From assembly GCA_016929465.1 (NCBI GenBank), contig JAFGIT010000079.1:1-7990 (forward strand): a stretch of DNA of 7,990 nt, given 5' to 3'. The translations under genes were made by a program, and so were the position numbers. Shown in pieces: positions 1-7,990 of this stretch. The first letter of the stretch is position 1, and every line of letters starts with the position of its first letter. Below the pieces are notes generated by a model. That model was not told the DNA's origin, searched no databases, and saw only the letters and a list, made by a program, of their open reading frames with translations. Origin of the DNA: JAFGIT01 sp016929465 [NCBI: Candidatus Coatesbacteria bacterium] (GTDB lineage: Bacteria; B130-G9).

Positions 1-2024
1 ATGGCATTATGGACCTCTCCCCTTAGGGCTCTAGCGTCGTGATAGTCGGGATTGAGCTCTAGCGCGCAGTCGAGGTGGCAGATTGCCTCATCAAAGCGCC
101 CAGATTTAAAATATGCAGCGCCCAATACAAAGCTCGCCATCGGATTATCGGGATCAATTTCTAGTGCCTTTTCGAGATCCTTGATAGGTTTTTTGTTATC
201 ACCGGTATCAGTCATAGTCAGCAGGGCCCTGAGAATAAGAAGCTCTGAAGAATAAGGCATGTGTTTGATTAGCGCCGAAAGCCCATCGAGGCATTCCTCC
301 GGATTTCTGCTTTTGAGGCGGGCGAGCTCCTTAACTAGCTGCTTGGCTCCTTCTACCGAGGCGACTTCTGAAGACTCTACGGCTCGAGCCGCGTCTTCGG
401 TTGAGCCATCCGCGTCGTTCTCATCGAATAAATCAATCACTTGCCCCAAAGAATCAACCAAAGCTGCGATACCTGCAATGGCTGCTGACGATTTCAGAAT
501 AGATTCATTGTTCCCAGACTCACCGTCTTTACGCTCCTCGGATGATCCCAGTTCCATGGCCCTCATATAATCATCTAGTGAATTCTGCTTATCGCCCTTT
601 TCTTTGAGTACGGAAGCCCTGAAGAGATAGGCCTCCCTGAAGCGGGGATTCAGTTCGATGGCTTTATTAAAACTGGCAATCGCGAGGTCAATGTCGCCGC
701 AGAGATGAAGCGCCTTACCCTTTATGCTGTGCATTTCAGGGCTAATGGGCTTCAACTCGAGTGCCTTGTCACTTTCAGCGACTGCCTCTCGATATCGATG
801 GATCATCGTGAAGATAGTTGCCCTTGCTGCATGTGCATCAACACGATTGGGGGCGATGTCGAGTAATCTGTCGCAGTCTGAGACCACGAGCTCCAGATCC
901 TTGCCTAAGTCCGCGCGAATTAGTGCTCGCTCGGTATAGGCCTCAGCGTCGTCCGAGTTGAAGTCGATACATTCGTCGAGATCCTCTATTGCCCGATCGA
1001 AGTCCTTTAGCATTGCACGAGCCCTTGCCCGGCTTATACGTGCCGTCCTGTTGGTCGGATCCAACTCGAGTGCAATTCCGAAATCAATGATGGCGTCATC
1101 AATCATCTGGTTTTCATCGCCTTGAAGGGCGAATATGCCTCTTCGGACAAACAAGTTGGGGTCCCTCGGCGATTCCTCTATTGCCTTATCAAGTTCTTCC
1201 AGAGCCAGAAACACATCGCCATACTCCATGTAGTGATCCGCCCGACGGGCATGGAGCTCTGCAAGTTCATCAGGATCGTCCAAGAGCTTCAGCGCCGCAT
1301 CGAAATCACTCAGCGCCGCATCTTCGTCTCCGTTCCAGGAGTGCAAATCGCCCCTGAGCATTAGAGGAAAGCCGTCATCCGGTTCTGCCTCGACCGTCTT
1401 ATTCAGACGTTCAATTCCGCGTTTGAAGTCACCAGTTCTGTGAATAAGATCGGTAAGCCCAGTTAGAGCCATAGTTGAATTAGGATCCACCTCGAGCGCA
1501 GAATCATAGTCTTCGCAGGCATTATCGAATTGGTTGATTAGCTCGTATGCTCGAGCGCGATTGCACAGGGGCCAAAGATAGCTTGGCTCCGCCTCTATAG
1601 CCTTGCTGTAGGCTCCGATGGCATCTTGAATCTTCCCTTTATTATGCAGGAACATTCCAAGGAGATTGTTAGCATCCGGCGAATCTGGTGTGGTGTTCAG
1701 CACTAGCTTCGCGTCTTCGAGGGCCAGATCATACAGCCCGCACTCCCAACGCGCGGTAGCTCGACTCAAGCGAGCATCAATTGCGCCGGGGTCAATCTCC
1801 AGGGCTTTGCCGAAGTCTTCTATTGCTCGATTTAGATTCTCAGTGCCCCCGACGGTTGCATAGCAATTGCCCCGGTCTATATAGGCTCCCGCGAATCTGG
1901 GCGCGACCTGAATAGCCTTATCGAACGCAGAGATCGCTCGGCGGATGTCGCCTTTTTCCAGGTGTATGATGCCTCGGCTGTAATGGTCTTTCGCTTTGCC
2001 CCAATTTATCCTGATTTTCTTCAA
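1..2024 (-). CDS. Large TPR-repeat protein (C-terminus beyond left edge)
   Basis: One uninterrupted reading frame of 674 codons runs from a TTG start at 2024 off the left edge. TTG is chosen because an in-frame stop lies nine codons upstream, no ATG or GTG lies between, and a GAGGG Shine-Dalgarno sits 8 nt ahead. Nearly the whole protein is tandem 34-residue tetratricopeptide repeats: I count about 16 complete units and a partial one, each with an A/G-x-x-x-Y/L pattern in helix A and an ending such as KALEIDP, KAIELNP or SALEVDP. Repeats 1-14 cover roughly residues 12-495. A non-TPR stretch follows (about 496-590), then repeats resume. There is no signal peptide or membrane segment in the visible part, so it is probably a cytoplasmic scaffold for protein-protein contacts; the partner is unknown. 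No catalytic domain is visible, though one could lie past the edge. Codons appear more A/T-rich than in the flagellar genes. Confidence 0.9.
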   Translation of the reverse strand, partial: MKKIRINWGKAKDHYSRGIIHLEKGDIRRAISAFDKAIQVAPRFAGAYIDRGNCYATVGGTENLNRAIEDFGKALEIDPGAIDARLSRATARWECGLYDLALEDAKLVLNTTPDSPDANNLLGMFLHNKGKIQDAIGAYSKAIEAEPSYLWPLCNRARAYELINQFDNACEDYDSALEVDPNSTMALTGLTDLIHRTGDFKRGIERLNKTVEAEPDDGFPLMLRGDLHSWNGDEDAALSDFDAALKLLDDPDELAELHARRADHYMEYGDVFLALEELDKAIEESPRDPNLFVRRGIFALQGDENQMIDDAIIDFGIALELDPTNRTARISRARARAMLKDFDRAIEDLDECIDFNSDDAEAYTERALIRADLGKDLELVVSDCDRLLDIAPNRVDAHAARATIFTMIHRYREAVAESDKALELKPISPEMHSIKGKALHLCGDIDLAIASFNKAIELNPRFREAYLFRASVLKEKGDKQNSLDDYMRAMELGSSEERKDGESGNNESILKSSAAIAGIAALVDSLGQVIDLFDENDADGSTEDAARAVESSEVASVEGAKQLVKELARLKSRNPEECLDGLSALIKHMPYSSELLILRALLTMTDTGDNKKPIKDLEKALEIDPDNPMASFVLGAAYFKSGRFDEAICHLDCALELNPDYHDARALRGEVHNA

Positions 2025-2032
2025 GGCTCTAT

Positions 2033-2037
2033 CCCTC
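2033..2037 (-). promoter_or_regulatory. Shine-Dalgarno that decides the TTG start of the TPR gene
   Basis: Read on the minus strand this is GAGGG, 8 nt before the TTG at 2024-2022. Together with the in-frame TGA upstream and the absence of ATG or GTG between, it makes TTG the only plausible start. Confidence 0.65.
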
Positions 2038-2072
2038 GAATTAGGTTCTGATCATGGCAGCTTGTCTCCCCA

Positions 2073-2089
2073 AAGGGCGACATGCCCTT
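2073..2089. repeat. Second small inverted repeat upstream of the TPR gene
   Basis: AAGGGC (2073-2078) and GCCCTT (2084-2089) form a 6-bp stem around a 5-nt loop. It lies 11 bp from the larger dyad at 2101-2125. Both contain ACATGCC (2080-2086 and 2100-2106), which hints at a repeated half-site. The location is 49 bp before the TPR start codon, so this may be leader RNA structure or part of a regulatory region. Confidence 0.35.
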
Positions 2090-2100
2090 GACGAAGACTA

Positions 2101-2125
2101 CATGCCGGGATTAATCCCGAGCATG
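2101..2125. repeat. Inverted repeat between the PilZ and TPR genes
   Basis: A perfect 14-bp palindrome (CGGGATT facing AATCCCG, 2106-2119) is extended by outer arms CATGC (2101-2105) and GCATG (2121-2125), with one unpaired A at 2120. It lies 43 bp past the PilZ stop and 77 bp ahead of the TPR start. The dyad could be an operator for a dimeric regulator controlling the TPR gene. It could also form a GC-rich hairpin at the 3' end of the PilZ transcript, but no T-run follows on the minus strand, so a classical intrinsic terminator is not supported. Confidence 0.5.
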
Positions 2126-2167
2126 ACACACTATAGTCTCATAAGTATCGCAGAGTGCTTCAAGAAT

Positions 2168-2542
2168 TCAAAGCATCACGATTCGGACTATTGTGTCTGC
2201 CTCCTTGGGCGAGATTAGAATGAACTCGAGAGCAAAGCGGAGCTCATTCGGGGTGGGCCTTTCGAGACGAACGACCCGGGCGAGCAGGCGCGTTACAACC
2301 ACTGAGCCCGAACTCGGAATGGAGACGTCGATCAATGTGCCAACGCTAATTAGGTCGGTCGTCGGACTTTTGCGGGTCGCCATTAGGAGCATTCCGCCGC
2401 CGCTCACGTTGACCGTCTCGACGGGTATCACTCTTTCGTCGGGAAGCTCGGAGCCGTCGGGGAGCGCAAAGAGCTCGGCGCTGACGGCGATTGCCATCTC
2501 CCTTCTGAAGTAGCTGCGATGTTGCTCGAAGTCGGTGTGCAT
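2168..2542 (-). CDS. PilZ-domain c-di-GMP-binding protein
   Basis: A small single-domain protein of 124 residues. Both PilZ signature motifs are visible: RxxxR as RSYFR (residues 9-13) and the (D/N)xSxxG motif as NVSGGG (residues 45-50), followed by the alternating hydrophobic strands of the PilZ beta-barrel. In this family these motifs contact cyclic di-GMP, so the protein is a likely cytoplasmic c-di-GMP receptor, perhaps acting on motility or surface structures. The ATG at 2542 is preferred because it lies 1 nt after the stop of the upstream FapA-like gene, implying translational coupling, and places RxxxR near the N-terminus as is common in stand-alone PilZ proteins. The frame stays open to an ATG at 2584, which would add 14 residues and overlap the upstream gene by 41 nt; neither start has a strong Shine-Dalgarno. 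About 15-20 residues between the two motifs seem slightly long. The output partner cannot be read from sequence. Confidence 0.85.
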   Translation of the reverse strand: MHTDFEQHRSYFRREMAIAVSAELFALPDGSELPDERVIPVETVNVSGGGMLLMATRKSPTTDLISVGTLIDVSIPSSGSVVVTRLLARVVRLERPTPNELRFALEFILISPKEADTIVRIVML

Positions 2543-2543
2543 A

Positions 2544-3623
2544 CTATCTGTCACGCCCCGGCCCCCCATCGGCAGCATTACCATTAAACGGAACCATCTT
2601 TATTTCTCCATTTGTCAGTCGAAACACGGTGCCTCCCATGTCCTCGCCAATCTCCACTTCCTTAAATCCTATCGTGACCTTGACCCCCTCGTGGACCATC
2701 TCCTTGGCCCTGAGCTCCGCAGCAGCATTGAGTTCGGGGCAGCTCAGCCTCCTGATATTCTCCTCGAACAGGTCCACGATGAATTTGTTGGCCACGTAGA
2801 GATGATAGAGCTGCAGGGCCAGGTTCTGGATTTCCGCATCCTTGCTCTCTGCGTGCATGGGTGAGGGCAAGCGACCCGCGATCTCCGCGACGATGACTCG
2901 GAGCTCCTCATTGGTTTCCAGGGCCGAGCCCGCTCCCATGCTCTCCAGGAATTCTTGTGTCACGGGAGCTTTCACCAGGAAGGCCGCCCTCTCTGAGAGA
3001 GATGAGTCGATTCCAGACATGCCATTGTCGAGAAGATAGGCTGCATTCTGTGCCGAAGCGCGTCCCAATTTCTCTGCAAGCGAGAGTCGTGAACGGGATT
3101 CGAGGTGGTCCCTGCGTATCCGCGGGGGAAGCCCGAGCATTACGACCGTGCTCTCAACTATCCTTGCTATGGCTCCACCCTTACTTGTGTCTCGAACATC
3201 GGCACCTTTGTGGCCCACACGCGAGGCGAACACGCTGCCACCAGCCATCAGGATACCTCCGACCAGCACACCCTCTCCCGCGATCAGGACATCTTCGTCC
3301 GTCAGGAGAGTGCTATTCATCGCATAGGAGCGGATTACGATGCCCGCCTTCGATTCCAGCGTGGCCTGGTTCGCATACCCAATCGAGATCTTGCCGCCGG
3401 CCTGGATTTTGCCTTTGCCCCTACCAGCGATACCACACCCGACTTCGACGTGGCCACCGGCGGCTATGGTGCTTGTCTCGACCACGCCTTGAACTTTCAC
3501 AGAGCCCTTCGCTTTGACGGTAAGGCCAGACCGAACATCTCCCTTTACGACGATGTCACCGGCTCCCTCAATATCGCCGGTCCTGATATCCACATCCCCA
3601 TCGATCAGCAAGGGAGCATCCAT
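2544..3623 (-). CDS. FapA-like DUF342 beta-helix protein, short N-terminus
   Basis: A protein of 359 residues with the architecture of the DUF342/FapA family. Residues 1 to about 145 are short repeated strands rich in G and V, with phrases such as GDVRSGLTVKAKG, GGHVEVGCGIAG and LVGGILMAGGSV, the right-handed beta-helix pattern of the family. Residues about 150-310 are mainly helical and charged. The last 50 residues form strands (GVKVTIGFKEVEIG, then FRLTNGEIKMVP) typical of the FapA C-terminus. Family members (FapA in Vibrio) have been linked to flagellar assembly and polar localisation. Most are longer, with an N-terminal domain ahead of the helix; here the start falls directly at the beta-helix. 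The start is well supported by a GAGGA 8 nt upstream, and the preceding gene ends only 11 bp away, so the missing domain is not simply a misplaced start. The flagellar operon on the other side of the divergent region is consistent with a motility role, but the gene symbol is withheld because of the different architecture. Confidence 0.8.
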   Translation of the reverse strand: MDAPLLIDGDVDIRTGDIEGAGDIVVKGDVRSGLTVKAKGSVKVQGVVETSTIAAGGHVEVGCGIAGRGKGKIQAGGKISIGYANQATLESKAGIVIRSYAMNSTLLTDEDVLIAGEGVLVGGILMAGGSVFASRVGHKGADVRDTSKGGAIARIVESTVVMLGLPPRIRRDHLESRSRLSLAEKLGRASAQNAAYLLDNGMSGIDSSLSERAAFLVKAPVTQEFLESMGAGSALETNEELRVIVAEIAGRLPSPMHAESKDAEIQNLALQLYHLYVANKFIVDLFEENIRRLSCPELNAAAELRAKEMVHEGVKVTIGFKEVEIGEDMGGTVFRLTNGEIKMVPFNGNAADGGPGRDR

Positions 3624-3631
3624 AGACAGAA

Positions 3632-3636
3632 TCCTC
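3632..3636 (-). promoter_or_regulatory. Shine-Dalgarno of the FapA-like gene, overlapping the upstream stop
   Basis: On the minus strand this is GAGGA with 8 nt to the ATG at 3623. It overlaps the TGA stop (3637-3635) of the 79-residue membrane protein gene, so ribosomes finishing that gene are delivered onto this site. This supports both the start choice and co-translation of the two genes. Confidence 0.6.
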
Positions 3637-3874
3637 AGTATAGAATCAGTTCAAGCCCCCTGGCGATTATACGCAATATCAGCAGGCAGATAAGCGCCAG
3701 AAGCCCAACGAATATCGCTATCTTCGCGAGAAACGCCAGAAGCCCGGCCAGTCCCCAGAGTATCGAGAAACAAAGGCCAAAGCAGAAACCAACAACCGGT
3801 ATGATCACGAATACAAATAACAGAACGGCCAGGATCGCCGCGAAGATGATACCTAGCAGCTTGAAAATAACCAT
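3635..3874 (-). CDS. Small, very hydrophobic membrane protein, family not recognised
   Basis: A 79-residue protein composed almost wholly of I, L, V, F, A and G. Two or three closely spaced membrane segments are visible: about residues 3-27, 29-50 and 51-68. Charges are restricted to K5 near the N-terminus, K51 between segments, and R68, R72 and E75 near the C-terminus. Two cysteines (C31, C35) sit in the second segment and one (C64) in the third. No motif identifies a function. The ATG at 3874 has a weak GGGTG-type ribosome site 8 nt upstream. It lies 42 bp after the DUF1015 stop and 11 bp before the FapA-like start, so it is almost certainly co-transcribed with them. The positional link to a FapA-like and a PilZ protein makes a membrane anchor or partner for those proteins possible, but that is only inference. 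It is a credible gene rather than a chance frame because of the tight packing, coupling signals and clear membrane-protein composition. Confidence 0.65.
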   Translation of the reverse strand: MVIFKLLGIIFAAILAVLLFVFVIIPVVGFCFGLCFSILWGLAGLLAFLAKIAIFVGLLALICLLILRIIARGLELILY

Positions 3875-3916
3875 GATGTTTTCACCCGTAGTTTATTGCT
3901 AATATCTTCTTTCGGA

Positions 3917-5254
3917 TTATATGCTCAGCTTGTTAAGTACAAGCCCCGTTACCAACTTCGGATAGAAGTCGGTCGACTTCTGAGGCATCCGAATGCCGGC
4001 CGACGCAACGTCCCGCACCTGCCAGGTCTTGGTAGGATTCAGAAGGAAGAACGCCTGAGCATCGCCTTTCTGAACTGCATCGACACCGGGTTCGACCTCG
4101 CGCAGATATTCCACATTCCTCTCCTCGGTCAAATCCTCTTTGGTGATCCCGAGCATATTTTCGAGTATCAGAGTGTGCAGGATTACGACATCGAGGCGCT
4201 TGAAGGCCTCGCAATCCGACTCGGTGATCAGATTGTCGAGCTTCGATTCGTCCTTGAGCTTCGCGAGCACGAACTGGTTCTGTCCGGCGAGGACCATGCC
4301 AACTAAATGGCTGCTTTCTGGGGCGGAGTGCATTATCTCGAGCATCTTCTTTTGTGCAGTTTCTCTGGAATTCGAGAATGGGAATACTTCGAGCTCGAAT
4401 AGGTCTTTCAGGCTGTGCATCACGGCGGTGGGATCGAATTCCTTCACATTGCGGACGAGCCGGTGTGTCGGAAGTACAAGAAGCCCGGGATCGTCGAAGC
4501 TCACAAAGGTAATCATGCGGTTCTCGATCGATTCGAAATCGCTGGTTGGTGCGACCTTGCCGCGCATCTCATCCCGATATGCAAGTGCAGTCTCGTAACG
4601 GTGGTGGCCATCGGCTATGAAGACCTGCTTGTCGAGCATCAGGTTTTGCAGATTCGATATTATATTCGCATCCGTGACAGCCCAGATCTTGTGGGAGTCG
4701 TTGAAGCGGTCCTTTGCGATCTCGGGAGATCTGGCTGCTCTTGCCTGGTCGAGAAGTGTGTTCACGCTGCCCTCTGGATCGGGATATAGCATGAATATCT
4801 GGCCGAACTGAGCCCTTGTTGCACGCATCAGATTCAATCTGTCGGCCTTAGGGCCGGCGAGCGTCCGCTCATGGGGTTTTACGCCGCCTTCCTCATAAGA
4901 GAGCAGACGAAATAGCGCAACGAATCCCTTCCTGGTCTTCGTATAGCCCTCTCCGGGGACGACATATTCCTGGTCATATACATAAATGCACGGCGCAGCG
5001 TCGCGCTTCAGGACACCCTCTCCGATCCAGGTGTTCAGATAGTCGGATGCACGTGTGTATTGGTTGTCGGTCGCGACGTCATTCGGATAGGTCCTGCCTT
5101 TGATTATCCTGACTATGTTATGCGGATCCTTCTCGTGGTAGTACTCCTGGAGATCGGGGCCAATTTTGTCGTACGGGTCACTTACGACATTGTCGAGGCT
5201 GCCCACTCGACCAACGTCATACCTGAAGCCCCTGAAGGGGAAAATGTGCGCCAT
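3917..5254 (-). CDS. DUF1015 family protein
   Basis: A full-length 445-residue protein of the DUF1015 family (PF06245), close to the usual family size. Hallmarks seen in order are: an N-terminal FPFRGFRYD followed by VSDPYDKI (residues 24-31); PHERTL (127-132); the diagnostic ADGHHRYETAL (214-224), rich in candidate catalytic or metal-binding residues D215, H217, H218, R219 and E221; and LPTHRLVRN (261-269). There is no signal peptide or membrane segment, so it is cytoplasmic. The cellular role is not established by the sequence. I recall a proposed free-serine kinase activity in this family but cannot confirm it here, so no enzyme name is assigned. The start is secure: GGAGG lies 6 nt before the ATG. 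It is the first gene of the leftward unit, divergent from the flagellar operon, and has no obvious functional connection to motility. It may simply be a housekeeping gene that leads the transcript. Confidence 0.92.
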   Translation of the reverse strand: MAHIFPFRGFRYDVGRVGSLDNVVSDPYDKIGPDLQEYYHEKDPHNIVRIIKGRTYPNDVATDNQYTRASDYLNTWIGEGVLKRDAAPCIYVYDQEYVVPGEGYTKTRKGFVALFRLLSYEEGGVKPHERTLAGPKADRLNLMRATRAQFGQIFMLYPDPEGSVNTLLDQARAARSPEIAKDRFNDSHKIWAVTDANIISNLQNLMLDKQVFIADGHHRYETALAYRDEMRGKVAPTSDFESIENRMITFVSFDDPGLLVLPTHRLVRNVKEFDPTAVMHSLKDLFELEVFPFSNSRETAQKKMLEIMHSAPESSHLVGMVLAGQNQFVLAKLKDESKLDNLITESDCEAFKRLDVVILHTLILENMLGITKEDLTEERNVEYLREVEPGVDAVQKGDAQAFFLLNPTKTWQVRDVASAGIRMPQKSTDFYPKLVTGLVLNKLSI

Positions 5255-5571
5255 GCTGCTCCTCCACTAATCGCGAATTTCTTTTGATTCTTAGTCCATA
5301 GGCAGGCGCCCGTACTCCTTGGGAAAATATTTCCGCCCCAGGCCTCAACGGGCAAGCACAGCCTGAAGATGACTATATATCAGCGCTGCTTTCGTTATCA
5401 AGCGGGAGTTGAGGAGGCTTACTCCATCCACGGCTAGGAAATTCTTGCCGAAACCGGTCGCATTTAGCGCCCGGTCTCCCTCCACATCCATGTAGCCAGG
5501 TAGATCCCCGGGTCGGCTAAGACCGCTATGAGAGAAAGGCTGCGAAATTTCTCCGGTATTTTTGGATGGAT
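5255..5571. other. Divergent intergenic region
   Basis: This stretch separates the leftward DUF1015 unit from the rightward flagellar operon and must hold the promoter of the DUF1015 gene and any activator sites for the sigma-54 promoter. I could not identify a convincing sigma-70 -35/-10 pair for the leftward gene. A small dyad GGAAA-ATA-TTTCC lies at 5322-5334. A minus-strand frame of 48 codons (5491-5345) has no ribosome site and is not called. Sites for an enhancer-binding protein would be expected 80-200 bp upstream of the flagellar promoter, but none can be named from the sequence. Confidence 0.6.
5261..5265 (-). promoter_or_regulatory. Strong Shine-Dalgarno of the DUF1015 gene
   Basis: Read on the minus strand this is GGAGG with a 6-nt spacer to the ATG at 5254, the best ribosome site in the leftward block. 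It fixes the start of the first gene of that unit. Confidence 0.65.
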
Positions 5572-5587
5572 TGGCACGGTATCTGCT
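5572..5587 (+). promoter_or_regulatory. Sigma-54 (RpoN) promoter of the flgF-flgG-flgA operon
   Basis: TGGCACG (5572-5578), four bases GTAT, then CTGCT (5583-5587) match the consensus TGGCACG-N4-TTGCW closely. The invariant GG (-24) and GC (-12) are present with the exact 10-bp spacing. The only departure in the conserved core is C for the first T of the -12 element. Predicted transcription start is about 5598, giving a leader of about 42 nt before the flgF ATG at 5640. The orientation and position fit flagellar rod genes, which are RpoN-dependent in many Gram-negative bacteria and then need an NtrC-type activator. Confidence 0.8.
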
Positions 5588-5639
5588 TATATGCCGGCGG
5601 AAGGAAAGCAACACCAAATTATGGGAGCGATTAAAAGTC

Positions 5640-6389
5640 ATGATTAAGGGCCTATACGAGGCGGCATCGGGATTTCTGACCGAGGCACGAGCGCAGGAGA
5701 TAAGATCGAACAACCTGGCGAACGTGAATACAGTCGGCTACAAGAAGGATGTGCCCTTCTTCAAGCTTCTGGTCAAAGAGGGCGCCAAGGCAGGCGAGAC
5801 CGGTTCATACGACCCGCTAGCTCCTTCGAGTGTGGTTATGGGCGGCACCGCGACCGACTTCTCCCAGGGGCCTTTGAGACAGACTGGCAACTTACTGGAC
5901 CTGGCCCTGCAGGGCGAAGGTTTCTTCGCAGTCCGCATCGGCGATAGCGAAGGCTACACGAGGGCCGGGAATTTCAAGCTGGGCGAAAATGGGGAGCTCC
6001 TCGACCAGAACGGTCTGAGGGTTCTTGCCGCGCAGGGCGAGCTAAACGTCCCAGAGGGGGCCAACCTGGTGATAAACACCGACGGTGAGGTCTTCGCGGA
6101 CGGCGAGTCGATCGGCTCGATCAAACTAGTGGAGTTCGATGACCCCCGTCTCCTCGAGAAGGTCGGCTCCAACATCTGGGTTGCGAAGACCGATGAGGCC
6201 GTTCCAAGGGAGGCCAAAGAGGTCGAGCTCCACCAGGGATTCCTCGAGTCGTCCAATACCAGCATCATCGACGAGATGGTCTCCATGATCGACGGGATGA
6301 GGCGATACGAGTCCCATCAGAAGAACATACGGGCAATTCTCGAGGACACCGTGGCCCGCACAATCAACACACTTCCGAATCTGGGTTAG
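5640..6389 (+). CDS. flgF: Flagellar proximal rod protein FlgF
   Basis: A 249-residue rod protein of the flagellar basal body, exported by the flagellar type III apparatus and polymerised as the proximal rod. The N-terminus carries the rod-domain signature [13 protein letters not shown] (residues 24-36) preceded by the GLYEAASGF heptad helix. The middle holds the FlgE/F/G-like domain, including GEGFFAV and YTRAGNF. The C-terminus has QGFLESSNTSIIDEMVSMI followed by the closing helix (Flg_bbr_C). FlgF is preferred over FlgG because the paralogous, canonical FlgG follows directly and this protein has GYKKD with a shorter middle, as in FlgF. The frame is open upstream to 5562, but that ATG precedes the predicted transcription start (about 5598), has no ribosome site and would add a non-family extension, so the ATG at 5640 is used. 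A GGAG 12 nt upstream is a rather distant Shine-Dalgarno. Confidence 0.9.
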   Translation: MIKGLYEAASGFLTEARAQEIRSNNLANVNTVGYKKDVPFFKLLVKEGAKAGETGSYDPLAPSSVVMGGTATDFSQGPLRQTGNLLDLALQGEGFFAVRIGDSEGYTRAGNFKLGENGELLDQNGLRVLAAQGELNVPEGANLVINTDGEVFADGESIGSIKLVEFDDPRLLEKVGSNIWVAKTDEAVPREAKEVELHQGFLESSNTSIIDEMVSMIDGMRRYESHQKNIRAILEDTVARTINTLPNLG

Positions 6390-6430
6390 ACGCGAAATGA
6401 ACTTGAATTTGAGTGAATTTAGATACGGCC

Positions 6431-6435
6431 GGAGG
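6431..6435 (+). promoter_or_regulatory. Shine-Dalgarno of flgG
   Basis: GGAGG with a 5-nt spacer to the ATG at 6441, in the 51-bp gap after flgF. It is the strongest ribosome site in the rightward operon, in contrast to the distant site of flgF, which would suit a higher yield of the more abundant distal rod subunit. Confidence 0.6.
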
Positions 6436-6440
6436 CTGAG

Positions 6441-7226
6441 ATGATTAGAACACTTTGGACGTCTGCAACGGGTATGCAGGCTCAGCAACTTACGATTGAT
6501 ACGATTGCCAATAACCTCGCCAATGTCAATACGGGTGGTTTCAAGAAGTCGAGAGCGGAGTTTCAAGATCTCATGTACGAGACACTCCGCTCCCCCGGCG
6601 CTCCTATCGGTGGCTCGATCGTTCCGAGCGGCATCCAGATCGGTCATGGCGTAAGACCGGTTTCGACGCAACGGGAGTTCAGCACTGGTAGCCTCAAGAA
6701 CACCAATTCGCCGCTGGACATAGCGATAGAGGGTAACGGATTCTTCCAGGTAGTCTTGCCCAGCGGCGATATGGCTTACACGAGGGCCGGCTCGTTCCAT
6801 CTGGACAGCTCCGGCTCGATGGTGACTTCCGATGGCTACAGGATATCCCCGGACATCGTAATACCGAATGACGCGACCTCGATCTCCATCGAATCGGACG
6901 GGACGGTCTCGGTTCTTCAGCCGGGGCAGACCTCATCGACAGAGGTTGGGACGATCGAGCTTGCTCTGTTCTCCAATCCTGGAGGCCTGAGAGCTCTCGG
7001 TAGGAACCTCTTCCAGGAGACGGATTCATCGGGTGTCCCAACAACGGGGACTCCTGGCCAGGAGGGAAGAGGCGAGGTGGCACAGGGCTTCCTGGAGCTG
7101 TCGAACGTCTCGGTCGTGGACGAAATGGTCCAGATGATCATGACCCAGAGGGCATACGAGCTCAATGCGAAGTCAATTCAGTCCGCAGACCAGATGATGA
7201 GCCAAGCGAACAACCTAAAGAGATAA
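6441..7226 (+). CDS. flgG: Flagellar distal rod protein FlgG
   Basis: A 261-residue protein of the canonical FlgG length. It is the distal rod subunit that spans the periplasm inside the P and L rings and is secreted by the flagellar type III system. The N-terminus [16 protein letters not shown] and the signature [20 protein letters not shown] (residues 24-43) are nearly textbook FlgG. The FlgG-specific stretch after [12 protein letters not shown], with [10 protein letters not shown], follows, then GNGFFQV and [10 protein letters not shown] of the middle domain. The C-terminal polymerisation helix begins with [19 protein letters not shown] and ends in [22 protein letters not shown]. It lies 51 bp after flgF and 17 bp before flgA in the same orientation, so all three are expected to be co-transcribed from the sigma-54 promoter. 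No abnormality is seen. Confidence 0.97.
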
Positions 7227-7243
7227 AGATAGGTGTGGATGAG

Positions 7244-7969
7244 ATGTCTATTCATGAAATAACAGGCTGCTATCTGATAATAATACTACTGTCGCTTCTG
7301 ATTGTCGGTATCGTCGATGCCGCTACCATATCTGAAGGGCGGGTCGAGGCCCTCGTTCGGGAGGAGATCCTGAGCAGAACCGGTATCGACCATCGGGATA
7401 TCAATATCGATTTTATCCGCGTCCCTGAGATCAGCGTGCCGGGCAACAAATGCCAATTGAAGATTGAGCAACAGAACGCGCCGCGAGAGCTGGGGAGATT
7501 GTCGTTCGCCATAACCGCTATTGGTGAGGACCAGCAACGGAAATACTGGGTAACGGCAGATGTCTCCGCTCGCGTCATGGTCGTATGCGCAAACCAGGCC
7601 CTGAAGGCTCGTTCTGTTGTCGGGCCCGGCGACGTTGTTCTCAAGGAGCGCGAGATCGGCAGGAACGCCTCCAATGACCTCGTGACAGATGTCGATCTGG
7701 TGGTCGGAAAGATTCTCAAAAGGGGCGTCACCAAGGGCCGAATGATCACAAGCGACATACTAGTTGAGCCGTTCGCTGTCAAAAGACGGTCGGTTGTGCG
7801 ACTGGTCGCTCAGATCAAATCGCTCCGGGTGGTTACCCTCGGCGAAGCACTCAAGGATGGCCGTATTGGCGATGTCATACCGGTTAAGAATACGACCTCA
7901 AAGAGGACGGTGTATGGGACTGTCCAGGAAGACGGCACTGTCCTGGTCCTCCTGGGCGGCATCCGATAA
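7244..7969 (+). CDS. flgA: Flagellar P-ring assembly chaperone FlgA
   Basis: A 241-residue periplasmic protein that in Gram-negative bacteria helps FlgI assemble into the P ring around the rod. The N-terminus is a signal peptide: a hydrophobic stretch (about residues 9-24, rich in I and L) ending in VDA, with likely cleavage after A26. The mature part has a weakly conserved N-terminal domain, then the SAF-type domain (ANQALKARSVVGPGDVVLKERE) and the closing beta domain ending in GDVIPVKN, RTVYGTVQEDGTVLVLLGG, all standard FlgA features. The ATG at 7244 is chosen over the in-frame GTG at 7235 because AGGTG (7231-7235) lies 8 nt before the ATG but overlaps the GTG. Three residues differ between the two options. 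The chaperone implies that P and L rings exist, hence an outer membrane. The stop is followed closely by a possible next start at the right edge. Confidence 0.9.
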   Translation: MSIHEITGCYLIIILLSLLIVGIVDAATISEGRVEALVREEILSRTGIDHRDINIDFIRVPEISVPGNKCQLKIEQQNAPRELGRLSFAITAIGEDQQRKYWVTADVSARVMVVCANQALKARSVVGPGDVVLKEREIGRNASNDLVTDVDLVVGKILKRGVTKGRMITSDILVEPFAVKRRSVVRLVAQIKSLRVVTLGEALKDGRIGDVIPVKNTTSKRTVYGTVQEDGTVLVLLGGIR

Positions 7970-7980
7970 ACGCATTTGAC

Positions 7981-7990
7981 AAGGAAAGTG
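7981..7990 (+). other. Possible ribosome site and GTG start of the next gene (cut by edge)
   Basis: AAGGA (7981-7985) followed by GTG (7988-7990) lies 11 bp after the flgA stop. By common gene order the next gene would be flgH or flgI. The spacer of 2 nt is short for a start at this GTG, so the true start may be just beyond the window. Confidence 0.25.

Follow-up and report, generated by a model that had tools for sequence, protein, structure and literature searches.

Probable sigma-54 control of the flgF operon

The flagellar rod gene flgF in the stretch of DNA analysed here (the window, 7,990 nucleotides, an entire contig, C202, of an 86%-complete assembly of 3.19 Mb in 423 contigs from a Candidatus Coatesbacteria bacterium) is very probably preceded by a sigma-54 promoter at 5572–5587, and we put at roughly 0.87 the probability of a model in which this promoter works together with conserved candidate activator-binding sequences located at −250 and −135 from it. 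Read directly from sequence were the sites, with the degree to which they are conserved and spaced alike, and the genes involved; binding, phosphorylation, looping, the start site, the order in time and the choice of activator are what we infer, the steps of action being modelled on the protein families (PMC3930126, PMC7064773). The features of the window are as follows.

3917 to 5254, minus strand: DUF1015 gene (PF06245), divergent from flgF and sharing its intergenic region
5322 to 5334, no strand assigned: UAS1, candidate distal enhancer-like palindrome GGAAAATATTTCC, located 250 bases upstream of the −24/−12 element
5372 to 5401, minus strand: putative divergent sigma-70-like promoter of the DUF1015 gene, TTGATA-N18-TATAGT (scan, 1 match against 0.6 expected)
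5437 to 5449, plus strand: UAS2, candidate proximal enhancer-like site GGAAATTCTTGCC, located 135 bases upstream of the −24/−12 element
5572 to 5587, plus strand: predicted sigma-54 −24/−12 promoter element TGGCACGGTATCTGCT (exact match)
5640 to 6389, plus strand: flgF, proximal rod protein (TIGR02490, 188 bits, cut-off 178.5)
6441 to 7226, plus strand: flgG, distal rod protein (TIGR02488, 371 bits, cut-off 252.75)
7235 to 7969, plus strand: flgA, P-ring chaperone (TIGR03170, 108.6 bits, cut-off 54.65)

The original prediction had read TGGCACG-N4-CTGCT at 5572–5587, and this is indeed the sole match in the window, on the plus strand, and one that arose in 0 of 200 dinucleotide shuffles; the invariant GG and GC are present with the correct spacing, ten bases apart. 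The distance of 53 bp to flgF given at that time is an offset, with 52 bases separating the site from the ATG at 5640, a start that is backed by the residues M-I-K-G in all four genomes of the family (the own genome, G000, and three relatives in the same family, G001, G002 and G003). The site agrees with the consensus TGGCACGNNNNTTGCW at 11 of 12 specified letters; the deviating C replaces the first T of TTGC and is usual in this genome, since 15 of its 18 exact matches to TGGCACGNNNNYTGCW read CTGC. Its first base lies at −68 from the flgF ATG in G000 and at −63, −68 and −69 in G001, G002 and G003, respectively. All 16 bases are identical in G000, G001 and G003, and the G002 site, TGGCACATAACATGCT, is weaker (10 of 12 letters). 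Ungapped identity to G000 amounts to 69–100% across the site and to 17–30%, about chance level, in the flanks (60 bases before, 40 after). This conserved place in four of four genomes, together with an encoded RpoN and sigma-54 activators (see below), supports the sigma-54 reading, from which a flgF transcript start near 5598 is predicted by standard −12 geometry. No sigma-70-like promoter for flgF was found on the plus strand when 5240–5660 was scanned; the sole match in this region is the divergent one on the minus strand, and a sigma-70 promoter for flgF was therefore rejected.

Exact matches to the sigma-54 pattern number 18 in the own genome against about 1.6 expected, a coarse figure derived from 5 matches in 20 Mb of order-3 Markov simulation with a model built from 399 kb of own DNA, and the excess is weaker with one mismatch allowed (77 matches, 53 in the reversed control). 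Among the relatives, exact matches and control stand at 8:0 in G001, 3:4 in G002 and 5:5 in G003; because the counts do not exceed the control in the latter two, the case in the relatives is that of conserved position and enhancer-like sites. Matches at 11 or 12 of 12 letters were counted 9 times in 452,374 strand-bases of 21 other contigs (about 0.02 per kb per strand), a background that includes contig C64 with one exact sigma-54 match. At distant loci (scanned with L066–L069 left out), the 300 bases upstream contained an 11/12 site in 4 of 22 cases (L044–L065) and in 1 of 34 named ones (L140–L173; Poribacteria, L144, at −64). Some of these matches may belong to flgG or be operon-internal, and we therefore draw no conclusion from them on spread outside the family.

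The identities of flgF, flgG and flgA as originally assigned hold, but the operon extends beyond these three genes: the window ends with its contig just past flgA, and in the three relatives the operon runs on to flgL, in the order flgF-G-A-H-I-J-M-N-K-L (by eye). In G002, flgI, flgM, flgK and flgL pass the NCBIfam cut-offs and flgJ and flgN those of Pfam, and flgH gives a match below cut-off only. Each of the four genomes has a similar DUF1015 gene oriented divergently to flgF (identified by eye in the relatives). Also located on the minus strand near the operon are PilZ and FapA (PF03961) genes (2168–3623), with a FapA-like neighbour in all four genomes and a PilZ-like one in G001 and G002 (by eye), and a 674-residue frame consisting almost entirely of TPR repeats (3–2024), cut by the contig end.

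Enhancer-like sites at flgF and other flagellar promoters

That this promoter class needs an enhancer-binding activator had been part of the original prediction, which included neither of the candidate sites at 5322–5334 and 5437–5449; the need is supported by these conserved upstream sites and by sigma-54 activator genes with GAFTGA. The own genome has two exact GGAAAWNWTTTCC places, each of them flagellar, and UAS1 is one of these; its GGAAA-N3-TTTCC is aligned in all four genomes with one letter changed in G003 (GGCAA for GGAAA). UAS2 (GGAAA-N3-TTGCC) fits the motif GGAAANNNTTKCC at 10 of 10 letters and has a counterpart at −138 in G001 and G003; in G002 just GGAAA is kept at this place and the score falls under the threshold. 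In the four-genome alignment of the flgF intergenic region the conserved blocks are UAS1, the divergent TTGATA-N18-TATAGT, UAS2, the sigma-54 element and a short segment that immediately precedes the start codon. The divergent sigma-70-like promoter sits between UAS1 and UAS2 with hexamers and spacing kept, and since UAS1 is just downstream of it, the flagellar activator might also affect the DUF1015 gene.

The palindrome was spotted first at flgF and flgB and was then found, exact, before flagellin 2 in all four genomes, 248 to 328 bases ahead of a sigma-54 site. Searched for exactly across four whole genomes, GGAAAWNWTTTCC occurs at nine places where about 1.2 are expected (2 matches in 20 Mb simulated), and eight of these are upstream of flagellar sigma-54 sites: three at flgF (G000, G001, G002), four at the flagellin and one at flgB (G002), the ninth being internal to an ORF in G002. 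Enrichment of the palindrome is slight once a mismatch is tolerated (53 places, 45 in the reversed control), and only the exact word is therefore specific; 7 of the 44 one-mismatch places are flagellar, namely the flgB pairs of three genomes and flgF of G003. The motif GGAAANNNTTKCC at 9 or 10 of 10 letters gave 24 matches in the 7,083 bases of 12 flagellar sigma-54 promoter regions, a count with some circularity in it, the K having been introduced into the motif once the promoters had been seen, and 18 matches in 267,687 bases of 21 other contigs, a background raised by the inclusion of four contigs chosen for a one-mismatch palindrome. At least two enhancer-like sites are present in 11 of the 12 regions and one in the twelfth. 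Around the 16 exact sigma-54 sites that are not flagellar in the own genome (9,696 bases) there are three GGAAANNNTTKCC matches of 9/10 and none of 10/10. The exact-palindrome search is the cleaner test of the two.

Measured from the start of the promoter element, the proximal site has a tight spacing, at −135, −138 and −138 before flgF in G000, G001 and G003, and at −135, −136, −135 and −148 (9 of 10 letters) before flagellin 2 in the four genomes. The flgB sites, at −113 to −115 and +140 to +143, straddle the promoter 253–258 bases apart, the downstream one lying inside what would be the transcribed leader. In the own genome the two (L099:899–911 and 1155–1167) are exact reverse complements, 256 bases apart, and the three relatives have a similar layout. 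Outside the family, GGAAAATTTTTCC at −222 in a locus of Deferribacteraceae (L141) was taken as chance, as it is inside the preceding ORF of an AT-rich locus (37% GC), where no sigma-54-like site reached a score of 8 out of 12.

RpoN and candidate activators

The own genome encodes RpoN (TIGR02395, 406 bits, cut-off 277) with all of the activator-interacting, core-binding and DNA-binding Pfam domains and an RpoN box that reads RRAVAKYRE, which excludes the refutation originally envisaged, a genome devoid of rpoN. The gene is located on C6, flanked by lptB-like and hpf-like genes (by eye). An NtrC-family activator, the other gene to be searched for, is represented by at least ten sigma-54 activators; the activator domain was detected at 14 places, nine of them strong and full-domain, three weak, and two at contig ends that could be the halves of a single gene. 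GAFTGA is exact in C205, C234 and C43 and present as variants in others, with C406 showing none within two changes. The candidate we favour is the following.

C205:5669 to 7084 (G000): response regulator with receiver, AAA+ (GAFTGA) and Fis-type helix-turn-helix domains

Picked out of at least ten candidates for its neighbourhood and its conservation, C205 is probably the flagellar activator. It adjoins a PAS histidine kinase free of strongly hydrophobic segments, and also a gene that encodes the N-terminal domain of a Maf flagellar glycosyltransferase (PF20157, 28.6 bits, cut-off 23.5; the PseD model gives 74 bits, below its cut-off of 670). This arrangement is kept in all four genomes (the Maf-like gene was searched in G000 and judged by eye in the others), and the kinase and receiver-AAA+-HTH regulator co-occur in G000 with FlhF-like and FlhG-like genes. 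The C205 orthologues are 69–77% identical, the next best match reaching about 40%, and each carries GAFTGA; the DNA-binding helix is near-invariant, with LG(I/V)TVRTLRNKL in the recognition helix region of all four. The acidic residues that we take to be usual in a phosphorylated receiver are kept as well. We infer that the pair acts on flagella. Family models do not settle its name: C205 scores 369 bits with FlgR and 438 with FlbD (cut-off 750 for both), and the kinase 80 with FlgS (cut-off 600), so that the pair may work like these proteins and is not filed as one. AtoC (442 bits), FlbD (438) and NtrC (433) score near-equally for C205, all below cut-off, and the family scan therefore cannot name the activator; a search of solved structures, which ranks generic NtrC-family chains over FlrC, is likewise undecisive. 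The kinase-regulator-Maf genes follow DnaK-like and zinc-ribbon TPR genes (L088:8362–9674; L186, L187, L188; by eye), and in G002 and G003 an extra DnaJ-like gene lies beside them (by eye).

A wider predicted flagellar regulon

Scanning the other flagellar operons, as had been proposed, revealed the same promoter class before the flgB operon and before one flagellin in all four genomes. The RpoN-dependent class is supported, but its description as one of rod genes was too narrow: by operon position it also spans the MS ring, the C-ring protein FliG, the export ATPase, the L and P rings, FlgM, FlgK, FlgL and a flagellin. The flgB operon reads flgB-flgC-fliE-fliF-fliG-fliH-fliI-fliJ and on (fliH by eye), and in G000 the genes from flgB to fliG are separated from their neighbours by 11–30 bases behind one sigma-54 promoter. 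Each genome has two flagellin genes besides flgL. Flagellin 2 has a sigma-54 site with enhancer-like sites, and flagellin 1 is preceded in all four genomes by a sigma-28-like TAAAG-N14-TYCGATAA, about 204–212 bases before its start, which agrees at 11–12 of 13 letters with the sigma-28 consensus TAAAG-N14/16-GCCGATAA. FliA scores over cut-off in G001 and G002, and in neither G000 (86% complete) nor G003 (83% complete). In the export cluster fliR-flhB-flhA-flhF-flhG-fliM no strong sigma-54-like site or palindrome was found in the stretches examined (that of G000 is cut upstream). The flhA gene of G000 is followed by an SRP54-GTPase FlhF-like gene and a ParA-like FlhG-like gene.

Proposed mechanism and alternative readings

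In the model that we propose, RpoN-RNA polymerase would sit closed at 5572–5587 until an NtrC-family activator binds and oligomerises at the GGAAANNNTTKCC sites 5322–5334 and 5437–5449, reaches the promoter via DNA looping and opens it by means of its GAFTGA loop and ATP. This activator would most likely be the C205 response regulator, phosphorylated by the neighbouring PAS histidine kinase, and it would also serve flgB-fliJ and flagellin 2, which together with the flgF operon could form a flagellar class of middle rank. In the relatives the flgF operon also encodes FlgM, which would restrain sigma-28, the putative sigma factor of flagellin 1, until its export.

The alternative that departs least from this model keeps the promoter and the enhancer-like sites as described and gives the part of activator to another sigma-54 activator (e.g., C13, C137 or C413), C205 doing something else. 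With at least ten activator genes to choose from, and with C205 about equally near to AtoC, FlbD and NtrC below all cut-offs, such a reading is unlikely without being far-fetched; against it stands the position of C205 beside the Maf-like gene and the PAS kinase, kept in four of four genomes, a comparison in which the neighbours of the other activators were judged by eye and the cross-relative part covered the C205 orthologues. More improbable is a reading of the GGAAANNNTTKCC sites as those of an ordinary repressor or activator, with a true sigma-54 activator that needs no DNA site. The FlgR of Helicobacter pylori lacks a DNA-binding domain and that of Campylobacter jejuni can dispense with its own (PMC3930126), and one flgB site, which starts 140–143 bases beyond the first base of the promoter element, is in an unusual place for an enhancer. 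However, C205 keeps a Fis-type DNA-binding domain that is near-invariant in four genomes, and the sites resemble the FlbD-type GGCA-N4-TGCC as given in PMC3333781.

A chance match at −24/−12, with flgF being read from a sigma-70 or sigma-28 promoter, we consider very improbable indeed. Good matches do occur at the background rate given above for the 21 other contigs, and the exact pattern is not above control in two relatives, but the site occupies the same place in all four genomes amid flanks of chance identity, the plus strand has no sigma-70-like site in 5240–5660, and the element recurs ahead of flgB and flagellin 2, again accompanied by enhancer-like sites of this kind. A chance origin of the flgF site was rejected on grounds of this conservation and of the enhancer-like sites.

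Comparison with known flagellar hierarchies

RpoN control of flagella has been worked out mainly in Proteobacteria and Campylobacterota, and such control of rod, hook and minor flagellin genes is already established elsewhere. What appears to be new here is a specific in-silico enhancer-like code in an uncultured and little-studied lineage, where four genomes yield a promoter, an enhancer-like pair, a regulon, an anti-sigma factor and a two-flagellin split from sequence alone. The enhancer word is rare enough to mark flagellar sigma-54 promoters genome-wide (eight of nine exact places). No account of motility control in Coatesbacteria was found in the literature searched (most subscription journals being outside its scope); surveys across phyla treat sigma-54 control including that of flagellar genes (PMC3162934, PMC12316311).

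Among the closest parallels is the middle flagellar class under FlgS-FlgR and RpoN in H. pylori and C. jejuni. There, as predicted here, RpoN serves rod and hook-associated genes and one flagellin (FlaB, corresponding to flagellin 2 here), the other flagellin (FlaA; here, putatively, flagellin 1) goes with sigma-28, and a kinase that is not membrane-bound is paired with an NtrC-type regulator (PMC3930126); the two-flagellin split thus parallels that of Campylobacter and Helicobacter. In contrast to these systems, the lineage studied here has conserved enhancer-like DNA sites and a regulator that keeps its DNA-binding domain, C205 and its kinase stay below the FlgR and FlgS cut-offs, and fliF and fliG are in the sigma-54 flgB operon. 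With FlrB-FlrC of Vibrio cholerae and FleS-FleR of Pseudomonas it shares a putatively flagellum-associated kinase with a response-regulator activator and FlhF-like and FlhG-like genes (PMC7064773, PMC3930126). The Pseudomonas genes under RpoN include those for rod, L ring, hook and hook-filament junction (PMC7064773, PMC3930126), and in these polar flagellates the MS ring and C ring are in a class earlier than that of rod and hook, whereas here fliF and fliG are behind the flgB sigma-54 promoter. Caulobacter FlbD and Desulfovibrio vulgaris DVU1063 are again sigma-54 flagellar activators, and their dyad GGCA-N4/5-TGCC is near the GGAAA-N3-TTGCC found here (PMC3333781); C205 scores high with the FlbD model, under its cut-off (438 against 750 bits). 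The half-site is GGAAA here and GGCA there, and the receivers of these proteins are called atypical (PMC3333781), whereas C205 keeps the usual acidic residues.

In polar flagellates a checkpoint has been described by which FliF and FliG are made before the kinase fires (PMC7064773). As fliF and fliG follow flgB behind a sigma-54 promoter here, the fit with this checkpoint model is poor, and their placement offers a way of testing the MS-ring checkpoint in a distant lineage. It is tempting, though doubtful, to go further and suppose that fliF and fliG themselves belong to the sigma-54 class and are expressed from the flgB promoter straddled by two activator sites. If this were true, a kinase that senses the finished MS ring-rotor-export complex ahead of the sigma-54 genes could not operate in this form here; either it is the export apparatus alone that would be sensed, or the class would activate itself by positive feedback, in which variant the downstream flgB site could be a brake or a loop anchor. 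An additional promoter before fliF would remove this supposition.

Other sigma-54 features of the genome

Of the 18 exact sigma-54 sites in the own genome, about 9 are followed by genes whose starts, judged by eye, resemble secretion signals, and in L010, L012, L021, L025 and L036 such sites lie 18–102 bases before the gene. Four of the secretion-type proteins were searched, giving two right-handed beta-helix proteins (L010, L025) and two without a Pfam family match; L012 and L021 share the same 16-base sigma-54 site and a similar start. The flagellar enhancer word was not found in the sigma-54 regions of L010, L012, L021 and L025.

The genome further encodes three giant sigma-54 activators of 1,741–1,828 amino acids (L086:9765–15251 on C234, L089:6133–11358 on C210 and L091:713–5977 on C43), which combine a Ser/Thr kinase domain (below cut-off in C43), AAA_16, TPR repeats and the sigma-54 AAA+ domain, with GAF in C234 and C210. 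Nothing relevant was found in the literature on kinase-fused sigma-54 activators. The contigs C210 and C234 also carry sigma-54 sites before genes of secreted-type proteins.
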